64,000 nucleotides of DNA from Limnohabitans sp. Hippo3 (GTDB lineage Bacteria; Pseudomonadota; Gammaproteobacteria; Burkholderiales; Burkholderiaceae_C). The DNA is taken from assembly GCF_003063665.1 (NCBI RefSeq), contig NZ_NESF01000002.1, forward strand, positions 124,001 through 188,000, written 5' to 3'. The position numbers and the translations under genes are program-made. The notes under the pieces are model-generated. The model did not search any database and was not told where the DNA came from. It saw only the letters and a program-made list of their open reading frames with translations. This document shows, one piece after another, positions 1 to 64,000 of the stretch; position 1 is the first letter of the stretch; every line of letters starts with the position of its first letter.

Positions 1-328
1 ATTGCTGTGTGAGCAAGAAGGCCTGGCTGATGGCATTGAAGGGCCAGGCCTGCCAGCCGGGGTGCGAAAAACGGGTGTCATGCACCATGGGCTCGATGCA
101 GGGTTTGCAGTGTTGGTCGTGTGCCTGCGCTGCATAGTGCGCCCACTCCTGCGCGCTCAACACCCCCAGCTGCAGCAGTTTGAGTTGCTCGGCCGGGTTC
201 ATGGCCAGGTGGCTCGCCCAGTCGTCGAAAGCCATGCGCAGGGAGACGGTCGAAATACCTTGCGTGAAAGGTGACAGCTGCGTGTGCGCCCAACGGTCCA
301 GAATCGGACCGGGACGCGGGGCGCTCAC
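1..328 (-). CDS. PHA synthase-like protein, N-terminal part (partial)
   Basis: The reading frame is open from the left edge to a GTG at 328, so only about 109 N-terminal residues are visible. They include LDRWAHTQLS near the start and DTRFSHPGWQAWPFNAISQA near the edge. This matches the N-terminal domain of poly-beta-hydroxybutyrate polymerases (PhaC_N), where an aspartate-arginine-phenylalanine motif precedes a tryptophan-rich segment. The alpha/beta-hydrolase catalytic part would lie outside the window. The frame also has a GTG at 355, but that codon lies inside a terminator hairpin, so 328 is preferred. Identity as a true PHA synthase rather than a related hydrolase cannot be settled here. 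Confidence 0.65.
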   Translation of the reverse strand, partial: MSAPRPGPILDRWAHTQLSPFTQGISTVSLRMAFDDWASHLAMNPAEQLKLLQLGVLSAQEWAHYAAQAHDQHCKPCIEPMVHDTRFSHPGWQAWPFNAISQAFLLTQQ

Positions 329-340
329 AGAAAGGGGATG

Positions 341-380
341 GCCAAAAATGTGCACGCTGCCATGCTAGACGGCAGCGTGC
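341..380 (-). terminator. rho-independent terminator after the Rrf2 gene
   Basis: Perfect 10-bp inverted repeat GCACGCTGCC/GGCAGCGTGC (352-361 and 371-380) around a 9-nt loop. Read on the minus strand it is followed by a T-rich run (ACATTTTTGG). It lies between the Rrf2 regulator and the PhaC-like gene, so the latter probably has its own short promoter or depends on read-through. Confidence 0.7.
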
Positions 381-446
381 CGCTTGAACATTCACCTTTC
401 GGTGTAGTCCAAGCCAGGCCTGTGGGCACAGGCCCGCAGCTCAACT

Positions 447-941
447 TCAGAGCATCATGCTCAACTGGAACACTGAATTGGGTGCTCGCGGCATGACCGG
501 CGCAGGCAAGGGCTTGAGGCGGAATTGGCCCAGCATGGAAGTCACGCGGGCGTCGCGTGGCATGAAGGGCACGGCGACATCGTCCAGGGTCTGCGAGGCC
601 AGTGTTTCTTGCAGGTGGCGTTGGATGTCGGCTTCCAATGACTTCATCGGATGGCCATCGTCGGGGTACAGCTCGTCAAAGCTGTGCACCACTTCAAAGT
701 GCTTGACCACATCCCACAAGCTGATGTCTTCGGGGTTGCCGCGGATCTGGTAGCCGCCGCCCGGGCCACGGTGTGCCCGGATCAATCCGGCCTCGCGCAG
801 CTCCTTGAGTATCGACTCCGTGTAAGAGGACGACAACCCCAGGCCCGAAGCGATCTCTTCGGTCGTCACGGGCTCCACGGCTGAACGAGAAGTGATGAAA
901 ACCGCGATGTCGACGGCTTTGGCTGTTTTCTTCAGGATCAT
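447..941 (-). CDS. Rrf2-family transcriptional regulator
   Basis: A 164-residue Rrf2 winged-helix protein. Residues 1-80 carry the family HTH, including TTEEIASGLGLSSSYTESI and the wing HRGPGGGYQI. The ATG at 941 is chosen over an upstream in-frame start because GAGGAG lies about 8 nt before it and Rrf2 proteins usually begin MxLxxxxxYA-like. The three cysteines that bind Fe-S in IscR/NsrR-type members are absent from the segment after the wing, so it is probably not an Fe-S sensor. It is divergent from the MerR-type gene, with an AT-rich intergenic region (942-1065) shared by both promoters. Ligand and targets are unknown. Confidence 0.85.
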   Translation of the reverse strand: MILKKTAKAVDIAVFITSRSAVEPVTTEEIASGLGLSSSYTESILKELREAGLIRAHRGPGGGYQIRGNPEDISLWDVVKHFEVVHSFDELYPDDGHPMKSLEADIQRHLQETLASQTLDDVAVPFMPRDARVTSMLGQFRLKPLPAPVMPRAPNSVFQLSMML

Positions 942-1065
942 GATGCGCTCCTCATTTGAATCGGTATTGTATGGTTTAAACGCATAAAATCCACTCATAT
1001 CCTGTTTTATTTCTCAATAAACCTATTTTTACCTTAAAATATCTACTCAATACATAAACAAGACA

Positions 1066-2064
1066 ATGCCCAACACCCTCGATCCCCGTCCAGCGCTTTA
1101 CCGCATCGGTGCCGTTTCCAAGCTCAGCGGCGTGCCTGTGCCCACCTTGCGGATCTGGCAAACGCGCTACAGCGCCTTCTCGCCCGCCACCACCCAAGGG
1201 CAGCACAGGCTCTACGACGAGGAAGACCTGCGCAAAGCCACATTGCTCAAGTCACTGACCAGCCAAGGACACGGCATCAGCTTGATTGCCGGGCTGAGCA
1301 CCGCACAGTTGCAGCAGTTGTTGCAAACTGGCTCCCAGATGGCACGCGGGTCAGCGCCAGCGCCGCGATCCCCTGACAGCCAGCGCCATCGCTGGGTGCT
1401 GGTCGGTCACCACTTGGCCGAGCGTTTGCAATCCGAACACTTCAGATCCACCCACCCAGGACCCGCTGTGCACATTCAAGCGGTGTGGGCCGATTTGAAC
1501 GAAGCCCGCCAGAACCCCGAGGCCGCCGACACCGATGTGCTCATGGTCGCGGTGAACAACCTGAGCGACAGCAGTGCCCAGCAAATTCTCGATTTGTCCG
1601 CGCAATTGAGCGCACGCCAGACCGTGGTGTTGTATGGCTTTGGCCAAATGAAAGCCATCGACAGCCTGGCCCGCACGGGCTGCCTGCTGCACCGTGAACC
1701 CCTGAACGATGCGGCTTTGGCCAACATCGTGCGCAGCACACGCCCAGCACTGACTGACGCCTCCTGGGGCCTGCCCCATCTGAACGACCCCGTGCCGCCA
1801 CGCCAGTTTTCAGATGCGGTGCTGCAGCGGGTGGCCAATATTCCCAGCCAGGTGCTGTGCGAATGCCCTCGCCATGTGGCCGAGCTGATTGGCCAGTTGG
1901 GCCGTTTCGAAGACTACAGCCTGGACTGCTTGCAACAAAGCCCCAAAGACAGCGAGTTGCACACGCAGCTCCACAAGATGGCAGGCACAGCCCGTGCCTT
2001 GCTTGAAAAGGCCCTGCAGATGGTGGCCGACCACGAAGGCATCTCCCTGCAGGACCCGACCTGA
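1066..2064 (+). CDS. MerR-family regulator heading a photolyase cluster
   Basis: A 332-residue protein with a MerR HTH at about residues 12-70 (YRIGAVSKLSGVPVPTLRIW, then QHRLYDEEDL). Residues ~120-230 look like an alpha/beta, Rossmann-like domain, and the rest is helical. The overall layout resembles the light-responsive LitR/CarH group, which often sits next to photolyase genes, but the cobalamin-binding ExHxxG-type motif of that group is not visible. It precedes, at 24 bp, a small unknown gene that is coupled to two photolyase-family genes, so it may control them; this is inference from context. There is no strong ribosome binding site before the ATG. Confidence 0.8.
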   Translation: MPNTLDPRPALYRIGAVSKLSGVPVPTLRIWQTRYSAFSPATTQGQHRLYDEEDLRKATLLKSLTSQGHGISLIAGLSTAQLQQLLQTGSQMARGSAPAPRSPDSQRHRWVLVGHHLAERLQSEHFRSTHPGPAVHIQAVWADLNEARQNPEAADTDVLMVAVNNLSDSSAQQILDLSAQLSARQTVVLYGFGQMKAIDSLARTGCLLHREPLNDAALANIVRSTRPALTDASWGLPHLNDPVPPRQFSDAVLQRVANIPSQVLCECPRHVAELIGQLGRFEDYSLDCLQQSPKDSELHTQLHKMAGTARALLEKALQMVADHEGISLQDPT

Positions 2065-2088
2065 ACAGCACGCGCGGCTGAACTGCAC

Positions 2089-2628
2089 ATGAAACGACAC
2101 GTGGCCGCCACCTTGCTCGGCGTGACCGGCTTTTTGGTCATGGACAGCCACATCGACTGGGTTCGCCAGGACCACGGCATCCTGCTGGAGATCAACGGCC
2201 AAAAGTTCGATCCTCAAGGCTGGATGGCCGAGCACTGGCGGCCGTGGCGACAAGACTGTCAGCGCGTTCGCGCCGAAGCCCACGATACGGCCACGGCCCA
2301 GGCGGTGCTGCAAACCATTCAGCAACACAGCCTGCCGGACTCATTGGAAGCCCAACTCTTGCAACTGCACCTGCAAGCAGACTGGGCCATTGCCGAAGTC
2401 GCATTCAAAACCCTCAACCCCAGCATCGTGGTGTTGCGCCTAGAAGGTGATGCTTGGCTCATCCAAGACAGCGCCGTGTGGAGCGGCTCCACAGCACCTT
2501 GGCAACCGGCCCATTTTGTACGCCGTTATTTGCAACAACAAGCCCCGGAGATGCCTCAGGCCCTGATCGACTGCGTGCCCATTGAAGCCCGCCGCTATGC
2601 GGCCCTCTCTGATGGGGGACAGCTGTGA
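2089..2628 (+). CDS. Uncharacterised protein coupled to a photolyase gene
   Basis: A 179-residue soluble protein I do not recognise. The N-terminus (MKRHVAATLLGVTGFLVMDS) is mildly hydrophobic but is not a clear signal peptide. The middle has a helical, leucine/glutamine-rich stretch, and the C-terminal half is rich in aromatics and acidic residues. Its stop codon overlaps the GTG start of the next photolyase-type gene (GTGA, 2625-2628), which implies translational coupling and probably a shared role, for example as a partner of the photolyase or as part of the light response. No catalytic motif is visible. Confidence 0.7.
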   Translation: MKRHVAATLLGVTGFLVMDSHIDWVRQDHGILLEINGQKFDPQGWMAEHWRPWRQDCQRVRAEAHDTATAQAVLQTIQQHSLPDSLEAQLLQLHLQADWAIAEVAFKTLNPSIVVLRLEGDAWLIQDSAVWSGSTAPWQPAHFVRRYLQQQAPEMPQALIDCVPIEARRYAALSDGGQL

Positions 2629-4166
2629 CTTACCGCGTGGTCTGGTTAAAACGCGACCTGCGGCTGCACGACCATGCGGCACTGACCCATGCGGCAACCC
2701 AAGGCCCAGTGCTGTGCCTCTACATCGTCGAGCCCGGTTTGTGGGCGCAGCCCGATGCCGCCTTGCAACACTTCGAGTTCGTTCGCGAATCGCTGAATGA
2801 ACTGCACGAGGAGCTGCAGGCGGTGGGCGGCAGCCTGCAAGTGCGCGAAGGGCCTGCGGTGCAGGTGCTGGCCGCGCTGCATGCCCAAGCGCCTTTTGCC
2901 GAATTGGTCTCACACGAAGAAACCGGCAATGCCTTCACCTACGAGCGCGACCTGCAGGTCGGCGCGTGGTGCCGCAGCATCGGCCTGCCCTGGACCGAAC
3001 TGCCGCAGTTTGGCGTGGTGCGCCGCCTGAAAAGCCGCAACACCTGGCAAGCCCGCTGGGAGTCACACATGGCCGCGCCGCAAGCGGTCTTGCCCGAGTT
3101 GTACTTTGTTCATGCGCCTGAAAATGTTGGCCCCGAGGTGATGACACCGCCACCCGGCCTGCAGCACAACCCCACCCAGCGCCAGCACGGAGGTCGCCGC
3201 CTGGCGCTCGAGACCTTGCACAGCTTTCTGGATGCGCGTGCGCTGAGCTACCGGGGCGGCATCTCGTCACCGTTGTCCTCGCCCACCGCATGCTCACGTT
3301 TGTCGGCGTACCTGGCCTATGGCTGCATCAGCCTGCGCGAGGTGGTGCAGGCCACCCGCGCTGCGCTGGACGCCCTGCCACCGCAAGCAGGTCGCCACCG
3401 TGCGGGTCTGGTGGATTTCATGAGCCGCTTGTATTGGCACTGCCATTTCATCCAGAAGCTCGAGAGCGAGCCCGAAATCGAATGGCGCAACATGCACCGG
3501 GGTTACGATGGCCTGCGCGAAGACGACTGGAACGACGCCCACTTTGCAGCGCTGACATCGGCCCGCACCGGCTGGCCCATGGTGGACGCCTGCGTGGTCA
3601 TGCTGCACGAGACCGGCTGGCTGAACTTTCGCATGCGGGCCATGCTGGTGTCGGTGGCAGCCTACCCGCTGTGGCTCGACTGGCGGCCCGTGGGCCATTG
3701 GCTGGCCACGCAGTTTCTGGATTACGAGCCCGGCATCCACTGGAGCCAGCTGCAAATGCAGTCGGGCACCACCGGCATCAACACCACGCGGGTCTACAAC
3801 CCCATCAAACAAGCGCAAGACCACGACCCCAAAGGCATCTTTGTGCGCCGCTGGCTGCCGCACATGCGCCGAGTGCCCGACACCTGGTTGTTCGAGCCTT
3901 GGCTCATGCCGCCCGAGGTGCAGCGCCACTGTGGCCTGACGGTGGGCGTGGACATCCCAGAGCCGCTGGTGGACCTGGCCGAGGCCACACACACCGCCAA
4001 AGCGGCGCTGCACGCCCGCCGGGCTGAACCCGGTGTCAAGGCGGGCAAAAAAGCCGTCATCGACAAGCATGCATCGCGCAAAACGATAGCTCCGAATCCA
4101 CGCAACACCCGAAAAAAATCGCCTAACACCAACGTGTCCAGCACACAGCTGGGCTTTGACTTTTAA
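2625..4166 (+). CDS. Cryptochrome/photolyase family protein, atypical subclass
   Basis: A 513-residue protein of the blue-light flavoprotein family. The N-terminal alpha/beta domain begins VVWLKRDLRLHDHAAL; the C-terminal helical FAD-binding domain has GWPMVDACVVMLHETGWLNF and FRMRAMLVSVAAYP. The FAD-site loop at about residues 366-405 reads DYEPGIHWSQLQMQSGTTGI then TTRVYNPIKQAQDHDPKG, unlike both the NNGGWQW loop of class I CPD photolyases and the DASH loop. It ends in a basic, low-complexity tail (~440-513) that could bind DNA. It starts with GTG overlapping the previous stop, and is followed after 3 nt by a cryptochrome-DASH gene. Whether it repairs DNA or senses light cannot be read from sequence. 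Confidence 0.85.
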   Translation: MTYRVVWLKRDLRLHDHAALTHAATQGPVLCLYIVEPGLWAQPDAALQHFEFVRESLNELHEELQAVGGSLQVREGPAVQVLAALHAQAPFAELVSHEETGNAFTYERDLQVGAWCRSIGLPWTELPQFGVVRRLKSRNTWQARWESHMAAPQAVLPELYFVHAPENVGPEVMTPPPGLQHNPTQRQHGGRRLALETLHSFLDARALSYRGGISSPLSSPTACSRLSAYLAYGCISLREVVQATRAALDALPPQAGRHRAGLVDFMSRLYWHCHFIQKLESEPEIEWRNMHRGYDGLREDDWNDAHFAALTSARTGWPMVDACVVMLHETGWLNFRMRAMLVSVAAYPLWLDWRPVGHWLATQFLDYEPGIHWSQLQMQSGTTGINTTRVYNPIKQAQDHDPKGIFVRRWLPHMRRVPDTWLFEPWLMPPEVQRHCGLTVGVDIPEPLVDLAEATHTAKAALHARRAEPGVKAGKKAVIDKHASRKTIAPNPRNTRKKSPNTNVSSTQLGFDF

Positions 4167-4169
4167 ACC

Positions 4170-5489
4170 ATGCGCACCACCCTCTTCTGGTTCCGAAACG
4201 ACTTGCGCCTGCACGACCAACGCGCCTTGAAGCAAGCCATTGAGCACGCCCAAACGCATGGCCAAGCCCTGTTGCTGGTCTATGTGCACGAACCCGTGCA
4301 AGACGCGCCCACCGCTTGGGACTTTCGCCGCATGGGCGAGCACCGCAGGCGTTTTCTGGCTGACACGTTGCAAGACTTGCAAGCCTCGCTGCAGGCTTTG
4401 GGCCAGCACCTAGTGTTGCTGCACGGCCCCGTGGCCGAGGTGCTGCCCACTTGCGCCAGCCATGTGGGCGCAGACACCGTGTTTTGCGAAGACATCGCCG
4501 CACCCGAAGAAGAAGCGCAGGTGCAGGCCCTGATCAACGCAGGCCTCACCGTCAAAACCCTGTGGCAGTCCAGCCTGATCGAACCCGACGCCCTGCCCTT
4601 TGCGACCGAAGACATGCCGCAGGTGTTCACGGTGTTTCGCCAACGCATCGAATCGGCGAAGCTCCACCCCCTGGCACCGCTGCCCGCGCCCACCCAGTTG
4701 CCTGCGCCTCCGAGCGACAGCTTGACCGGCTTGCCCGGCTGGACTGAAGACCCGTTCACGCTGCTGCAAGCCCACACCGAATACGATGCGCACCCGCGCT
4801 CGAACTTTCCGTACACCCAAGCCGCCTGCCGGGGCGGCGAAACCAGCGCCTTGGCCCACCTGCAAAGCTACCTCACCCCGCCCTGGCCCGACCGCTACAA
4901 ACAAACCCGCAACGCCCTGCAAGGTCAGCACACCAGCAGCCACTGGTCGCCCTGGCTGGCCACGGGCGCGGTGTCGGCCCGCCGCATTTGGGCCCAGTTG
5001 CAGGCCTACGAACAAGCGCACGGCAGCAACGACGGCACGTATTGGCTGTGGTTTGAGCTGCTGTGGCGTGACAACTTCCGCATGCTGCACCTGCAGCACG
5101 GTCCGCAGCTCTATGCAGCGCGGGGTTTGTCGAACCTGCCCAAGCCCTCGCACTTTCCGAAAGACTTTGCACGCTGGTGCAGCGGCCAAACGGGCGAGCC
5201 CATCGTGGACGCGGGCATGCGCGAGCTGGCCGCCACCGGCTTCACCTCCAACCGCATGCGCCAAATCGTGGCCAGCTTTCTGGTGCACGACCTGTCTTGC
5301 GACTGGCGCGCGGGCGCGGCCTGGTTCGAATCGCAGCTGGTGGACTTTGATGTGCAAAGCAACCAGGGCAACTGGCTGTATGTGAGCGGCCGGGGCACCG
5401 ACCCGCGTGTGGGCAGGCGCTTCAACCCCGCCAAACAGACGCAAGACCACGACCCGCAGGGCCGCTACCGACAGGTCTGGCTGGCCTGA
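4170..5489 (+). CDS. Cryptochrome DASH / photolyase-like protein
   Basis: A 439-residue member of the photolyase superfamily. The N-terminal domain starts TTLFWFRNDLRLHDQRALKQ. The FAD-binding domain carries FELLWRDNFRMLHLQHGPQL, GEPIVDAGMRELAATGFTSN, and near residue 396 SNQGNWLYVSGRGTDPR followed by RRFNPAKQTQDHDPQGRY. The Gln-Gly-Asn-Trp loop and the spacing to the asparagine-proline motif are typical of the DASH subfamily, which repairs cyclobutane dimers mainly in single-stranded DNA and binds FAD and usually a folate antenna. It lies 3 nt after the atypical photolyase gene in the same transcription unit. Confidence 0.88.
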   Translation: MRTTLFWFRNDLRLHDQRALKQAIEHAQTHGQALLLVYVHEPVQDAPTAWDFRRMGEHRRRFLADTLQDLQASLQALGQHLVLLHGPVAEVLPTCASHVGADTVFCEDIAAPEEEAQVQALINAGLTVKTLWQSSLIEPDALPFATEDMPQVFTVFRQRIESAKLHPLAPLPAPTQLPAPPSDSLTGLPGWTEDPFTLLQAHTEYDAHPRSNFPYTQAACRGGETSALAHLQSYLTPPWPDRYKQTRNALQGQHTSSHWSPWLATGAVSARRIWAQLQAYEQAHGSNDGTYWLWFELLWRDNFRMLHLQHGPQLYAARGLSNLPKPSHFPKDFARWCSGQTGEPIVDAGMRELAATGFTSNRMRQIVASFLVHDLSCDWRAGAAWFESQLVDFDVQSNQGNWLYVSGRGTDPRVGRRFNPAKQTQDHDPQGRYRQVWLA

Positions 5490-5500
5490 TAATCGGGTGC

Positions 5501-6139
5501 ATGTATGCCATTCAATCCTGGGGGGACACCCTGCGCCTGCTGGTCGAGTTGTCGGCCACCGCCGCCTTTGCGCTGTCGGGCCTGATGGAAGCGGCCCGCA
5601 AGCGGCTCGACGCGGTGGGCGTGTGCGTGGTTGCGTTTCTGGCGGCCTTTGGCGGTGGCACGCTGCGCGACTTGCTGCTGGACTACCGGCCTTTTTTCTG
5701 GGTGCAACACACCGAAATGCTCTGGGGCGTGCTGGCCCTGTGCGTGGCGGCCATGCTGTTCATGCGCCAGCGCCATTTTGAAGTCACCGAAAAAGCGATC
5801 CTCTGGCCTGACGCCCTGGGGCTGGGCCTGTTCACCGCAACGGGTGTGCACCACGCGCTCCTGTCCACCATGCCCCCGGTGGTGGCCGTGCTCATGGGCC
5901 TGATCACGGGCGTGTTTGGCGGCGTGTTGCGCGACATGGTGTGCAACGAAATCCCCACCGCCTTCAAGGACCACCGTCCTTACGCGGTCTGCGCCTTTGC
6001 GGGCGGCTGGACTTATGTGGGCCTGTGGTCCACCGATGCCCCCGGCTGGGTGGCGCTGCTGGGTTGCGTGGTGGTCACGGTCGGGCTGCGTGGCCTGGCC
6101 CTGTGGCGCAACTGGCAGCTGCCCGCGTGGCGGGCCTGA
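5501..6139 (+). CDS. TRIC/UPF0126 family membrane protein
   Basis: A 212-residue inner-membrane protein with about seven hydrophobic segments arranged as two homologous halves. Each half has the family signature of a glycine run followed by Arg-Asp: AFGGGTLRDLLLD near residue 50 and GVFGGVLRDMVCNE near residue 139. Bacterial members are homologues of trimeric intracellular cation channels (older name UPF0126, YicG-like); the physiological ion or substrate is uncertain. It begins 11 nt after the cry-DASH stop, so it may be co-transcribed with the photolyases, though a functional link is not evident. Confidence 0.88.
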   Translation: MYAIQSWGDTLRLLVELSATAAFALSGLMEAARKRLDAVGVCVVAFLAAFGGGTLRDLLLDYRPFFWVQHTEMLWGVLALCVAAMLFMRQRHFEVTEKAILWPDALGLGLFTATGVHHALLSTMPPVVAVLMGLITGVFGGVLRDMVCNEIPTAFKDHRPYAVCAFAGGWTYVGLWSTDAPGWVALLGCVVVTVGLRGLALWRNWQLPAWRA

Positions 6140-6158
6140 CAAGACTTTTTTGCAAACC

Positions 6159-7121
6159 ATGCCTCAAAACCCTACCGCCTTCTGGGGCGGCATCTTCTTT
6201 TCTTTGGCTGCGGGCATGATGTGGGGCCTGGTGTTTGTGGGCCCGCTGATGCTGCCCGACTACCCCGCCGCGCTGCACACCTTTGGCCGCTATCTGGCCT
6301 TCGGTCTCATCGCGCTGCCCCTGGCCTTTGTGGACCGCGCCGAGATGCGACGGCTCTCCCGGGCCGATTGGGTGGCCGCGCTCAAGCTGGCGGCCATCGG
6401 CAATGTGCTGTATTACCTGTTTCTGGCCAGCGCCATCCAGCGCGCAGGCGGGGCGCTGCCCACCATGATCATCGGCACGCTGCCGGTGGTCATCGCCATC
6501 TCGGCCAACCTGCTCAACCACCAGCGCGACGGGCGTTTTCCGTGGCTGAAACTCGCACCGCCTCTGGTGCTGATCCTCCTGGGGATCGCCTGCGTCAACC
6601 ATGTGGAGTGGACAGCCCTGGTACAAAACCCGGCGGCCGACACCACCCGTTACATCACGGGCGCCGTGCTGGCCGTGGGCGCCGTGGTGTGCTGGACCTG
6701 GTACCCGCTGAAAAACGCCGACTGGCTGCGCGGCCACCCCGACCGCAACCCCCGTGTCTGGGCCACAGCACAAGGCATCGCCACATTGCCGCTGGCCCTG
6801 CTGGGCTATGCCGCCTTCTGGCTGTGGGCCATCGCCACGCATGACCCGATGCCCATGCCGCTCGGCCCGCGCCCGCTCGAATTCATCGGCCTCATGATGG
6901 CCATTGGCCTGTTCGCCTCCTGGCTGGGCACCCTGTGCTGGAACGCCGCGAGCCAGCGCCTGCCCACCGCCCTGGCCGGACAGCTCATCGTGTTCGAAAC
7001 GCTGGCAGCGCTCAGCTACGCCTTCTGGCTGCGCGGCCAGTGGCCCGAACCGCTCACGCTGGCGGGCATTGCATTGTTGGTGGCGGGGGTGATTGGCGGG
7101 GTGCGGGTCAAGGCGGTTTGA
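6159..7121 (+). CDS. EamA/DMT-family transporter
   Basis: A 320-residue integral membrane protein with about ten transmembrane segments in two EamA repeats, typical of drug/metabolite-superfamily exporters. The frame is open further upstream, but the ATG at 6159 gives a start just before the first membrane helix (FWGGIFFSLAAGMMWGLVFV) and avoids overlap with the TRIC gene. Nothing identifies the substrate. The stop codon abuts the first of three palindromes upstream of hipB. Confidence 0.85.
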   Translation: MPQNPTAFWGGIFFSLAAGMMWGLVFVGPLMLPDYPAALHTFGRYLAFGLIALPLAFVDRAEMRRLSRADWVAALKLAAIGNVLYYLFLASAIQRAGGALPTMIIGTLPVVIAISANLLNHQRDGRFPWLKLAPPLVLILLGIACVNHVEWTALVQNPAADTTRYITGAVLAVGAVVCWTWYPLKNADWLRGHPDRNPRVWATAQGIATLPLALLGYAAFWLWAIATHDPMPMPLGPRPLEFIGLMMAIGLFASWLGTLCWNAASQRLPTALAGQLIVFETLAALSYAFWLRGQWPEPLTLAGIALLVAGVIGGVRVKAV

Positions 7122-7189
7122 TTCGTTATCCGAATATTTGGCATTTATTCGATTTGCGGGTATATTACATTTATTCGTTTTACGGATAA
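7119..7189. promoter_or_regulatory. Three phased HipB-type operator palindromes
   Basis: In an AT-rich gap upstream of hipB there are three related palindromes of the form ATTCG-N5-CGRRTA: 7121-7135 (ATTCG-TTATC-CGAAT, perfect), 7145-7163 (TTATTCG-ATTTG-CGGGTAT) and 7171-7189 (TTATTCG-TTTTA-CGGATAA). Their centres are 26 bp apart (7128, 7154, 7180). They resemble HipB operators (TATCC/GGATA half-sites), so autorepression of hipBA is the likely role. The last site lies a few bases before the hipB ATG. Confidence 0.75.
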
Positions 7190-7194
7190 ACGCC

Positions 7195-7464
7195 ATGCCG
7201 CACACGCTCGTCACCCCCACACAAATGGGGCAAATTCTCAAAACAGCCCGCAAAAACAACCAGCTCAGCCAAACCGAACTGGCGTCCCGGGTGGGTCTCA
7301 GCCAAAGCCGCATCTCGGCTTTTGAACAACAACCCGAGAACATCGGTCTGGGCCAGTTGCTGTCCGTGCTCAATGCGCTGGGTCTGGAACTCACGGTTCA
7401 AGCACGTCAAAGCACCGCGCCGCAAGCCCTGCTGGCGCGGGACAGCGACGCGCCGGAGTGGTGA
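7195..7464 (+). CDS. hipB: HipB-type antitoxin, XRE-family HTH
   Basis: An 89-residue DNA-binding protein with one XRE helix-turn-helix (about residues 10-65: MGQILKTARKNNQLSQTELA followed by SRVGLSQSRISAFEQ). It sits 1 nt before hipA, the standard antitoxin-toxin order. It should bind and neutralise HipA and repress the operon through the palindromes just upstream. The frame is open further upstream, but the ATG at 7195 aligns with the family N-terminus. Confidence 0.9.
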   Translation: MPHTLVTPTQMGQILKTARKNNQLSQTELASRVGLSQSRISAFEQQPENIGLGQLLSVLNALGLELTVQARQSTAPQALLARDSDAPEW

Positions 7465-7465
7465 C

Positions 7466-8794
7466 ATGGGCCGCCCTGCACAAACCCAGGCACTGTCCAT
7501 CTGGACGAACGGTGAGCGCGTAGGCACTTGGCGCATGGGTGGCCGCAGCGGCATGTCGCTGCAATACGACCCCACCTGGATGCGCGCCCCTGCAGGCAGA
7601 CCACTTTCACTGTCGCTGCCTTTTGGCCTGGATGACAGCCCGCTCAAGGGTCCAGCGGTCGCACATTTTTTTGACAACCTGCTGCCCGACAACGAGGCCA
7701 TCCGCCGTCGGCTGGCGACACGGTTCAAAACCGGCTCAACCGATGCGTTTGATTTGTTGCGCGCCATCGGCCGGGACTGCGTCGGGGCTGTGCAATTGCT
7801 GGGCGAAGACGAAGCGCCGCACAACGTGACCCAAATCGAAGGCACCCGCATGAGTGAGTTCGACGTCGAACAACACCTGCTGCGTGTGGTCAACGCCACC
7901 AGCGCCTTGGGCAGCCCCAACACCGATGACGATCTGCGCATCTCTTTGGCGGGCGCACAGGAAAAAACAGCGCTGCTCTGGCATCAAGGGCAATGGATGC
8001 GGCCCCAAGGCACCACGCCCACCACCCACATCCTCAAAATGCCGCTGGGCCTGGTGGGCAACCAGAAAGTGGACCTGAGCAGCTCAGTCGACAACGAATG
8101 GCTGTGCCTGACGCTGCTGCGTGAATTCGGTCTGCCGGTAGCGCGATGCGCTGTGCTCACCTTTGGTACACAACGCGTGTTGGCTGTGGAGCGCTTTGAC
8201 CGCCAACTGCATTCATCCGGCCAATGGTGGATGCGGCTGCCGCAGGAAGATTTTTGTCAGGTCCTGGGCCTCCCATCGCACCTGAAGTACGAAGCCGATG
8301 GTGGCCCCGGCGTGCGCGACATTGCCCAAGTGTTGATGCGCTCAACCCAGGCACAGACCGATCTGCGTCACTTCATGAAAAGCCAGATTTTGTTCTGGCT
8401 GCTGGCCGCACCCGATGGCCACGCCAAAAACTTCAGCATTCAGATCTTGCCGCAAGGCCAATTCAAGCTCGCCCCGCTGTACGACGTCATGTCGATCTGG
8501 CCGATTGAAGGACCTGGCCCCAACCAGTGGTCCATTCACAAGCTCAAATTGGCCATGGCTTTTTGGGGCAAGAACAAGCATTACCAGCACAAAGAAGTGC
8601 TGCAACGGCATCTGGTCAGCACCGCAAAAATCTGCGGCCTCAAAGCCGATGTGGCATCCATGATCGAAGAAATCGTGACCCAAGCACCGCAAGCCATCGC
8701 CAACACCCAAGCCCAACTGCCACACGGGTTCAAGGCAGCCGTACTCGACAAAACCCTGGCGGGATTGCAAGCCACTTTGGGCAGGCTCAGCTAA
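7466..8794 (+). CDS. hipA: HipA-type serine/threonine kinase toxin
   Basis: A 442-residue HipA-family kinase, close to the usual 430-440. Visible features are the N-terminal subdomain (SLPFGLDDSPLKGPAVAHFF), the glycine-rich segment ISLAGAQEKTALL with Ser160 at the place of the autophosphorylated serine of E. coli HipA, HILKMP, and ERFDR. The catalytic loop is PDGHAKNF with Asp317, and the metal-binding LYDV has Asp340. All key residues are intact, so the toxin should be active. Characterised HipA enzymes phosphorylate glutamyl-tRNA synthetase and induce dormancy; the target here is inferred. The placement beside a restriction-modification locus is consistent with a defence or addiction role. 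Confidence 0.92.
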   Translation: MGRPAQTQALSIWTNGERVGTWRMGGRSGMSLQYDPTWMRAPAGRPLSLSLPFGLDDSPLKGPAVAHFFDNLLPDNEAIRRRLATRFKTGSTDAFDLLRAIGRDCVGAVQLLGEDEAPHNVTQIEGTRMSEFDVEQHLLRVVNATSALGSPNTDDDLRISLAGAQEKTALLWHQGQWMRPQGTTPTTHILKMPLGLVGNQKVDLSSSVDNEWLCLTLLREFGLPVARCAVLTFGTQRVLAVERFDRQLHSSGQWWMRLPQEDFCQVLGLPSHLKYEADGGPGVRDIAQVLMRSTQAQTDLRHFMKSQILFWLLAAPDGHAKNFSIQILPQGQFKLAPLYDVMSIWPIEGPGPNQWSIHKLKLAMAFWGKNKHYQHKEVLQRHLVSTAKICGLKADVASMIEEIVTQAPQAIANTQAQLPHGFKAAVLDKTLAGLQATLGRLS

Positions 8795-8841
8795 AAGCGG
8801 GACACTGCGGCTCATGCGCACCGCTCACTCCAAAGCAACTC

Positions 8842-9258
8842 TTACTTCTTCTTGGCCGGTGTATCTGGCACGCCGTTGGCCTTGGCAAACGTCAGGATCA
8901 CCTCGCGAATGATCTTGCGTTGGGCAGCGGGGAGCTGCAAAAAAGCGTCGAAGGTTTCGCGCTCCACGTAACCGACACCCTCGTCCCAACGTTTTTTGTG
9001 CTGCTGCACCGACAGACGCACGGCATCGCCAAAACGCAAAACATCAGGCTCCACCTTAAGCCACTCTGCCAAGACTTTCATTTTGTCTTGTGTTGGGATT
9101 GAACGGTTGTTCAACCAACCCCACGCGGCTTGATTGCTGATCGACTTGCCCGGCCAGCGCAAATTGAACTCATGCTCTAAAACCGACGGGCTGGCCACAT
9201 AGCCCGCCTGAACCATGGCGGTACGCAAACGCTCGGTGAATTCGATTTTTTCATTCAT
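8842..9258 (-). CDS. HTH regulator divergent from the type III R-M genes
   Basis: A 138-residue protein with an XRE/CI-like helix-turn-helix in the first ~75 residues (FTERLRTAMVQAGYVASPSV then SISNQAAWGWLNNRSIPTQD). An extended helical C-terminus (RETFDAFLQLPAAQRKIIRE) ends in a lysine tail. It faces away from mod with 102 bp of palindrome-rich DNA between, so it probably controls its own and the mod-res promoter, like controller proteins of R-M systems or phage-type repressors. It is convergent with hipA. Confidence 0.8.
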   Translation of the reverse strand: MNEKIEFTERLRTAMVQAGYVASPSVLEHEFNLRWPGKSISNQAAWGWLNNRSIPTQDKMKVLAEWLKVEPDVLRFGDAVRLSVQQHKKRWDEGVGYVERETFDAFLQLPAAQRKIIREVILTFAKANGVPDTPAKKK

Positions 9259-9289
9259 CCAAGCAAACTACAAACCGCTTGATGATTTT

Positions 9290-9352
9290 CTCAAATAGCT
9301 GTTGAGTATGATTACAACAATCAGTTGAAAACTGAATCAACAGCTTATTGAG
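9290..9352. promoter_or_regulatory. Palindromic control region between the regulator and mod
   Basis: The 102-bp AT-rich divergent gap holds an imperfect 16-bp inverted repeat (9290-9305 and 9337-9352, two mismatches) flanking a perfect palindrome TCAGTT-GAA-AACTGA (9321-9335). This is the expected layout for binding sites of the HTH regulator controlling both directions. No clear ribosome binding site precedes the mod ATG. Confidence 0.6.
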
Positions 9353-9360
9353 TCCATTGC

Positions 9361-11409
9361 ATGCCCAAGTCCCTCCTCGAACAACTCCCCGACATCGTGG
9401 CCAATGGCCGCAAACAAGCCGAAAAAATCCTGGAAGGCATCGAGAGCCGCCACCGTGTGGGGCTGCAAACCCGAGAAGTGGTGCTGCCCGCAAGAGACAC
9501 CAAGGCACAAGACTGGATCGCCCAGCAAAACCGGGCCAGCCAGCGCGAAGTGTTTGCACCGGGGCAAGCCAGCCTGATCGATGGCCCACAAGCGATGCTG
9601 GGAGCGACGACTGAGGCACCTTGGGCCAATCGGCTGATTTATGGCGACAACCTGCTGGCCATGGCGGCCTTGCTGGCGGGGGACGACAACACGCCCAGCC
9701 TGCGCGGCAAGGTGGACCTGATCTATATCGACCCACCTTTTGACTCCAAAGCCGACTACCGCACCAAGGTCACGTTGCCTGGTGTGGAGATCGAACAAAA
9801 ACCCACGGTCATCGAGCAGTTCGCCTATTCAGACACCTGGAGCGATGGCACTGCCTCGTACCTTGCCATGATCACGCCGCGCCTGATCCTGATGCGGGAG
9901 CTGCTGGCAGATACCGGTTCCATCTACGTGCATCTGGATTGGCATGTGGGGCATTACGTGAAATTGGTTTTGGATGAGGTGTTTGGAAAAGCAAACTTCG
10001 TCAATGAAATTTGCTGGTGGTACAAGCGCTGGTCGGCTGCGGCTAGCACATTCCAGCGCATGCATGACACTCTCTATTTCTACCGTAAGACTGAGCGGTA
10101 TAAATTCAATCAACTGTTTCAGCCATTAGCGGCCTCGACCGCCGCTATTCATGGCGACACCCGCCGTATAAATGTCCCTGACGAGACTGGAAAGCTAGTA
10201 ACCATTAGGACAGATGAGCCAAGTAAGGGCGTCCAGATGCATGACGTTTGGGAGGTTCCGTTCGTCGTGGCGCACTCACAAGAACAGGTTGGTTATGGAA
10301 CGCAAAAGCCAATCGAATTGATTTCCCGAATACTTGAGGCTTCATCGGATCCAGGGGACTTGGTTGCCGACTTTTTTGGCGGTAGCGGCACCTTTGCTGC
10401 AGCAGCAGAAGGGCGCCGAGTCACAAAAGAAGGTAATAAGAGCGTCTACACAAAAGCCCCGTCTCGCCGCTGGATCACCACCGATCTCGGCAAACCTGCT
10501 TGCATGATCATGCGCAAACGCCTGATCGACCAAGAAGCGAAACCCTTCCTGTACCAAGCCATCGGCGACTACCAAGTCGAAGCCGCCAAGGCCACGCTGG
10601 GCCGCGACTTCCGCATTGGCGATTTGTCCCAAATTGTGTTGTCACTCTACGGGGCACTGCCCTTGCCTGCCGACGTCAATCCCCAGCGCAATTTGGGCCA
10701 GATTTCGGCTTACGCCTATGGCAATTCCAAAGGCAGCAAGACCCTGGTGCTGGCCGACTCGCCCAACAAGCTCACCGGCATGGCCACGCTCAAAAAAGCC
10801 ATCGCACAGCGCGACAACCTCATGGGCGGCTGGGACCGCGTGGTGGTGCTGGGCTGGAACTTTGAGCCCTCGATTGGCGAGACCATCACCGCGCTCAACG
10901 ACAGCCGTCTCGAAGTATTGGTCATCCCACCCGACCTGATGGACCGGCTCAAGAAGAAAGGCGGAATCGACAAGCTGCGCGGTCAAGTGCGGTTCTCGTC
11001 GCTGCAATACCTGACCATTGATCCGATCACGCGCCAAGTATCAAACAGCGCAGGCGAGGAATCGCCTACCGAAACACTCACGGTCAAGCTCAAAAACTAT
11101 GTGCTGCTCTCGCCCGAAGCGATCAACCTGGATGACGCCAACCGCCAAGCCTTGCAGCAAGTGGCCAACAAGGAGCCGCTGGCTCTGATCGAGTATTGGG
11201 CGGTGGACCCAGACTACGACGGCAAGGTGTTCCGCTCGGTCTGGCAAGACTACCGGGGCAACACCGCCAACGATGCCGATGTGCTGCGTGTGGTCACGCA
11301 GGCGCAAGTGACCGTGCCGGTAAAGAGAGGGCCACGCAAGGTGTGCGTGCGCGTGGTCGATGTGTTTGGCTTTGAAGCCGAGGTGGTGGCCACTGTGGAG
11401 GCCGTATGA
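9361..11409 (+). CDS. mod: Type III restriction-modification methyltransferase subunit Mod
   Basis: A 682-residue N6-adenine DNA methyltransferase. The catalytic motif IV DPPF (Asp124, in YIDPPFDSKADYRTK) precedes the AdoMet-binding motif I (DFFGGSGTF, residues 337-345), the beta-class order typical of type III Mod subunits. The segment between them (~residues 200-330, nt ~9960-10450) should hold the target-recognition domain and is visibly AT-richer than the flanks, suggesting past exchange of specificity. The C-terminal third is a helical region. Its stop overlaps the res start (ATGA), so both subunits are made together. The recognition sequence cannot be deduced. Confidence 0.9.
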   Translation: MPKSLLEQLPDIVANGRKQAEKILEGIESRHRVGLQTREVVLPARDTKAQDWIAQQNRASQREVFAPGQASLIDGPQAMLGATTEAPWANRLIYGDNLLAMAALLAGDDNTPSLRGKVDLIYIDPPFDSKADYRTKVTLPGVEIEQKPTVIEQFAYSDTWSDGTASYLAMITPRLILMRELLADTGSIYVHLDWHVGHYVKLVLDEVFGKANFVNEICWWYKRWSAAASTFQRMHDTLYFYRKTERYKFNQLFQPLAASTAAIHGDTRRINVPDETGKLVTIRTDEPSKGVQMHDVWEVPFVVAHSQEQVGYGTQKPIELISRILEASSDPGDLVADFFGGSGTFAAAAEGRRVTKEGNKSVYTKAPSRRWITTDLGKPACMIMRKRLIDQEAKPFLYQAIGDYQVEAAKATLGRDFRIGDLSQIVLSLYGALPLPADVNPQRNLGQISAYAYGNSKGSKTLVLADSPNKLTGMATLKKAIAQRDNLMGGWDRVVVLGWNFEPSIGETITALNDSRLEVLVIPPDLMDRLKKKGGIDKLRGQVRFSSLQYLTIDPITRQVSNSAGEESPTETLTVKLKNYVLLSPEAINLDDANRQALQQVANKEPLALIEYWAVDPDYDGKVFRSVWQDYRGNTANDADVLRVVTQAQVTVPVKRGPRKVCVRVVDVFGFEAEVVATVEAV

Positions 11410-14375
11410 ACAGCACGGCCAACAAAGTCGATGACCAACTGGCCTTGGCCGCAGGCCTGACCGCCAAAACTAATCAGCTCTGCCTGGGCCTTGAATCGGG
11501 TGCAGCAGACATTCTGGAACTGGTCACACCCACTACTGCCGACTTGCTGGCCTGGTGGTTTGACGAAGACATGGTGATGGCCCGGGGTGGTTTGAACTTC
11601 CATGCCGGACAAAAGCAGGCCATATTGAACGCCATCGTGGCGCACGAGGTGCTGGGCGCTGGCCTTGACAGCTGGACGCTGCTGGACCTGTACCGCGCCG
11701 CCGCCCCCGATGCGTTGCTGACAGGCACGCGCTTGAACGAAGTGTCTGCCGACAAACACGGCCACCCCAAGTACTGTCTGAAGATGGCCACGGGCACGGG
11801 CAAGACCTGGGTATTGCAAGCGCTGATGATTTGGCAACTTCTCAACAAAAACGCTGCACTGGCTGATGGGATTGACGACCCACGATTTACCCGCCAGTTC
11901 ATGGTGGTGGCACCGGGCCTGATTGTTTATGAGCGCTTGCTCGATGCGTTTTGCGGCAAGCTCGTTGCGGGTGGCAATGGCTCGCGTGACTTCGCCAGCT
12001 CGGACATGGCCAAGTTTGCCGACCTGTTCATCCCCGAGGCGCACCGCGAATCGGTGTTTGCCTTTGTGCGCGGCAACGTGTGCAGCAAAAACGAGATCGG
12101 CCTCAAAGCCACGGGCAACGGCATGATCGCCATCACCAACTGGCACTTGCTGGCCGAAGGGGATGTGAACGAAGACATTGAAGAAGTCGAAACACTGGGC
12201 GCCCCCCTGGACCCGCAAGACGTGGTGGCCCAGGTGCTGCCGCTGACGCCCGGTCGCGCCACGGGCAACAGCCTGGACGTGCTGGACCGCCGCTATGCAC
12301 GCGGCAATGTGCTGGAGTTTTTGGCCCAACTGCCCGAGCTGATGGTGTTCAACGACGAAGCGCACCACATCCACGAATTCAAGCGTGAAGGTGAGACCAC
12401 CGAGGTGGAATGGCAAAAAAGCCTGAGCCGCATCGCCCAAAGCAAGGGCCGCCGCTTTGTGCAGGTGGACTTTTCGGCCACACCCTACAACGACGTGGGC
12501 TCTGGCAAGAACAAGCGCAAGGTGTACTTTCCGCACATCGTGACCGACTTCGACCTGAAAAGCGCTATGCGTGCCGGGCTGGTCAAGTCGCTGGTGCTGG
12601 ACCGTCGCAAGGAAATTGGTGCATTGCCGCTGGAGTTCAAAGCCGAGCGCGATGAATCGGGCAACCCTGCTCTGAGCGAAGGCCAGCGCGTGATGCTGCG
12701 GGCAGGCCTGGCCAAGCTGCGTAAGCTGGAAAAAGACTTTGCGGCTATCGACCCGCACCGCCACCCCAAGATGCTGGTGGTTTGCGAAGACACCACCGTG
12801 TCGCCGCTGGTGGCCGAATTCTTGCGCGCCCAGGAAGGCCTGAACGAAGACGAAGTGATGACCATCGACTCGGGCAAAAAGGCCGAGCTGGGTGAAAAGG
12901 ACTGGGCACCTGTGCGCGAACGCCTGTTCAGCGTTGACCACCACGCTACCCCGCGTGTGATCGTGAGCGTGTTGATGCTGCGCGAAGGCTTTGACGTGAA
13001 CAACATCTGCGTCATCGTGCCGCTGCGCTCCAGCCAAGCGCAAATTCTGCTGGAGCAAACCATTGGGCGTGGCCTGCGCCTGATGTGGCGCGATGCGGAA
13101 TACAACGACATCAAACGCGAAAACCGCGAACTGATCGAGGCCAGCAAAGAACCGGGCAGCTTGCTTGATGTGCTGTCCATCGTGGAGCACCCGGCGTTTC
13201 AGTCTTTCTATGACGATCTGATCAACGAAGGCTTGGCGGGCACCACAGGCGATGACGACGGTGACGGCAGCTCGGCCACGGGTGACGTGATCGCAGCAGA
13301 ACTGCGCGAAGACTTTGAAGCCTTTGACTTCGGCATTCCGTTCATCCTGCAAGAAGCCGACGAACTGCGCGACCACAACCAGATCGACGTGACCGCCCTG
13401 CCCGCCTTCACAGCCATGACGGCGGACCAGCTCAAGGGCATGCTGGGCAAGGGTGACACCTTTGTCTCGCAAGACCTGCAAAGCGCCACGCTGTTTGGTG
13501 ACTACCGGGTGGACGGCGCGGTGATGAACGTGAGCGGCTACAACGATTACCTGTCGCGCCTGACGCGGCGCATCAGCCAGGCGCTGAGCGAGCCACTGCC
13601 CAAGGGCAACAAGATCGCCACCCACCTGGCCAAGCCCTATCTGCAAGTGAACACCGCCGAGCTGACGGGTTGGATCGACGACTACGTCTGGACGCAACTG
13701 TTTGCAGGCACCTTCAACCCTCTGGAAGATGAGAACTGGCGCTTGCTGCTGTTGCAGCCCGTGGTGGACCACATCACCAAAGTGTTTGCGGTGGGCTTGC
13801 TTGAATCGGAAGAAAAACACACCACAGGCCAAACCGAAGTGCATTTGCGGCATTTGAGCGAAGTGCCCAAGCTCATGGTGCGCGAGAGTGCATCGCTGGA
13901 AGTGTCTAAATGCATCTACACCCGGCTGGGCTGGCCCAGCCGCAACGGCGGTCTGGAACGCGTATTCATCCACTGGGCGCAAGCCGACACGCAAGTGCTG
14001 GCGTTTTGCAAGATCAGCGAAAACCGCCACACCTTTGCCCGCCTGCGCTATGTGAAAGACGACGGACTGCCCGCCTTCTATTCACCCGACTTTTTGGTGC
14101 GCACCGCTGGCGCGGTCTACCTGGTCGAAACCAAAGGCCAAGAACAAACCATCCACCCCAACGTGCAACGCAAACTCAAAGCCGCACTGGCTTGGTGTGA
14201 GCGCATCAACAACCTGACCGAAGAACAGCGCGGCGGACCGCCTTGGCAATACGTGCTGCTGGGTGAGGCTGTGGTGTATGAGTGGCAGGGCAAAGGTGCA
14301 CGGCTGGCGGAGCTGCTGGACTATGCACGGCTGCGGCCACTGGGGGAGGCATCGTTGCAGCAGCGGTTGATTTGA
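11406..14375 (+). CDS. res: Type III restriction endonuclease subunit Res
   Basis: A 989-residue SF2 helicase-nuclease. Motif I is MATGTGKT (Lys133), motif II is DEAH (317-320 in VFNDEAHHIHEF), motif III is DFSATP and motif VI is QTIGRGLRL. The C-terminal PD-(D/E)xK nuclease is seen as SPDFLV (Asp895) and LVETKG (Glu908, Lys910). With Mod it forms an ATP-dependent complex that cleaves after meeting head-to-head unmethylated sites. All key residues are present, so the system looks functional. A very long antisense open frame over this gene is a codon-bias shadow. Confidence 0.92.
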   Translation: MNSTANKVDDQLALAAGLTAKTNQLCLGLESGAADILELVTPTTADLLAWWFDEDMVMARGGLNFHAGQKQAILNAIVAHEVLGAGLDSWTLLDLYRAAAPDALLTGTRLNEVSADKHGHPKYCLKMATGTGKTWVLQALMIWQLLNKNAALADGIDDPRFTRQFMVVAPGLIVYERLLDAFCGKLVAGGNGSRDFASSDMAKFADLFIPEAHRESVFAFVRGNVCSKNEIGLKATGNGMIAITNWHLLAEGDVNEDIEEVETLGAPLDPQDVVAQVLPLTPGRATGNSLDVLDRRYARGNVLEFLAQLPELMVFNDEAHHIHEFKREGETTEVEWQKSLSRIAQSKGRRFVQVDFSATPYNDVGSGKNKRKVYFPHIVTDFDLKSAMRAGLVKSLVLDRRKEIGALPLEFKAERDESGNPALSEGQRVMLRAGLAKLRKLEKDFAAIDPHRHPKMLVVCEDTTVSPLVAEFLRAQEGLNEDEVMTIDSGKKAELGEKDWAPVRERLFSVDHHATPRVIVSVLMLREGFDVNNICVIVPLRSSQAQILLEQTIGRGLRLMWRDAEYNDIKRENRELIEASKEPGSLLDVLSIVEHPAFQSFYDDLINEGLAGTTGDDDGDGSSATGDVIAAELREDFEAFDFGIPFILQEADELRDHNQIDVTALPAFTAMTADQLKGMLGKGDTFVSQDLQSATLFGDYRVDGAVMNVSGYNDYLSRLTRRISQALSEPLPKGNKIATHLAKPYLQVNTAELTGWIDDYVWTQLFAGTFNPLEDENWRLLLLQPVVDHITKVFAVGLLESEEKHTTGQTEVHLRHLSEVPKLMVRESASLEVSKCIYTRLGWPSRNGGLERVFIHWAQADTQVLAFCKISENRHTFARLRYVKDDGLPAFYSPDFLVRTAGAVYLVETKGQEQTIHPNVQRKLKAALAWCERINNLTEEQRGGPPWQYVLLGEAVVYEWQGKGARLAELLDYARLRPLGEASLQQRLI

Positions 14376-14558
14376 GGAGGGGCTACAAGTAGGGATTCGG
14401 GCCAATGCGTCTGAAGTCAGCTGTGCGGCGTTTGCCATCCTTTATGAGGGTGTAACGAACGGTCGTATTTTTCATAAACAGGGACGTACTACATGGATCT
14501 CCAGGATGCCTCTGATATCGTGCATGACTCATTCCGAGTTTGATTGAAAACGGTAATC

Positions 14559-16976
14559 ATGCAGCAAATCACCCGCGACAACCACTATGTTCCTCAGTGG
14601 TACCAAAGTGGCTTTTTGTCCAAGAACAAGCACAAACTGCATATCCTCAATCTGCAACCTGGCACCAAGAGCATGCCTAATGGCCAGATCTTTGCGGAGC
14701 CTGAGATAGCAGAGCTTGGCCCGAAGCTGGCCTTCATGGAACGCGACCTTTACACAATTCGTTGGAGGCACTTGCTGAATGACGAGATCGAGAGATTACT
14801 TTTTGGAAAGCTCGACAAGAATGGTGCCGATGCCGTGCGCGGGTGGATTTCCGGTAACCCCATCCAAATACACCGTAAGTTCCTAAACTTCTTTGAGTAC
14901 ATGGATGCTCAGAAGCTGCGCACACCCAAGGGCCTTGATTGGATCCTGAAACATTTCAACGGCCTGCCTCACATCGAGCTCATGCGGCAAATGCAGGCGG
15001 TGCGGCAGATGCATTGCACCATGTGGTCTGAGTGCGTGCGTGAGATTGTGTCCTCCGGGGACTCACCTGTGAAGTTCCTTATGAGTGATCACCCGGTGAC
15101 CATCTATAACCCCAAGTTAGCTCCTGACGCCGAAGAATGCGCGTATCCAGATGATCCGGGCATTGAGCTCGTAGGCTCACAAACGATATTTCCGTTGGAC
15201 AGGAATCACTGCCTGATCCTTACCAACCTGGAATACGCCAAAGACCCCCGGGGTGTCGCGCACCTCTCGCGCCGAACTAATGCCAGATTCCGTGGTGAAT
15301 CGATGACTAGCACCGACAACTTTATACGGGGCCGGAAGCTAAGCGAAATAGAAGTAAATGCTGTCAACCGGATCATTAAATCTCGGGCGAGAAAGTACGT
15401 AGCGGCGGGCAATCCAGACTGGCTATACCCCGAGAGGCACTGTGATTGCCCTTGGGAAGACATTGGCAACATACTCTTACCACGTAAAGATCTTTGGCGG
15501 TTCGGCGGAGAGATTTACATTGGCTACAAAGACGGCAGTACAGCCTACCGCGACCAATTTGGACGGACTTCTAAGGCGCATGAGTTTCTTGTCAAACCAG
15601 CGCTTAAGAATGACCCGTCGCCCAACTCAGACTGCGGTTGCGGCTCAGGCATTGCGTTTGAAGACTGTTGCGCGGATGTCCCACCCACCATTCGTCCTTC
15701 CTGGCGCGTCATGGGGATTCGCGAGCGCAATCTCGTACTCATCCGCGCAATTCACGACATTTTCCTCAAGGGCGGGGAAAGGACCTGGCTTGATGTGCGC
15801 CGTGATTTGTCTGATGATCAAGTGCGCCGCATCCATGAGATATATGCATCACTTTGGTCAACAGATACCCGTTTGATCGACCTACTACCCAGCCCGCAGC
15901 GAAAACGTTCTCGTGCGCTATTCCTAGGCATGACTGACGCTCGCACGGTTTGCACCCTAGTAGTGGGTATGTTGGCTTATGTGGATGAGGTTGTGTTGGT
16001 TCACCCCTTCATCAACGCAAACGGCGTGCGGCCAGAATTTAGTCCAACAAAGCACCCTGCTCAGTATCGCGACCAGACCCTACGAAATGTCTTCACAATG
16101 CTTGTGCTGGAGCCTTTCATAGCAGCAGGTCGGATCCACCTCATCCCTGACCCCTTGGACTACGACGCAGGCTTTCGCAAGGAGATCATGGCGATCACCG
16201 ATCGCTTTGGCGATGAGGTGACATCCGGGCCTATCGACAAGGTGTTGATCGATGCACTTGGTAGAGATGAACTCATGCGCTTTATGCAGCGCCTTCCACT
16301 GGAGAGTTTGAAGGAGCAACTTAAGAGAAATGTGCCGGAAGGCGCAACGGAGATGACGGGTGCCGATCTTGACGCGGCGGCCAATTTCATGAAGAAGGAA
16401 CTGGAGCTTGATCCTCTAGCCTTGTTGGATCCTCCGCCGATGACTGAAGGCAATGGCGAGTTCAAGGTAATGAAGGGGTTTTCCAGAGAGACAGGGCTTT
16501 ATATCGCCACACTGACCGGCGCCATTGTTTACACCAATTCAGACACAATGTGGGCGAGATTGCACGAGACAGATGGCGTTAACACCTGCGCGCCGGATCC
16601 CGGTGCCGTAAAGGCGATGGGCTGCCTAGAAGGTTTGCGTATCCATGTACCTAATATGCTCGTGGCGGATCCTGTCGAATTGAAGTCTGCAGACTCCATT
16701 CGCGAACTGCTGCGCACGATCTCAGTGGCTCTACGCTGGAGCAGGTCTTTGGATACTTACTCGTCGGTGGCAGACGATTCAGACTCAGTCCGAGATGATG
16801 ACAAGATGCGCACCTTCGAGCTCCGGTTATCCACGCCGTTGAACGGTTTCCAACGCACGGATGTCTCACGTTTGGTATTGACGTTTGGACGCCTGAAGGA
16901 GGTGGCGCCTGTACGCCTAGCGATATTCCTGCAACCCGTGCAGGAATTAAACTCTAGACCCGAGTTATTCCAATAG
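14559..16976 (+). CDS. Large DUF4238 protein with SEC-C zinc motif, unknown function
   Basis: About 805 residues from the ATG at 14559 (an in-frame TTG at 14544 is possible). The N-terminus DNHYVPQWYQSGFLSKNKH and the later FLMSDHPVTIYNP are hallmarks of DUF4238. Residues 359-371 form a SEC-C-like zinc motif (Cys359-x-Cys361-x8-Cys370-Cys371, in CGCGSGIAFEDCC). The second half (~380-805) has no motif I recognise. Base composition and codon use are less GC-biased than in the surrounding core genes. It follows res by 183 bp in the same direction and may be an accessory or effector gene of the restriction locus; that is inference. Confidence 0.7.
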   Translation: MQQITRDNHYVPQWYQSGFLSKNKHKLHILNLQPGTKSMPNGQIFAEPEIAELGPKLAFMERDLYTIRWRHLLNDEIERLLFGKLDKNGADAVRGWISGNPIQIHRKFLNFFEYMDAQKLRTPKGLDWILKHFNGLPHIELMRQMQAVRQMHCTMWSECVREIVSSGDSPVKFLMSDHPVTIYNPKLAPDAEECAYPDDPGIELVGSQTIFPLDRNHCLILTNLEYAKDPRGVAHLSRRTNARFRGESMTSTDNFIRGRKLSEIEVNAVNRIIKSRARKYVAAGNPDWLYPERHCDCPWEDIGNILLPRKDLWRFGGEIYIGYKDGSTAYRDQFGRTSKAHEFLVKPALKNDPSPNSDCGCGSGIAFEDCCADVPPTIRPSWRVMGIRERNLVLIRAIHDIFLKGGERTWLDVRRDLSDDQVRRIHEIYASLWSTDTRLIDLLPSPQRKRSRALFLGMTDARTVCTLVVGMLAYVDEVVLVHPFINANGVRPEFSPTKHPAQYRDQTLRNVFTMLVLEPFIAAGRIHLIPDPLDYDAGFRKEIMAITDRFGDEVTSGPIDKVLIDALGRDELMRFMQRLPLESLKEQLKRNVPEGATEMTGADLDAAANFMKKELELDPLALLDPPPMTEGNGEFKVMKGFSRETGLYIATLTGAIVYTNSDTMWARLHETDGVNTCAPDPGAVKAMGCLEGLRIHVPNMLVADPVELKSADSIRELLRTISVALRWSRSLDTYSSVADDSDSVRDDDKMRTFELRLSTPLNGFQRTDVSRLVLTFGRLKEVAPVRLAIFLQPVQELNSRPELFQ

Positions 16977-17206
16977 AGCGGGCATTAAGCCAAAGAATAT
17001 CCGGTATCGGCGTCACAGCGGTCTCAAGGCAGCCAAATTTGAACAGAAGCAAACAGCCTAAACACGACAGAGCACCTAACTCTTGAAAGGCGGACTCTCT
17101 TAGCCCAAAGCAGCCTCAACCGCCTTCACCGCCCCCATCAAAAAACGCAGCCACCTGGTCACCCAAGCGCTGCGTTTTATTTTGCAAGCCCTCTCGGGTC
17201 TGTCCG
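16977..17206. other. Intergenic gap between the accessory block and the fatty-acid genes
   Basis: 230 bp without a convincing gene. It marks a junction between the AT-richer accessory segment and GC-rich catabolic genes. The only structure I see is the bidirectional terminator at its right end. No tRNA, direct repeat or integrase remnant is visible. Confidence 0.5.
17140..17178. terminator. Bidirectional terminator after the fadB-like gene
   Basis: Ten-base stem AAAACGCAGC/GCTGCGTTTT (17142-17151 and 17169-17178) with a 17-nt loop. T runs flank it on both strands, so it can terminate the leftward fadB-like transcript and rightward read-through from the accessory block. Confidence 0.7.
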
Positions 17207-19366
17207 TCAATACACCGGCTGATGCTGCTTCAAACTCGCGATCACTTCCACCGTCAGCACAAACCCCGCACCATACAACGCTGCCAATTCACCACACCGC
17301 TTGGCAAACGCATCCACGCCCTGCCCATAGATGAACTGCAGCGCCCCACCCGTCCAGGCCGGAAATCCAATACCGAAGATCGAGCCGATGTTGCCGTCGT
17401 GCACCGATGTCAGCACGCCTTCTTGCAGGCAGCGGGCGGTTTCCACGGCTTGGCGGTACAACAGGCGGTCTTTGATGTCTTGCTGGCTGTAGGCCACATC
17501 GGCTTTTTCAAACCGGGTTTTGAGTTCAGGCCACAGCGCTTTTTTCTGGCCAGCGGGGTAGTCGTAAAAACCACCACCTGCGGCGCGGCCGGGGCGCTTG
17601 AGTTCCTTGACCATGCGCTCGACCAGCAGCTCGCCGGGTGTGGCCTGGTAGGTCTTGCCTTCCTTGGCGAAGTCTTCGCGGGTCTGGTCCAGCACATGGA
17701 CCGACAGCGACAGCGCCGTTTCGTCCAGCACAGCCAGCGGCCCCACGGGCATGCCCACTTGCATGGCCAGGTTCTCGATCACGGGCGCGGGGATGCCCTC
17801 GCCCAGCATGGCCGCGCCTTCCATCACAAAGGTGCCAAAGGTGCGGCTGGTGTAAAAGCCACGCGAATCGTTCACCACGATCGGCAGCTTGCCCAGGGCT
17901 TGCACGTAGTCGTAGGCTCGCGCAATCGTCTCGTCGTCAGTTTGTGCACCGCGAATGATCTCCACCAGCTTCATCTTGTCCACAGGACTAAAAAAGTGGA
18001 TGCCCACGAATTTCTCGGGCTTGGCGCTGGCCGTGGCCAGGCCGCTGATGGGCAAGGTGGAGGTGTTGCTGGCAAAGAAGCCGCCTTCGGCGAGCATCGG
18101 CTCGGCCTCTTGCGTGACACGGGCTTTGAGTTCGCGGTTTTCAAACACGGCCTCAATGATCAGGTCGCAGCCCTTGAGGTCTACGGCGCTGGCTGTGGGG
18201 TGAATCAGTGACAACAAGGCCGCTTGTTTGTCAGCCGCCATGCGACCTTTGTCCACGCGTTTTTGCGTGAGCTTGTGGCTGTAGGCTTTGCCTTTTTCTG
18301 CGGCTTCCAAGCTCACGTCTTTGAGCACCGTGGCGATGCCCCGGCTGGCTTGTGAATACGCAATGCCCGAGCCCATCATGCCCGCACCCAAGATGCCCAC
18401 TTTTTGGGGCTTGTAGCGCGGTGCAGCCTTGGGGCGGCTTTGGCCACCCTTGATGCTGTTCATGTTGAAGAAGAAGGTGTTGATCATGTTGCGCGCCACC
18501 TGGCTGGTCATGAGACCGGCGAGGTAACGGCTTTCGATGCGCATGGCGGTGTCAAAGTCCACCATCGCGCCTTCGACCATGGCAGCCAGTGCCGCTTCGG
18601 GCGCGGGGTACAGACCGCGTGTTTTTTGCTTGAGCACGGCAGGCGCCACACTCAGCATGCCCGCGATTTTGGGGTTGCTGGGCGTGCCACCGGGCATTTT
18701 GTAGTCCTTGCGGTCCCACACATGCTGGGCAGCTTCGGGCTGGCCTTGCGATGCAGCGATGAAAGCCAATGCGCGGGGGCGCAACTGATCGTCACTGTCC
18801 ACCAGCTCATGCACCAGGCCCAGCTTGACGGCTTCGTCGGGGCCAAAGAGTTTGCTTTCCAGCACATAGGGCTGCGCGGCCAGCAAACCCAGCACGCGGG
18901 TCATCTTGGTGATGCCGCCGCCACCGGGAATCAAGCCCAACGTGACTTCGGGCAAGCCGAACTGGGTTTTCGGGTTGCGGGTGGCGATGCGGTGGTGGCC
19001 GATCAACGCCACTTCCCAGCCACCGCCCAGCGCCGAACCATTGAGGCAGCTGACCACTGGCACGCCCAGCGTCTCGATGGTGCGGAAACTTTTCTTGATG
19101 CTTTCAATTTCTGCAAAGACGCGCGGGCCGTCCGAGGCTTGCGAGCGCATCACGCCCTTGAGGTCTGCCCCCGCAAAAAACGACGTCTTGGCCGAGGCCA
19201 GCACGATGCCCTTGAGTTGGGCCTTGTCTTGGGCCACCTGCTCGGCCGTCTGGGCCAGGTCGGCTTGCCATTGCAGGCACATGGTGTTGACCGGCGAGCC
19301 TTGCTCGTCAAAGGTGATGGTGGCGATGCCGTCCGCCAGTTCGTAGCGCAGTGTTTTCAAAATCAT
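17207..19366 (-). CDS. Enoyl-CoA hydratase / 3-hydroxyacyl-CoA dehydrogenase fusion (FadB/FadJ-like)
   Basis: A 719-residue bifunctional beta-oxidation enzyme. The crotonase domain (1-~190) keeps both catalytic glutamates (SALGGGWEVAL and LPEVTLGLIPGGGG). The NAD-binding domain starts near residue 320 (VGILGAGMMGSGIAYS), with NTSTLPISGLA and HFFSPVDKMKLVEI of the hydroxyacyl-CoA dehydrogenase. The ATG at 19366 is chosen because GGGAGA lies just upstream and the protein then starts MILKTLRYEL; a longer in-frame extension overlaps the thiolase gene. It follows the thiolase by 16 bp, forming a FadA/FadB-type pair. Confidence 0.93.
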   Translation of the reverse strand: MILKTLRYELADGIATITFDEQGSPVNTMCLQWQADLAQTAEQVAQDKAQLKGIVLASAKTSFFAGADLKGVMRSQASDGPRVFAEIESIKKSFRTIETLGVPVVSCLNGSALGGGWEVALIGHHRIATRNPKTQFGLPEVTLGLIPGGGGITKMTRVLGLLAAQPYVLESKLFGPDEAVKLGLVHELVDSDDQLRPRALAFIAASQGQPEAAQHVWDRKDYKMPGGTPSNPKIAGMLSVAPAVLKQKTRGLYPAPEAALAAMVEGAMVDFDTAMRIESRYLAGLMTSQVARNMINTFFFNMNSIKGGQSRPKAAPRYKPQKVGILGAGMMGSGIAYSQASRGIATVLKDVSLEAAEKGKAYSHKLTQKRVDKGRMAADKQAALLSLIHPTASAVDLKGCDLIIEAVFENRELKARVTQEAEPMLAEGGFFASNTSTLPISGLATASAKPEKFVGIHFFSPVDKMKLVEIIRGAQTDDETIARAYDYVQALGKLPIVVNDSRGFYTSRTFGTFVMEGAAMLGEGIPAPVIENLAMQVGMPVGPLAVLDETALSLSVHVLDQTREDFAKEGKTYQATPGELLVERMVKELKRPGRAAGGGFYDYPAGQKKALWPELKTRFEKADVAYSQQDIKDRLLYRQAVETARCLQEGVLTSVHDGNIGSIFGIGFPAWTGGALQFIYGQGVDAFAKRCGELAALYGAGFVLTVEVIASLKQHQPVY

Positions 19367-19382
19367 GGTGCTGTCTCCCTGG

Positions 19383-20588
19383 TCAAACGCGTTCAACGAT
19401 GGTGGCAATGCCCATGCCGCCGCCCACACACAAAGTGGCCAAGCCGTAGCGCAGTTGGCGGCGGTGCAGCTCGTCGATCAGGATACCCAAAATCATCGCG
19501 CCTGTGGCCCCCAGCGGGTGGCCCATGGCAATCGCGCCACCGTTAACGTTCACCTTGTCGTGTGGCACGCCCATCTCTTGCATGAACTTCATGGGCACGG
19601 CGGCAAAGGCTTCGTTCACCTCGAACAAATCGATCTGGTCAATCGTCAGGCCCGCCTTGGCCAGCGCCTTGCGTGCGGCAGGCATGGGGCCTGTGAGCAT
19701 GATGGTCGGATCGGCGCCTGACAAGGCCACCGACACGATGCGCGCAAGCGGCGTGAGGCCATGGGTTTTGCCTGCGGCTTCAGAGCCGATGAGCACTGCC
19801 GCTGCGCCGTCCACGATGCCGGACGAGTTGCCCGCGTGGTGCACATGGTGGATGCGCTCGACCTGCGGGTAACGCTGCAAGGCCACGGCGTCAAAGCCCA
19901 TGGCCCCCAGCTGTTCAAAGGAGGCTTTGAGGCCGCCCAGCGTTTCCACCGTGGTGCCGGGCTTGATGAATTCGTCTTGCGCCAGGATGACCTGGCCCAG
20001 CTTGTCTTTGACCGGCACGACCGAGCGGTCGAAGTAACCTGCCGCACGCGCAGCCGTGGCGCGCTTTTGCGACTCGACCGCATAGGCATCCACATCGTGG
20101 CGGCTGAAACCGCTCATGGTGGCGATCAAGTCGGCACCAATGCCTTGCGGCACAAACAGCGTGGCGCTGTTGGTCTCGGGGTCTTGCGCCCAGGCACCGC
20201 CGTCCGAGCCGATCGGCACGCGGCTCATGCTCTCCAGGCCCCCGGCCACGACCAGTTCTTCCCAACCGCTGCGCACTTTCATGGCGGCCATGTTGACCGC
20301 TTCCAGGCCAGAGGCGCAAAAGCGGTTGAGCTGCACGCCCGAGCAGCGCCAGTCCCAACCGGCCGCCAGCGCCGCCACCTTGGGGATGACCGAGCCCTGC
20401 TCGCCAATGGGCGAGACCACGCCCATGACCACGTCGTCTACCGCAGCGGTGTCGAACTGGTTACGGCTTTGCAGCTCGCGCAGCACGCCGCTCAAGAGGC
20501 TGATCGGCTTGACCTCGTGCAGGCTGCCGTCTTTTTTGCCTTTGCCACGCGGTGTGCGTATGGCGTCGTAAACAAATGCTTCGCTCAT
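19383..20588 (-). CDS. Acetyl-CoA C-acyltransferase (thiolase, FadA-like)
   Basis: A 401-residue degradative thiolase. Nucleophile Cys91 lies in [12 protein letters not shown], the catalytic His in [14 protein letters not shown] and the second Cys in LCVGGGMG. It should cleave 3-ketoacyl-CoA made by the downstream FadB-like protein, with which it forms a two-gene operon. It is divergent from an acyl-CoA dehydrogenase gene across a short gap holding a TetR-type palindrome. Confidence 0.92.
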
Positions 20589-20656
20589 GAATGTCTCCTG
20601 GGTGTCATCAGGGGTTTGCCCTGTGTTGTGGATTTTCGCATTCAGTATAGACTTTT

Positions 20657-20674
20657 ACCAAGCAAACGCTTTGT
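20657..20674. promoter_or_regulatory. Candidate TetR-type operator between thiolase and acyl-CoA dehydrogenase
   Basis: An 18-bp near-palindrome ACCAAGC-AAAC-GCTTTGT (one mismatch between 7-base arms) in the 121-bp gap between divergent beta-oxidation genes. It is adjacent to AT-rich promoter-like sequence (TTGTATAAAT). The nearby TetR-family regulator is an obvious candidate binder; not proven. Confidence 0.5.
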
Positions 20675-20709
20675 ATAAATAGCAACCCCCAAGTCCTGAA
20701 GGTGACACC

Positions 20710-21873
20710 ATGATTGAACGCACACTCTTTTCCGCCGACCACGAAGCTTTTCGCGACAGCTTTCGCCGCTTCATGGACAAGGAAATCGCCCCCCACCACG
20801 ACGCCTGGGAAGAGCAAGGCTACGTGGACCGCGCCGTGTGGGACAAGGCCGGGGAGAACGGCTTTTTGTGCATGACCCTGCCCGAGGCCTATGGCGGCTC
20901 GGATGCGGACAAGCTGTATTCGGTGGTGCAGATGGAAGAACTGGCACGCGCAGGTTTCAGCGGCATTGGCTACGGCCTGCACAGCGAGATCGTGGCCCCT
21001 TACATCTTGCATTACGGCACCGAAGCACAAAAGCAAAAATACCTGCCCAAGCTGGCCAGCGGTGAGATGGTGGGCGCGATCGCCATGAGCGAACCGGCAG
21101 CGGGCTCGGACCTGCAGGGCGTTAAAACCACGGCGCTGCTGCAAGCAGATGGCACCTACCTGATCAACGGCAGCAAGACCTTCATCACCAACGGCTGGCA
21201 CGCCGATCTGGTGATCCTGGTGGCCAAGACCGACCCGGCCGCCGGGGCCAAGGGCACCAGCTTGTTTTTGATCGAGCGCGGCATGCCCGGCTTTGAAAAG
21301 GGCAAACGCTTGAAGAAGCTGGGCCTCAAGGCGCAAGACACGTCCGAGCTATTTTTTGACAACGTGAAGGTCAGCGCCGACCAGCTGTTGGGTGGCACGG
21401 CCATGCAGGGCAAGGGCTTCATTTGTCTGATGGAGCAGCTGCCCTGGGAGCGCCTGCAAATCGCGATTGGCGGCATTGCGGCGGCGCAAGCGGCCATCGA
21501 CTGGACGGTGCAGTACGTGAAGGACCGCAAGGTGTTTGGCCAGGCCGTGGGCAATTACCAAAACACCCGCTACACCCTGGCCGAGTTGCAGACCGAGGTG
21601 CAGGTGGCCCGCGTGTTTGTAGACAAATGCTGCGAGCTGATCGTGCAAGACAAACTCGACACCGCCACCGCCAGCATGGCCAAGTACTGGTGCTCGGATT
21701 TGCAGTGCAAGGTGATGGACGAATGCGTGCAGCTGCACGGCGGCTACGGCTACATGTGGGAATACCCCATCACCCGCGCCTATGCCGACGCCCGCGTGCA
21801 ACGCATCTACGGCGGCACCAACGAGATCATGAAAGAAGTGATCTCGCGCAGCATGGGTTTGGCGGGGCGTTGA
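20710..21873 (+). CDS. Acyl-CoA dehydrogenase
   Basis: A 387-residue FAD-dependent acyl-CoA dehydrogenase. Visible are the N-terminal helical domain (DHEAFRDSFRRFMDKEIAPH), the flavin/substrate motif AIAMSEPAAGSDLQGVKT, SKTFITNG, the middle beta domain, and the C-terminal helical domain ending YGYMWEYPITRAYADARVQ then IYGGTNEIMKE. The family oxidises acyl-CoA to trans-2-enoyl-CoA and passes electrons to ETF. Context with FadA/FadB-like genes across the divergent promoter suggests linear or branched fatty-acyl substrates. Confidence 0.92.
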   Translation: MIERTLFSADHEAFRDSFRRFMDKEIAPHHDAWEEQGYVDRAVWDKAGENGFLCMTLPEAYGGSDADKLYSVVQMEELARAGFSGIGYGLHSEIVAPYILHYGTEAQKQKYLPKLASGEMVGAIAMSEPAAGSDLQGVKTTALLQADGTYLINGSKTFITNGWHADLVILVAKTDPAAGAKGTSLFLIERGMPGFEKGKRLKKLGLKAQDTSELFFDNVKVSADQLLGGTAMQGKGFICLMEQLPWERLQIAIGGIAAAQAAIDWTVQYVKDRKVFGQAVGNYQNTRYTLAELQTEVQVARVFVDKCCELIVQDKLDTATASMAKYWCSDLQCKVMDECVQLHGGYGYMWEYPITRAYADARVQRIYGGTNEIMKEVISRSMGLAGR

Positions 21874-21912
21874 AGCATTAACACCGTGGGCGAACAATCC
21901 AAGTACCCCCCC

Positions 21913-21980
21913 GTCACCCCGGGCTCGACCCGGGGTCTATGCCCCTTCACACATGGATGCCGGATCAAGCCCGGCATGAC
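21913..21980. repeat. REP-like double palindrome, copy 1
   Basis: Two GC-rich hairpins in tandem: CCCCGGG-ctcga-CCCGGGG (21917-21935) and ATGCCGG-atcaagc-CCGGCAT (21957-21977), joined by a short spacer. Near-identical units occur at about 25216-25283, with single arms at 42431 and 62651. It lies in the leader of the TetR gene. Confidence 0.85.
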
Positions 21981-21989
21981 ATCAAAAAA

Positions 21990-22664
21990 ATGACCAGCGC
22001 TCCCACCCTCGTTGAGCCCAAACGCACACGCGGCCGCCCCCGCAAGACCGAGGGCGAGCGTGACGATGGCAATCGGCGGCAAGCGCTGATTGCGGCGGCG
22101 GCGCAGCTGTTTCACCGCCAAGGCTATGACGCCACCAGCACGCGCGAGATCGCCGCGCAGGTCGGCATGCAGCCGGGTTCGCCCTTCTACCACTTTGGCA
22201 ACAAGCAGGACCTGTTGCTGGCCGTGATGGTCGAGGGCATGAAACAGGCCAGTGAGCGCCAACGCGCAGCCTGCGCCGGTTTAAGTGGTGATGAAAGCGC
22301 ACGCGAGCGGCTGCGCGTGCTGATCCGCAACCAGTTCGATGTGCTGCTGGGACCCGACAGTGACTTCATACCGGTGATGCTGTACGAATGGCGCTCGCTG
22401 AGCGCCGAACAACGCCAGACCATCACGCAGATCAAGGACGAGTACGAAGCGGCCTGGATACCCGTGTTGCAAGCCTTGCACCACAGTGGTCAGCTGCAGG
22501 CCCCGGTGGCACTGGCACGACTGATGATTTTTGGCGCTTTGAATTGGGCAGTGCAGTGGTACCAGCCACCCCCCAAAAAGGCGGCGAAGAAAAGCCCACC
22601 ACGCGCCTCGCTGGACGAATTGACCGAGGCCGCCCTGGCCCTGTTTTTGAGAGACCCCGCATGA
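21990..22664 (+). CDS. TetR/AcrR-family regulator of the acyl-CoA operon
   Basis: A 224-residue regulator with an N-terminal HTH (RRQALIAAAAQLFHRQGYDA, TSTREIAAQVGMQPGSPFYH). Residues ~75-224 form the helical ligand domain with an alanine/lysine-rich stretch. The frame extends upstream through a REP-like palindrome, so I take the ATG at 21990, just after the repeat, because the upstream peptide is encoded by repeat DNA. Its stop overlaps the start of the SDR gene (ATGA), placing the regulator first in the operon. By position it resembles AtuR-type regulators; an acyl-CoA ligand is likely but inferred. Confidence 0.85.
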   Translation: MTSAPTLVEPKRTRGRPRKTEGERDDGNRRQALIAAAAQLFHRQGYDATSTREIAAQVGMQPGSPFYHFGNKQDLLLAVMVEGMKQASERQRAACAGLSGDESARERLRVLIRNQFDVLLGPDSDFIPVMLYEWRSLSAEQRQTITQIKDEYEAAWIPVLQALHHSGQLQAPVALARLMIFGALNWAVQWYQPPPKKAAKKSPPRASLDELTEAALALFLRDPA

Positions 22665-23554
22665 AGCCCACCACACCCTACCAATCCGTCTTTGCGCCCG
22701 GCCTGCTGCGCGGGCAGGTCATCCTGGTCACCGGCGGCGGCTCGGGCATTGGCCGCTGCACCGCACACGAACTGGCCAGCCTGGGTGCGCATGTGGTGCT
22801 GGTGGGCCGTAACCCCGATAAGCTGAGCACCACAGCGCAAGAAATCACCGGTGACGGCGGCCAAGCCAGTTGGCACAGCACCGACATCCGGCGCGAGGAC
22901 GATGTGAAAGCCCTGGTGGCGCAGGTGCTGCAGCTGCACGGCCGCATCCACGGTTTGGTGAACAACGCGGGTGGGCAATACATCTCGCCACTGGCCAGCA
23001 CCAGCGCCAAGGGCTGGCAGGCGGTCATCGACACCAACTTGACGGGCGGCTTTCTGGTAGCGCGTGAATGCTTCAACCAAAGCATGCAACAGCACGGCGG
23101 CGCGGTGGTCAACATCGTGGCCGACATGTGGGGCTCCATGCCCGGCATGGGCCACAGCGGCGCAGCGCGGGCGGGCATGGTCAGCTTCACCGAAACGGCT
23201 GCATTGGAGTGGGCAGCGCACGGTGTGCGTGTGAATGCCGTGGCCCCCGGCTACATCGCCAGCAGCGGCATGGACCATTACCCACCCGAGGCGGGCCCGA
23301 TGCTGCGCGAGATGCGCAACACCGTACCGCAAGGCCGCTTTGGCACCGAAGCCGAAACTTCCGCAGCGATTGTGTTTTTGTTGTCGCCCGCCGCCAGCTT
23401 CATCAGCGGCAGCGTGCTGCGTGTGGACGGCGCCCGCCCGCAGATGCGCATGGGCTGGCAACAAACCGTGGCCAAGCCCGATGTGCAAGACCGCGATGCG
23501 GTCAAACCGTTCAACGGCTTTCACCGTGCCGTCACCCCCAAGGTATTCCAATGA
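22661..23554 (+). CDS. SDR-family oxidoreductase, trans-2-enoyl-CoA reductase-like
   Basis: A 297-residue short-chain dehydrogenase. The cofactor motif is TGGGSGIG (~residue 26) and NNAGG is present. At the active site the usual YxxxK is replaced by HSGAARAG, i.e. Ser and Arg. The same replacement is found in the peroxisomal trans-2-enoyl-CoA reductase/dienoyl-CoA reductase branch, and LEWAAHGVRVNAVAPGYI and FLLSPAASFISG also fit that branch. It probably acts on an unsaturated acyl-CoA with NADPH. It overlaps its neighbours by 4 nt on both sides. The atu operon of Pseudomonas also contains SDR genes. Confidence 0.82.
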   Translation: MKPTTPYQSVFAPGLLRGQVILVTGGGSGIGRCTAHELASLGAHVVLVGRNPDKLSTTAQEITGDGGQASWHSTDIRREDDVKALVAQVLQLHGRIHGLVNNAGGQYISPLASTSAKGWQAVIDTNLTGGFLVARECFNQSMQQHGGAVVNIVADMWGSMPGMGHSGAARAGMVSFTETAALEWAAHGVRVNAVAPGYIASSGMDHYPPEAGPMLREMRNTVPQGRFGTEAETSAAIVFLLSPAASFISGSVLRVDGARPQMRMGWQQTVAKPDVQDRDAVKPFNGFHRAVTPKVFQ

Positions 23555-25161
23555 CATTCGAATCCACCTGGAACCCGCACAGCCCTGTGGCGCAGCAACG
23601 GCGCGAGGCGGCACTGGCCCGCCTGGCGCAATGGCAAGCCTTGCAAGACCGCGCGGCTCTTGCCTCGGCCCAGTCCAAACCCGTGTTCGACAAACGCGGC
23701 CAGCTCCTGCCGCGTGAGCGCGTGGCCTTGTTGCTCGACCCCGGTGCGCCCTTCTTGCCGCTATGCGCCTTGGCGGGCTTCATGCAGGACACGCCCGACC
23801 CGGCCAAGTCGGTGCCCGGCGGCGGCATGATCGCGGGCATCGGTTTTATCAATGGCGTGCGCTGCATGGTGGTGGCCAGCGACTCGGGCATCGAGGCCGG
23901 GGCCATTCAGGCGCGGGGCCTGGAAATGATTTTGCGTGTGCAAGAGTTGGCCCTCGAAAACAAACTCCCCTTTGTGCACCTGGTCGAAAGCGCCGGGGCC
24001 AACCTGATGCAGTACAAGGTTGAGGGCTTTGTGCTGGGTGGCAGCCTGTTCCGCAACCTGGCCCGCCTGTCGGCAGCGGGCTTGCCGGTGCTCACCGTGC
24101 AACACGGCTCGGGCACGGCAGGCGGGGCTTACATGCCGGGCCTGAGTGACACCGTGATCATGGTGCGGGGCAGATCACGCGCCTTTCTGGCCGGGCCGCC
24201 TTTGCTCAAAGCTGCCACGGGCGAAGTGGCCACCGAAGAAGAACTGGGCGGGGCTGAGATGCACACCAGCGTATCGGGCCTGGGCGAGTACCTGTGCGAA
24301 GACGACCGGCATGCGCTGGGCACGGCCCGCGATGTGGTGGCGCGCTGGGACTGGCCAGCACACAAGACACAGCGAGAAGCCAAACCCCCGCGCTTTGACG
24401 CCGAGGAACTGCTGGGCCTGATGCCCGCTCACCACCGCGAACCGATCGACATGCGCGAAGTCATTTTGCGGCTGGTGGACGATTCGGATTTTCTGGAATT
24501 CAAGCCGCTGTTTGGCGCGGCCACCGTGTGCGCACAGGCGCGCATCGGAGGGCATGCGGTCGGCATCATCAGCAACAACGGGCCCATCGATGTGGCCGGG
24601 GCCAACAAGGGCACGCATTTCATCCAGTGGATGTGCCAGCTGGGCCACCCCATCGTGTATTTGCAAAACACCACCGGCTACATGGTGGGCAAAGACAGTG
24701 AACAAGGCGGCATGATCAAACACGGCTCCAAGATGATCCAGGCCGTGACCAGCGCCACCGTGCCCCAGATCACCATCCAGTGTGGGGCCTCGTTTGGGGC
24801 GGGCAACTACGGCATGTGCGGGCGCGGCTATGCACCGCGCTTTTTGTTCAGCTGGCCCGGTGCCAAAACATCGGTGATGGGGGGCGAACAAGCGGCCCGC
24901 ACCATGCAAATCGTGGCCGAGGCCGGTATGGCCCGCAAGGGCATCACGCCCGACCCCGACAAGATGCAGGCCCAGTTCGACAAGATCGTGGCCTTGTTCG
25001 AGGCCCAGGCCGACGCCTTCTACACCAGTGGCCTGGTGCTGGACGACGGTGTGATCGACCCGCGTGACACGCGGGCAGTGTTGTCGTTTTGCCTGGACAC
25101 CTGCACTGAAGCAGCTGCCCGCCAGCCCCGTGCCAGCACGTTTGGCGTGTCACGGATGTGA
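23551..25161 (+). CDS. Acyl-CoA carboxylase carboxyltransferase (beta) subunit, AtuC/LiuB-like
   Basis: A 536-residue biotin-dependent carboxyltransferase with N and C lobes. Visible motifs are SAGANLMQYK, HGSGTAGGAYMPGLSD, FLAGPPLLKAATGEVATEEE, GGAEMHTSVSGLGEYL, and in the C lobe NNGPIDVAGANKGTHFI and QCGASFGAGNYGMCGRGYAP. Length and motifs fit methylcrotonyl- or geranyl-CoA carboxylase beta subunits rather than propionyl-CoA carboxylase. The segment preceding the oxyanion loop differs from the HFGRIFFNQ-type motif of LiuB and has a glycine where LiuB has phenylalanine, which favours a larger, geranyl-CoA-like substrate. Its biotin partner is encoded downstream. Confidence 0.85.
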   Translation: MTFESTWNPHSPVAQQRREAALARLAQWQALQDRAALASAQSKPVFDKRGQLLPRERVALLLDPGAPFLPLCALAGFMQDTPDPAKSVPGGGMIAGIGFINGVRCMVVASDSGIEAGAIQARGLEMILRVQELALENKLPFVHLVESAGANLMQYKVEGFVLGGSLFRNLARLSAAGLPVLTVQHGSGTAGGAYMPGLSDTVIMVRGRSRAFLAGPPLLKAATGEVATEEELGGAEMHTSVSGLGEYLCEDDRHALGTARDVVARWDWPAHKTQREAKPPRFDAEELLGLMPAHHREPIDMREVILRLVDDSDFLEFKPLFGAATVCAQARIGGHAVGIISNNGPIDVAGANKGTHFIQWMCQLGHPIVYLQNTTGYMVGKDSEQGGMIKHGSKMIQAVTSATVPQITIQCGASFGAGNYGMCGRGYAPRFLFSWPGAKTSVMGGEQAARTMQIVAEAGMARKGITPDPDKMQAQFDKIVALFEAQADAFYTSGLVLDDGVIDPRDTRAVLSFCLDTCTEAAARQPRASTFGVSRM

Positions 25162-25185
25162 GTGCCATGACCATGCACATTCCGC

Positions 25186-25340
25186 TTTATCACCCCGGGT
25201 TTGACCCCCTTCTCTGTCACCCCGGGCTTGACCCGGGGTCCATGCCTGTTCACACATGGATGCCGGATCAAGTCCGGCATGACAGGCGCTTACATCATCC
25301 CCGGCATGACAGACCTTGGCGTCAGCCGGCATAACAGATA
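25186..25340. repeat. REP-like palindrome cluster, copy 2
   Basis: The gap between the carboxyltransferase and acyl-CoA dehydrogenase genes is almost entirely repeat. There is a partial arm (CACCCCGGGTTTGACCCC, from 25191), then a full double unit (25216-25283) nearly identical to that at 21913, then two further decayed CCGGCAT arms (to ~25332). The unit interrupts an otherwise overlapping operon. Confidence 0.85.
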
Positions 25341-25367
25341 ACCCAACAAAGTACCAGGAGACAAGCC

Positions 25368-26540
25368 ATGCAATACACCCACGAGCACCGCGAGATCCAG
25401 AACACGCTCAAGCGTTTCATCGAATCTGAAATCAACCCCCATGTGGACGAATGGGAAGCCGCAGAAATTTTCCCTGCGCATGAGGTCTTCAAGAAGATGG
25501 GCAACTTGGGGCTCTTGGGCCTGACCAAGCCCGAGGCCTTTGGCGGTGCAGGCCTCGACTATTCCTACAGCCTGGCCATGGCCGAAGCGCTGGGGCACAT
25601 TGACTGCGGCGGCATTCCCATGGCCATTGGCGTACAGACCGACATGGCCACACCCGCGCTGGCGCGTTTTGGCAGCGATGAACTGCGCGCGCAGTTTCTG
25701 GCCCCGGCCATTGCGGGCGACATGGTGGGCTGCATCGGCGTGAGCGAGCCCGGTGCGGGCAGCGATGTGGCGGGCATCAAGACCGTGGCCCGCAAGGACG
25801 GCGACGACTATGTGATCAGCGGGCAAAAAATGTGGATCACCAACAGCCTGCAGGCCGACTGGATGTGCATGTTGGTCAACACGGGCGAAGGACCGATTCA
25901 CAAAAACAAAAGCCTGGTCATGGTGCCCATGCGCGAAAACGGCAAGTTGAGGCCCGGCATCGAAGTGGGCAAGAAGATCAAGAAGATCGGCATGAACAGC
26001 AGCGACACGGGCCTGATTTATTTTGACGAGGTGCGGGTGCCGCAGCGCTACCGCATCGGGGCTGAAGGTCAAGGCTTCATCTACCAAATGCAACAGTTTC
26101 AGGAGGAGCGCCTGTGGTGCGCGGCCAGCACCCTGCAGTCACTGACCAACTGCATCCAATGGACGGTGGAGTGGGCGCAAGAGCGCAAGCTGTTTGGCAG
26201 CACGCTGGCCGACCAGCAGTGGGTGCAGTTCAAGCTGGCCGAACTCAAGGCCGAGGTGGAAAGCCTGCGCGCCCTGACCTACCAGGCCTGCGAACATTAC
26301 ATCGCGGGCGAAGACGTGACCGAATGGGCCACCATGGCCAAGCTCAAAGCCGGACGCCTGAACCGCACCGTGCCCGACACCTGCCTGCAGTTTTGGGGTG
26401 GCATGGGCTTCACTTGGGAAAACAAGGTCTCGCGCATGTACCGCGATGGGCGCTTGGCCTCGATTGGCGGCGGCGCAGACGAAGTCATGCTGGGCATCCT
26501 GGCCAAGATGATGGGCATTACCAAGCGGCCCCAAAAATGA
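25368..26540 (+). CDS. Acyl-CoA dehydrogenase, citronellyl-CoA dehydrogenase (AtuD)-like
   Basis: A 390-residue acyl-CoA dehydrogenase, with CIGVSEPGAGSDVAGIKT, QKMWITNSLQ, SSDTGLIYFDEVRVPQRYRI and a C-terminal GGMGFTWENKVSRMYRDGRL segment. It sits between the carboxyltransferase and the glutaconyl-CoA-type hydratase, in the position of AtuD in the acyclic-terpene operon. There the product introduces the 2,3 double bond of citronellyl-CoA. The assignment is by context; isovaleryl-type substrates are not excluded. The stop overlaps the next start (ATGA). Confidence 0.82.
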   Translation: MQYTHEHREIQNTLKRFIESEINPHVDEWEAAEIFPAHEVFKKMGNLGLLGLTKPEAFGGAGLDYSYSLAMAEALGHIDCGGIPMAIGVQTDMATPALARFGSDELRAQFLAPAIAGDMVGCIGVSEPGAGSDVAGIKTVARKDGDDYVISGQKMWITNSLQADWMCMLVNTGEGPIHKNKSLVMVPMRENGKLRPGIEVGKKIKKIGMNSSDTGLIYFDEVRVPQRYRIGAEGQGFIYQMQQFQEERLWCAASTLQSLTNCIQWTVEWAQERKLFGSTLADQQWVQFKLAELKAEVESLRALTYQACEHYIAGEDVTEWATMAKLKAGRLNRTVPDTCLQFWGGMGFTWENKVSRMYRDGRLASIGGGADEVMLGILAKMMGITKRPQK

Positions 26541-27343
26541 GCAGCACTTTGTTGATCGAACGCCAGGGCGCGGTCGAGACCTGGACCCTGAACGACCCGG
26601 CCACGCGCAACGCCTTGAGCGACGCCATCTTGGACGGCTTGCTGAGTGCCTGCGCGCGGGCCGCACAAGACAGCGCACTGCGCATCGTGGTGCTGACTGG
26701 CGCAGGCGGGGCCTTTTGCGCAGGCGGCAGTTTGGGTGGCTTTGCCAGCCTGATCGGTCAGCCCTTGCGGGACGGGCAAACCGACCCCCTGCTCGCCATG
26801 AACCGCAGCTTTGGTGACCTGCTGCATGCCTTGAGCACCCTGCCCCAGCTGCTGGTCTGCCGGGTCGATGGCGCGGCCATGGGCGGCGGCTTTGGCCTGG
26901 TGTGCTGCGCCGACCATGTGGTGGCCACAGCGCGTTCGGTGCTGGGCACGCCCGAAGTCACGCTGGGCTTGCCGCCTGCGCAAATTGCGCCATTTGTGTG
27001 GCAACGCCTGGGCGAGAGCGCCGCACGCCAATGCCTGCTGCAAGGGCTGAGCTACAGCGCAGCGCAAGCGCTGCAAGTGGGTCTGGTGCACGAAGTCATC
27101 GAAGAGGGCAGCGATGCAGCTTGGCAAGCGACTTTGCAGCGCCTCTTGCGCGCCGCGCCCGGCGCGGTGGCCAGCACCAAACAATTGCTGCGCAGCTTGC
27201 GCGGCCCGGTGCCCGACTTGCGTGATACCGCAGCGCAGGCTTTTGCCAGTGGCTTGCGCAGTGCCGAAGCCGCCCAAGGCCTGGCCGCGTTTGCACGCAA
27301 ACAGCCAGCACCCTGGGCCCAAGCTACCGGAGGCCAGCCATGA
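26537..27343 (+). CDS. Enoyl-CoA hydratase, methyl/isohexenyl-glutaconyl-CoA hydratase-like
   Basis: A 268-residue crotonase-fold protein. The oxyanion segment reads AAMGGGFGLVCCADH, with Gly where ordinary enoyl-CoA hydratases have the first catalytic Glu, and the second is GTPEVTLGLPPAQIAPFVWQ. Both features (GGGxGL, and a Pro-Ala-x-Ile-x-Pro stretch) are typical of LiuC/AtuE hydratases that act after a biotin-dependent carboxylase. It is coupled by ATGA overlaps to the dehydrogenase before and the biotin carboxylase after it, which supports a role hydrating the carboxylase product. Confidence 0.85.
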   Translation: MSSTLLIERQGAVETWTLNDPATRNALSDAILDGLLSACARAAQDSALRIVVLTGAGGAFCAGGSLGGFASLIGQPLRDGQTDPLLAMNRSFGDLLHALSTLPQLLVCRVDGAAMGGGFGLVCCADHVVATARSVLGTPEVTLGLPPAQIAPFVWQRLGESAARQCLLQGLSYSAAQALQVGLVHEVIEEGSDAAWQATLQRLLRAAPGAVASTKQLLRSLRGPVPDLRDTAAQAFASGLRSAEAAQGLAAFARKQPAPWAQATGGQP

Positions 27344-29310
27344 ACCGAACCGTCACCCGCCTGCTGATCGCCAACCGGGGCGAGATCGCCCGCCGCGTGA
27401 TCCGCACAGCCCGCCAGATGGGCATCCAGACGGTGGCCGTTTATTCAGACGCCGACCGCGACGCCCTGCATGTGCAAGAAGCCGACACGGCCGTTGCCTT
27501 GAGCGGTACGCTATCGGCCGATTCGTATTTGCGCATCGACAAGCTGCTGGAGGCAGCGCAGGTCAGCGGAGCTGACGCGGTACACCCGGGCTATGGCTTC
27601 CTGAGCGAAAACGCCGAGTTCGCCCAAGCGGTCATCGATGCAGGTCTGACCTGGGTCGGTCCGCCGCCCGAAGCCATCCGCGCCCTGGGCAGCAAGTCGG
27701 CCGCCAAGGCTTTGGCCCTGCAGCACGGCGTGCCTTGTCTGCCGGGCTACTTTGGCGCGGACCAAAGCGATGCCACCTTCACTGCACAAGCTGAGCAGTT
27801 GGGCTTGCCGCTGATGGTCAAAGCCGTGGCCGGAGGTGGCGGGCGTGGCATGCGCCTGGTGACCGACATGGCCCAGCTGCTGCCCGCCTTGCACAGCGCC
27901 CGCTCCGAAGCTCTGGCCGGTTTTGGCAACGGCGACTTGCTGCTGGAGCGCGCCTTGCTGCGGCCCCGTCACATCGAGGTGCAGATCATGGCCGACACAC
28001 ACGGCCACTGCATCCACCTGGGTGAGCGCGACTGCTCGGTGCAACGCCGCCACCAAAAGATCATCGAAGAATCGCCCAGCCCAGCCGTCAGCCCCGCACT
28101 GCGCGAGCAGCTGGGCCAGGCGGCCATTGCGCTGGCGCAATCGGCGGGCTATGTGGGCGCGGGCACGGTGGAGTTTTTGCTGGACGAAGCACAAGCCGAA
28201 AAGCCGTTTTATCTGATGGAGATGAACACCCGCCTGCAGGTGGAACACCCGGTGACTGAAATGCTGACCGGCCTCGATTTAGTCGAGTGGCAGCTGCGCA
28301 TCGCACGCGGCGAAGCGCTGCCGCTGGCACAAGCCGATGTGCAGCTGCAAGGCCACGCCATCGAAGTGCGGCTGTGCGCCGAGGACGAAAACTTCACGCC
28401 GCAAACCGGCACGGTGCAAGTCTTTACTGCGCCTGCAGGTTTGCGCTTTGACCATGCATTGCAGGTGGGCAGCGTGGTCACGCCGCACTACGACGCGATG
28501 CTGGGCAAGCTGATCGCGCACGCGCCCACCCGCGCAGAAGCCATCGACCGCCTGCGCACAGGCCTGGACCAGACGGCCGTGCTGGGCCTGCCCACCAACC
28601 GGGCGTTTTTGGCCGCGTGTTTGCAGCACCCGGTGTTCCGCGCGGGCGAGGCCTTGATCCCTTTCCTGGCCGAACAAGCCGATGCGGTGCGCCAAAGCCT
28701 GCAGGCGACGAGCGATGCCCGTGCCGTGTCCGCTCTGGCTGTGTTGTATACCAACCAAGCGCCTGCAACCACCATGCCCAGCCCCTTCACGCGACCGGTG
28801 CGCTTGGGGCTGGGCTCAGACACCCTCTCGCTGAACTTGCAGGAACTCGGGCAAGGCCGAGTGCGCGTCCAGACAGGCGAGGCCACACACGAGGCCCGCG
28901 TGGAGCGCAGCGCTGAGTTGCTGCACATCGACCTGAACGGCAGCCGCTGGCACGCCCGTGCCGTGAAATGCCGAGGCACGAACACCACCACGCAGTGGCA
29001 TGTGCAGCTGCAAGGCCCCGAAAACCTTGAGCTGTGGCTCACCGAACAAAGCTACAACCCCCCGAACACAGGCACCAGTGCGCAAGCCGCGCAATCGTTG
29101 CGCGCCCCCTTCAACGGCAAGCTGATCGCACTGCATGTGCAAGAAGGCCAATCGGTCCAACAGGGTGATGCCGTGCTGGTGATCGAGTCGATGAAACTGG
29201 AACACACGCTGAGCGCCCCACGCGATGCGGTGGTGCACAGCGTCTTGGCCAGCGTGGGCCAACAGGTGGGTCCCGGCCAGTTGCTGGTGCAATGGAAGGA
29301 CGCTGTATGA
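27340..29310 (+). CDS. Acyl-CoA carboxylase biotin-containing (alpha) subunit, AtuF/LiuD-like
   Basis: A 656-residue biotin carboxylase plus biotin carrier. The ATP-grasp biotin carboxylase domain spans about 1-450 (LLIANRGEIARRVIRTARQ, KAVAGGGGRGM, ERDCSVQRRHQKIIEESPSP, MEMNTRLQVEHPVTEMLTG). The C-terminal biotinyl domain carries VIESMKLEH with biotinylated Lys619. It pairs with the carboxyltransferase three genes upstream to form an alpha6beta6-type holoenzyme. The length suits methylcrotonyl- or geranyl-CoA carboxylase. Confidence 0.9.
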   Translation: MNRTVTRLLIANRGEIARRVIRTARQMGIQTVAVYSDADRDALHVQEADTAVALSGTLSADSYLRIDKLLEAAQVSGADAVHPGYGFLSENAEFAQAVIDAGLTWVGPPPEAIRALGSKSAAKALALQHGVPCLPGYFGADQSDATFTAQAEQLGLPLMVKAVAGGGGRGMRLVTDMAQLLPALHSARSEALAGFGNGDLLLERALLRPRHIEVQIMADTHGHCIHLGERDCSVQRRHQKIIEESPSPAVSPALREQLGQAAIALAQSAGYVGAGTVEFLLDEAQAEKPFYLMEMNTRLQVEHPVTEMLTGLDLVEWQLRIARGEALPLAQADVQLQGHAIEVRLCAEDENFTPQTGTVQVFTAPAGLRFDHALQVGSVVTPHYDAMLGKLIAHAPTRAEAIDRLRTGLDQTAVLGLPTNRAFLAACLQHPVFRAGEALIPFLAEQADAVRQSLQATSDARAVSALAVLYTNQAPATTMPSPFTRPVRLGLGSDTLSLNLQELGQGRVRVQTGEATHEARVERSAELLHIDLNGSRWHARAVKCRGTNTTTQWHVQLQGPENLELWLTEQSYNPPNTGTSAQAAQSLRAPFNGKLIALHVQEGQSVQQGDAVLVIESMKLEHTLSAPRDAVVHSVLASVGQQVGPGQLLVQWKDAV

Positions 29311-30476
29311 ACACCGCCGGCATCTCACCCACATTCACCGCCGAAGAACTGCAAGGCCTGCAAACCACGGTGGAGCGCTTTGCCAAACAAGCCATCGCCC
29401 CACATGTGCCCGCGTGGGAAGAAGCTGGTCAGTTTGATCGATCACTTTATACCCAAGCCGCCGAGTTGGGCCTGCTGGGCCTGGGCTATCCCGAACACCT
29501 GGGTGGCACACCCGCGCCCTGGCGTGCGCGCAACCTGCTGTCGCAAACCCTGGCGCGTTACGGCGGCAGCGGTGGCGTGATGGCCAGCCTGTTCTCGCTC
29601 AACATCGGCCTGCCGCCGGTCATGGCGCACGGCAGCGCCGAACTGCAGGCCGAAGTGGTGCCGCCTGTGCTGCGCGGCGAACGCATCGCGGCACTGGCTA
29701 TCACCGAGCCCGGTGGCGGCTCGGATGTGGCCAGCCTGCGCACCACCGCCCGCGCCGATGGCGCGGACTACGTGATCGACGGCGAGAAAGTCTTCATCAC
29801 CTCGGGCCTGCGCGCCGACTGGATCACGCTGGCCGTGCGCACCGACCCGGCCAGCAAGGGTGCCAGCTGCATTTCGATGGTCGTGGTGCCGGGCGACACA
29901 CCCGGTATTTCGCGCACACGCCTACACAAAATGGGCTGGCACAGTTCGGACACGGCTCAGCTGCGTTTTGACGGCGTGCGCGTGCCCCAACGTTACCGCA
30001 TCGGCGACGAAGGCGCGGGCTTCAAGATGATCATGGGCAACTTCAATGGCGAGCGCCTGGCCATGTCGGCCATGGCACTGGGTTTTGCCCAGGCTTGTTA
30101 TGACGAAGCACTGGCCTGGAGTCGCCAACGCCAGACCTTTGGTGCGGCCCTGATCGAGCGGCAGGCAATTCGCCACAAGCTGATGGACATGCAAATGCGC
30201 ATCTCGTCCACCCAGGCCTGGGTGGATGCCGTGACGCAGCAAGCCGATGCAGGACAAACCGGTGCCGAGTGGGTGGCGCAGGTGTGCCTGCTGAAAAACC
30301 ATGCCACCCAAACCATGCAGTTTTGCGCCGATGCTGCAGTGCAGATGCTCGGCGGCATGGGCTATATGCGCGGCACCGTGAGTGAGCGGGTTTACCGCGA
30401 GGTCAAAGTCATGATGATCGGCGGCGGTGCCGAAGAGATCATGAAAGAGCTGGCTGCCAAACAACTGGGCATTTGA
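29307..30476 (+). CDS. Acyl-CoA dehydrogenase, last gene of the carboxylase operon
   Basis: A 389-residue acyl-CoA dehydrogenase with ALAITEPGGGSDVASLRT, GEKVFITSGLRADWI, HSSDTAQLRFDGVRVPQRYR and GGMGYMRGTVSERVYREVKV. The ATG at 29307 overlaps the biotin carboxylase stop by 4 nt. It is a second dehydrogenase of the same operon and only moderately similar to the first, so it may take a different intermediate, for instance a later shortened or branched acyl-CoA. Confidence 0.88.
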   Translation: MNTAGISPTFTAEELQGLQTTVERFAKQAIAPHVPAWEEAGQFDRSLYTQAAELGLLGLGYPEHLGGTPAPWRARNLLSQTLARYGGSGGVMASLFSLNIGLPPVMAHGSAELQAEVVPPVLRGERIAALAITEPGGGSDVASLRTTARADGADYVIDGEKVFITSGLRADWITLAVRTDPASKGASCISMVVVPGDTPGISRTRLHKMGWHSSDTAQLRFDGVRVPQRYRIGDEGAGFKMIMGNFNGERLAMSAMALGFAQACYDEALAWSRQRQTFGAALIERQAIRHKLMDMQMRISSTQAWVDAVTQQADAGQTGAEWVAQVCLLKNHATQTMQFCADAAVQMLGGMGYMRGTVSERVYREVKVMMIGGGAEEIMKELAAKQLGI

Positions 30477-30551
30477 GCGCCCAGCCCACCGCGCCATCGC
30501 AGAGCCGACAGCAGACGCCTGTGCAACAACGGGTGGGTGGGGCGTGCAAAC

Positions 30552-30839
30552 TCAGTCGAAAATTTCGTGCAACCAGGACTTTTTGCGTTTGTAGCCGTCT
30601 CGGTCGCCGTAGCCATAACGCCCGTCACCGTAAGCTTGCGGGCGCTGCATGCCTGGTGCTGGCTGAGTGGGCTGCTGCGGTGCTGCGGGCACAGGGGCGG
30701 CCGCTGCAGCGCGGTCCAGCAGTTTGTCCAGCTCGCCCCGGTCCAGCCAGATGCCCCGGCAGGATGGGCAGTAATCGATTTCGACGCCTTGGCGCTCGGC
30801 CATGACGAGGGGGGTATCGGCACAAGTGGGACATTTCAT
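30552..30839 (-). CDS. Small TFIIB-type zinc-ribbon protein
   Basis: A 95-residue protein. The N-terminus MKCPTCADTPLV plus DYCPSCRGIWLDRGELDKL forms a Cys4 zinc ribbon of the zf-TFIIB family. The remainder is a Pro/Ala/Gln linker, a Gly-Tyr-rich patch (GDGRYGYGDRDGY) and a basic C-terminus. Start at 30839 because AAGGAAT precedes it and the ribbon begins at once. Convergent with the acyl-CoA dehydrogenase. The function of this common small family is unknown. Confidence 0.85.
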   Translation of the reverse strand: MKCPTCADTPLVMAERQGVEIDYCPSCRGIWLDRGELDKLLDRAAAAAPVPAAPQQPTQPAPGMQRPQAYGDGRYGYGDRDGYKRKKSWLHEIFD

Positions 30840-31050
30840 GGTGATTCCTTTGAATTTGGACAAGCGCAACATGTGAATCAAACCTTCATCCATTCCACCG
30901 CACCGTCTGGCAACGCACGCCCTTCGGCCGCAGAGGGCAACCAGACGCTGCAGCCCACGGAATGCAGGTGAAATGTGGACTGACTTTACGGCTGCCATGA
31001 ATCTGGTAAAAGCAGATAATCGCTGATCAACCCTCTCAAAAATTCTGTCC

Positions 31051-31944
31051 ATGCGCACCACGTTCAACTACAAGCACCTGTACTACTTCTGGGTTGTGGC
31101 CAAGGAAGGCGGCATCACACGGGCGGCCGACAAGCTCGACATGGCGGTACAAACCGTTAGCGCCCAGGTGCGGGAGCTGGAGCGCTCGCTGGGCTATGCC
31201 CTGCTCAAACCCGCCGGGCGCGGCCTGTCCTTGACCGATGCAGGACTGGCGGCCATGCAGCAAGCCGATCAGATTTTTCAGTTGGGCGAAAACCTGCCGG
31301 CCAAGGTGCGCGACGCGGTGAGCTCGCCCACCGTGCGGCTGGCCGCAGGCATCTCGGATGGTTTGCCCAAACTGGTGGTGCGCCGCCTGATGCAGCCCGT
31401 GATGGGCGAGCCGCATTTGCGCTTGCTCTGCCACGAGGGGGAGTTCGACGACCTGCTGGGCGACCTGGCCCTGCACCGCCTGGACGTGGTGCTGTCAGAC
31501 CGACCTGCACCGGGCAATGCCAACATCAAGCTCTACAACCACGCACTGGGCTCGTCCGCCGTGTCCTGGTACGGCAGCGCGGCGCTGGTCAAATCGGCCA
31601 AGAAGAAATTTCCGGCCAGCCTGGCCGAGGTGCCTGTGCTGCTGCCCACCGGCCACACCGCCGTGCGCACCCGGCTGGACCATTGGTTTGAACACCACGC
31701 CATTCAGCCACGCATCGTGGGCGAATTCGAAGACAGCGCCTTGCTCAAGACCTTTGGCGAAAGCGGCATGGGCGTGTTCCCAGCCGCCGAATGGGTGCAC
31801 GACGAGTTGCTGGCGCACTACGATGTGCAACGCCTCGGACCTTGCGAAGGGGTGAAGGAAAACTTTTTTGCCATCGGCACCGAAAAGAAAGTGCAGCACC
31901 CGCTCGTACAGCGGCTCTTGCAGGCCAGCGACGCAGCCCATTGA
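31051..31944 (+). CDS. nhaR: NhaR-type LysR transcriptional regulator
   Basis: A 297-residue LysR regulator. HTH residues 5-65 are FNYKHLYYFWVVAKEGGITR and LDMAVQTVSAQVRELERSLG. The effector domain keeps features of NhaR: LSDRPAP, YNHALGSSAVSWYGS, LLPTGHTAVRTRLDHWFEHH and VGEFEDSALLKTFGESGMGV. NhaR of enterics activates nhaA in response to sodium. No antiporter gene is adjacent here, so its target is elsewhere or different. It converges on terC. Confidence 0.85.
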   Translation: MRTTFNYKHLYYFWVVAKEGGITRAADKLDMAVQTVSAQVRELERSLGYALLKPAGRGLSLTDAGLAAMQQADQIFQLGENLPAKVRDAVSSPTVRLAAGISDGLPKLVVRRLMQPVMGEPHLRLLCHEGEFDDLLGDLALHRLDVVLSDRPAPGNANIKLYNHALGSSAVSWYGSAALVKSAKKKFPASLAEVPVLLPTGHTAVRTRLDHWFEHHAIQPRIVGEFEDSALLKTFGESGMGVFPAAEWVHDELLAHYDVQRLGPCEGVKENFFAIGTEKKVQHPLVQRLLQASDAAH

Positions 31945-31963
31945 GACGTGCGCTCCAGATGTG

Positions 31964-31995
31964 AAAAAGCCCCCAGGGCTTAGGGCCCTGGAGGC
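31964..31995 (-). terminator. Terminator of terC
   Basis: On the minus strand GCCTCCAGGGC pairs with GCCCTGGGGGC around a 5-nt loop and is followed by TTTTTC. It lies just past the terC stop and also separates it from the convergent nhaR gene. Confidence 0.8.
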
Positions 31996-32015
31996 TGGTT
32001 CACGAACACCGCGTG

Positions 32016-32963
32016 TCAGGCTTTGGCTGAACGCACACTGAGCAGCATGGTCGTGGCCAGGATGCCGACCACCACGGCCAGCGAGATGCCCACCGGGATC
32101 TTGAACACATCGATCAGGCACATCTTGGTGCCGATGAACACCAGGATCACGGCCAGGCCGTAGTTGAGCAGGTGGAACTTGTTGGCCACCGCCGCCAGCA
32201 GGAAGTACATGGCACGCAAGCCCAGGATCGCGAACACGTTGCTGGTCAGCACGATGAAGGGGTCCGAGGTGATCGCGAAAATCGCCGGGATCGAGTCCAC
32301 CGCAAAGATCACATCGGTCAGCGCGATCAGGCAGATCACCATGAACAGTGGGGTCGCGATTTTCTTGCCGTTCTCCACCGTCCAGAAGTTTTCACCGTCG
32401 TAGTTCTTGCTCACAGGCAGCACCTTGCGCAGCAACTTGAGGGCCGGGTTGTCTTCCAGGTCAGGCTCTTTGCCCGCCGCCCACCACATCTTCACACCGG
32501 TGAGGATCAGGAAAGCACCAAACACATAGAGCACCCAGTGGAATTCGGCCAGCAGCCAGCCACCGACCAGGATCATCACGGTGCGCAGCACGATGGCGCC
32601 GATGATGCCGATCATGAGCACACGCTTCTGGAAATTCGTGGGCACCGCAAAGTAGGTGAAGATCATCAGGAAGACAAAAATGTTGTCCACCGCCAATGAT
32701 TTTTCGATCAAGTAGCCGGTCAGGAACTCCAGCGACTTGGTGTTGGCCAGTTCCAACGATCCGGTCGTGTCCTTGATGGCCCACCAGAACAAGCCGTTGA
32801 ACAGAAAACTCAGCGCGATCCAGATCAGGGACCAGTTGAGCGCTTCCTTGACGCCGATGTCATGGGCGCCCTGCTTTTTGAGCACCACAAAGTCCACGAA
32901 CAGCGACACCAGCACAATGGCCACAAATGTGGCCCAGAGCCACAGGGGGGCAATGGTTTCCAT
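32016..32963 (-). CDS. TerC/Alx-family membrane protein
   Basis: A 315-residue integral membrane protein with about nine transmembrane segments. The TerC signatures are IEKSLAVDNIFVFLMIFTYF and LIALTDVIFAVDSIPAIFAI, each with conserved acidic residues inside the membrane. Alx/TerC proteins are linked to metal (manganese) export and membrane-protein metalation. Alx genes are often preceded by a yybP-ykoY riboswitch; I could not recognise that element in the 226-bp upstream region. Confidence 0.9.
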   Translation of the reverse strand: METIAPLWLWATFVAIVLVSLFVDFVVLKKQGAHDIGVKEALNWSLIWIALSFLFNGLFWWAIKDTTGSLELANTKSLEFLTGYLIEKSLAVDNIFVFLMIFTYFAVPTNFQKRVLMIGIIGAIVLRTVMILVGGWLLAEFHWVLYVFGAFLILTGVKMWWAAGKEPDLEDNPALKLLRKVLPVSKNYDGENFWTVENGKKIATPLFMVICLIALTDVIFAVDSIPAIFAITSDPFIVLTSNVFAILGLRAMYFLLAAVANKFHLLNYGLAVILVFIGTKMCLIDVFKIPVGISLAVVVGILATTMLLSVRSAKA

Positions 32964-33189
32964 GAAATTCCTCTTTTGTTATCGAAAACACCGATCAGCC
33001 GGACCGACCTGCCAACTGCCCAGCGCATGAATCCGGACACTTGGCCTGCACGGCCGTTTGAAGGTCTTTATTTTTATTGAATAAAACGATATTTCTTTCC
33101 TAAAAAACAAGAATGTCACACTGAAATTTCTTGCTGTTTCCACCAGGACCCGGCAGGCAACATGCGCCCATCGACACACTGGACGCGTC
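32964..33189. promoter_or_regulatory. Divergent promoter region terC / DUF2062 gene
   Basis: A 226-bp gap with an AT-rich core (about 33060-33125, with runs such as TTTATTTTTATTGAATAAAA) suited to back-to-back promoters. GC-rich inverted segments lie near terC (CCGGAC and GGACCGACC around 33000-33035). No known riboswitch recognised. Confidence 0.4.
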
Positions 33190-33711
33190 ATGCCTGTTTT
33201 CCACACCTTAAGAGCCTCCCTACAAAAAGCGCTGCCCACCCGCGAATCCCTGGCGCAACACGCCTGGCTGCGCCCGGTGGCACACCAGCTGCTGCACCCC
33301 CAGCTGTGGCGGCTTCAACACGAGTCGGTGGCACGGGGCGTGGCCATTGGCACTTTCTGGGCCTTCGTGATCCCCTTGGGTCAAACCTTTGTCGCTGCGG
33401 CCCACTGCACCTGGTGGCGCGGCAACATTCCGGCAGCGGCCGTCATGACCATGCTGACCAACCCACTGACTTTCGGTTTCTGGCTGTGGTTGGCCTATCC
33501 CGTCGGCAACCTGTTCCTGGGCACGCCCATGTCCGCAGACAATGGGCCAGACACGGGCTGGGCAAGCGGCTTGCAAGAAGTCGGCGGCCCGGTGCTGCTG
33601 GGCATGGGCATTTTTGGCGTAGGCGGCGCCGCAGTGGCTTATGGGCTGGTCAAACTCGGCTGGCGTGTGCGTGTGGCACTGCGACGCCGCCGTTCCAACG
33701 CTGGGGGATGA
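33190..33711 (+). CDS. DUF2062 membrane protein
   Basis: A 173-residue protein with a basic N-terminal region followed by two or three membrane segments (VARGVAIGTFWAFVIPLGQT; TNPLTFGFWLWLAYPVGNLF; VLLGMGIFGVGGAAVAYGLV). The Gly-x-Phe-x4-Pro-Gly/Leu-Gln and Asn-Pro-Leu-Thr patterns are typical of DUF2062, a widespread inner-membrane family of unknown function. Single-gene unit followed by a strong terminator. Confidence 0.85.
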   Translation: MPVFHTLRASLQKALPTRESLAQHAWLRPVAHQLLHPQLWRLQHESVARGVAIGTFWAFVIPLGQTFVAAAHCTWWRGNIPAAAVMTMLTNPLTFGFWLWLAYPVGNLFLGTPMSADNGPDTGWASGLQEVGGPVLLGMGIFGVGGAAVAYGLVKLGWRVRVALRRRRSNAGG

Positions 33712-33740
33712 CAGCCCCCTGGGCACTTGGAACGCTCAAG

Positions 33741-33780
33741 AAAAAACCGCCAGGCCCTCTCGGGCACTGGCGGTTTTTTT
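33741..33780. terminator. Bidirectional terminator
   Basis: AAAAAACCGCCAG pairs with CTGGCGGTTTTTTT around a 14-nt loop that can itself pair. It is symmetric, serving both the rightward DUF2062 gene and the leftward livK-like operon end. Confidence 0.9.
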
Positions 33781-33801
33781 GTGCAGCGGGCGCTGCAGGT
33801 T

Positions 33802-34971
33802 TTACTTCTTGTCGCTGAAGTAGTCCGAGGTCACTTTCCAGCGGCCGTCGGTGATCTGCGACATGCGCGACGCATTGCTGCCCAAGCGCTTGGTCGGGCT
33901 GAAGGTCATCTCGGACGTGCCAAAGATATCGGGTGGGATCACCATGGTGTCCATGGCCTTGATGATGCTTTCGGTCGTCACATTGGCACCGGACTTTTCA
34001 ACCGCGCGCAAGAAGGAATCGATGGCGTTGTAGCCATACACCGAGAACACGGTGGGGTCTTCGTTGAACTTGGTCTTGTACTTGTTGGCCCAGAAACGGA
34101 TGGGCTGCGAGGCCTCGTCCAGATAGGGGTGCTGGGTCGACATGGTGGCGTAAAAGCCGTTCATGGCAGGGCCACCGAGCTTGTGGATCAGGTCGGTGTA
34201 GGCCGCGCTCGAACCCAGGAAGGTGGGGTTGAAGCCCAGGCGGCGTGCGGTGGCGATGCCGCCAATGGTTTCACGGATGATGGTGCCCATGACCACGAAA
34301 TCGCACTTGGACGAAGCCAGTTTTTGCATTTGCGATGCAAAGTCGGTCGCGCCGCGCTTGTAGGTGGTGACTTCGGCGAACTGCATGCCGATGGTTTTCA
34401 GGCCCGCCTCCGCACCACGGAACACCTCCAGACCGAACTCGTCGTCCTGGTGCATGGCGCATATTTGTTTGGCGTTCTTTTCCTTCACCAGGATCGGCAC
34501 GCCCAGGCGCATCTGGTCGTAATAGGTGGCGGCAAAGGAGTACTTGAGCTTGTGGAAGGGCTCGTACATTTCACGCGCAGCCGTGACCGGGAAGAAGTTG
34601 ATCACGTTCTTCTGAAACTGCACAGGCATCGCCGCCATGTTCTGCGCGGTGCCGATGTGGCCGATCATGGCAAAAATCTTGTCCTGGTTGACCAGCTTTT
34701 GCGCGGCCAGCACGGCGCGGCGCGGGTCATAGGCCGAGTCTTCGACCAGCAGCTTGAACTTGCGGCCATTGATGCCGCCTTGCTCATTGGCTTCGTCCAC
34801 GCGCAGCATCATACCCAGGCGCACCTGCTTGCCAAAGCCGGCCAGCGGGCCCGACAAATCCTGGATGGAGCCGAGCACGATTTCGTTTTTGGACACGCCC
34901 TGCGTTTGGGCCATGGCCGCGCCAGCGGTCAGGGCCATCGCAGCAGCGACAAGACTGAGTTTGAGTTTCAT
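33802..34971 (-). CDS. LIV-type ABC transporter substrate-binding protein
   Basis: A 389-residue periplasmic binding protein (Peripla_BP_6 family). A signal peptide (MKLKLSLVAAAMALTAGAAM, cleavage after AMA) is followed by EIVLGSIQDLSGPLAGFGKQ and a LAAQKLVNQDKIFAMIG segment. It is the last gene of a permease-ATPase-ligase operon. The family binds branched-chain amino acids, but many Burkholderiales homologues bind aromatic or aliphatic acids. The neighbouring acyl-CoA ligase argues for a carboxylic acid ligand here. Confidence 0.9.
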   Translation of the reverse strand: MKLKLSLVAAAMALTAGAAMAQTQGVSKNEIVLGSIQDLSGPLAGFGKQVRLGMMLRVDEANEQGGINGRKFKLLVEDSAYDPRRAVLAAQKLVNQDKIFAMIGHIGTAQNMAAMPVQFQKNVINFFPVTAAREMYEPFHKLKYSFAATYYDQMRLGVPILVKEKNAKQICAMHQDDEFGLEVFRGAEAGLKTIGMQFAEVTTYKRGATDFASQMQKLASSKCDFVVMGTIIRETIGGIATARRLGFNPTFLGSSAAYTDLIHKLGGPAMNGFYATMSTQHPYLDEASQPIRFWANKYKTKFNEDPTVFSVYGYNAIDSFLRAVEKSGANVTTESIIKAMDTMVIPPDIFGTSEMTFSPTKRLGSNASRMSQITDGRWKVTSDYFSDKK

Positions 34972-35007
34972 GGTGCAGGTCTCCTGTGGTGATGATGGGT
35001 GATGAAA

Positions 35008-36864
35008 TCAGCGGTACATCGCCTCGATCTGGGGCGCGTATTTGTTCTCGACCAGTTTGCGCTTGAGCTTCATGGTCGGGGTCAGTTCTTCGTCTTCGGC
35101 ACTCAGTTGCGTGTCGAGCAGCCAGAATTTCTTGATCTGCTCGACGCGGGCAAACTTCTTGTTGACGCGGTCCAGCTCGGCCTGGATCAGGGACTGCACC
35201 TCGGCGCTGTGCGTCAGGCTGGCGTAGTTGGAGAAAGGCACGTCGTTGTCCTGCGCGTATTTCTCCACGTTTTCCTGGTCGATCATGATGATCACAGTCA
35301 AGTAGGGCCGCTTGTCGCCAATCACCACCGCATCGGTGACGTAGGGCGAGAATTTCAGTTCGTTTTCCAGCTCGCTCGGGGTGATGTTCTTGCCCCCGGC
35401 TGTGATGATGATGTCTTTCATGCGATCGGTGATGCGGAAAAACCCTTCCTCATCGACCACGCCCACGTCGCCCGTGTGCAGCCAACCGTCGGCGTCGATG
35501 GTCTCGGCGGTTTTCTCGGGGAGGTTCAGGTAACCCATGAACACATTGGGGCCACGCACCAGAATCTCGCTGGTCACCGGGTCCAGACGCATTTCGTTGT
35601 ACTCGGCGGCCGGGCCAATCGAGCCGGGCTTGATGCGGTCAGCAGGCACACCCGTGGCCGCACCGCAGGTCTCGGTCATGCCCCAGACTTCGAGCATGGG
35701 CACACCCAGCGCCAGGTACCAACGCACCAATTCGGGTGAAATGGGTGCAGCACCCGTGACCAAAAAGCGTGCGCGGTGGATGCCGATCAGTTTGCGCACG
35801 TTGTTGAGCGCCAACAGCCGCGCCAGATGAAAGCGCAGTTTCAGGCTGGCAGGCACCGGCTTTTGCGCCAGCACCAAATCGGCCACCTGCTGGCCCACGC
35901 CAATCGCCCAGCCGTAAACGGCTTGTTGAAAGCTGCCTGCTTCCTTGAGCGCGATCATCACACCCGAGTAAAACTTTTCCCACACGCGGGGCACGGCCGT
36001 GAACACGGTGGGCGCTATTTCGCGCACGTTTTCGGGCACCGTCTCGGGGTTCTCGACAAAGTTGAGTTTGGCCCCGGTGTAGAGCGAAAAATACTCACCG
36101 CCCATGCGTTCGGCAATGTGGCACAACGGCAAGAAGCACATGCATTCGTCGCGCTCATCGCGGGCGATCAGGGTGTTGTAGCCGCGCACCGTGTAGACCA
36201 GCCCACGATGGCTGTGCATGCCACCCTTGGGCTTGCCGGTGGTACCCGAGGTGTAGACCAAAATGGCCAGGTCCTCCGGTTGGCAAGCGGCGCTGCGCTG
36301 CATCAACGCATCCGAGTGTTGCTGAGCGTGTTCGCGACCCAAGGCCTGCAGCTGTTTCAGGCTGATGACCATCGGGTCGTGGAAGTCGCGCAAACCCTCC
36401 ATGTCGAACACCACGATTTTTTGCAGCAAGGGCAAGGTCTCGCGCACGGCCAAGGCCTTGTCGAGCTGCTCGTCGTCTTCGACAAAGAGCACGCGGGTGC
36501 CCGAGTCTTCACACAGGTAGTGGACCTGCTCGGCCGCATCGGTCGGGTAAATGCCATTGGACACGCCACCTGCGCTGAGCACAGCCAGGTCGCACAGCAC
36601 CCATTCGATGTTGGTGTTGGACAAGATGGAGGCGGTGTGCCGCGCCTCAAAGCCCAGCGCCATCAGGCCGTGGCCGATCTCTCGCACGGCTTGCGCGGTC
36701 TCGTTCCAGGTCCAGCTGCGCCAGATGCCCAGGTCCTTCTGGCGCATCCAGACATTCGGGCCACGCGCGGCCACCGCGTTCCAGAAAATGGCGGGGATGG
36801 TCTCGCCCGCCATGACGACATTTTTTTGCGGCGTGATGCCGGAGGTGTCCCAGAGTTGGCTCAT
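35008..36864 (-). CDS. Long-chain-type acyl-CoA synthetase (AMP-forming)
   Basis: A 618-residue adenylate-forming ligase. The P-loop-like motif is LVYTSGTTGKPKGGMHSHRG, and further motifs are LPLCHIAERMGG, VWGMTETCGAATG and GWLHTGDVGVVDEEGFFRIT followed by KNITPSELEN. It activates a carboxylic acid to acyl-CoA. It lies inside a LIV-type importer operon, 3 nt from livF, so import and activation of the same acid are probably coupled. The substrate is not readable from sequence. Confidence 0.9.
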   Translation of the reverse strand: MSQLWDTSGITPQKNVVMAGETIPAIFWNAVAARGPNVWMRQKDLGIWRSWTWNETAQAVREIGHGLMALGFEARHTASILSNTNIEWVLCDLAVLSAGGVSNGIYPTDAAEQVHYLCEDSGTRVLFVEDDEQLDKALAVRETLPLLQKIVVFDMEGLRDFHDPMVISLKQLQALGREHAQQHSDALMQRSAACQPEDLAILVYTSGTTGKPKGGMHSHRGLVYTVRGYNTLIARDERDECMCFLPLCHIAERMGGEYFSLYTGAKLNFVENPETVPENVREIAPTVFTAVPRVWEKFYSGVMIALKEAGSFQQAVYGWAIGVGQQVADLVLAQKPVPASLKLRFHLARLLALNNVRKLIGIHRARFLVTGAAPISPELVRWYLALGVPMLEVWGMTETCGAATGVPADRIKPGSIGPAAEYNEMRLDPVTSEILVRGPNVFMGYLNLPEKTAETIDADGWLHTGDVGVVDEEGFFRITDRMKDIIITAGGKNITPSELENELKFSPYVTDAVVIGDKRPYLTVIIMIDQENVEKYAQDNDVPFSNYASLTHSAEVQSLIQAELDRVNKKFARVEQIKKFWLLDTQLSAEDEELTPTMKLKRKLVENKYAPQIEAMYR

Positions 36865-36867
36865 GTC

Positions 36868-37686
36868 TTATCTCCAGGTCTTCTTCTTTTTCCAGCGGCG
36901 GTCGGCTCGCACGCCCTCTTCCTTCATGCCCAAATAGAACTCCTTGATGTCGTCCTTTTCACGCAAACGGGCGCAGCTGTCTTCCATGACGATGCGGCCG
37001 TTTTCCAGCACATAACCGTAGTCCGAGGCGTTCAGCGCCATGTTGGCGTTTTGCTCGACCAGCAAGATGGTGGTGCCGCGCTCGCGGTTGATGCGCACCA
37101 CGATTTCAAAAATGTCCTTGGTCAACTTCGGGGACAAGCCCAGGCTGGGTTCGTCCAGCAAGATCAGGTCCGGGTTGGCCATGAGGGCGCGGCTGATGGC
37201 CAGCATCTGCTGCTGCCCGCCCGAGAGCAAGCCCGCGTCTTGCGCAGCCCGCTCGCGCAGGATGGGGAAGTAGTTGAATACCGCCTCCATGTCACGGGCC
37301 ACGCCATCGCGGTCCTTGCGGGTGAAGGCGCCCATGAGCAGGTTGTCGCGAATCGACAGCAGCGGGAACACCTCGCGGCCTTCGGGCACATGCATCAAGC
37401 CACGCTGCACGATGATGGCCGGGTCTTGCGCGGTGATGCTCTGGCCCTTGAACTCGATCGAGCCCTTGCGCGGGTCGATGATGCCGCTGATGGTTTTGAG
37501 GATGGTGGTCTTGCCTGCGCCATTGGAGCCGAGCACGGTGGCGATCTCGCCACGGCGCACCTGCAGGCTCACGCCACGGATCGCCTTGATCGGGCCGTAG
37601 GCGCTCTCCACGTTGAGCAGCTTGAGCATCACCTTGCCAGCCACGGGCTCAGCCACCGTGTTCAGGGTTGAAGTTGCGGCGCTCAT
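36868..37686 (-). CDS. livF: LIV-type ABC transporter ATPase (LivF-like)
   Basis: A 272-residue ABC ATPase with Walker A GSNGAGKTT, signature LLSGGQQQML and Walker B LILLDEPSLGLSP. The C-terminal YGYVLENGRIVMED is usual for LivF. A longer than usual basic C-terminus ends RRWKKKKTW. Overlaps livG by 4 nt. Confidence 0.9.
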   Translation of the reverse strand: MSAATSTLNTVAEPVAGKVMLKLLNVESAYGPIKAIRGVSLQVRRGEIATVLGSNGAGKTTILKTISGIIDPRKGSIEFKGQSITAQDPAIIVQRGLMHVPEGREVFPLLSIRDNLLMGAFTRKDRDGVARDMEAVFNYFPILRERAAQDAGLLSGGQQQMLAISRALMANPDLILLDEPSLGLSPKLTKDIFEIVVRINRERGTTILLVEQNANMALNASDYGYVLENGRIVMEDSCARLREKDDIKEFYLGMKEEGVRADRRWKKKKTWR

Positions 37687-38516
37687 GCGGCACCTCCGGG
37701 TCTGTAGTTTTCGCGGCGCAGGCTGGACACATCGTCTACCGTGCCCAAATACGCCTCGATGACGGCCGGGTCGCTTTGCACCTGGCTGGGCGTGCCAGTG
37801 GCGAGTTCTTCGCCCTGGCTCATGGCCAGCACGCGGTCCGACACTTTGGACACCAGGCTCATGTCGTGCTCGACCATGAGCACGGTGATGCCCAATTCAT
37901 TCTTGATGTCCGAGATCCAGAAGGCCATGTCTTCGGTTTCCTCGACGTTCAGGCCCGAAGAAGGCTCGTCCAGCAGCAGCAGTTTCGGCTCGGTGCACAG
38001 GGCTCGCGCCAGCTCGACCACTTTGCGCACGCCATAAGGCAGGCCTGCGACCATCGAGTCGCGGTGGTGCTGCAGGTCCAGAAAGTCGATGACCTCTTCC
38101 ACTTTTTCACGCGCTTCGATCTCGGCCGCACGGGTTTTGGACGAGAAAAACATCTCGCTCCACAGCCCCGTCTTGCGGTGCGTGTGGCGGCCGATCAACA
38201 GGTTTTGCAGCACGGTGGCATGCTCAAACAACTCGATGTTCTGAAACGTGCGGGCAATGCCCAGCCCCGCGATCTGGTGCGGCGGCTGCTCGGTCAGGCG
38301 CAAGGGGCCTTGTGGCCCGGCGTAGTCGATCACGCCCGTGGTGGGCGTGTAGATGCGGCTGATCAGGTTGAACACGGTGGTCTTGCCAGCGCCGTTGGGG
38401 CCGATCAGGGTGAAGACCTCGCCGCGCTTGACGTCGAAGCTGACCTTGTTCACGGCCAGCACGCCGCCAAAGCGCACGCTCAGGTCCTGGGCGGATAAAA
38501 GGGTGTCTGCGTTCAT
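37683..38516 (-). CDS. livG: LIV-type ABC transporter ATPase (LivG-like)
   Basis: A 277-residue ABC ATPase with Walker A GPNGAGKTT, the LivG-type divergent signature AGLPYGVRKVVELARAL in place of LSGGQ, and Walker B LLLLDEPSSGLNVEETEDMA. It overlaps livF and livM by 4 nt each, indicating coupled translation. Confidence 0.9.
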   Translation of the reverse strand: MNADTLLSAQDLSVRFGGVLAVNKVSFDVKRGEVFTLIGPNGAGKTTVFNLISRIYTPTTGVIDYAGPQGPLRLTEQPPHQIAGLGIARTFQNIELFEHATVLQNLLIGRHTHRKTGLWSEMFFSSKTRAAEIEAREKVEEVIDFLDLQHHRDSMVAGLPYGVRKVVELARALCTEPKLLLLDEPSSGLNVEETEDMAFWISDIKNELGITVLMVEHDMSLVSKVSDRVLAMSQGEELATGTPSQVQSDPAVIEAYLGTVDDVSSLRRENYRPGGAA

Positions 38517-39589
38517 TTCAGGCGGTCCGATTTCTGGAACGATTTCTGGCGCTTGAACAGGCCACGGCGGTAAAACGGAAAGAGCTGGAACCAGGTGCGC
38601 ACCTTGAGCCAGCGGCCATACAGGCCCATGGGCTCGAACAGGACAAAAGCGATCAGCACCATGCCGTAGACCGTGCCCTGCAAACCTGCCGCACCGCCAA
38701 TGGCCGCAGGCAAAAAGTCCTTGCCCAGCGCAATCAACTGCGGCATGACGATCAGGAAAATCGCGCCCAGGAATGCGCCGTGGATCGAGCCCAGGCCGCC
38801 AATCACCACCATGAGCAAGAGGTCAATCGACTGGATGATGCTGAACTGCTCGGGCGAGAGGAACTGGATCTTGTGCGCATACAAAGCACCGCCAACGCCC
38901 GCCAGCGCAGCCGACAAGGCAAAAGACAAGGTCTTGTAACGCGCCAGGTGGATGCCCATGCTTTGCGCCGAAATCTCGGAGTCGCGGATGGCCACAAAAG
39001 CGCGGCCCGTGGACGAGCGCAGCAGGTTCACGATGGCCAGCGTGGCACCGACCGCCACGACCAGGCACAGGAAATAAAACGACTCGGTGGTGTCCAGTGT
39101 CCAGCTGCCAATGGCGGGATACCCCACCATCAGGCCCGCATTGCCGCCCGTGACGCTTTCCCAGCGGGCCATGCCTTCCTCCACAATGAAGCCAAAGGCC
39201 AGTGTGGCCATGCCCAGGTAAATGCCTTTGACGCGCAGCGCAGGCAGGCCCACGATGACGCCTGCGATGGCCGAGAACAAACCCGCGCACACCAGCGCCA
39301 GCGGAAACGGCACCCCGGCATTGACCATGACGGCCTGGGTGTAGGCCCCCACGCCCAGGAAGGCGGCATGCCCCAGCGAGAACAAACCCGTGAAGCCCGC
39401 CAGCAGCATCAGGCCCAGGCCCACCACGGCGTAGATCAAGACAAAGGTCAGCTGGGCCAGCCAGTATTCAGGCACCACCCAGGGCGCGGTCACGAGAAAC
39501 AAGCCCAGAAGGCTGTACCAGAACACATGGCCGCCGTGCTTGGCCAGCTTGACGTCCTGGTTGTAGTCGGTTTTGAAAATGAAACGCAT
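38513..39589 (-). CDS. livM: LIV-type ABC transporter permease (LivM-like)
   Basis: A 358-residue permease with about nine hydrophobic segments. It carries the LivM-type stretch LLAGFTGLFSLGHAAFLGVG and the coupling-loop region RAFVAIRDSEISAQSMGIHL. Part of the livHMGF operon. Confidence 0.9.
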   Translation of the reverse strand: MRFIFKTDYNQDVKLAKHGGHVFWYSLLGLFLVTAPWVVPEYWLAQLTFVLIYAVVGLGLMLLAGFTGLFSLGHAAFLGVGAYTQAVMVNAGVPFPLALVCAGLFSAIAGVIVGLPALRVKGIYLGMATLAFGFIVEEGMARWESVTGGNAGLMVGYPAIGSWTLDTTESFYFLCLVVAVGATLAIVNLLRSSTGRAFVAIRDSEISAQSMGIHLARYKTLSFALSAALAGVGGALYAHKIQFLSPEQFSIIQSIDLLLMVVIGGLGSIHGAFLGAIFLIVMPQLIALGKDFLPAAIGGAAGLQGTVYGMVLIAFVLFEPMGLYGRWLKVRTWFQLFPFYRRGLFKRQKSFQKSDRLK

Positions 39590-39598
39590 GCCGGGGCC

Positions 39599-40474
39599 TC
39601 AGACTTTCTTGCGCAATTGCTCGCCAAACAAACCATTGGGCTTGAGCACCAGCATGAGCAAGACCACGATGTAGGGCGCGATGTCCTTGAAGCCTTCGGG
39701 CAGATAAAAACCCGAGAACGATTCGACGATGCCGATCACCAGCCCCCCCACAATCGCGCCGGGCAGACTGCCAAACCCCCCCACCACCGCAGCGGGAAAA
39801 GCCTTCAGGCCAATGAAGCCCATGTTGGCGTGCACAAAGGTGATGGGTGCCAGCAGCAAGCCCGCCACCGCCGCCACCGATGCCGCCAGGCCCCAGACCA
39901 GGCCGTTGATCTGCTTGACCGGAATGCCCATGTAGTACGCGGCCAGCTGGTTTTGCGAAGCCGCCTGCATGGCGATGCCCAGCTTGCTGTACTTGAACAT
40001 GGCAAACAGGCCCAGACACAGGATGGCTGTGGCACCGATCACCACCATTTGCTCGGCGGCGATCACCAAACCGCCCAGTCGCAAAACCTCGCCCGCATAG
40101 GGCACGGGCATGGTGTGGGTGTCGGTGCCGACATCCGGGATCATGGTGATCAGGCCGCGCAGCACATAGCCCACACCGATGGTCAGCATGACGATGGAAA
40201 AAGCGGGTTGTCCGAGGATGGGGCGAATGACCAGACGCTCCAGAAAAGCACCGAACACACCCATGGCCACAATGGCGGAAGGCACCGCAATCCAGAACGG
40301 AAAGCCCAGCAAGGTCATGGCGGCCAGGCCCGAAAAAGCCCCCACCATCATCAGGTCACCCTGGGCAAAGCTCACCGTTTCGGTGGCTTTGTAAATCAGC
40401 ACGAAACCCAGGGCGATGAGTCCGTAAATACAACCCTGGGCCACACCGCTGATCAGCAGTTGCAGCAATTGCAC
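39599..40474 (-). CDS. livH: LIV-type ABC transporter permease (LivH-like)
   Basis: A 291-residue permease with about eight transmembrane segments. It carries GCIYGLIALGFVLIYKATET and SFAQGDLMMVGAFSGLAAMT near the N-terminus, typical LivH. First gene of the leftward importer operon, preceded by a pyrimidine-rich leader containing GGAGAC before the ATG. Confidence 0.9.
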   Translation of the reverse strand: MQLLQLLISGVAQGCIYGLIALGFVLIYKATETVSFAQGDLMMVGAFSGLAAMTLLGFPFWIAVPSAIVAMGVFGAFLERLVIRPILGQPAFSIVMLTIGVGYVLRGLITMIPDVGTDTHTMPVPYAGEVLRLGGLVIAAEQMVVIGATAILCLGLFAMFKYSKLGIAMQAASQNQLAAYYMGIPVKQINGLVWGLAASVAAVAGLLLAPITFVHANMGFIGLKAFPAAVVGGFGSLPGAIVGGLVIGIVESFSGFYLPEGFKDIAPYIVVLLMLVLKPNGLFGEQLRKKV

Positions 40475-40652
40475 GCCTGTCTCCTTTTGTTTTTTCTGTC
40501 TGGCCTCTGTTCGCTTTCAGGTCAGCTTTGTCGGTGACGACACCGAGCAAAGGCATTTGCGAACGACCGTGCGATTGTGCATGTCTTACACGAGACTTTC
40601 CCTAGGGGTTGTCCCCCATTCGAACTCATACGCAAGGCTTCAATATCCCTTC
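40475..40652. promoter_or_regulatory. Divergent promoter region livH / atuA
   Basis: 178 bp between the importer operon and the AtuA-family gene. A short perfect hairpin AGGGG-TTGT-CCCC lies near 40606. No operator matching the TetR-type palindrome at 20657 was found by eye. Confidence 0.4.
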
Positions 40653-42044
40653 ATGACACATGCCATTCGCATCGGTTCCGGGCTCGGGTTTTACGGGGAC
40701 AACTGGGAGCCTGTCGCTGCCAGCATCGAGCGCGGCCAGGTGCAATTCATCGCCAGTGACCACCTGGCCGAGTTGACACTGGCCATCCTGCAAAAAGACC
40801 GCCAGCGCGATCCCGCTTTGGGCTATGCCCGTGATGTGGTGCCCATGCTGCTGCGCCTGTGGCCTTTGATGCAAACGCGTGGCGTCCGATTCGTGTGCAA
40901 CGCGGGCGGCCTCAACCCCATGGGCGCGGCGCAGGCGGTGCGCAAGGCTTTGGCCGCCGCAGGCTGGCACCCGCGCATCGCGGTGGTGAGTGGCGATGAC
41001 GTGCTGCCCCTGCTGCAAGACCCTGCAGGTCGTTATGACCACATGATGAACGGTGCCGACGTGGCCAGCGTGCGCGAACGGCTGGTGTTTGGCAACGCCT
41101 ACCTGGGCGCACAGCCCATCGTGGATGCACTGGACCAGGGGGCCGACATCGTGATCACCGGACGCGTGGCCGATGCGGCGCTGTTTCTGGGGCCGCTGGT
41201 GCACGCGCTGGGCTGGAAGCTCGCCGATGCGAGCACACCCGAAGACTTCCACCGCCTGGCACAAGGCCTGACGGTGGGGCATTTGCTCGAATGCTCAGGC
41301 CAGGGCAGCGGCGGCAACTTTGGCAGCCAAGGCAGCTGGCAAAAAATCCCTGACTTGGCGCACATCGGCTACCCGATTGCCGAGGTCTGGCCCGACGGCA
41401 CGGCCTACATCACCAAAGCCCCGGGCACAGGTGGTCTGGTCAACTTCGACACCGTGCGCCAGCAACTGCTGTACGAAGTGCACAACCCGCACGCCTATTT
41501 TTCGCCCGATGTGGTGCTGGACATGGGCCAGATCCAGTTGCACGACGAAGGACAACACCGCGTGCGTTTGACCGGCGCCCAAGGCCGCGCGCCCACCGAT
41601 CAGCTCAAGGTGGTTGCAGGCTTCAAGGATGGCTTCAAGGCCGAGGTCAGCTGGGGCTTTTCCTGGCCCGATGCGTGGGACAAGGTGCAGGCGGCAGAAA
41701 GCATGATCCGCAGCCAATTGAAAGAACGCCAAATGCCTTTTGACGAGCTGTTTGTGGAATACCCCGGGCTGAACTCGGCACACGGCCCACTGGCGCCCCT
41801 GCCGCCTGCGGCCGAGTTGAACGAACGCGCCGAGATCTGGGTGCGCATGGTGCTGCGCACGCCCTCCAAAGCCGTGGCCGATGGCTTTGGCAGGTTGTTC
41901 CCCTGGATGGCTTTGAGTGGCCCGGCCTACACCTGCGGCTTTCAGGGCATGAACAGCGCCAGCGAATTGCTGGGCATCTGGCCCACCCTGATCCCACGCC
42001 ACCAGGTCCGGGCCCGCCTGGAGATACTGGAGCCCAACGCATGA
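40653..42044 (+). CDS. atuA: AtuA-family protein (DUF1446), N-terminal module
   Basis: A 463-residue protein of the acyclic terpene utilisation AtuA family. It starts IRIGSGLGFYGDNWEPVAAS and contains ASDHLAELTLAILQ, VCNAGGLNPMGAAQAVRKAL, DIVITGRVADAALFLGPLVH and ECSGQGSGGNFG. The ATG at 40653 is preferred to an upstream in-frame start because family members begin directly with this motif. Pseudomonas AtuA is a single protein of about 590 residues; here the gene stops after the DUF1446 part, and its C-terminal module is the next gene (ATGA overlap). AtuA is needed for citronellol/geraniol growth but its reaction is unresolved. Confidence 0.85.
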   Translation: MTHAIRIGSGLGFYGDNWEPVAASIERGQVQFIASDHLAELTLAILQKDRQRDPALGYARDVVPMLLRLWPLMQTRGVRFVCNAGGLNPMGAAQAVRKALAAAGWHPRIAVVSGDDVLPLLQDPAGRYDHMMNGADVASVRERLVFGNAYLGAQPIVDALDQGADIVITGRVADAALFLGPLVHALGWKLADASTPEDFHRLAQGLTVGHLLECSGQGSGGNFGSQGSWQKIPDLAHIGYPIAEVWPDGTAYITKAPGTGGLVNFDTVRQQLLYEVHNPHAYFSPDVVLDMGQIQLHDEGQHRVRLTGAQGRAPTDQLKVVAGFKDGFKAEVSWGFSWPDAWDKVQAAESMIRSQLKERQMPFDELFVEYPGLNSAHGPLAPLPPAAELNERAEIWVRMVLRTPSKAVADGFGRLFPWMALSGPAYTCGFQGMNSASELLGIWPTLIPRHQVRARLEILEPNA

Positions 42045-42442
42045 ACCACACCGCTCTTGTGAAGATTCCCCTGGCCCGCATCGCCCACGCCCGCAGCGGC
42101 GACAAGGCCGACTGGGTGGACTTTGGCCTGTTCGCCTGGAACGAAGCAGGTTATCGCCTGCTGGAGCGCGAAGTCACTGCCGCCAAGGTGCAGGCGCACT
42201 TTGCGCCTTGGCTGCCAGGCCAACTGGACGCCTGGCCTTTGCCGAACATTTTGGCCCTGAAGTTCGTGCTGCACGGCGCCCTGCAAGGCGGCGGCGCACA
42301 CAACCTGCGCCTCGACAACCTGGGCAAAGCCATGGGCGCTGCGCTGTTGCGGCTGGACATCGAAGTCAGCACCGAAGAACTCGAGCAGGCGCAAAAAAGC
42401 CCCCGAAGGGGCTGGTGGCCGGAGATGTCACCCCGGACTTGA
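42041..42442 (+). CDS. AtuA-like C-terminal ferredoxin-fold module as a separate protein
   Basis: A 133-residue protein matching the C-terminal domain that follows DUF1446 in full-length AtuA: PLARIAHARSGDKADWVDFG, NILALKFVLHGALQGGGAHN, RLDNLGKAMGAALLRLDIEV. It is coupled to the N-terminal module by an ATGA overlap, and together they match full-length AtuA size. The last ~20 residues (after VSTEELEQ) are encoded by a transcription terminator and a REP-like repeat, which supplies the stop codon; the original end was probably shorter. Confidence 0.8.
   Translation: MNHTALVKIPLARIAHARSGDKADWVDFGLFAWNEAGYRLLEREVTAAKVQAHFAPWLPGQLDAWPLPNILALKFVLHGALQGGGAHNLRLDNLGKAMGAALLRLDIEVSTEELEQAQKSPRRGWWPEMSPRT
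42393..42413 (-). terminator. Terminator of the PcaF-type thiolase gene
   Basis: On the minus strand AGCCCC-TTCG-GGGGCT is followed by TTTTTT, a textbook UUCG-loop terminator 45 bp past the thiolase stop. It lies inside the 3' end of the convergent AtuA C-terminal gene. Confidence 0.9.
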
Positions 42443-42453
42443 TCCGGGGTCCA
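42427..42453. repeat. REP-like palindrome, copy 3 (single arm)
   Basis: CCCCGGA-cttga-TCCGGGG (42431-42449), followed by GGTCCATGCC as in the other copies. It lies between two convergent genes and contains the stop codon of the rightward one. Confidence 0.8.
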
Positions 42454-42457
42454 TGCC

Positions 42458-43660
42458 TCACACGCGCTCGATGATCAGCGCAATGCCCTGGCCCACGCCG
42501 ATGCACATGGTGCACAGCGCGTAACGACCAGCGGTTTGCTGCAGACGGTTGATGGCCGTGGTGGCCAAGCGGGCACCGGATGCACCCAGGGGGTGGCCCA
42601 GGGCAATCGCGCCACCCCAGGCGTTCACCCGGGCGTCGTCGTCTTTCAAACCCAACATGCGCAGCACGGCCAGGCCTTGCGCGGCAAAGGCTTCGTTCAA
42701 CTCGATCACGTCCATGTGGTCGAGGGTCAAGCCGGTTTGGGCCAGCACCTTGAGCGTGGCGGGTGCGGGGCCAATGCCCATGATGCGCGGTGCCACGCCC
42801 GCAGTCGCCATGCCCACGATGCGGGCCTTGGGGGTCAAACCGTTTTTGGCGGCAGTGGCTTCGTCGGCCAAGAGCAAAGCGCAAGCGCCGTCGTTCACGC
42901 CCGAGGCATTGCCTGCGGTCACGGTGCCGTCCGGGCGCACCACGCCTTTGAGCTTGGCCAACGCTTCGAGGCTGGTTTCACGTGGGTGCTCGTCGGTGTC
43001 AACGATGATCGCATCGCCCTTTTTCTGGGGGATGCTCACGCCCACAATTTCGCGGGCCAGGTGCCCGGCCTTGATGGCAGCGACCGCACGCAGCTGGCTG
43101 TTGTAGGCCATCAGGTCTTGCGCTTCGCGCTCGATCTTGAAGTCGGTGGCCACGTTTTCGGCGGTCTCGGGCATGGAGTCCACGCCGTATTGGGCTTTCA
43201 TCAGCTTGTTGACAAAGCGCCAGCCGATGGTGGTGTCGTACACCGCGTTGGCGCGGCTGAAGGCGCTCTCGGCTTTGGGTATCACAAACGGGGCGCGGCT
43301 CATGCTTTCCACACCACCGGCAATCATCAAGCCGGCTTCGCCCGCCTTGATGGCGCGGGCGGCGGTGCCAATGGCGTCCAGACCCGAGCCGCACAGGCGG
43401 TTGATGGTGGCGCCGGGCACGTCGATCGGCAGACCAGCCAGCAAGCTGCTCATGTGGGCCACGTTACGGTTGTCTTCACCGGCCTGGTTGGCGCAGCCGT
43501 ACAGCACGTCGGTCACTGCCGCCCAGTCCACTTTGGGGTTGCGGGCCATCAGGGCACGCAGGGGCACCGCACCCAAGTCGTCGGTGCGTACGCTGCTCAA
43601 AGCACCGCCGTAACGGCCAAAAGGGGTACGGATCGCGTCGCAAATGTAGGCTTGGTTCAT
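42458..43660 (-). CDS. 3-oxoadipyl-CoA/acetyl-CoA thiolase (PcaF-like)
   Basis: A 400-residue thiolase. Nucleophile Cys90 is in INRLCGSGLDAIG, His in GGAIALGHPLGASGARL and the second Cys in CTMCIGVGQG. The segment IGWRFVNKLMKAQYGVDSMP then ETAENVA is characteristic of PcaF/PaaJ-type 3-oxoadipyl-CoA thiolases rather than FadA. It is a monocistronic gene next to the AtuA pair, so it may finish degradation of the same substrate or an aromatic acid. Confidence 0.88.
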   Translation of the reverse strand: MNQAYICDAIRTPFGRYGGALSSVRTDDLGAVPLRALMARNPKVDWAAVTDVLYGCANQAGEDNRNVAHMSSLLAGLPIDVPGATINRLCGSGLDAIGTAARAIKAGEAGLMIAGGVESMSRAPFVIPKAESAFSRANAVYDTTIGWRFVNKLMKAQYGVDSMPETAENVATDFKIEREAQDLMAYNSQLRAVAAIKAGHLAREIVGVSIPQKKGDAIIVDTDEHPRETSLEALAKLKGVVRPDGTVTAGNASGVNDGACALLLADEATAAKNGLTPKARIVGMATAGVAPRIMGIGPAPATLKVLAQTGLTLDHMDVIELNEAFAAQGLAVLRMLGLKDDDARVNAWGGAIALGHPLGASGARLATTAINRLQQTAGRYALCTMCIGVGQGIALIIERV

Positions 43661-43686
43661 GTTTTAGGGTTCCAGATGAAAGTTTT

Positions 43687-43714
43687 ATGCATTTTATTGC
43701 ATGTTTCAGTGCAT
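43687..43714. promoter_or_regulatory. TGCAT-type operator candidate upstream of the thiolase
   Basis: ATGCA-TTTTAT-TGCAT inverted repeat (43687-43702) followed by another TGCAT at 43710, in the AT-rich leader of the PcaF-like gene. It suggests a regulator site; the protein is unknown. Confidence 0.4.
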
Positions 43715-43767
43715 TGCTGAATTGATTCTAGGTGTTGAATCCGCCATGGGCACGAGCGGCGCTGCCC

Positions 43768-43936
43768 GGGCTCAGAAGCGCTTCGCTTTGCCACATCGTG
43801 CGGACAGGGCCATGCCCTCTACAGACTCGGTGCCCGCTGACCCGTGCCATCATGCCTGCGATGGGGCCATGGGGATGGGGCGATGTGGCAAAGCGAAGCG
43901 CCTCTGAGCCCGAGCCCCATGGCCCCATTGCAGGCA
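43768..43936. repeat. Nested long inverted repeats in a 308-bp gap
   Basis: Two pairs of inverted repeats interleave. One is a 31-bp pair at 43768-43798 and 43881-43911 with one mismatch (arm contains GCGCTTCGCTTTGCCACATC). The other is a 21-bp pair at 43853-43873 and 43916-43936 with one mismatch (arm contains GGGGCCATGG). The arms of the second pair flank the right arm of the first, so alternative foldings exist. No open frame here looks coding. It could be a miniature transposable element or a large repeat unit. Confidence 0.75.
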
Positions 43937-43968
43937 ACCCCATGCAGACATGAAGGACAATTGCTGCC

Positions 43969-44406
43969 ATGCTGATCCAACCTTCACAAGCCGATGTACG
44001 GCGCTTTTTTTGCGGTGTTTACGCCAAGGCCAAAACCTCAGCTCCCCTCGAGCCCATGGAAACGCTGGTGAGCCAATGGATTGAGGAACACCCCGAATAC
44101 CACGCCGAACTGGCCGATGTGGACGCGGCACTGGCCAACATGCACACAGCCGACCCGAACCGGGAAAACCCTTTTTTGCACTTGTCGATGCACCTGTCGA
44201 TCAGCGAGCAATGCAGCATTGACCAACCCCGTGGCATCCGCCAGGCGGTGGAGTTGCTGACCCACAGACTCAACTCCCTGCACGATGCCCACCACCAGGC
44301 CATGGAATGCCTGGGTCGCATGGTTCATGAAAGCCAGCGCTCAGGCCGCATGCCCGATGGCGAGTCCTACATCGCCTGCGTGCAACGCCACGCCACGCAA
44401 GACTGA
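43969..44406 (+). CDS. DUF1841 family protein
   Basis: A 145-residue soluble protein matching DUF1841: RRFFCGVYAKAKTSAPLEPM, then IEEHPEYHAELAD, NPFLHLSMHLSISEQCSIDQ and a C-terminal CLGRMVHESQRSGRMPDGES. The family is common in Burkholderiales and of unknown function. The start directly follows the nested inverted repeat region. Confidence 0.88.
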   Translation: MLIQPSQADVRRFFCGVYAKAKTSAPLEPMETLVSQWIEEHPEYHAELADVDAALANMHTADPNRENPFLHLSMHLSISEQCSIDQPRGIRQAVELLTHRLNSLHDAHHQAMECLGRMVHESQRSGRMPDGESYIACVQRHATQD

Positions 44407-45073
44407 TCAGTCCACCGCCTGCAACCAGCGCCGCTGGGCCGTCTGCACCGCATCGGGATAGGCCGCTTGCCCTCGGGAGCCGTTGTAACGCCCTAAACCC
44501 ATGAACAGATCACCCCCCTCGCGGTCGAGGTAATGCCGCAAGATCACGCAGCCAAATCTCAAGTTAGTTTGCATGTGGAACAAGCGGCTCGCATCGCCAT
44601 CGCCGATCGAGCGGGTCCAAAAAGGCATGACCTGCATGTAACCCCGAGCACCCGCAGGGGAAACCGCGTGCTTGCGAAAAGCGCTCTCCACCTGGATCAG
44701 GCCCAGCACCAATGACAGTGACAAACCGGCTCGGCGGGCTTCGTACCACAGCGTTTGCAAAAACTCTTGCCGCTCTGTGGGGTGGCTTTTTGAAACGAGC
44801 GAGGAGACGGCTCGTGGCGGCCAGCCAGTCGGCGTAAGCTTGTTGGTCAGCCGCAGTGGCCAGCACTGGATCGGGCGGCGCGGCATGGGCCACGGCAGCG
44901 CTCAGGGCCGTGCGCACGGCATGCGACAAACGCTCCTCCACCTGTGCCCCCGCAAGCGCTGGCTGCGCGGTCAAAAGGCCAAGACCACTGCCCACGACCG
45001 CCACCTTCGCCAAGCGCCTCAGAGCTTGACGCCGAGAACGCCATTCAAACGGCAGGGGGATGGCGGACGGCAT
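44407..45073 (-). pseudogene. Lytic transglycosylase with a one-base frameshift
   Basis: The N-terminal part in one frame (MPSAIPLPFEWRSRRQALRR, with a signal-like VAVVGSGLGLLTAQPALAGA, up to WLAATSRLLARFKK) continues in another frame as SHPTERQEFLQTLWYEARRA. After that comes an intact SLT domain (LVLGLIQVESAFRKHAVSPA, GARGYMQVMPFW, LGRYNGSRGQ). The break coincides with a run of five A on the coding strand (44787-44791); four would restore one frame of about 221 residues. The catalytic Glu in QVESAF is present. It may be a true mutation, a homopolymer sequencing error, or slippage. It lies 12 bp after proS. Confidence 0.8.
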
Positions 45074-45085
45074 GGCCCGAACGCA

Positions 45086-46831
45086 TCAGACTGTCATGCG
45101 AGAGCGGATATGCGCCAGGATGTCCGATACCGCCACCTTGCTGGCTTCGGCATCGCGGCGGTGCTGGTATTCGACCAGGCCATCCTTGAGGCCTTTGTCG
45201 CCGATGGTGACGCGGTGCGGCACACCGATCAATTCCCAGTCGGCAAACATGGCACCCGGGCGCTCGCCACGGTCGTCCAGGATCACGTCCACACCCTCGG
45301 CCAGCAAGGCGGCGTAAATCCGCTCGGCTTCAAGCTTGACGGCTTCGCTGCGGTCCATGCCGATGGGGCAGACCACCACGGTGAACGGTGCAATCGCGTC
45401 GGGCCAGATGATGCCGCGCTCGTCGTGGTTTTGCTCGATGGCGGCGGCGGGCAAGCGTGTGATGCCAATGCCATAGCAGCCCATTTCCAGAAATTGTGGT
45501 TTGCCGGTTTCGTCCAGAAACGTGGCGTTCATGGCCTTGGAATATTTGGTGCCCAAATAGAACACATGGCCCACTTCGATGCCGCGCTCAATGGCCAGCT
45601 CGCCTTGGCCGTCGGGCGATTGGTCGCCCGCCACCACGTTGCGGATGTCGGCCACCAAAGCGGGCTCGGGCAGGTCGCGGCCCCAGTTGACGCCGGTGAT
45701 GTGGAAGTCTGGCTCATTGGCGCCGCAAATCCAGTCGGCCATCACCGCGACCTCGCGGTCGGCCACCAGGTGCACAGGCTTCTTCAGGTTCAGCGGGCCA
45801 AGGTAACCCGGCTTGCAACCGAAGTGGTCTTCGATTTCGGCCAAGGTGGCAAAGCGGAAGCCGCCTTCCATGCCGGGCAACTTACAGACCTTGACTTCGT
45901 TCATGTCGTGGTCGCCGCGCAGCAGCAAAAGCCAGACTTGCGATTTGACGATCTCACCCTGCTCGTTCAGGGCGTCGGTGGCCAGCACCAGTGACTTGAC
46001 GGTGGTGGACAGGGGCACGTTCAGCAAGGCGGCAACGTCTTCGCAGGTGCTCTTGCCGGGCGTGGGGGTTTTGGTCAGGGCCTGTGTGGCTGCAGCGCGG
46101 GGCTGGCTCGGGGCCAGGGCCTCGGCCTTTTCCATGTTGGCGGCGTAGTTGCTGGTGGGGCAATAGACGATGGCGTCTTCACCCGTGGCGGCGATCACCT
46201 GGAATTCTTCACTCAAGTCCCCCCCGATGGCGCCGCTGTCGGCGGCGACAGCGCGGTAGGTCAAACCAAAACGGTCGAAAATCTTGCGGTAGGCCCCGGC
46301 CATGACCTGGTAGCTGGCCTTGGCGCTGGCCATGTCGCGGTCAAAGCTGTAGGCGTCTTTCATGGTGAATTCACGCCCGCGCATCAGGCCAAAGCGGGGG
46401 CGGCGCTCGTCGCGGAATTTGGTCTGGATCTGGTAAAAGTTTTTGGGCAGCTGTTTGTAGCTGCGCACTTCCTGGCGCACCACATCGGTCACCACCTCTT
46501 CGCTGGTGGGCTGGATGACAAAGTCGCGGCCGTGGCGGTCCTTGATGCGCAAGAGCTCTGGGCCCATCTTGTCAAAACGACCCGTTTCCTGCCACAGTTC
46601 GGCCGGCTGGACCACGGGCATGGTCATCTCGATGGCCCCTGCGCGGTTCATCTCTTCGCGCACGATGGCTTCCACCTTGCGGATGACCCGCAGGCCCATG
46701 GGCATGTAGTTGTAAATACCCGCGCCCAGTTTCTTGATCAGGCCCGCCCGGGTCATCAGTTTGTGGCTGACCACCTCGGCATCGGCGGGGGCTTCTTTGA
46801 GGGTGGAAATGAGGAACTGGGAGGCTTTCAT
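45086..46831 (-). CDS. proS: Prolyl-tRNA synthetase
   Basis: A 581-residue class II aminoacyl-tRNA synthetase of the bacterial type with an editing insertion. It starts [20 protein letters not shown]; motif 2 region is [20 protein letters not shown]; the INS editing domain lies at about 230-390; motif 3 region is [20 protein letters not shown]; the anticodon-binding domain is at the C-terminus. It charges tRNA-Pro. Divergent from rppH. Confidence 0.96.
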
Positions 46832-46930
46832 CGCAACGGACTAACTTGACAAGGGCATCAGGGAAACATCCAAGAGCAAGCGGCAGTGCGCCGTGCATAA
46901 TGGACACAATTTAAAAATTTGAGGTTGATT

Positions 46931-47548
46931 ATGCTTGACCGTGAAGGCTTTAGGCCGAACGTCGGCATCATTCTGCTCAACCAGAAAAACCAGGTTTTCT
47001 GGGGCAAGCGCATCCGCACCCACAGCTGGCAGTTTCCGCAGGGTGGCATTGACCGGGGCGAAAGCCCTGAACAGGCCATGTTCCGCGAACTCCATGAAGA
47101 AGTGGGGCTCCACCCGGAGCATGTGCGCATCGTGGCCCGGACCCGTGACTGGTTGCGCTATGAGGTGCCAGACCGCTTCATCCGCAGGGATGCACGCGGT
47201 TTTTACAAGGGCCAGAAACAAATCTGGTACCTGCTGCAGTTGGTCACCCACGACCACCATCTGAACCTGCGCGCCACCGACCACCCTGAGTTCGACGCCT
47301 GGCGTTGGAACGATTACTGGGTCCCGCTGGATGTGGTGGTGGAGTTCAAGCGCGGTGTCTACGAGATGGCGCTGACCGAGTTGGCGCGCTTTCTGCCGCG
47401 CCAGGACCGCCAAAACCGCTATTTGCGCAGTGGCCACCGCTCGCCTCGAGAAGGCAGCGAACCAGAAGGTCAGCGACCCGACATGCAGCCCCCCATGCAC
47501 ATGGAGTTACCGCCTGGGGCCAGCTTCGACCCCAATCCGCAAGGCTGA
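46931..47548 (+). CDS. rppH: RNA pyrophosphohydrolase
   Basis: A 205-residue Nudix hydrolase. The Nudix box is [20 protein letters not shown] followed by VGL, with the RppH features [18 protein letters not shown] and [11 protein letters not shown]. It removes pyrophosphate from triphosphorylated 5' RNA ends to start decay. The C-terminal ~45 residues form a Pro/Met-rich tail beyond the usual length. The ATG at 46931 gives the standard family start ([10 protein letters not shown]). Confidence 0.93.
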
Positions 47549-47584
47549 CACCTCAGGCGGCCGCACCCGGCAGCACCTGCGTTG

Positions 47585-48721
47585 TCAGCGGCTCAGGATC
47601 AGGTTGTCGCGGTGCACCATCTCGGGCTCGGCGGTGTAGCCCAGCAAAGTCTCGTACTCGTGTGAAGGCTTTCGGCACAGCAAACGGGCCTCGGCACTGG
47701 CGTAGTTGGCCAGGCCCCGGGCGATTTCGGCACCTTGTTCATCCCGGATCGCGATCACATCGCCGCGTGAAAAATCACCGGCCACGCCCGTCATGCCAAT
47801 GGGCAACAGGCTTTTGCCTTCGGTCAGCACTTTGTGGGCTGCACCCGCATCCACTGTGACTGAGCCGCGCAGCTGCAGGTGGTCGGCCATCCACTGTTTG
47901 CGGGCCTGCTGCTTGGCCGTTTGCGCCACCAGCAAAGTGCCCATGTTGTCGCCCTGCGCCAGGCGCAGCAGGGCGTCGGGCTCGCGCCCCCAGGCGATCA
48001 CGGTGGACGCGCCCGAACCCGCAGCCCGCTTGGCAGCCAGGATTTTGGTGATCATGCCGCCCTTGCCGATGCTGGAGCCCGCACCACCCGCCATGGCTTC
48101 CAGCGCCGGATCACCGGCACGGGCTTCATGGACAAAAGTGGCCGAGGGGTCTTTGCGCGGATCGGCGGTGTACAGCCCTTTTTGATCGGTCAGGATGACC
48201 AGCAAGTCGGCTTCGATCAGGTTGGCCACCAAAGCGCCCAAGGTGTCGTTGTCGCCAAACTTGATCTCGTCGTTGACCACCGTGTCGTTTTCGTTGATGA
48301 CCGGGAGCACGCGGTGCTGCAAAAGGGTGAGCAAGGTCGAGCGGGCGTTGAGGTAACGCTCGCGGTCGGCCAGGTCGGCGTGGGTGAGCAGCACCTGGGC
48401 GCTGCCCATGCCGTTTTCTCGCAGTTTGGTTTCGTACATCTGCGCCAAGCCCATCTGGCCCACGGCAGCGGCTGCCTGCAGGGCCGGCACTTCGCTCGGG
48501 CGGGTGGTCCAGCCCAGGCGCTTCATGCCTTCGGCGATCGCGCCGCTGGAGACCATGACCACTTCCTTGCCCTGGGCACTGAGCAACGCCATTTGGCGGC
48601 ACCATTCGCCAATCGCACCTTCGTCCAGACCGCGTCCCTCGTTGGTCACCAGGCTGGAGCCCACTTTGACGACAATGCGGCGCGCATCGCGCAAGAGGGT
48701 GGAAACGGCGGCAGAGGTCAT
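47585..48721 (-). CDS. proB: Glutamate 5-kinase
   Basis: A 378-residue first enzyme of proline synthesis. The amino acid kinase domain has [46 protein letters not shown] and [13 protein letters not shown]. The C-terminal PUA domain spans about 280-370. Start at 48721 ([15 protein letters not shown]); a longer frame upstream would nearly reach obgE and lacks homology. Located after obgE, the usual Burkholderiales order. Confidence 0.95.
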
Positions 48722-48775
48722 GCTTCGGGGGGTGCTGGACGTGAGAGGCAAAGGATCTTGGGCGCAGGCCGCCAA

Positions 48776-49924
<1,149 letters not shown>

Positions 49925-49956
49925 TCACTGTCAAAAGATCAGCGGTCCAGAATGCG

Positions 49957-49978
49957 AAAAGCCCCGGCTTGCGGGGCT
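49957..49978 (-). terminator. Terminator after rplU-rpmA
   Basis: Minus strand AGCCCCG / CGGGGCT stem with a short loop followed by TTTTCGC, in the 103-bp gap between rpmA and obgE. It likely separates high-level ribosomal protein transcription from obgE-proB. Confidence 0.75.
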
Positions 49979-50003
49979 CCTCTTTGCCATGGGCGAGACA
50001 GGC

Positions 50004-50264
50004 TTAAACAGCCGGTGTCACGTTGACCATGTGCTTGCTGAGCTCACCTTTGGTGGAGAACGACACGTGGCCGTCGACCAGGGCAAACAAAGTGTGGTCT
50101 TTGCCGATGCCGACATTGTTGCCAGCATGGAATTTGGTGCCACGTTGACGAACGATGATCGAGCCAGCGCTGATCAGTTCACCACCGAAAGCCTTGACGC
50201 CGAGCATTTTTGGCTTGGAATCACGACCGTTGCGCGTAGAGCCGCCGCCTTTTTTCTGTGCCAT
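50004..50264 (-). CDS. rpmA: 50S ribosomal protein L27
   Basis: An 86-residue protein starting [20 protein letters not shown] with [16 protein letters not shown], standard for L27, whose N-terminus reaches the peptidyl-transferase centre. Lies 12 bp after rplU. Confidence 0.97.
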
Positions 50265-50276
50265 GACCTATTCTCC

Positions 50277-50588
50277 TCAGGCAGCGATTGCACCGATTTG
50301 CAGTTCGGTGAACTGCTGACGGTGACCCTGACGTTTCTGATAGTGCTTGCGACGGCGCATCTTGAAGATGTGCACTTTGTCGTGCTTGCCATGAGCCACC
50401 ACAGTGGCTTTGACTGTGGCGCCGGACACCAGGGGCGTGCCGATTTTCAGGTCTGCGCCGTTGCCGACTGCGAGAACTTGATCGATCACGATTTCCTGGC
50501 CAACGTCCGCAGCAATCTGTTCTACTTTAATTTTTTCGCCAGCGACAACACGATACTGTTTGCCACCGGTTTTTATGACCGCGTACAT
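50277..50588 (-). CDS. rplU: 50S ribosomal protein L21
   Basis: 103 residues from the ATG at 50588, the standard size, starting [20 protein letters not shown] and including [20 protein letters not shown]. The longer open frame upstream has no homology. AAAGAGGTC precedes the start codon. Confidence 0.97.
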
Positions 50589-50641
50589 ATTTGACCTCTT
50601 TGAATGGAAGTTTCCAAGGGCTAATCCCCAAGGAACCGCCG

Positions 50642-50671
50642 ATTTTAGCACGAGACCGCCTTGCCAGGCAA
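50642..50671 (-). promoter_or_regulatory. Probable sigma-70 promoter of rplU-rpmA
   Basis: On the minus strand, -35 TTGCCT (50666-50671) and -10 TAAAAT (50642-50647) are separated by an 18-bp spacer, about 54 nt before the rplU start. A separate TATAAT on the plus strand at 50724-50729 may serve the divergent ispB gene, though no good -35 precedes it. Confidence 0.6.
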
Positions 50672-50806
50672 ATGTTCTGGCAGCCACAGGCCTCGGAGGA
50701 GCGGAACCGCGCAGTGCGGTCCCTATAATGCGTATAGTCATAAAACCTCACCGTTCACCGCCCTCGCCGCCCCGGTCATGCCGGGACACCCAGCCGGAAA
50801 CTCCAT

Positions 50807-51790
50807 TTGTCTGCCTCAGAACACAGCACAGCCGCCGTCCTTGAACTGGTGGCCCCCGACATGGCCGAAGTCGATCGGGTGATCGCCCAACGACTCGACT
50901 CAGGCGTGCCTTTGGTGGGTGAGGTGGCGCGCTACATCATTTCGGCTGGTGGCAAACGCCTGCGTCCGGTGCTCTTGCTCTTGACTTGCGGTGCCTTGGA
51001 TTACTCCGGTAGCCAGCGCCACAATCTGGCCGCTGTCGTCGAATTCATCCACACCGCCACCCTGCTGCACGATGACGTGGTGGACGAATCGACCCTGCGC
51101 CGGGGCAGGCCCACGGCCAACGAAAACTTCGGCAACCCAGCCAGTGTGCTGGTGGGCGATTTTTTGTATTCCCGCGCCTTCCAGATGATGGTGGACGCGG
51201 ACAGCATGCGGGTGATGCAAACCCTGGCCGACGCCACCAATGTGATCGCCGAAGGCGAAGTGCTGCAATTGATGAACATGCACGACGCCTCGCTCGACGA
51301 AGAAGGCTATTTGCGCGTGATCCGGTCCAAAACGGCGAAACTGTTTGAAGCCAGCGCACGCCTTGGGGCCATCCTGGCGGGCAGCCCCGCCGCCACCGAG
51401 GCCGCTTGCGCCCAGTACGGCCAGGCTTTGGGCACGGCATTCCAAGTGATCGACGATGTGCTGGATTACGACGGCAACACCGCCGAAATGGGCAAAAACC
51501 TGGGAGATGACCTGCGCGAAGGCAAGGCGACATTGCCTTTGATTTTGGCCATGCAACTGGGTAGCGACAGCCAAAGACAAACCGTGCGCGAAGCGATCGA
51601 GACGGGCAGCGTAGAGCGCTTGGCCGACATCGTGGCCATCGTGCGCGAAACCGGCGCACTGGAAGCCACACGCAACGCAGCGGCCTCCGAGGCACAGCGC
51701 GCCATCGATGCGGCCATGCAGCTGCCTGACAATGCCCATCGCCAAGCCATGGTGGTGTTGGCATCACAGTTGCTGAACCGCAGAACCTGA
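50807..51790 (+). CDS. ispB: Octaprenyl diphosphate synthase
   Basis: A 327-residue trans-polyprenyl synthase. The first Asp-rich motif is LLHDDVVDES, the second is VIDDVLDYDG, and GGKRLRPVLLLL is also present. It makes the side chain of ubiquinone. The start is a TTG at 50807 because the encoded N-terminus (SASEHSTAAVLELVAPDMAE) matches family N-termini and the next ATG would remove it. Divergent from rplU, the usual arrangement in the order. Confidence 0.93.
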   Translation: MSASEHSTAAVLELVAPDMAEVDRVIAQRLDSGVPLVGEVARYIISAGGKRLRPVLLLLTCGALDYSGSQRHNLAAVVEFIHTATLLHDDVVDESTLRRGRPTANENFGNPASVLVGDFLYSRAFQMMVDADSMRVMQTLADATNVIAEGEVLQLMNMHDASLDEEGYLRVIRSKTAKLFEASARLGAILAGSPAATEAACAQYGQALGTAFQVIDDVLDYDGNTAEMGKNLGDDLREGKATLPLILAMQLGSDSQRQTVREAIETGSVERLADIVAIVRETGALEATRNAAASEAQRAIDAAMQLPDNAHRQAMVVLASQLLNRRT

Positions 51791-51805
51791 CCGGGCGGAT
51801 CGGCC

Positions 51806-52207
51806 ATGAAACTGCCCAGCCACTTTGTTCGTGCCCTCGCCACCTTGGCCTGCTGCATGTGCCTTGGCACGCAAGCCAGCCCCAAATGGGAAGCGGTCAT
51901 GCTCAACGACCAAGGCTTGTTCTACATCGACCCGAAGTCCATCACCGAAGAAGACGGCCGGAAAAAAGTGTGGAGCGCCCTGGATTACAAAAAACCGCAA
52001 AGCACAGGCGATGGCAAGCCTTACTTGTCGATCCACTCACAAATTCAGCTCAATTGCAAATTGAAGATGGCGCGGGTGCTGCATTTGACGTATTACACCG
52101 GTCCGATGCTCACAGGCCAAGTGGTCAGCCGCCAGGGCATGTTGCACGAATGGCTGGACATTGATCCCACCTCACCCATTCAGAAAATCGCCCGACGCGT
52201 TTGTTGA
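51806..52207 (+). CDS. Secreted protein with a surface-adhesin E-like domain
   Basis: A 133-residue protein with a signal peptide (RALATLACCMCLGTQA) followed by WEAVMLNDQGLFYIDPKSIT, VWSALDYKKPQ, then NCKLKMARVLHLTYYTGPML and a final Cys. This pattern (YIDP..SI, a mid Cys and a terminal Cys) is that of small periplasmic adhesin-protein-E-like domains. It lies 15 bp after ispB and is likely co-transcribed. Role unknown. Confidence 0.7.
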   Translation: MKLPSHFVRALATLACCMCLGTQASPKWEAVMLNDQGLFYIDPKSITEEDGRKKVWSALDYKKPQSTGDGKPYLSIHSQIQLNCKLKMARVLHLTYYTGPMLTGQVVSRQGMLHEWLDIDPTSPIQKIARRVC

Positions 52208-52271
52208 GTGTTCAGCGGACAAGTAGGCACCTGTGCAGCGCAGACAGGTGGTCTCAAGTCAGCTGATGAGC

Positions 52272-52607
52272 TCACTCGACAACCAGACGGCAAGGCTCCT
52301 TGATTTTGAGCTCTTGCCGCTTTTCTTCGCAGTAGCGCATGGCCCGGCGAGCACCCTCCGCCGCCATTTTGATGTGCACAGAACACTGCAAGCTCATTTT
52401 TTCAATGTCACTGTGGTTGTCAAAAGCAGCCGCACAGCGGCTGTTGGCCGTCATCTCCGGCTTGGTTTGTCGCCAAACCATCTTCAGGCCTTCCGGGATA
52501 TCCCGCACCCGCACGGTGGGGTAAACCTCAGCCGCCATCAGCTGCGCAGCGCACGCCCACAGCAAAACCGTCAGACCCGGATTCATCGCGCAAATTCTGG
52601 CTTTCAT
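52272..52607 (-). CDS. Small secreted protein of unknown function
   Basis: A 111-residue protein from the ATG at 52607, chosen for its strong GAGGAGG ribosome binding site. A signal peptide (MNPGLTVLLWACAAQLMAA) precedes a mature part with four cysteines (SRCAAAF, LQCSVH, RYCEEK, EPCRLV), probably two disulfides. No family recognised. It is the last gene after plsC in the pyr operon direction. Confidence 0.65.
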   Translation of the reverse strand: MKARICAMNPGLTVLLWACAAQLMAAEVYPTVRVRDIPEGLKMVWRQTKPEMTANSRCAAAFDNHSDIEKMSLQCSVHIKMAAEGARRAMRYCEEKRQELKIKEPCRLVVE

Positions 52608-52650
52608 GGTTGTCCTCCTCGATGGCCTAAACCCGTCCTTCACAGGGCCT

Positions 52651-53397
52651 TCAATGCCGCGCATCCCTCAGCCGGATTATCTCTTCACGCAAATCATGGG
52701 ACCATGCACGGCGGTCGCGACCTTGGGCCCATTGCAAGTCACCGAAACGAACCACCGCCGTGATCCTTGGTGCTGTCAGGGTACGCCAGATCGACCCCAG
52801 CAAGGTGTCATCGCCAATATAACAAGGCGCAAAACTCGGCTCGCCACTGCGCGCATCCAGAAACTGAAGGGACATGGGTTGAACCGGGGCTTCGGCCTGA
52901 ATGGCCGACTGGATCAGGTTGGCATGGAAAGGCAACACATCACGCCCATCACTGGTTGTGCCTTCCGGGAAAACCGCCACCACATCGCCGTTCTTCATGG
53001 CATCGGCCATGTCCTTGACCATGCGCAAGGCATCTTTTCGGCTGGTGCGTTCGATGTAGAGCGTGCCCGCCCCCGTGGCGAGCATGCCCACCAAAGGCCA
53101 GTCGCGGATGTCGGATTTGGACACAAAACGGCAATGCCGGGCCGCATGGATGACCGAAATGTCCAACCAGGAAATGTGGTTGGCCACGATCAAGGCCGGG
53201 CCGTTGGACACAGGCTGCCCCAGCACCTTGAGGTGAATGTCCCACAAAGCGAGAAACTGCAGTGCCCACGCCTGCACACGCATTTCACGCTGCTCGGCGT
53301 TGAACTGGGGAAAGCGGACATAAATCGTCCACATGCCGACCAACACGTGCCATAGACCACGCAGCAACTTCCAAATCGCACGCAAGGTCCGCATCAC
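52651..53397 (-). CDS. plsC: 1-acyl-sn-glycerol-3-phosphate acyltransferase
   Basis: A 248-residue membrane-associated acyltransferase. An N-terminal hydrophobic segment precedes the catalytic NHISWLD (HX4D), IERTSRKDA, and the glycerophosphate-binding VAVFPEGTTSDG. It converts lysophosphatidate to phosphatidate. Located downstream of pyrC'. Confidence 0.9.
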   Translation of the reverse strand: MMRTLRAIWKLLRGLWHVLVGMWTIYVRFPQFNAEQREMRVQAWALQFLALWDIHLKVLGQPVSNGPALIVANHISWLDISVIHAARHCRFVSKSDIRDWPLVGMLATGAGTLYIERTSRKDALRMVKDMADAMKNGDVVAVFPEGTTSDGRDVLPFHANLIQSAIQAEAPVQPMSLQFLDARSGEPSFAPCYIGDDTLLGSIWRTLTAPRITAVVRFGDLQWAQGRDRRAWSHDLREEIIRLRDARH

Positions 53398-53502
53398 GCA
53401 CTCATGCCCTGGTCATCCACAGCTTGGAACAAGGCATCCTCAACGCCTGATCCGCTCGGGCCTGACAGCGCCCGCTCGGGTGACCACATGGCGCAACACC
53501 CC

Positions 53503-54795
53503 TCAAGCCTCGAACGCCACATGCCCGCCAACCACAGTGGCCAACACGCGACCAGGCAGCTCGTAGCCGGAAAACGGCGTGCTCTTGCCTTGGCTGCGCA
53601 GCGAATCTTCCGTCACCAGCCAATGGCCCTCGATCGACAGCACACAGACATCGGCCACACCACCCACCGCCAGATGACCGACAGAGTCCCGCAGGCTGCC
53701 CAGCGTCGCCCCGAGCACACGGGCCGGGTCGGCCGTGATGCGCGACAACACTTGCGACAAAGGCAGCCCGGACTCTTGTCCCCACTTGAGCGCCAGGCTC
53801 CACAGCAGTTCCATGCCTGTGGCGCCTGGTTCGGCTTCGGCAAACGGCAGCGCCTTGGCGTCGGCATCCACCGGGGTATGGTCGGACACCAGCACGTCCA
53901 GCGTGCCGTCGGCCAGGCCTGCACGCAGCGCATCGCGGTCGCGCTGCTGGCGCAACACGGGCACCAGGCGCGCGCGGCTGTCGAAGTAGCCCATGTCGGC
54001 ATCGGTCAGGTGCAGCGAGTTGATGCTCACGTCGGCCGTGACCGGCAAGCCCTCGGCCTTGGCCTGGCGGATCAGCTCAACACCCTGGGCGCTGCTGATG
54101 CGGCACAAGTGCACACGGGCACGCGTGCTGCGCACCAGCTCAAAAATCGTGTGCAGGGCAATGGTTTCGGCCGCCACCGACACGCCCGACAGGCCCATGC
54201 GTGTGGCCAAAGCGCCGCTGGCGGCCACGCCTTTGCCCAGGTGCAGCTCTTGTGGACGCAGCCAGACCGTGAAGCCAAAGGTGCTGGCGTATTGCAAGGC
54301 GCGCTGCAGCACCTGGGTGCTGGGGATCGGCACCTCGGCCTGAGAAAAACCCACACAACCCGCGGCAGTGAGCTGGCCCATTTCGGTCAGCACATCGCCT
54401 TTCAGGCCCAGGGTGAGTGCACCCAGCGGCAGCACACGGGCCTGGTGCAGTTTTTCGGCGCGGTAGCGCAGCATTTCGACCAGACCGGGTTCGTCCAGCA
54501 CGGGATCGGTGTCGGGGGAGCAAACCAGGCTGGTCACGCCTCCGGCCACGGCGGCGGCCATTTCGCTCTCCAGCATGCCTGCGTGCTCCTGGCCGGGTTC
54601 GCGCAAGCGCGCCGCCAGGTCCACCAGGCCTGGGGCCACTATGCTGCCCTCGGCGTCGATCACGCGGTTGGGTGTGAAGTCGGCGGGCGCTTGGCCGATG
54701 GTCACGATGCGACCGGCAGCGATCGCCAGATCGGCGGTTTGGTCAAAGCCGCTGGCCGGGTCAATCAAGCGGCCGTTTTGGATGAGTAGTTTCAT
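53503..54795 (-). CDS. Dihydroorotase-like protein PyrC' (probably non-catalytic)
   Basis: A 430-residue amidohydrolase-fold protein next to pyrB. Where active dihydroorotases have the metal-binding DxHxH, this one has LVDLAARLREPG (about residues 56-67), so the two histidines are missing; VSDHTPVDADAK remains later. This is the pattern of PyrC'/PyrX proteins, inactive partners that hold the aspartate transcarbamoylase dodecamer together in Pseudomonas. An active PyrC should be encoded elsewhere. Start at 54795 because GAGGA precedes it at suitable spacing. Confidence 0.88.
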   Translation of the reverse strand: MKLLIQNGRLIDPASGFDQTADLAIAAGRIVTIGQAPADFTPNRVIDAEGSIVAPGLVDLAARLREPGQEHAGMLESEMAAAVAGGVTSLVCSPDTDPVLDEPGLVEMLRYRAEKLHQARVLPLGALTLGLKGDVLTEMGQLTAAGCVGFSQAEVPIPSTQVLQRALQYASTFGFTVWLRPQELHLGKGVAASGALATRMGLSGVSVAAETIALHTIFELVRSTRARVHLCRISSAQGVELIRQAKAEGLPVTADVSINSLHLTDADMGYFDSRARLVPVLRQQRDRDALRAGLADGTLDVLVSDHTPVDADAKALPFAEAEPGATGMELLWSLALKWGQESGLPLSQVLSRITADPARVLGATLGSLRDSVGHLAVGGVADVCVLSIEGHWLVTEDSLRSQGKSTPFSGYELPGRVLATVVGGHVAFEA

Positions 54796-54806
54796 GGTGT
54801 CAGTCC

Positions 54807-55772
54807 TCACGCCTCATTGCCGGCCACGATGCTCATCACCGCCATGCGCACGGCGATGCCGAAGGTCACTTGCGGCAGGATCACGCTTTGTTGCCCATCG
54901 ACCACGGCGGAATCAATCTCCACGCCCCGGTTGATCGGCCCCGGGTGCATGACGATGGCATCCGGCTTGGCCAGTTGGAGTTTTTCGGGCGTCAGGCCAA
55001 AGCTCTCGAAGTATTCCTGGCTGGAAGGCAACAGCGCACCGCTCATGCGCTCGTTTTGCAGGCGCAACATGATCACGACATCACAGCCCTTGATGCCTTC
55101 TTCGAGGTTGTTGAACACGCGCACACCCATTTGCGCCATGTCGGCGGGCACCAGGGTTTTAGGGCCCACCACACGCACTTCGGCGCAGCCCAAGGTGGTG
55201 AGCGCGTGGATGTCAGAACGCGCCACGCGCGAATGCAGCACGTCGCCCACGATGGCCACGGTCAGGTTGGAAAAATCCTTCTTGTAATGCCGGATGGTGT
55301 ACATGTCCAGCAGGCCCTGGGTGGGGTGAGCGTGGCGACCGTCACCCGCGTTGACCACGTGCACATGCGGCGCGACATGCTGGGCAATCAGGTAGGGCGC
55401 GCCCGATTCGCTGTGGCGCACCACAAAGATGTCGGCGGCCATGGCGCTCAGGTTGGCGATGGTGTCAAGCAGCGACTCGCCTTTGCTGGCCGACGAACGC
55501 GCAATGTCGAGCGTGTAGACATCGGCCGACAGGCGGGTGGCCGCGATGTCGAAGGTGGTGCGGGTGCGGGTGCTGTTTTCAAAAAACAGGTTGAACACGC
55601 TCTTGCCGCGCAAAAGGGGCACCTTTTTCACCTCGCGGTCGCTCACGCTGACGAAGCTCGCCGCCGTGTCGAGGATGTGCGTCAGGATGTCCTTGGACAG
55701 GCCCTCGGTGGAGAGCAGGTGGATCAGCTCGCCGTTTTTGTTGAGTTGGGGGTTGTTGCGTTTGTAGAGCAT
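54807..55772 (-). CDS. pyrB: Aspartate carbamoyltransferase catalytic subunit
   Basis: A 321-residue ATCase. The carbamoyl-phosphate motif is [11 protein letters not shown], with [30 protein letters not shown] and [12 protein letters not shown]. It catalyses the second step of pyrimidine synthesis. Lies 11 nt before pyrC', consistent with a PyrB-PyrC' complex. Confidence 0.95.
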
Positions 55773-55788
55773 GTTGTTTTCACCTCAA

Positions 55789-56289
55789 TCAGGCTTTGTT
55801 CTCCACTTCAAAACTGAAACGGCCTGCCGCATCGCGCGCCAGCGCCAGCGATTGCGTCTCCGGCAGGGCCACGCGGGCGGCAGCAAAGTCGGCCTGGATG
55901 GGCAGCTGGCGACCACCCCGGTCCACCAAAACGGCCAACTGCACCCGGGCGGGTCGGCCGTAGTCAAAGATTTCGTTGAGCACCGCGCGAATGGTGCGGC
56001 CGGTGTAGAGCACATCGTCGAGTACCAGAATGTCGGCCCCATCGACCTCAAAAGGCAAACTGGTCTGGCCGCCTGCAGACAGGCCGCGCTGGGCAAAGTC
56101 GTCGCGGTGCATGACCGAGGACACCTGACCTGACTCACCGGGCAAGCCCAGTTCACGCTGCAGGCGCTCGGCCAGCCAGGCGCCGCCCGAGGTGATGCCC
56201 ACCAGGCGGGTGTGGGCCCTGCACAGGCTGCGCACACCGCGCAGCAGCTCCAGGTACAAGGCCTCGGCGTTCAGGGCCAGTGCGCTCAT
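55789..56289 (-). CDS. pyrR: Bifunctional pyr operon regulator / uracil phosphoribosyltransferase
   Basis: A 166-residue PRTase-fold protein with the PRPP loop ADILVLDDVLYTGRTIRAVL, GGAWLAERLQ and FDYGRPARVQLAVLVDRGGR of PyrR. In Gram-positives PyrR attenuates the pyr operon by RNA binding; in proteobacteria the regulatory role is less clear. Overlaps ruvX by 4 nt. Confidence 0.92.
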   Translation of the reverse strand: MSALALNAEALYLELLRGVRSLCRAHTRLVGITSGGAWLAERLQRELGLPGESGQVSSVMHRDDFAQRGLSAGGQTSLPFEVDGADILVLDDVLYTGRTIRAVLNEIFDYGRPARVQLAVLVDRGGRQLPIQADFAAARVALPETQSLALARDAAGRFSFEVENKA

Positions 56290-56702
56290 GGGATGTTCCT
56301 TAAAAATTGGTCCAGGATGATCGCCGCCGCCGCCGCATCGGCGTCTTTGGCGCCATAAGAATGGGCTTCGGTGGTCGTGTAGCGCTCATCCACCTCGTAC
56401 ACCACCAGGCCAAAGCGACCGCGCAACTGGCGACCGAACTTGCGGGCACGCAGGGTGTTTTCGTGCTCGCCGCCATCGGGGTGGGTGGGCACACCGATCA
56501 CCAGCGCGTCGGGCTGCCACTCTTGGATGCGTTTGGCGATGTGCTCAAACCGGGCATCCCCCTCGGCGGCAATCGTGCCTTGCGGCGTGGCCGACTTCAT
56601 CAGCCGGTTGCCCACGGCCACGCCAGTGCGCTTGAGGCCAAAGTCAAAGGCCAAAAAACTCTGGTGGTTGGCGGGAACGGTGTTCTCGGGGGTGCTGCTC
56701 AT
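56286..56702 (-). CDS. ruvX: Holliday junction resolvase-like / pre-16S rRNA nuclease YqgF
   Basis: A 138-residue RNase H-like fold protein with FLAFDFGLKRTGVAVGN (first Asp), ALVIGVPTHPDGGEHENTLR, VYEVDERYTT and a C-terminal DADAAAAAIILDQFL. The family matures the 5' end of 16S rRNA. Overlaps both neighbours by 4 nt. Confidence 0.93.
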   Translation of the reverse strand: MSSTPENTVPANHQSFLAFDFGLKRTGVAVGNRLMKSATPQGTIAAEGDARFEHIAKRIQEWQPDALVIGVPTHPDGGEHENTLRARKFGRQLRGRFGLVVYEVDERYTTTEAHSYGAKDADAAAAAIILDQFLRNIP

Positions 56703-57301
56703 GCGTGCCCCGCGTCTGGCGAGAGCATCCAGCTTTTGAGCCCCAACAGGTCCAGGGCGCGGTCATAGCGCTCGGCCATGGGCACCTCAAACACCACATC
56801 GGCCGAGGCAGGCACCGTGAGCCAGGTGTTTTCGCTCAATTCGGACTCCAGCTGCCCCTCGCCCCAGGCCGCATAACCCAAAGTGACCAGCACGCGGCGT
56901 GGCCCCGCACCCGAAGAAAGAGCTTCGAGCACATCGCGTGACGTGGTCATCTCCAGCCCACCGGGGACAGTGAGGGTGGAGGCGTAAATGGAGCCGCCAT
57001 CCAGTTCAGGCTTGTCCATGCGCATGGGGTCGTGCAACACAAAACCGCGCTCGGTCTGAACCGGGCCGCCATGGCCCACCGGGTTTTCCACCAGGTCTTC
57101 GCGTCGCAGAGGCAAATCGACCTTGTCAAACAGCAAACGCATGCTGATGTCGGCCGGTTTGTTGATGATCAGACCCATGGCCCCACGGGGGCTGTGCTCG
57201 CACATGTAAACGACACTGCGGGCAAATGTCTCGTCCTCCAACCCGGGCATGGCGATCAGGAAATGATGCTTGAGGTCAATCGAGGCAGAATCGGCGGTCA
57301 T
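56699..57301 (-). CDS. YqgE/AlgH family protein (DUF179)
   Basis: A 200-residue protein with HHFLIAMPGLEDETFARSVV, YMCEHSPRGAMGLIINKP, GGPVQTERGFVLHD and LVTLGYAAWGEGQLESEL, all DUF179 hallmarks. Conserved upstream of ruvX; function uncertain. First gene of the yqgE-ruvX-pyrR-pyrB-pyrC' operon, divergent from the photolyase. Confidence 0.93.
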   Translation of the reverse strand: MTADSASIDLKHHFLIAMPGLEDETFARSVVYMCEHSPRGAMGLIINKPADISMRLLFDKVDLPLRREDLVENPVGHGGPVQTERGFVLHDPMRMDKPELDGGSIYASTLTVPGGLEMTTSRDVLEALSSGAGPRRVLVTLGYAAWGEGQLESELSENTWLTVPASADVVFEVPMAERYDRALDLLGLKSWMLSPDAGHA

Positions 57302-57375
57302 GCACCGATTTTAGCGGCCCTGTCTCTGCGGACGGGGTCAAGGGTGCATTGTTTGACCCAACCCGGCATACCCCG

Positions 57376-58851
57376 ATGGAAACCCCTTTTTCTTGTGGCC
57401 TGGTCTGGCTGCGGCGCGACCTGCGCGTGAGTGACCATGCCGCCCTGCACCAGGCCCTGAAGCACTGCCAACGGGTGCATGTGGCCTTCGTCTTTGACAC
57501 CGAGATTCTCGACGCCCTGCCCCGCGCTGACCGGCGGGTCGAATTCATCCGCGAGTCGCTGGTCGAGGTCGATGCCCGCTTGCGCGAACTGGCGGGCCAC
57601 CCCAAAGCTGGCCTGATCGTGCGTCACGGCGTGGCCAAGGACAAAATCGTCAAACTGGCCCAGCACCTGCAGGCGCAGGCCGTGTTTGCCAACCACGACG
57701 ACGAGCCGCAGGCACTGGCCCGCGACATCCAGGTGCGTGGCCACCTGGCCGACCACGGCATCGTGCTGCACACCTTCAAGGACCATGTGGTCTTTGAACG
57801 CAACGAAATGCTGACCCAGTCGGCCAAGCCTTTCAGCGTGTTCACGCCCTACAAAAACGCCTGGCTGAAGAAAGTCACGCCCGAAGACCTGCAGGCTTTT
57901 GAAGTGGCAGCGCTGGACCAACGCCTGGCACCACGCCCCGATGACCTGGCGCACCCTGTGCCCAGCCTGGCAGACATCGGCTTTGAGCCCACCAATTTAC
58001 AAGCCCTGAAAATCCCCACAGGCGAGTCGGGCGCGCAGGCCTTGCTGCAGGACTTTTTGATCCGCATCGACCATTACGAAGACACGCGCAACTTTCCGGC
58101 CGTCAAAGGCCCCAGTTATTTGAGTGTGCATTTGCGCTTTGGCACCGTGTCGATCCGCCAGCTGGCCCGCGAGGCGCATGCCCGCATGCAGGCGGGCAGC
58201 ACGGGGGCGAGTGTGTGGCTGTCGGAGCTGATCTGGCGCGACTTTTATGTGCAGGTGCTGCACAACTTTGCGCATGTGGGCCAAGGCCAAAGCTTCAAAC
58301 CCGACTACGACGCCATCCGCTGGGAGCACGGCCCGCACGCCCACAAGCTGTTTGACGCCTGGTGCGAAGCGCGCACCGGCTACCCCTTGGTGGACGCGGC
58401 CATGCGCCAGATCAACCAGACGGGCTACATGCACAACCGCCTGCGCATGGTGGTGGCGAGCTTTTTGGTGAAGGATCTGGGCATCGACTGGCGCTGGGGC
58501 GAAAAGTACTTCGCCACGCACCTGAACGACTTTGACCTGTCGGCCAACAACGGCGGCTGGCAATGGGCCAGCTCCAGCGGGTGCGACGCGCAGCCTTACT
58601 TTCGCATCTTCAACCCGATCAGCCAAAGCGAAAAGTTCGACCCTGAAGGCAAATTCATTCGCCGCTATGTGCCCGAGCTGGCGGCCTTGCCCACGGCCGC
58701 GTTGCACGCGCCTTGGCTGGCCAAACCCATGGAATTGCAAGCGGCGGGGGTGGTGATCGGCAAAACCTACCCGGCCCCCATCGTCGACCACGCCGAAGCG
58801 CGGGAAAAAACGCTGGCGCGGTATGCGGTGGTCAAGAAAAGCGCGGACTGA
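57376..58851 (+). CDS. phrB: Deoxyribodipyrimidine photolyase, class I CPD type
   Basis: A 491-residue photolyase. The N-terminal antenna domain begins CGLVWLRRDLRVSDHAAL. The C-terminal FAD domain has ELIWRDFYVQVLHNF, RTGYPLVDAAMRQINQTGYM, HNRLRMVVASFLVKDLGIDW, then SANNGGWQWASSSGCDA and PYFRIFNPISQSEKFDP. The NNGGWQW loop contains the FAD-contacting Asn of E. coli-type enzymes. It repairs cyclobutane dimers with blue light. An earlier TTG in frame is possible, but the ATG at 57376 fits homologues. Confidence 0.94.
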   Translation: METPFSCGLVWLRRDLRVSDHAALHQALKHCQRVHVAFVFDTEILDALPRADRRVEFIRESLVEVDARLRELAGHPKAGLIVRHGVAKDKIVKLAQHLQAQAVFANHDDEPQALARDIQVRGHLADHGIVLHTFKDHVVFERNEMLTQSAKPFSVFTPYKNAWLKKVTPEDLQAFEVAALDQRLAPRPDDLAHPVPSLADIGFEPTNLQALKIPTGESGAQALLQDFLIRIDHYEDTRNFPAVKGPSYLSVHLRFGTVSIRQLAREAHARMQAGSTGASVWLSELIWRDFYVQVLHNFAHVGQGQSFKPDYDAIRWEHGPHAHKLFDAWCEARTGYPLVDAAMRQINQTGYMHNRLRMVVASFLVKDLGIDWRWGEKYFATHLNDFDLSANNGGWQWASSSGCDAQPYFRIFNPISQSEKFDPEGKFIRRYVPELAALPTAALHAPWLAKPMELQAAGVVIGKTYPAPIVDHAEAREKTLARYAVVKKSAD

Positions 58852-59022
58852 TCAGATGGCGACCATCTCGAAATCTTCCTTGCGGGCTGCGCATTCGGGG
58901 CAGGTCCAGTTCATGGGCACATCCTCCCATTTGGTGCCGGGGGCAATGCCGTGCTCGGGGTCGCCTGCAGCTTCGTCATAGATCCAGCCGCAAATCAGGC
59001 ACATCCAGGTTTTGTGTTCCAT
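58852..59022 (-). CDS. Rubredoxin
   Basis: A 56-residue one-iron electron carrier. CLICGWIYDEAAGDPEHGI and CPECAARKEDFEMV supply the two CxxC pairs that bind iron. Divergent from thiD, a common arrangement in Burkholderiales. Its redox partner is not adjacent. Confidence 0.96.
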   Translation of the reverse strand: MEHKTWMCLICGWIYDEAAGDPEHGIAPGTKWEDVPMNWTCPECAARKEDFEMVAI

Positions 59023-59124
59023 CACAGTGTCGCAATCAGAGAGTCGAATAGAATGATTTGATTGTATCGGGCGAGCCCGGTGCCCGGCTGAAGACCTTCT
59101 GAAGCACACTGCCATTCGCCTTTC

Positions 59125-60069
59125 ATGACCGATCACAAGCCCGAATTCCCAACCGAGACCGACGTGCTGGATGCCGAGGACGCTGCGGGCTTGGCCTGCG
59201 TCCTGTCCTTCAATGCCAACGACCCCAGCGGCGCGGGAGGCCTGAGCTGTGACGCGACCGCCATGGCTTCGGTCGGGGCACATTGCATGCCGGTATGTAC
59301 CGGTGCTTATGTGCGCGACACCAGCAGCATCACCGACTTTTACCCCCTGGACGAAGAAGCTGTTCACGACCAGGCCCGCGCCGTGGCCGAAGACGTGCCC
59401 GTGCAGGTCATCAAAGTCGGCTTTGTGGGCACACCGGAGAGTCTGGCGGTGATTGCTGAACTCTCGGACGACTACGACGGTGTTCCGGTGGTGGCCTACA
59501 TGCCCAACCTGTCCTGGTGGGAAGACGACAAGATCGACGCTTATCAGGACGCTTTTCGCGAATTGGTGCTGCCGCAAACCAGCGTGCTGGTCGGCCACCA
59601 CAGCACCCTGCGCCGCTGGCTGCTGCCCGAATGGTCGGGCGAGCGCAACCCCGGGCCGCGCGACATCGCCAAAGCTGCCGCTGAGTTGGGCGTGCCCTAC
59701 ACCCTGGTGACCGGCCTGCCCTTGCCCGACCAGCACATTGACAACGCCTTGGCCTCGCCCGAAACCGTCTTGGCCCACGAAAAGTTTGAGCGCATCGAGG
59801 CGGTGTTTGCCGGCGCAGGTGACACCCTGACCGCGGCCCTCGCCGCTTTGCTGGCCACCGGCATGGACCTGCCCGAAGCCACCAGCGAAGCTCTGCATTA
59901 CCTCGACCGCTGTCTGGACGAGGGCTTTCGGCCCGGTATGGGCCAGGTCATTCCAGACCGCCTTTTTTGGGCACTGCCTGAAGGCGAAGAAACCGACGGC
60001 GAAGAAGGCCCCGAAGTTCATCCCGGCGCCGATTACTTTGAAGTGCCATTCAACGAAACCAAACACTGA
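59125..60069 (+). CDS. thiD: Hydroxymethylpyrimidine/phosphomethylpyrimidine kinase
   Basis: A 314-residue ribokinase-fold kinase of thiamine synthesis. It has [46 protein letters not shown] and the anion-hole [18 protein letters not shown]. It carries N- and C-terminal acidic extensions beyond the usual ~270 residues. Followed after 17 bp by hemL. Confidence 0.92.
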
Positions 60070-60086
60070 AGCCAGAGACAAGCCGC

Positions 60087-61382
<1,296 letters not shown>

Positions 61383-61388
61383 TTTGAG

Positions 61389-61892
61389 TCACTGACCGGG
61401 CAAAACCAAGCAGCGCTCCAGCCCAAATCGCTCAAAGTCGCGCTCAAACGTGACCATGCGCAGGCCAGCGCTTTGGGCTGTGGCCGCCACACACACATCG
61501 GCCCACAAGCGAATGGGTTGAGGCTCGCCCCGACGCCCCAGCAGCTGTGCAATGGCGTCATCCAAACCGGGCGGATCGGCCAGCAAACCCACGGCAGGTG
61601 TGTCAACCCATTGGCGGTACATGGCCATGGCCTGCGTCAGATTCAACACATTGGGGCCCATCGCGCGGGGCTGAGACAGCACGCGCACCAAACCCATCAT
61701 TGTTGTTCGACAAAACCACAAAGGCGTTGCGGCCACGCAGGCCGATTCCCAGTAGCGCATGGCCTGTGCGTGAAACGGATGCGCTGCGCTGCACAGCCCC
61801 ACCCACACATTCACATCGGGCAAATCGCCCGGTGCCAAACGCCAGTTGGCCGAAACCTCAGCCACGCCCCAGGGGCCGGATGGTTCGCTCAT
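61389..61892 (-). CDS. vapC: PIN-domain ribonuclease toxin, VapC-type
   Basis: A 167-residue PIN protein. The first acidic residue is Asp26 in LPDVNVWVGLC. Others lie in PPGLDDAIAQLL and in RLWADVCVAATAQSAGLRMV, then TFERDFERF. VapC toxins cut RNA, usually tRNA. Its start overlaps the antitoxin gene by 35 nt. Convergent with hemL, ending 6 bp from it. Confidence 0.85.
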   Translation of the reverse strand: MSEPSGPWGVAEVSANWRLAPGDLPDVNVWVGLCSAAHPFHAQAMRYWESACVAATPLWFCRTTMMGLVRVLSQPRAMGPNVLNLTQAMAMYRQWVDTPAVGLLADPPGLDDAIAQLLGRRGEPQPIRLWADVCVAATAQSAGLRMVTFERDFERFGLERCLVLPGQ

Positions 61893-62142
61893 CGTCTTCC
61901 TCGTTGATCAATTCATACAAATCGGCGTTGGTCCATTTACCCAGATCCAGGGGCAGAGGCCCCTGGTTTGGAATGACCGGGGGCCGGGCTTGGAACCGCT
62001 TTTGCGGGTCCACCACCTCGCGGGCGGACAAGCCACGTTCGACCAGCTCAATGACCAGGTCGCGCAGGGTTCGGCCCTCTTGGGCGGCCCGGGTTTTGAG
62101 GTGCTTGAAGAGCGGATCGGGAATGTCAATTGAAGTGCGCAT
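61858..62142 (-). CDS. vapB: Antitoxin of a vapBC-like pair
   Basis: A 94-residue protein. The N-terminal ribbon-helix-helix (MRTSIDIPDPLFKHLKTRAA, LRDLVIELVERGLSA) is followed by a toxin-binding tail with aromatic and acidic residues (KWTNADLYELINEEDDERTI). The ATG at 62142 is chosen because RHH antitoxins begin with the beta-strand MRTSIDI; the longer open frame upstream has no homology. Overlaps and precedes the PIN toxin. Confidence 0.85.
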   Translation of the reverse strand: MRTSIDIPDPLFKHLKTRAAQEGRTLRDLVIELVERGLSAREVVDPQKRFQARPPVIPNQGPLPLDLGKWTNADLYELINEEDDERTIRPLGRG

Positions 62143-62145
62143 ATT

Positions 62146-62157
62146 TGCAATTTTGCA
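62146..62157. promoter_or_regulatory. VapB operator candidate
   Basis: Perfect inverted repeat TGCAA-TT-TTGCA 3 nt upstream of the antitoxin ATG, in an AT-rich leader. Such a site fits RHH autorepression. Confidence 0.55.
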
Positions 62158-62280
62158 TAAAAGCATCGATGCGCACAACACCAACCACCTGCCGGGCGCC
62201 AAAGCGCCAGACAAACCGGCGATAATCCGCCCCTGCATTCACGTCCGGACCGGGCGCTTGCCTCTTCCCTTGGACTCCCG

Positions 62281-62616
62281 ATGAAAAAGAACTTCCCCCT
62301 GCAAGCCGAAGGCAAGCACCCCGACCGCGTGCTCGAAGCCGTCAAGCACGACATCCGCAAATACTTCAAGCGTGAGCGCAACCGCGACCTGCCCAAGGGT
62401 GCAGATTTTTGGGACTTTGACTGCAAAGTGGGCCTGACCGCCGACACCGCCGAAGTGGTCCGCGTGAGCGGCGTGATCGAAGCGGTGGACGCTGCTGCCA
62501 AGTCAGGCGCAACGTCGGTCTATGTAGAGATTTTGAGCAAGCACGGCGTGCGAGTGCTCAAGCCACAAGACCACAGCGGCGGTGAAGACCTGTTGAATGA
62601 TCAGAGCCACGCCTGA
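62281..62616 (+). CDS. DUF6172 family protein
   Basis: A 111-residue soluble protein: MKKNFPLQAEGKHPDRVLEA, VKHDIRKYFKRERNRDLPKG, DFWDFDCKVG, and a C-terminal strand SVYVEILSKHGVRV. It matches a small Burkholderiales/Gammaproteobacteria family (DUF6172) without known function. Confidence 0.8.
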   Translation: MKKNFPLQAEGKHPDRVLEAVKHDIRKYFKRERNRDLPKGADFWDFDCKVGLTADTAEVVRVSGVIEAVDAAAKSGATSVYVEILSKHGVRVLKPQDHSGGEDLLNDQSHA

Positions 62617-62644
62617 TTTTTAGACACCTACAGAAAGCCCGAAG

Positions 62645-62760
62645 CAATGGATGCCCGATCAAGTCGGGCATGACGAGAAACTGTCATAACCGCGCATGCG
62701 GGTATCCATGAGCATGCAAACCTAGATCTCCGTTCAAGTCGGGCATGACAAAACCGGGGG
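62645..62760. repeat. REP-like palindrome region, copy 4
   Basis: ATGCCCGA-tcaag-TCGGGCAT (62651-62671) followed by TGACGAG. A second, decayed arm TCAAGTCGGGCATGAC lies near 62736-62750 with a CCGCGCATGCGGG hairpin between. It fills the gap between the DUF6172 gene and the convergent helicase gene and may serve as its terminator. Confidence 0.75.
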
Positions 62761-62775
62761 GGGCGTTTTTTCGCT

Positions 62776-64000
62776 CTAATCGGGCTTGTTGGCGTCGGCA
62801 GCTGCGGCGGCCCGCAACTTGTCCTTCTTGCTGGGGCGTGAACCTTTGACACCCCCATTGCCGGATGACGGCGGTGGCGGGGTTTCGGTGGGCTCAAAGC
62901 CTGGAATTTCCTCCAAAGCGAGTTCCAGGCTTTCGCGTTTCTGGATCAACTTCCAGTGCGCGAGCGCAGCGGCGGTGACAAAGCTTACCGCGTCGCCGTG
63001 CGCCCCGGCCCGGCCCGTGCGGCCAATACGGTGGGTGTAGTCGGTGGCCGAGCGCGGCAGGTCGTAATTCACCACCACCGGCAGCATGGCGATGTCGATG
63101 CCGCGTGAGGCCAGATCGGTGGTCACCACCACATCCCAGCGGCCCGCCTTGAATTCACTCAAGACGTCCTGGCGTGCGCCTTGGCTCATCTCGCCATGGA
63201 ATGGCGTGGCATAAATGCCCGCTTTGTACAGCTTGTTCGCCACATGCTCGCAGGCGTAGCGCGTGGCCACAAACACCAGCACCTGTTTCCAGCCATTTTC
63301 GGTGATCAGGTGGCGCAGCAAAGCGGTGCGGCTTTTCTCGTCCACGCGGATGGCACGTTGGGTGATGTCAGGCTGATGGCCTTCAAACGCTTCCACCGTG
63401 ATGCGCACAGGCTCGCGCAGCAGCTTGGCCGCCAAGACTTCAACCTCGGGCGCGAACGTGGCTGAAAACAGCAAAGTTTGGCGCTTGGGCGGCAGCAGCG
63501 CCAGTACGCGTTGCAACTCGCCGGCAAAGCCCAGGTCCAGCAGGCGGTCGGCTTCGTCCAGCACCAGGTGCTGCACATCGGCCAGGCGTACAGCGTTCTG
63601 GTCGATCAAGTCGAGCAAACGGCCAGGCGTGGCCACCACGATGTCGGCCCCGCCGCGCAGCGCCATCATTTGCGGGTTGACCGAAACACCACCAAACACG
63701 GTGTTCACCTTGAGCGACTGCGGCAGCTTGTAAGCCAGATTGGCCAGCACATCGCCCACTTGCACCGCCAGCTCGCGCGTGGGCACCAGCACCAGCACGC
63801 GCACTGGGCGGCGAAAGTTGGTCTGGCGTGGCGAAGCCAACAAGTGCTGCAGCAGCGGCAGCGCAAAAGCCAGCGTTTTACCCGAGCCGGTGGGCGCGGT
63901 GGCCCACACATCGACCGACTTCAACACTGCCGGAATGGCCTCGGCCTGGATGGGGGTGGGGGCATACAAGCCCATGTCACCCACAGCGCGCAAAAGCGCA
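62776..64000 (-). CDS. DEAD-box RNA helicase, RhlE-like (partial, N-terminus outside)
   Basis: The frame runs open to the right edge (ALLRAVGDMGLYAPTPIQAE at the visible start), so only the extreme N-terminus is missing. Motifs: Q motif PTPIQAEA, I APTGSGKT, Ia PTREL, Ib TPGRL, II LDEADRLLDLGF, III SATF, and in the second domain TTDLASRGIDI and HRIGRTGRAG. A short basic C-terminal tail (SRPSKKDKLRAAAAADANKP) follows. The DEADRLLDLGF form suggests RhlE-type helicases of ribosome assembly or mRNA decay. Confidence 0.92.
   Translation of the reverse strand, partial: ALLRAVGDMGLYAPTPIQAEAIPAVLKSVDVWATAPTGSGKTLAFALPLLQHLLASPRQTNFRRPVRVLVLVPTRELAVQVGDVLANLAYKLPQSLKVNTVFGGVSVNPQMMALRGGADIVVATPGRLLDLIDQNAVRLADVQHLVLDEADRLLDLGFAGELQRVLALLPPKRQTLLFSATFAPEVEVLAAKLLREPVRITVEAFEGHQPDITQRAIRVDEKSRTALLRHLITENGWKQVLVFVATRYACEHVANKLYKAGIYATPFHGEMSQGARQDVLSEFKAGRWDVVVTTDLASRGIDIAMLPVVVNYDLPRSATDYTHRIGRTGRAGAHGDAVSFVTAAALAHWKLIQKRESLELALEEIPGFEPTETPPPPSSGNGGVKGSRPSKKDKLRAAAAADANKPD

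Follow-up and report, generated by a model that had tools for sequence, protein, structure and literature searches.

MerR-family regulators with light-related functions have been sorted into LitR classes, and these include the closest described counterparts of the locus considered here. In the accessible portion of PMC9758184, class III LitR (Burkholderia) combines a C-terminus of no recognised type with a light-dependent change in absorption, class II LitR (PmlR2/PplR, Pseudomonas) keeps only a four-helix bundle, with PmlR2 working together with a short LOV protein, and class IV is ascribed to Vibrio. According to the accessible portion of PMC5241685, the V. cholerae MerR protein VCA0056 is required along with ChrR for the blue-light response, and its gene lies in a predicted operon with phr (VCA0057) and a hypothetical gene (VCA0058).

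We compared these systems with a locus in a 64,000-nucleotide stretch (the window) of the freshwater bacterium Limnohabitans sp. Hippo3. In gene content, the locus resembles VCA0056-VCA0057-VCA0058, with a MerR regulator, a photolyase and a hypothetical gene in one predicted operon. Like class II LitR, it has a cobalamin-independent MerR protein at photolyase genes and direct repeats in the promoter, but the repeats are WTCYACTCA here versus TGTACA-N12-TGTACA for class II, and a search of the genome for one exact LOV pattern, which variants would escape, gave no match. CarH and class I LitR share the MerR helix-turn-helix (HTH) and a flavodoxin-like domain, whereas the regulator here has no B12 motif, a different domain order and an additional Cys/His domain. 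Going by the partly accessible description of class III (PMC9758184), the regulator looks like a LitR protein of that type: it has an N-terminal HTH and a C-terminus without a recognised functional domain, it comes from the Burkholderiales, and a Burkholderia homologue has light-gene neighbours, as class III LitR does. The gene sets differ, with a 179-aa protein (p179), a photolyase and a cryptochrome DASH (CryDASH) here versus a GTP cyclohydrolase, SDR, FAD-oxidoreductase and DUF2878 cluster in Burkholderia.

Four forward-strand genes follow one another closely: the MerR regulator (1066..2064, 332 aa), p179 (2089..2628, 24 nt after merR), an atypical photolyase-family gene (2625..4166, 513 aa) whose GTG start gives a 4-nt overlap with the p179 stop, and CryDASH (4170..5489, 439 aa), which begins 3 nt past the photolyase stop. 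The open reading frames were confirmed, and the same gene order is kept across other Limnohabitans, which argues that it is not due to chance. The tightly spaced set proposed in the preliminary description is therefore upheld as a light-repair unit. The unit reaches past 1066-5489, with a divergent Rrf2-family regulator on one side (447..998, reverse strand; PF02082, E 8.5e-22) and a UPF0126/glycine-transporter-type membrane protein on the other (5501..6139, forward strand; PF03458). Considering that reaction-centre genes are present in the same genome, light and photo-oxidative stress are relevant to this organism.

The regulator consists of a winged HTH (1099..1296, aa 12-77; PF13411, E 1.3e-12), a flavodoxin-like middle domain (1384..1749, aa 107-228) and a helical C-terminal domain (1786..2049, aa 241-328), all on the forward strand. 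Behind the HTH, and thus also in the C-terminal domain, no Pfam family scored above its cut-off (best AadA_C, E 0.0088, 16.7 versus 22.2 bits). A search of PDB sequences with the C-terminal domain gave no match (best E 0.079), and a literature search, for which subscription papers were mostly out of reach, found no paper on a CxCPxH domain. Within this domain, C265xC267PxH270, Y284, C288 and H299 are invariant in all 45 aligned relatives. Homologues were found in B. anthina, B. arboris and Caballeronia; the Cys/His set recurs in the B. anthina protein, inside a photolyase/GTP cyclohydrolase/SDR/FAD-oxidoreductase/DUF2878 cluster, and in a Caballeronia protein adjoining folE, while a Methylomagnum homologue has no annotated light gene inside 8 kb. 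The full-length regulator and this photolyase type lie at most 10 kb apart in 16 of the 29 family genomes having both (counted by hand), and of the 45 genomes with the full-length regulator 16 lack this photolyase type. The C-terminal domain also has stand-alone relatives in other Proteobacteria (89-112 aa as read; CxCP...C...H), which retain CxCP, C and H299 and lack H270; their 1.5-kb flanks showed no light gene.

We give about an even chance to the reading that a class III LitR-type MerR protein runs a light- or photo-oxidation-inducible repair operon, with the signal received via its C-terminal Cys/His domain. The regulator would bind the WTCYACTCA direct repeats at a shared promoter and so control its own gene together with p179, the atypical photolyase and CryDASH. 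The CxCPxH...C...H domain would take up the signal, probably by means of a bound metal or other cofactor that light or reactive oxygen changes; the protein would then let go of the promoter or remodel it, the photolyase-family proteins would handle DNA damage, and p179 would act in the envelope. The C-terminal domain, previously undescribed, may hold the sensor of this regulator. We are doubtful of the more specific proposal that CxCPxH-x17-C-x10-H marks a sensor, not described before, that binds a cofactor (metal, Fe-S or haem) and turns light or photo-oxidative stress into release of DNA, and the Cys/His set could also be structural zinc. If the sensor proposal were true, class III LitR would have its missing chromophore site in this domain, and the stand-alone proteins would represent the same module used alone. 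Common to the Limnohabitans, Burkholderia and Caballeronia regulators (the latter two beside light genes) as well as to small stand-alone proteins, this one invariant set provides a direct site at which to test class III LitR light sensing.

Alternatively, light perception may be supplied by a separate protein, as in E. coli, where BluF relieves repression by BluR. Here, MerR would be a blind repressor, and a short BLUF protein would sense light, bind MerR and lift repression. The genome encodes two short BLUF proteins, one of 140 aa that starts 2 nt past the stop of the GTP cyclohydrolase I gene (folE) and one of 147 aa directly after a phytoene-synthase-type crtB; their presence and the lack of a match to the exact LOV pattern both speak for such an arrangement, as does the biochemical demonstration, in the accessible portion of PMC9758184, of a short LOV protein as anti-repressor for PmlR2. 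However, both BLUF genes are far from the operon, and the invariant Cys/His set would be left unexplained. We consider this arrangement somewhat improbable, and continue with class III LitR-type control through the Cys/His domain.

The candidate MerR operators are two direct repeats on the forward strand. The first, ATCCACTCA (989..997), falls within the Rrf2 open reading frame only with 998 as the Rrf2 start, and translation of Rrf2 may instead begin at an internal ATG at 941 (MILKK...). The second, ATCTACTCA (1041..1049), lies within ATCTACTCAATACAT, directly after a -10-like TAAAAT (1035-1040). The window holds three copies of WTCYACTCA, two of them at the merR promoter. The exact sequence ATCYACTCAAWAC occurs once in the whole genome, and a genome-wide operator scan returned the merR promoter as its sole exact match, with seven further sites at one mismatch. 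At least one exact WTCYACTCA copy is present no more than 110 bp upstream of merR at 13 of 16 MerR-bearing loci, and paired copies are spaced 30, 41 or 50-52 bp, close to whole helical turns. Across the wider set of MerR loci, exact repeats occur near merR in just 4 of 17, and they were found near merR in neither Burkholderia nor Caballeronia. The motif is absent from the 250 bp upstream of p179 in all 25 MerR-less core loci.

MerR-less loci of this kind raise the possibility that the operon is really regulated by the divergent Rrf2 protein and that MerR serves just part of the clade. Rrf2 is present in 34 of the 35 closest (core) loci versus 10 for MerR, and at the single exception (L056) the contig ends 210 bp upstream of p179, already reading into an Rrf2 start. 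In addition, a GATATTCTATGAC...GTCACAAAACAAC block between Rrf2 and p179 appears by eye to be conserved in the MerR-less loci. In contrast, MerR also accompanies p179 and the photolyase in more distant loci (L087, L089, L096 and L098) and the photolyase in another genus (L181 and L188), indicating that it is no recent addition, and Rrf2 occurs in just 2 of 14 MerR regions (L175-L188). Control of the operon by Rrf2 is unlikely in our view. IscR-type Rrf2 proteins carry Fe-S ligands; the Rrf2 protein here contains no Cys and thus none of these ligands.

To return to MerR as the proposed light-responsive regulator, the motif DxHxxG is absent from its middle domain, both in its own sequence and in the alignment of relatives, which agrees with the preliminary description of a LitR-like protein without the cobalamin motif and means that a different sensing route is needed. 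A good alignment of the second domain to a B12 domain would count against that description, and here the comparisons are ambiguous: CheY-like receivers lead the VIA rows for the middle domain taken separately (Z 12.0, 113 aligned, 2.8 A), while the top Foldseek match of the whole chain is CarH (E 7.6e-6, rmsd 18). Despite that match and an HTH nearest to the MlrA and CarH models, a CarH or class I LitR mode with adenosylcobalamin bound to MerR is highly improbable, because the motif is missing, no helical bundle precedes the middle domain and the domain order is HTH, flavodoxin-like, helical; MerR as a B12 binder was rejected on the missing motif.

The key residues of class I CPD photolyases are E274, N378 and the Trp triad W306/W359/W382 (E. 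coli Phr numbering, which omits Met1). Like E. coli Phr, the 513-aa protein has a two-domain architecture (DNA_photolyase and FAD_binding_7 in Pfam) and keeps W277, R344, W359, D372 and the SRLS stretch. It differs in E274 to R, N341 to F, D374 to E, N378 to H, W382 to L and W384 to M, and has D in a loosely aligned loop at W306, so that the class I key residues are mostly replaced. It scores far below the cut-off of all five NCBIfam models matched (best 146.7 versus 506 bits), and its Pfam matches include no DPRP domain, which sets it apart from FeS-BCP (PhrB/CryB). The 439-aa protein exceeds the crypto_DASH cut-off (TIGR02765, 444.6 versus 317.05 bits). Both proteins are thus what the preliminary description took them to be, an atypical photolyase and a cryptochrome DASH. 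Ten photolyase rows group together with support of 100/100 in a 19-row tree with long branches, and the locus points to a photolyase clade in Proteobacteria and Deinococcus without most of the usual electron-transfer tryptophans; our literature search found no name for this clade, which may still have one in print.

In p179, a hydrophobic N-terminal helix (aa 3-21), probably a membrane anchor, precedes an alpha/beta domain in which C57, C162 and WSGxTxPW are invariant. Since its relatives share the helix and two invariant cysteines, p179 is probably exported. As first described, the protein is unrecognised: no Pfam family matched at E 1, the one NCBIfam match was far below cut-off (the CarH model, E 0.0078, 15.5 versus 400 bits), and matches to PDB sequences were at chance level (best E 0.25). 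Its AlphaFold2 model (pLDDT 90.7) had no Foldseek hit below E 0.001, and in the VIA comparison no row exceeded Z 6.3, with cystatin-like entries making up most of the top rows. The plasmids searched held no match, alignment placed p179 in at least 2 of 399 order-level genomes (at most 8 candidates scored), and a literature search, with subscription papers mostly out of reach, found no paper on the family.

p179 is a photolyase companion, and the locus ties this unnamed, probably exported family to photolyases of three kinds, which occur in the flank at 53 of 80 p179 loci, against the possibility that it mostly occurs without them. Of the 27 others, 20 genomes have the same photolyase type elsewhere; even so, 12 of the 27 loci have at least 5 kb on both sides and are unlinked. 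Among the neighbours are NewPHL-type genes (L092, L093, L097, L101 and L106), a type described in the accessible portion of PMC9426592 (Phr7) as having an N-terminal FAD domain and no antenna domain; the window has none, and the name as applied to p179 neighbours was assigned from domain order, not from a dedicated family model. The suggestion that p179 takes part in light or damage sensing found no support: p179 stays with photolyases but without this MerR in 25 of the 35 core loci, and this independence, the predicted anchor helix and the two invariant cysteines make a cytoplasmic co-sensor unlikely.

At the downstream flank, the UPF0126-type gene is possibly co-transcribed and is present in 11 of the 35 closest loci, several contigs ending nearby. 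At the upstream flank, the Rrf2 gene, which went unmentioned in the preliminary description, is linked more constantly than MerR in close relatives.

The four genes that the preliminary description had treated as one unit all lie where it placed them: a MerR gene (1066-2064), the gene for a 179-aa protein (p179; 2089-2628), a gene of the photolyase family (2625-4166) that begins with GTG and has a 4-nt overlap with the p179 stop, and the gene for cryptochrome DASH (CryDASH; 4170-5489). They are flanked by a divergent Rrf2 gene on the minus strand (447-998), whose product has no Cys, and a UPF0126-type gene (5501-6139). The window occupies positions 124001-188000 of contig C12 in a 2.99-Mb genome of 31 contigs, and the p179 locus has its nearest named relatives in Limnohabitans. 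The observations of that description stood and its interpretation did so by half; the mechanism throughout is one that we infer. Two features are of interest, neither of them covered by Pfam: the invariant Cys/His domain in a LitR-like regulator that lacks the B12 motif, and a probably exported protein family linked to photolyases.

A one-genome-per-species collection, scanned by pattern, yielded 232 matches, of which 138 were confirmed as relatives of p179; we used the best 80 of the 138, a choice that makes the set lean to near relatives. Neighborhood conservation had been proposed as a check on the link between p179 and photolyases, and the link held for most loci: within the flank covered, 53 of 80 have a photolyase-family gene, at most 200 bp from p179 in 47 (at L086 the distance is 8 kb), and 27 have none. 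Among the 35 closest loci, several on cut contigs, a photolyase-family gene is present in all 35, the 513-aa type encoded in the window in 34, Rrf2 in 34, CryDASH in 29, DUF2237 in 24, and MerR in only 10. Family membership of the DUF2237 neighbor was confirmed, and PMC5932025 associates DUF2237 with phototrophy. The remaining 45 loci have a photolyase-family gene in 18 (within the flank covered), of the 513-aa type in 10 and NewPHL-like in 9, with both at L100. NewPHL-like proteins have the FAD domain first (FAD_binding_7 was confirmed for two); at L092, L093, L097, L101, and L106, such a protein, with no antenna domain ahead of its FAD-binding photolyase domain, is encoded directly 3' of the p179 relative.

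Of the 27 loci lacking a photolyase-family gene, 12 have at least 5 kb on each side and are truly unlinked, and the others are cut nearer. DUF2237 adjoins p179 in two of the 27 (L103 and L104), and MerR occurs in one (L071). For 20 of them, the 513-aa type is found elsewhere in the genome, in some cases as contig-end fragments (19 of 27 at E 1e-60, the cut-off of the family-wide count); in six of the other genomes the sole photolyase match is distant (about 30% identity), and in one there is no match. Three more distant p179 relatives (L024 to L026) have no photolyase in the stretch covered; by eye, secD-like and phasin-like genes lie near two of these (L024 and L025). Across the 299 genomes of the family, p179 is matched in 12 and the 513-aa type in 102 (E 1e-60). 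The latter is present in 11 of 12 genomes with p179 versus 91 of 287 without it (Fisher p 4e-5), or in 9 of 10 when two weak p179 matches are removed (p 3e-4); both p-values are optimistic because the genomes are related.

p179 itself belongs to no Pfam family and has a single NCBIfam match, far below its cut-off; a Pfam scan of 50 members returned scattered weak matches only (best E 0.0015, one member). An N-terminal hydrophobic stretch is present in the window protein and 79 of 80 relatives (L076, where no ATG was found, was omitted), with a median best 15-residue hydropathy mean of 2.45, the window protein being weakest at 1.79. The structure model (pLDDT 90.7) places a helix at 3-21 and has no trustworthy fold match. 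In a 50-row alignment, the invariant residues are H21, D41, G44, C57, S81, P83, S85, W99, F106, L109, P111, W131-S-G133, T135, P137, W138, R145, L159, and C162; exactly two Cys occur in 75 of 80 sequences and three in five. The simplest reading is a membrane-anchored, exported protein that would carry a disulfide. On this reading, the suggested role of p179 as a sensing partner is unlikely, at least as one that senses light directly in the cytoplasm.

The 513-aa protein, a putative photolyase judging from its sequence, was rightly called atypical. Compared with E. coli Phr (numbering without Met1), it has E274R, N341F, D374E, N378H, W382L, and W384M and keeps W277, R344, W359, and D372; W306 is D, in a loosely aligned loop; two positions further along, the window copy does have a W. 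Tritonibacter, Duffyella, Vibrio, and five family members share the changes at 274, 341, 374, 378, and 384. At position 382 the compared relatives have L, V, I, F, or M, never W, and W359 is G in Duffyella. Ten proteins of this type, including that of Deinococcus, form one group with 100/100 support. Where relatives are annotated, it is mostly as photo-lyase or FAD-binding, the Deinococcus protein being labeled uracil-DNA glycosylase.

The MerR alignment comprises 45 distinct rows, the window's included, and all 45 share P24, T27-L-R29, W31, and R34 in the HTH and C265, C267, P268, H270, F281, E282, Y284, C288, L298, H299, R310, and E314 in the C-terminal part. A model from 16 sequences (pLDDT 78; pTM 0.43, with uncertain relative domain placement) has an HTH, a five-stranded flavodoxin-like domain, and a helical C terminus. 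The sequence shows no evident B12 motif and no evident receiver phospho-site, in keeping with the earlier claim that this regulator lacks a cobalamin motif. Its relation to a B12 domain is mixed: the best whole-chain Foldseek match is CarH (E 7.6e-6, TM about 0.2), and the middle domain best fits CheY-like receivers (Z 12.0). No Pfam family scores above its cut-off for the C-terminal domain, which has no PDB match either. The matches listed place this domain in at least 12 of the 398 phylum genomes: in five the open frame is long (MerR context seen in four), and in seven it is short (96-126 aa). Six of the seven, leaving out L218, code for small proteins, 89-112 aa long, in which CxCP, C, and H299 are retained but H270 is not. 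These stand-alone CxCP...C...H relatives are at L214 (1489-1827), L215, L216, L217, L219, and L220; at L214, L216, and L217 the gene overlaps the final part of a kinase gene of the PfkB type, an assignment confirmed for L214.

Full-length MerR occurs at 47 places (E below 2e-38), spread over 45 of the 299 family genomes. By hand reading of the tables, 29 of the 45 also have the 513-aa photolyase, at most 10 kb away in 16. The 14 MerR regions inspected include DUF2256, SDR, and FAD-oxidoreductase genes, an illustration rather than a count, as 12 were picked for closeness of both genes. The Burkholderia anthina homologue (32% identity over 99%) neighbors DUF2256, GTP cyclohydrolase I, sigma-70, SDR, FAD-oxidoreductase, DUF2878, and photolyase genes, and the unannotated B. 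arboris region is syntenic with it. A B. anthina hypothetical protein (L192:1027-1782), whose second half by eye resembles the MerR middle domain, is perhaps a decayed copy. The Caballeronia homologue adjoins folE and SDR, and the genes around the Methylomagnum homologue have no evident light link. Light clusters of Pseudomonas contain phrB, SDR, FAD-oxidoreductase, and folE, according to PMC9758184; because this content is shared, the MerR belongs with light-cluster regulators. It most resembles what that paper describes as class III LitR.

Elsewhere in the genome are two reaction-centre (Photo_RC) genes; about 16 kb from them, a carotenoid pair, made up of a flavin amine-oxidase-type desaturase gene (read as crtI) and the phytoene synthase gene crtB, lies in a row with a gene for a 147-aa short BLUF protein that follows it (5840-8946 of L189, contig C1). 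On contig C27, folE (GTP cyclohydrolase I) is followed 2 nt on by a gene for a 140-aa short BLUF protein (L191:3294-4528). By analogy with PmlR2, a class II LitR that works with a short LOV protein, both are candidate BLUF anti-repressors.

In front of merR, the direct repeat WTCYACTCA occurs at 989 and 1041, a spacing of 52 bp. Of 16 MerR loci (the window plus 15), 13 have one or more exact copies in the 110 bp before merR, and the other three (L032, L034, and L089) have near variants; of the 25 core loci that lack MerR, none has an exact copy in the 250 bp before p179. Paired exact copies are spaced 51-52, 50, 41, or 30 bp, close to whole helical turns. Among 17 wider MerR loci, L180, L181, L186, and L188 have exact copies near merR, and several others have looser ACTCA repeats by eye. 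The sequence ATCYACTCAAWAC is exact once in the genome, at the merR promoter, with one-mismatch sites at 7 more places; its reversed control pattern has no match there. The repeats are a candidate MerR operator. A -10-like TAAAAT lies upstream of merR, such sites being no commoner in the promoter scan than in shuffles (1 versus 1.1). In MerR-less loci L037 to L063, a conserved block seen by eye between Rrf2 and p179, GATATTCTATGAC...GTCACAAAACAAC, is a candidate Rrf2 site.
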